DNA of 7,811 nucleotides from Desulfobacterales bacterium. Its GTDB lineage: Bacteria; Desulfobacterota; Desulfobacteria; Desulfobacterales; UBA5852. The notes under the pieces were generated by a model. It had not been told where the DNA came from. It made no database searches and saw nothing but the letters and a program-made list of their open reading frames with translations. Position 1 is the stretch's first letter; every line of letters begins with the position of its first letter. A program made the translations under genes and the position numbers. The stretch covers positions 1 through 7,811 of the forward strand of contig JAERRP010000079.1 of the NCBI GenBank assembly GCA_016735415.1, in the 5' to 3' direction. Of the stretch, positions 1 to 7,811 are shown piece after piece.

Positions 1-3000
1 CCGGCGCCGGAAACCCCGGCCGCGGCAGCGCCTCCGGCACCGACCGAGGGTTTAATCACCCACATCAAAACCATCGTCGCCGAGCAGACCGGTTACACGG
101 CCGACATGCTTGAGGACGAACTGGACCTCGAAGCCGACCTGGGCATCGACACCGTCAAACAGGTCGAAATCTTCGGCAAGGTCTCGGCCCACTTCGGGCT
201 CGACGTCCCCGAGGACCTCAAGCTCAACGACCTTAACACCATCGCCAAACTCGGCGGCTACCTGCAAGACAAGGTCGCCCAGGCACCGGACCCTTCGCCC
301 GCGGAAGCCCCGGCGCCCCCGGCCGGCCCTGACGCCACGTCGGATCTCCTGGCCGTCGTCAAAACCATCGTCGCTGAGCAGACCGGTTACACCGCCGACA
401 TGCTCGAGGACGAACTGGACCTCGAAGCCGATCTGGGCATCGACACCGTCAAACAGGTCGAAATCTTCGGCAAGGTTTCGGCCCACTTCGGGCTCGACGT
501 CCCCGAAGACCTCAAGCTCAACGACCTCAACACCATCGCCAAACTCGGCGGCTACCTCGGTGAAAAGGTCCAGAGTGACTCGGCCGGCACGTCCTTGACC
601 GGCACGGCCGCCGATGATGAAAGTCCGGCGCCGGTGCCAACTGATCCATCCGACAGCCCGGTCAAACGGATGATCGTCACAGCCGTAACGGCGGCAGCGG
701 CGACAGCCCGGAAGGGCTGGTTCAAGAACCGCCTGGTTTTGATCACCGCCGACCGGCACGGGTTCGCGCGGCGGATGGCGGAGCGAATCACAAACGACGG
801 TGGACAGCCGGTCATCATCGGCGATACCGGTTCCGACGACATCGCCTGCGCCTGGTCGGGCCCGGCCGCCGTCAATGCGGCCGTCAAAAAGATCAGGGCC
901 AAATTCGAAACCGTCGACGGCCTCCTGCATTTTCTCCCCCTGGACAGCGCCTTCGACGGCGAGGAACTTTCGCGCCCGGCGATCGACCGCCGGCTCAAGC
1001 GCTTCTTTTCCCTTGTCCAGGGACTCTACGGGGAATTGAACCGTCCCGAGGCCTTCATCGCCATGCCGGCCTTCAACGCCGCGGTGCTTCCTTACGGCGC
1101 CCCGGCCGGCCCCATTGACCCGGTATCCGCCGGGCTGGCCGGCCTGCTCAAAACGGTCAACAAGGAAATGCCGGATACGCTCGTGAAAATTGTGGACTTT
1201 GACGCCACGAAGGCGGCCGACCGTATGGACGCGGTGATCGACACCTTCATCCGCGAACTCTCATCCGGTGACCGGCGGGTGGAATGCGGGTATCACGGGG
1301 ACCATAAATGGGTCCTGCAGCTTGAGCCCGGGCGACCGGCGCACACCGAGGCCCTCGTCCGCCCGGACGATACGGTTCTGGTAACAGGGGGCGCACGCGG
1401 CATCACTTACGAAATTCTCAAGGCCCTGGTGCAGGCTCTGCCCGTACGCCTGGTAATCATGGGCCGCAGCGATGTCGAAGGCCTGGATCCGGCCCTGGCC
1501 GGACCCGATCTCAGTACGGCCGACATCATGGCCCGCCTCAAGACCGAGATGCAGGGTGCCAAACCCATCGAAATCCGCAACGCCCTGAACCGGGTGGTCA
1601 AACTGCGCGAATCCGCCGCCAATCTCGAGACCCTGAGGTCTTTGGGGGCCCGGGTGACCTATCACGCCGTCGACGTTACGGATGCGGCCGCCGTGCAGCG
1701 TGCGATCCAGGCGACGGACGGCGTCGATGTGCTCATCCATGCCGCCGGCATCGAAGAAAGCCAGATGATCCCCAAGAAAAAACCGGCCTCGTTTGACCGG
1801 GTCTTCGATACCAAGGTCTTCGGTCTGATGCACCTGCTGGCGGCGCTGGGCAAGAAGCCGCCGCACAGCCTGATGACCTTTTCATCGGTCACGGCCCGCT
1901 TTGGCAACGAGGGCCAGGTGGACTACACCGCGGCCAACGACATGATCGCCAAGATGCTGCTTGGCTTCCGCCGGCAGCACCCGGAAACGGCGGTCAAGAT
2001 CTTTGACTGGACCGCCTGGGAGGGGGCCGGCATGGCCACCAACGAAACCGTCAACAAAGTTCTGCGCAAACGCGGGCTGACCTTCCTGCCGCTGGCGGAC
2101 GGCGTGGCCCATTTCATGAACGAACTGGGCGACGGTCAGAACCCGGAGGTGGTTTTCTCCGGAATGGACCAGGCCTTCGACCTGGATGGTCTGATGGTTG
2201 TCGAAAAAGCCGCCAGCAGCGTCGTGGCCCCCTTTCTGGACCGGCTGGCGGAAGAGCGCGACGACCGCCGGGTGTACCAGCGTGTCCTGGACCTGCAGAG
2301 GGACCTGTTCCTGCTGGACCACAGCCGTGAAGACGTCCCCATTTTCCTGGGCGCCACGGGCATCGAGGCCATGGCGGAAGCCGCCGCCACCCTGGCCACC
2401 CCCGGCCACGCGCTGCGCGAACTCAAGGATTTCGCCATTCCCTACGGGATCAAAATCCTGAAGCAGCGGCCCAAGGAAATTATGATCGAAGCGGCCCGCA
2501 CGGCCAGGGGCGCAGACACCTTCCGGTGCCGGATCACATCCCAGTTCCGGAATAAGAAAGGTGTCGTCATGGGCACGCCCAAACAGCACTACAACGGCAC
2601 CTGCACCTTCGGGCCGGCCGAGGCTGAGCCGACCGCCATCACCGTGCCGGAGTTTTATCCGGTCAACTACGACGGCGACATCCAGGCCTTGCTGTACCAC
2701 CCCGCCCGGCTCTTCATGGACGGACTTTTCCGCACGGTGGAAGACATTCTCTCCTTTGAGGATGATCGGCTCATCTCGCGGATACACAGCACCAGTAACA
2801 AGCCCTTCTTTGCCGACGACCCCCGTCCGGCCTTTCTGACCGATGTGGCCGTTGTGGATGCCATGTTCCAGACCGGCGGCATGCTGGAAGTCATGACCAC
2901 CAACATCATCGTGCTGCCCTACACCATCGGGCGCATGCACTTTCATCAGCCCGTGGAAGCGGGTCGTGAATACCTGTGCATCACGCAGCGCATTGCCCGG

Positions 3001-3162
3001 GGACAGGAGACCAACACCTACCGGCTCCAGCTGGTGGCCCCCGACGGGAAATGCTATATCACCATCGAAGACTTCGAAATGGTGCGGGTGGACCGACTGA
3101 GCGAAGAGGACCAGATTGTCGATCAGCTCAATATCGACGAACGGCGCCAGCGCGCCTCCTGA
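1..3162 (+). CDS. PfaA-like type I polyketide/polyunsaturated fatty acid synthase, C-terminal part (ACP-ACP-KR-DH), 5' end outside window
   Basis: The reading frame is open from base 1, so the first internal Met (base 106) is not the start; 1053 residues are visible. Residues 1-20 are a Pro/Ala-rich linker. Two acyl carrier domains follow (about 22-88 and 118-186). An NADPH-dependent ketoreductase spans about 220-735, with a degenerate structural half and then a catalytic half: nucleotide motif TGGARGI at 462-468 and catalytic set K605, S629, Y642, N646 in a GQVDYTAAND context. A polyketide-type double-hotdog dehydratase fills about 755-1035, with H774 (LLDHSRED) and D953 (DAMFQ) as its expected catalytic pair. 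Domain order matches PfaA of PUFA synthases and, apart from the repeated ACP, enediyne PKSs. KS and AT are expected upstream. The protein should act in the cytosol, reducing and dehydrating beta-ketoacyl chains; no enoyl reductase is seen. Oddity: both ACPs have Thr at the cofactor-Ser position. The family assignment is firm; the product is unknown. Confidence 0.9.
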   Translation, partial: PAPETPAAAAPPAPTEGLITHIKTIVAEQTGYTADMLEDELDLEADLGIDTVKQVEIFGKVSAHFGLDVPEDLKLNDLNTIAKLGGYLQDKVAQAPDPSPAEAPAPPAGPDATSDLLAVVKTIVAEQTGYTADMLEDELDLEADLGIDTVKQVEIFGKVSAHFGLDVPEDLKLNDLNTIAKLGGYLGEKVQSDSAGTSLTGTAADDESPAPVPTDPSDSPVKRMIVTAVTAAAATARKGWFKNRLVLITADRHGFARRMAERITNDGGQPVIIGDTGSDDIACAWSGPAAVNAAVKKIRAKFETVDGLLHFLPLDSAFDGEELSRPAIDRRLKRFFSLVQGLYGELNRPEAFIAMPAFNAAVLPYGAPAGPIDPVSAGLAGLLKTVNKEMPDTLVKIVDFDATKAADRMDAVIDTFIRELSSGDRRVECGYHGDHKWVLQLEPGRPAHTEALVRPDDTVLVTGGARGITYEILKALVQALPVRLVIMGRSDVEGLDPALAGPDLSTADIMARLKTEMQGAKPIEIRNALNRVVKLRESAANLETLRSLGARVTYHAVDVTDAAAVQRAIQATDGVDVLIHAAGIEESQMIPKKKPASFDRVFDTKVFGLMHLLAALGKKPPHSLMTFSSVTARFGNEGQVDYTAANDMIAKMLLGFRRQHPETAVKIFDWTAWEGAGMATNETVNKVLRKRGLTFLPLADGVAHFMNELGDGQNPEVVFSGMDQAFDLDGLMVVEKAASSVVAPFLDRLAEERDDRRVYQRVLDLQRDLFLLDHSREDVPIFLGATGIEAMAEAAATLATPGHALRELKDFAIPYGIKILKQRPKEIMIEAARTARGADTFRCRITSQFRNKKGVVMGTPKQHYNGTCTFGPAEAEPTAITVPEFYPVNYDGDIQALLYHPARLFMDGLFRTVEDILSFEDDRLISRIHSTSNKPFFADDPRPAFLTDVAVVDAMFQTGGMLEVMTTNIIVLPYTIGRMHFHQPVEAGREYLCITQRIARGQETNTYRLQLVAPDGKCYITIEDFEMVRVDRLSEEDQIVDQLNIDERRQRAS
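67..558 (+). repeat. Tandem acyl carrier protein domains, near-identical 198-bp units at 67-264 and 361-558
   Basis: The two units are 294 bases apart and encode the same 66 residues, from KTIVAEQTGY to the end of helix IV. I count eight nucleotide differences, all at third codon positions and all synonymous. The units align without gaps to the PfaA-type ACP core, whose usual cofactor motif is LGIDS followed by IKRVEIL. Here it reads LGIDT followed by VKQVEIF, with the Thr codons at 151-153 and 445-447. A Pro/Ala/Asp linker of about 30 residues joins the units. A similar linker runs off the 5' edge of the window, so further ACP copies upstream are likely. Confidence 0.93.
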
Positions 3163-3176
3163 ACACCCGGTGTGAT

Positions 3177-3222
3177 GAAACCGGATCGCCCGTGAGGATC
3201 CAATCAGGTGCGGTCCGGTTTC
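3177..3222 (+). other. Intercistronic stem-loop between the synthase and transferase genes
   Basis: The arms 3177-3189 and 3210-3222 pair over 13 positions (GAAACCGGATCGC with GCGGTCCGGTTTC), with one G-T wobble and a 20-base loop. It starts 14 bases after the synthase stop and ends 26 bases before the transferase start. No T-run follows, so it is not a standard intrinsic terminator. It could tune downstream expression or block 3' exonuclease decay of the synthase message. A much weaker 4-bp stem (CCAG/CTGG, 3223-3238) sits just before the transferase start region. Confidence 0.6.
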
Positions 3223-3248
3223 CCAGCCGGGAATCTGGTTAAGAAGCA

Positions 3249-4019
3249 ATGCCTCTCAATGATGCGATTATCGAAATCGACTGGGATCAGGTCCCCGCCT
3301 GTGGTCTAAGCCAGACAAAAAGCCGTTTGGCGATCGGGTTTGTGCCCCTCCAGGCGTTCCTGCAGCACTACCTGCCCGCCCTTCCCACCGAGGACCTGCG
3401 CCAGGCCCGTCCCCGGGCGGTCGCGGCCGAGGATTTCTCCCGGCCCCTGCTGGCGCCGATGGAACTCGCCCGGGTCAATGCCTTTAAAAGCCTGAAACGC
3501 CAGATCGAATGGATGGCCGGCCGCCTGGCGGCCAAAACCCTGGCCCGGTCTCTCGGCGCTTCCGGCGACGACATCACGGCGATCCGGATCGCCTATCGGC
3601 CCGAAGGCGCCCCCTATCTGGATCGCCGGCCGGACCTGTCCCTCTCCATTTCTCACGCTCACGACTACGCCGTGGCCGGCCTCAGCCGCGATGCGGATAC
3701 GATTCTGGGCCTGGATCTCGAAAAACAGCAACCCCTCGATATCGAACTGATGCTGCGCACGGCCTTTTCAGACCGGGAACGCCGCCGCCTCGACCCCGCC
3801 GACCGGGATCGGTTCTTCGAATGCTGGACCCTCAAGGAAGCCTACCTGAAATATCTGGGTAAAGGCTTCCGCGAAAGCCTCAAACAGATCGAAATCCTGG
3901 ACAACTTCGGGCTCTATCATCACGGACAACCGGTCCCCCGGGTGGCCGTCCAGATCCTGAAGCCCTTCCCGGCATATACCCTTTCCATTGTCTCCGGGCC
4001 ACAGCCGACGTCCTTATAA
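3249..4019 (+). CDS. 4'-phosphopantetheinyl transferase, Sfp type
   Basis: This 256-residue cytosolic enzyme would move the 4'-phosphopantetheine arm of coenzyme A onto carrier proteins. The family hallmarks are present: a KRQIEWMAGRLAAK helix around residues 82-95, RPEGAPYL, SISH with H136, the Mg-binding LGLDLE segment (D156, E158), and W193-T-L-K196-E197-A198-x-x-K201. These match the Sfp signature of (I/V)G(I/V/L)D followed about 40 residues later by WxxKEAxxK. The start is constrained: an in-frame TAA sits at 3240-3242, so ATG 3249 is the first possible ATG. Only a weak purine tract (AAGAAG) precedes it, so translation may be modest or coupled. It lies 86 bases after the PfaA-like gene on the same strand, which makes that synthase's ACPs its likely substrate, as with PfaE. 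In enediyne PKSs the equivalent domain is fused to the synthase C terminus. Confidence 0.92.
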   Translation: MPLNDAIIEIDWDQVPACGLSQTKSRLAIGFVPLQAFLQHYLPALPTEDLRQARPRAVAAEDFSRPLLAPMELARVNAFKSLKRQIEWMAGRLAAKTLARSLGASGDDITAIRIAYRPEGAPYLDRRPDLSLSISHAHDYAVAGLSRDADTILGLDLEKQQPLDIELMLRTAFSDRERRRLDPADRDRFFECWTLKEAYLKYLGKGFRESLKQIEILDNFGLYHHGQPVPRVAVQILKPFPAYTLSIVSGPQPTSL

Positions 4020-4133
4020 GTGTTTACTATGAATCAATTCCAATCATCCTCCTTCTGTGCTAAGGGTTCGCGTAGGACTAGGTTCGCAATATCTAGAGTT
4101 GAGGTGCCCGCCGGACAAAGCCCAAGAGCGCAA

Positions 4134-4150
4134 GAATATCCGGTATATTC
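4134..4150. promoter_or_regulatory. Operator-like palindrome upstream of the acyl-CoA synthetase
   Basis: The sequence GAATATCCGGTATATTC has 6-bp perfect inverted arms (GAATAT/ATATTC) around a 5-base centre. It lies 79 bases before the ligase start in an otherwise non-coding gap. Its size and symmetry suit a dimeric repressor such as a TetR- or FadR-like fatty acid regulator. No regulator gene is visible, so this is a weak inference and it could equally be a chance or repeat-derived palindrome. Confidence 0.25.
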
Positions 4151-4214
4151 CAAGCTTTCGCTACGCCGCACCCGCATCGTGACTGGCGGTCCCGGCGGCG
4201 GAAATTTGCCGGCC

Positions 4215-4222
4215 AAAGGAGG
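4215..4222 (+). promoter_or_regulatory. Strong ribosome binding site of the acyl-CoA synthetase
   Basis: AAAGGAGG lies six bases before ATG 4229. It is a near-perfect Shine-Dalgarno sequence and fixes that start codon. It contrasts with the weak site in front of the phosphopantetheinyl transferase. Confidence 0.85.
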
Positions 4223-4228
4223 AAAGCA

Positions 4229-6016
4229 ATGACCCGGAAGCACCTGGCGGCCATGATCGGAGATAGCTGCCATCGTTACCGCCGCCACATTGCCATGCGC
4301 TATAAAACCGACGACGTCTGGCAGACAATCACCTATGGTGAGCTCGGGGAGAAAATTCGACAGGTTGCCAACGCCCTGATCGATCTGGGCATCCAGCCCG
4401 GCGACATGATCGGCATTTTTTCTCAGAACCGCGCCGAATGGACCATCGCTGATTTCGGTATCTTGAGCGCCGGCGCTGTGAGCGTACCCATCTACACCAC
4501 CAACACCGCCACCCAGGTCGAGTATGTCGTGCGCGATGCCGATCTGCGCGCCCTGTTTGTGGGAGATCGCAATCAACTTGCCAAAGTGCAGTCTTTTGCC
4601 GCACAGTATGCCAACCTGCAAACCATCGTCACTTTCGATGACATAGGCGGCGGCACCGCTGATGCCTTGCCGGGCTTTGAAGACCTGCTGGCCAAAGGTG
4701 CCGAATGCGACCACGCCGCTGAAAGCGACCGGCGTATCCGGGATACCGCTTCGGAGAGCCTGGCCAGCATCATCTACACTTCCGGCACCACAGGCGAACC
4801 CAAGGGGGTGATGCTCAGCCATGCCAATTTCTTCCATCAGATCGCGGCCGTGGATGCCAATTTCGATGTCGGCCCCGCGGACCGCTCCCTGTGTTTTCTG
4901 CCGCTGAGCCACGTGTACGAACGAAGCTGGTCCTACTATGTCTTCAGCTGCGGAGCCCAGAACAACTATATCCAGAACCCAAAAAAAGTCATTCAATACC
5001 TGGGTGAAGTGCGGCCCACTGCCATGGTGAGCGTGCCGCGGCTGTATGAGAAGATCTACGCCGCGGTCATGGACAAGCTCGAGAAAGCCTCACCGGGCAA
5101 AAAGCGTCTTTTCAAATGGGCCCTCAATGTGGCCCGTCGCCAGGCCGGGGCCCGCCAGGCCGGACGCTCTCCCGGTCTCGGTTTGCGCATGGCTCACCGG
5201 CTGGCCGACCGCCTGGTGCTGCGCAAACTCCGCTCTATCGTGGGCGGTCAGAAAAACTTCTTTTCAGCCGGCGGCGCCCCCCTCTCCAGGAACATCGAGG
5301 AATTTTTTCTGGCCACGGGACTACTGATCTGCCAGGGCTACGGGCTGACCGAAACCGCCCCCATGATCACCTGCAACGCGCCCCACGACTTCAAGTTCGG
5401 CACTGTGGGCAAGCCTGTCCCCGGATGTGAGGTTGAAATCGGGGCTCAGAATGAAATCCTGGTGAAGGGCCCCAACGTCATGATGGGCTACTACAAAAAG
5501 CCGGAGGCCACGGCGGCGGTCCTGGTGGACGGGTGGTTTCGTACCGGCGACGTGGGCCGGATCGATGCCGGCGGCTTTCTGGTCATCACCGACCGTATCA
5601 AGGACCTGATCATCACTTCGGGAGGGAAGAACATCGCCCCCCAGCGCATCGAAACCGCGGTCGGGCGCGACCACTATATCGAACAGATCACCACCATCGG
5701 CGACCGCCGCAAATATGTCAGCGCCCTGATCGTCCCGTCTTATGAGGCGCTTGAAGACTACGCCCGCGAAAAAGGGCTGCGCTACCAGTCCCGGGAGGCC
5801 CTCCTTCTGCATCCGGAGATTGTGGCCTTCTATCGCGCACGCGTCGATCGCCAATCAACGGAGTTGGCCGGTTTTGAAACCATCAAAACCTTTACCCTGC
5901 TGCCGAATGAATTCACACAGGAAAGCGGGGAAATCACCCCTACCCAGAAAATTCGACGCAAAGTGATTGAGAAACACTACCGTCGCGAAATCGACGCCAT
6001 GTACCCCGACGATTGA
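4229..6016 (+). CDS. Long-chain fatty acid--CoA ligase (AMP-forming, FadD15/Faa-like)
   Basis: This 595-residue enzyme of the ANL superfamily would activate a fatty acid with ATP to acyl-AMP and then to acyl-CoA. Motifs appear in the expected order: phosphate-binding loop T184-SGTTGEP-K192 followed by GVMLSH; FFSAGGAPLSR; YGLTETAP (Y371, E375); the GWFRTGD signature (D441); TDRIKD (D455, R456); and a C-terminal TPTQKIRRK whose K574 is in the position of the catalytic lysine for adenylation. The length and the insert at about 280-340 fit the long-chain class (near 600 residues) rather than the shorter medium-chain or acetyl-CoA synthetases. It has no signal peptide or obvious membrane helix, so it is probably cytosolic or peripheral at the membrane. 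It follows the synthase and transferase on the same strand but after a 209-base gap, so it may have its own promoter. A likely role is activating the synthase product or a starter acid; chain length cannot be read from the sequence. Confidence 0.93.
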   Translation: MTRKHLAAMIGDSCHRYRRHIAMRYKTDDVWQTITYGELGEKIRQVANALIDLGIQPGDMIGIFSQNRAEWTIADFGILSAGAVSVPIYTTNTATQVEYVVRDADLRALFVGDRNQLAKVQSFAAQYANLQTIVTFDDIGGGTADALPGFEDLLAKGAECDHAAESDRRIRDTASESLASIIYTSGTTGEPKGVMLSHANFFHQIAAVDANFDVGPADRSLCFLPLSHVYERSWSYYVFSCGAQNNYIQNPKKVIQYLGEVRPTAMVSVPRLYEKIYAAVMDKLEKASPGKKRLFKWALNVARRQAGARQAGRSPGLGLRMAHRLADRLVLRKLRSIVGGQKNFFSAGGAPLSRNIEEFFLATGLLICQGYGLTETAPMITCNAPHDFKFGTVGKPVPGCEVEIGAQNEILVKGPNVMMGYYKKPEATAAVLVDGWFRTGDVGRIDAGGFLVITDRIKDLIITSGGKNIAPQRIETAVGRDHYIEQITTIGDRRKYVSALIVPSYEALEDYAREKGLRYQSREALLLHPEIVAFYRARVDRQSTELAGFETIKTFTLLPNEFTQESGEITPTQKIRRKVIEKHYRREIDAMYPDD

Positions 6017-6163
6017 ACGCCGCCTGGGGCCCGACCGCTTCCAGCGGCTCAAACAAATTTATCGCCCGCACAAAGCCGGGACGACAAAGGCGTCTTCACC
6101 GTCCGCAACCCTCCGTGATCAAGCGCGGCCCGGGCCCGTTCATTATCAACCGGCCAGACCGTC

Positions 6164-6191
6164 TTGACATCCCGCACCACTCTGGGCTAAG
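6164..6191 (+). promoter_or_regulatory. Candidate sigma-70-type promoter
   Basis: A perfect -35 hexamer TTGACA (6164-6169) is followed after 16 bases by GCTAAG (6186-6191), which matches only the central TAA of the -10 consensus. A 5-bp inverted repeat, CTGGG/CCCAG (6182-6198), overlaps the -10. Transcription would start near 6198 and give a leader of about 370 bases before dodecin, or a separate small RNA that includes the 6397 hairpin. The -10 is poor, so this remains tentative. Confidence 0.35.
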
Positions 6192-6396
6192 GTCCCAGCT
6201 GACGGATGGCCGCCCGTAGCGACTATAGCGCTCTTGTTTCTTGCCCTACCCGCTCTTCTCCAGCACATTTGGCCTGCGAGACTGCACCGTTGCCAGCCAG
6301 CGGCTATATGATCCGTTACCTGTGGTTTTTTCTAAAACCTGATGATCCTGTATACGTTGCGCCCGGAGGGGACAGCGCCAAGTCTCTCCCGGATCG

Positions 6397-6435
6397 GCTT
6401 GTGCGTATGCGGCCTGTGGCCGCATACGCACAAGC
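6397..6435. repeat. Perfect 18-bp inverted repeat with 3-base loop
   Basis: The arms 6397-6414 and 6418-6435 are perfectly complementary (GCTTGTGCGTATGCGGCC against its reverse complement) around a TGT loop. The stem can be extended by a G-T wobble and one further C-G pair. Neither strand has a T-run immediately after it, so it is not a classical terminator. It resembles a REP-type palindrome, a structured element in a leader or small RNA, or a binding site for a dimeric protein. Confidence 0.8.
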
Positions 6436-6550
6436 TGCGGTCAGAGTGTGTTTGTTTGTCCATCTCCTGTTACCCCGCCTCCGCCGGATACCGGCCCGGC
6501 CGGACCCGCTGGTGAGGGCGACAGGCATTGCCAACCGTTACATAAAAAGA

Positions 6551-6560
6551 AAGGGGAGGT
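6551..6560 (+). promoter_or_regulatory. Ribosome binding site of the dodecin gene
   Basis: The purine tract AAGGGGAGGT, containing GGAGGT at 6555-6560, lies five bases before ATG 6566. It decides the start against an in-frame upstream ATG at 6206, whose extra 120 residues look non-coding. Confidence 0.85.
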
Positions 6561-6565
6561 GCGTC

Positions 6566-6781
6566 ATGGCCGAAAGCATTTACAAGGTAATCGATTTGAT
6601 AGGAACGAGTCCGACATCCTGGGAAGAGGCTGCGCGGCAGGCGGTGGAAACCGCCGGGAAAAACATTCGCGATCTGCGGGTGGCCGAAGTGATCAAACTG
6701 GACATGAAAGTGGAAAACGGCAAGGTAACGGCCTTCCGGGCCCGGGTCAACATTTCCTTCAAATACGAGGGCCAGAATTAG
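6566..6781 (+). CDS. Dodecin family protein lacking the flavin-binding Trp and Gln
   Basis: The 71-residue product has the normal dodecin length and layout: an N-terminal beta strand (IYKVIDLIGTS), a helix starting at SWEEAA and running to about residue 36, and a two-strand hairpin ending in VNISFKYEG. Dodecins assemble into hollow cytosolic dodecamers; characterised ones store or buffer flavins. In Halobacterium dodecin, flavin is sandwiched by W36 within an MVWAEV segment and contacted by Q55. Here the matching segment is LRVAEV with V39, and the Gln position is R58 (AFRAR). The only Trp, W19, lies at the helix start and is not the ligand position. I recall many W-less dodecins with this RVAEV signature, whose ligand I cannot state. 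It follows a long non-coding leader and converges on htpG. The fold assignment is strong; flavin binding is doubtful. Confidence 0.92.
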   Translation: MAESIYKVIDLIGTSPTSWEEAARQAVETAGKNIRDLRVAEVIKLDMKVENGKVTAFRARVNISFKYEGQN

Positions 6782-6786
6782 TCGAT

Positions 6787-6817
6787 CGCCAGGGCGGATA
6801 GCTTGGGCGCCCTGGCG
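6787..6817 (+). terminator. GC-rich hairpin just after dodecin, possible terminator without a U-tract
   Basis: The arms 6787-6796 (CGCCAGGGCG) and 6808-6817 (CGCCCTGGCG) are perfectly complementary over 10 bp with an 11-base loop. The hairpin begins five bases after the dodecin stop. On the plus strand it is followed by an A-rich tract rather than Ts, so it is at best a factor-dependent terminator or a 3'-end protector. Confidence 0.45.
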
Positions 6818-6821
6818 CCGA

Positions 6822-6863
6822 CCATAAAACAAAAAGCGCCCTGTGGATTGCGGCAGGGCGCTT
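6822..6863 (-). terminator. Rho-independent terminator of htpG
   Basis: Read on the minus strand, a perfect 10-bp stem (AAGCGCCCTG with CAGGGCGCTT, bases 6834-6863) with a 10-base loop runs into TTTTTGTTTTATGG. It begins about 35 bases beyond the htpG stop. The stem could also slow plus-strand transcription coming from dodecin, but the tail on that side (CGGTTTG) is poor. Confidence 0.85.
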
Positions 6864-6897
6864 CGGTTTGATCATACGCTATCCGCTGGCCGTCGAC

Positions 6898-7811
6898 TCA
6901 GTTCAGGGCCGTACTCATCAAATCCCCAATCAGCTTGCCGAACTGGGACGGATTTTCGACTTTACCGCCTTCGCCGATCACCGCCAGGTCGTAGAGCAGT
7001 CGGCTGTAGTCTCCCAGCCGGGCGTCGCCCTGATCCTTTTCGAAAATCTGCTTGATTTTCGCCATCACGGGATGCTCGGTATTCAGCTCCAGCACCCGTT
7101 TGGTAGCGGGCATGTCCTTGCCGGCGGATTTCATTATTTTAGCCATATAGCCGCTCATATCGTGGGCATCCCCCGAAAGGCAGGCCACGGAATCCAGCAG
7201 GCGGGAAGACGGTTTGACTTCCTTGACCTGATCCTGAAGCGCCCTGCGAATGAAACCGAACAGATCCTTGTACGGCTCGCCCTTGTCCTTGGTATCCTCC
7301 GCGTCGATATCCAGATCCCCCTTCTCGGCGCTCTTGAGGGATTTGCCGTCGTACTCCGTCAGGGACTGCACCACCCATTCGTCCACCGGGTCCGTCATGA
7401 GCAGCACTTCAAAATTCCTGGCCTTCAGGCGTTCCAGATGCGGGCTGTTCACCAGGGTTGCCGGGCTGTCTCCGGTCAGGTAGTAGATCTCCTTCTGCGC
7501 TTCCGGCATGCGCTCCACATATTCCTTCAGGGAAACCCAGGCACCATCTGAGGTGGTCGTCTTGAAGCGGGCCAGATCCGCCAGTTTGGTCTGGCTGGCA
7601 GAGTCCGTGTAAATCCCGATTTTAAGGATCGGGCCAAATTCGTCGTAGAACTTATCGTAATCGTCTTTTTCCAAACCCTTGAGAAGATCGAAAAGCTTCT
7701 TGACCAGATTTTTACGGATGTTGAGCACCAGTCGGTCCTGCTGCAGGATTTCGCGGCTGATGTTCAGGTTGAGATCGGGCGCGTCCACGACCCCCTTGAC
7801 GAAGCTGAAGT
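6898..7811 (-). CDS. htpG: Chaperone protein HtpG (bacterial Hsp90), C-terminal part; 5' end outside window
   Basis: About 304 codons are visible, reading from the right edge to TGA at 6900-6898. The frame continues past the window edge as FSFVKGVVDA, so the GTG at 7788 is internal. The sequence follows E. coli HtpG from its middle-domain LRFVRG segment: LNISREILQQ, FYDEFGPILKIG, VSLKEYVERMPEAQKEIYYLTG, SPHLERLK, FEVLLMTDPVDEWVVQSLTEYDGK, and then the C-terminal dimerisation domain (RLLDSVACLSGDAHDMSGYMAKIMKS, LELNTEHPVM, RLLYDLAVI). The N-terminal ATPase domain and the start of the middle domain lie outside. HtpG is an ATP-driven cytosolic chaperone for late-stage client folding. As in other bacterial forms, there is no C-terminal MEEVD tail. 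It converges on dodecin, from which it is separated by 116 bases and a terminator. I see no defect in the visible part. Confidence 0.97.
   Translation of the reverse strand, partial: FSFVKGVVDAPDLNLNISREILQQDRLVLNIRKNLVKKLFDLLKGLEKDDYDKFYDEFGPILKIGIYTDSASQTKLADLARFKTTTSDGAWVSLKEYVERMPEAQKEIYYLTGDSPATLVNSPHLERLKARNFEVLLMTDPVDEWVVQSLTEYDGKSLKSAEKGDLDIDAEDTKDKGEPYKDLFGFIRRALQDQVKEVKPSSRLLDSVACLSGDAHDMSGYMAKIMKSAGKDMPATKRVLELNTEHPVMAKIKQIFEKDQGDARLGDYSRLLYDLAVIGEGGKVENPSQFGKLIGDLMSTALN

Follow-up and report, generated by a model that had tools for sequence, protein, structure and literature searches.

Threonine at the phosphopantetheine site in a widespread family of PfaA-like synthases, probably primed by a co-inherited phosphopantetheinyl transferase

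The carriers of growing fatty chains are normally primed on serine, and, to our knowledge, the known substrates of Sfp-type phosphopantetheinyl transferases (PPTases) carry serine. In the available parts of a 2016 review (PMC4882568) and a 2026 survey (PMC13291983), serine is named as the attachment residue. The E. coli acyl carrier protein (ACP) variant S36T was not modified by 4'-PP and was non-functional, according to the accessible sections of PMC3340395, and the Ser38-to-Thr change in spinach led to loss of function, as quoted from older work in the accessible text of PMC9310384. Threonine was thus not accepted by the PPTases examined in these cases. In the part of PMC13343975 at hand, S36T serves as a variant that no longer binds IscS, and natural threonine is not mentioned; the word threonine is absent from the available main text of PMC9027781. 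No report of threonine-linked phosphopantetheine was found in the literature covered, which lay mostly outside the subscription journals.

The closest described systems are tandem-ACP synthases. In PfaA (TIGR02813), the C-terminal part likewise has the order of tandem ACPs, ketoreductase (KR), and dehydratase (DH). The secondary lipid synthases of Shulse and Allen (2011), whose products are given as uncharacterised in the accessible text (PMC3098273), include Type R, from Acidobacteria, Elusimicrobia, and Chloroflexi, with the order KS-MAT-CLF-ACP(3-6)-KR and a downstream PPTase, and Type S, from Desulfobacterium autotrophicum; neither threonine nor serine occurs as a word in its main text, as far as this was available. 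In the chitinimine-type hybrid PUFA-synthase clusters, the PfaA homologue has tandem ACPs as in the synthase studied here, whereas all ACPs of ChtnD keep the conserved serine in place of the threonine found here, according to the portion of PMC13291983 available.

Here, we analyzed a 7,811-nucleotide stretch of DNA from a Desulfobacterales bacterium (the window; Table 1). TIGR02813 is the best NCBIfam match for both the synthase piece in the window and its 3,915-residue relative P0002, with scores of 287.5 bits for the partial window protein and 906.3 bits for full-length P0002, below the cut-off of 1010.1 bits. The two types differ at the ACP site, which is Ser-IKR (LGIDS-IKR) in PfaA and Thr-VKQ (LGIDT-VKQ) in the window, the serine motif being that of the surveyed loci and the original prediction and not a curated one. 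P0002 also differs from PfaA in that it fuses an NMO/FabK-like ER, three KS stretches, and an AT in one chain; two nitronate-monooxygenase/FabK-like stretches occupy its N-terminus (residues 1-590). As far as the accessible text of PMC3098273 goes, the taxa of Type R and Type S fit those of the threonine synthases, and the domain order is compatible with Type R, of which the window could show only the 3' part: among the relatives, P0096, a KQAE-type protein, matches this order, and P0002, of the KQVE type, adds the ER and a third KS stretch.

Table 1 Features of the window
Feature	Position	Strand	Basis and remarks
PfaA-like type I synthase, 3' part (ACP-ACP-KR-DH)	1..3162	+	Open frame 1, Pfam domains
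ACP unit 1	46..276	+	Pfam PP-binding stretch
ACC codon (Thr), phosphopantetheine site of ACP 1	151..153	+
ACP unit 2	340..570	+	Pfam PP-binding stretch; structure model with mean pLDDT 89.6
ACC codon (Thr), phosphopantetheine site of ACP 2	445..447	+
Ketoreductase (KR) domain	1372..2022	+	PF08659, residues 458-674
PKS-type dehydratase region	2230..3105	+	PF21089, residues 744-847 (below curated cut-off); PF14765, residues 907-1035
Sfp-type PPTase	3249..4019	+	PF01648; starts 86 bases past the synthase stop
Long-chain acyl-CoA ligase (AMP-binding)	4229..6016	+	PF00501
Dodecin gene, downstream	6206-6781	+	Start probably near 6569, because the dodecin domain occupies only residues 125-188 of the listed ORF
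Hsp90/HtpG gene, cut by the window end	6898-7809	-

Both ACPs of the window read LGIDTVKQVEIF, with threonine where the phosphopantetheine serine is expected, and the two ACC codons named in the original prediction were confirmed. PF00550 matched the window synthase twice (58.6 bits against a curated cut-off of 20.8), and the serine that defines its phosphopantetheine site is threonine in both matches. The predicted structure and a fold search gave an ACP fold, in which helix II begins with the threonine, at the normal place of the serine. Compared with the serine type, the adjoining changes are I-to-V and R-to-Q, both within the one motif. Threonine at this site was seen in none of the five alignments read of the 49 matches to solved structures. 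Further downstream in the window, the acyl-CoA ligase is, from its gene position, a possible partner for activation of the acyl product, and a dodecin gene likewise lies downstream in loci L025 and L032.

When the two-ACP stretch of the window was used to scan the genome collection, 50 loci were obtained. LGIDTVKQ occurred in 38 of them, with 103 motifs in total, and all four threonine codons are in use (ACG 49, ACC 25, ACT 19, and ACA 10), so that the third base varies and the residue stays the same. Serine in the VKQ context (LGIDSVKQ) was found in two Firmicutes loci, L029 (Paenibacillus oralis) and L038 (Butyrivibrio sp. M55), which indicates that VKQ and threonine are not fully linked; these are perhaps an intermediate form, and a PPTase is near the synthase in both. 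The motif of L042 is LGVDSVQRAE, and 9 of the 50 loci gave no ACP motif. The upstream part of the window gene lies outside the window, and the whole gene was present in 16 of the 50 loci, encoding about 3,600-4,100 residues in most and split into two frames in L003. By Pfam, L009 and L003 contain NMO/FabK-like ER stretches, three KS stretches, AT, ACPs, KR, and DH, and L016 has a similar set with no ER detected. The synthase frame is broken or shifted near the ACP array in L003 (~11338-11370, Desulfoluna spongiiphila), L037 (~10692-10922, a Desulfotignum MAG), and L107 (~523-536); the relative P0003 has a single unbroken frame.

Two protein sets were drawn from larger searches. For set 1, 5.8 billion proteins were searched with the ACP array of Desulfospira joergensenii, and in the best 120 of 4,957 matches 532 of 536 ACP domains had threonine and 4 had serine, a count that leans to threonine because the search words include GIDTV. 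For set 2, the query was a Chloroflexota KR region, so that no ACP was scored, and in the best 120 of 2,413 matches all 427 ACP domains had threonine, with V at +1, Q at +3, and A at +4 invariant; each set contains its own query, and P0096 and P0115 are common to both. The named members among these best 120 of set 2 belong to Chloroflexota and Acidobacteriota lineages, and those in the 50-locus scan and set 1 further include Spirochaetes, one Bacteroidales MAG, Myxococcales, Elusimicrobiales, and Thermoplasmatota archaea. When the set 1 proteins and the loci are pooled, the site is threonine in 635 domains and serine in 9, with no third residue in the 644 domains, a count in which proteins and loci overlap and for which the ACP profile was trained on this family; serine is thus accepted occasionally. 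In the best 120 of 4,957, it occurs in one of five ACPs of P0008 and one of six of P0094 (both GIDSVKQVE), and in an extra, odd ACP past the threonine array in P0036 (LGINSIKMVE, residue 3156) and P0039 (LGIDSMKMVE, residue 3253). The other domains keep their motifs in the best 120 of each set: the AT GHSxG motif in 116/120 of set 1 and 115/120 of set 2, at least one KS Cys motif in 113/120 and 119/120, and the KR YxxAN-type motif in 108/120 and 120/120, respectively.

The original prediction had considered that the cargo might ride on a serine-bearing ACP elsewhere in the same synthase. Among the best 120 of each set, such an ACP was found in 4/120 proteins of set 1 and 0/120 of set 2, and most of these synthases contain no serine carrier. 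A carrier hidden from the motif search was also rejected, as the Pfam PP-binding stretches equal the threonine motifs in number in L009 (four) and in L016, P0103, and P0096 (six each); the check was less clean for P0071 (one Pfam stretch against five motifs) and L003 (four against five).

Searches blind to the ACP residue were performed with the KR-DH part of the window as the query in 247, 149, and 11 genomes, and gave 53 loci. Matches came from 22 of the 247 genomes in the phylum of G005 (Desulfospira), 8 of the 149 in the phylum of the spirochaete G007, and 10 of the 11 chosen since the ACP scan had already reached them; the two large samples were drawn by phylum around centre genomes known for threonine arrays. 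The loci include only the ACPs nearest the KR, not full arrays. Sixteen had Thr-VKQ only, 25 Ser-IKR/K, one serine plus alanine (L118), one Ser-VQR (L121), and 10 no motif; in the stretch near the KR, threonine and serine ACPs occurred together in none of the 53. Ten of the 16 threonine loci repeat earlier genes, and six (L077, L078, L106, L107, L108, and L110) are new. Both a threonine array (GIDTVKQ) and a serine array (GIDSIKR/K) are present in nine genomes (G005, G010, G385, G411, G412, G413, G414, G415, and G417); thus, neither base composition nor a genome-wide quirk explains the difference between the two residues. A KR tree with the ACPs excluded (75 rows kept of 193 extracted, after near-duplicate, unlabelled, and some near-identical rows were dropped) requires 2 changes of the Thr/Ser label by a quick method, compared with a shuffled mean of 21.2, indicating that threonine is old and was kept through deep divergence. 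The two protein sets, the genome loci, and this tree together bear out the suggestion that the threonine is a widespread subfamily trait, and the Chloroflexi and deltaproteobacterial members suggested in the original prediction were found among the relatives. In L118, from a Phycisphaerae MAG, the alanine ACP (position 211) lies beside a serine copy and is probably a dead carrier. G412 has two close KR-DH loci on contigs C226 and C320 (L122 and L113), both accompanied by a separate PPTase of the clade described below; at the second locus, the stretch covered does not extend to the ACP.

The PPTase next to the window synthase matched PF01648 with 51.6 bits (cut-off, 25) and has the conserved His, Asp/Glu, and WxxKE residues. 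Its predicted structure (mean pLDDT 92.7) gave human AASDHPPT (2cg5) and Sfp (4mrt) as the best Foldseek matches, to which it is alike in fold and catalytic residues at 19-22% identity in the structural matches. PPTases were gathered by PF01648 searches in 28 genomes, and a tree of 58 was built, in which Sfp and AASDHPPT were outside the comparison; duplicates and pieces of <90 residues (including L134, the single PPTase of G408) were omitted, as was L100, a PPTase domain in a 2,676-residue frame with no readable ACP. The window PPTase belongs to its own clade of 19 (support, 98/100), together with PPTases from 17 genomes with a KQVE-type threonine synthase, two from G412 and one from each of the others. 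The members either adjoin this synthase or sit elsewhere in the genome. The clade is represented in 17 of the 20 searched genomes with a KQVE-type synthase whose threonine was read, and in none of the six others on the tree (one-sided Fisher p of about 4e-4), a value that is indicative only, since the genomes are related and non-randomly drawn. Seven comparison genomes with no KQVE-type synthase seen were searched, of which G408 was lost to the length filter; G013 and G014 were so scored from the 50-locus scan alone, and G416 was omitted as its ACP motif is unreadable. The three KQVE-type genomes that lack the clade are G008, whose sole PPTase adjoins its KQAE-type synthase, G012, and G411, in which the PF01648 search found no PPTase at all.

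As to gene position, a PPTase adjoins the threonine synthase in the window and in L001, L010, L016, L022, L025, L032, and L035, and all five KQAE-type synthases of the genome survey have one adjacent (L106, L107, L108, and L110) or fused (L078, at the C-terminus, in genome G116 from the phylum of Desulfospira). Within the flanks covered, a PPTase occurs in just four of the 16 loci with the complete gene (L001, L010, L016, and L032), which counts against a strict operon link. Among the set 1 proteins listed, four threonine synthases (P0054, P0094, P0102, and P0103) carry a precomputed PPTase domain fused at the C-terminus, and two of them are named as Thermoplasmatota. The archaeal P0103 has the order ER-KS-AT-KS-ACPx6-KR-DH-PPTase with threonine in all six ACPs, and P0094 has five threonine ACPs and one serine ACP. 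The catalytic His, Asp, and Lys-Glu of the PPTases are kept in 19/19 and 9/9, and the second acidic residue is Glu in 18/19 (one Gln) and 9/9; this comparison of catalytic residues identified none that accounts for acceptance of threonine. In G002 (Desulfoluna spongiiphila), G009, and G010, which contain serine carriers, no PPTase other than a clade member was detected, a hint that this enzyme may act on both residues; another possible cause is that genes were overlooked in the draft genomes.

Here, we propose that the threonine ACPs are working carriers, which probably bear phosphopantetheine on threonine instead of serine and are primed by a partner PPTase, as judged from sequence comparison. 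The PPTase, whether encoded beside the synthase gene, as a fused domain, or at another locus, would transfer the arm from CoA to the hydroxyl of the threonine that begins helix II. On the tandem array, the chain would then pass through repeated reducing rounds of KS, AT, KR, and DH, joined in the relatives by the FabK/PfaD-like ER of the same polypeptide, and the product may be a long-chain acyl lipid. Modification by the neighbouring transferase, one of the two options in the original prediction, is favoured because threonine synthases are inherited together with a PPTase or fused to one. Conservation of the hydroxyl, the multi-copy arrays, the AT and KS motifs, and a PPTase that travels with or is fused to the synthase all argue for a threonine-primed carrier. 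The failed S36T and Ser38-to-Thr mutants would then explain why a special PPTase is needed.

The E. coli mutant also speaks for the other option, in which the threonine ACPs are never primed and serve in docking or as structural units, with the chain on a separate serine ACP such as the housekeeping AcpP or a serine array elsewhere. Ser-to-Thr is reported to block priming of the E. coli ACP (available part of PMC3340395), serine carriers were found in 4/4 genomes checked, and nine genomes with a threonine array also have a serine PfaA-type array. Dead carriers are expected to drift off hydroxyl residues, as the alanine of L118 illustrates, but the site is solely threonine or serine in the 644 domains and always threonine in the 427 from the best 120 of 2,413; moreover, the arrays are maintained at up to eight copies, and PPTases adjoin or are fused to the synthases. 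We therefore regard the absence of priming as unlikely. Strict conservation of the hydroxyl in the absence of a threonine-accepting PPTase would be explained if the threonine bore another group, for example a direct acyl or phosphate, and the PPTase served other carriers. This leaves the co-inheritance and fusion of PPTases with intact catalytic residues unaccounted for, and is very improbable also because KS and AT chemistry relies on thiol carriers.

Least credible of all, with practically no weight left, is an error of sequencing or assembly, or a local mutation. The two window ACPs are near-copies (208 of 231 DNA positions, or 90%, and 69 of 77 protein positions are identical), so that the window by itself records one event and not two independent changes. 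The original prediction had taken the two identical changes as evidence against sequencing error; this argument is weak for that reason, and its conclusion holds on the evidence of other genomes. A sequencing error or private mutation is contradicted by the same threonine across many genomes and proteins: it is seen in hundreds of domains from many sources, with all four codons, and in the named strains Desulfospira joergensenii and Desulfoluna spongiiphila.

It is fairly likely that threonine is a second, ancient attachment residue, fixed in one large group of iterative lipid synthases that spans several bacterial phyla and Thermoplasmatota, with threonine-accepting PPTases and apart from the serine carriers in the cell; some clade PPTases, in G002, G009, and G010, may prime both residues. 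The rule of serine-only attachment probably has a widespread exception. A threonine array might have the advantage of being spared by the housekeeping enzymes that act on serine carriers to prime or strip them. The teaching, annotation, and engineering of carrier proteins all assume that serine bears the arm. If the proposal is true, rules that call threonine carrier domains inactive are wrong, and the PPTase–carrier pair could serve as an orthogonal labelling tool, as AcpS-type enzymes might not cross-prime. It would also give access to lipid pathways so far unstudied in sulfate reducers, spirochaetes, Chloroflexota, Acidobacteriota, and archaea.
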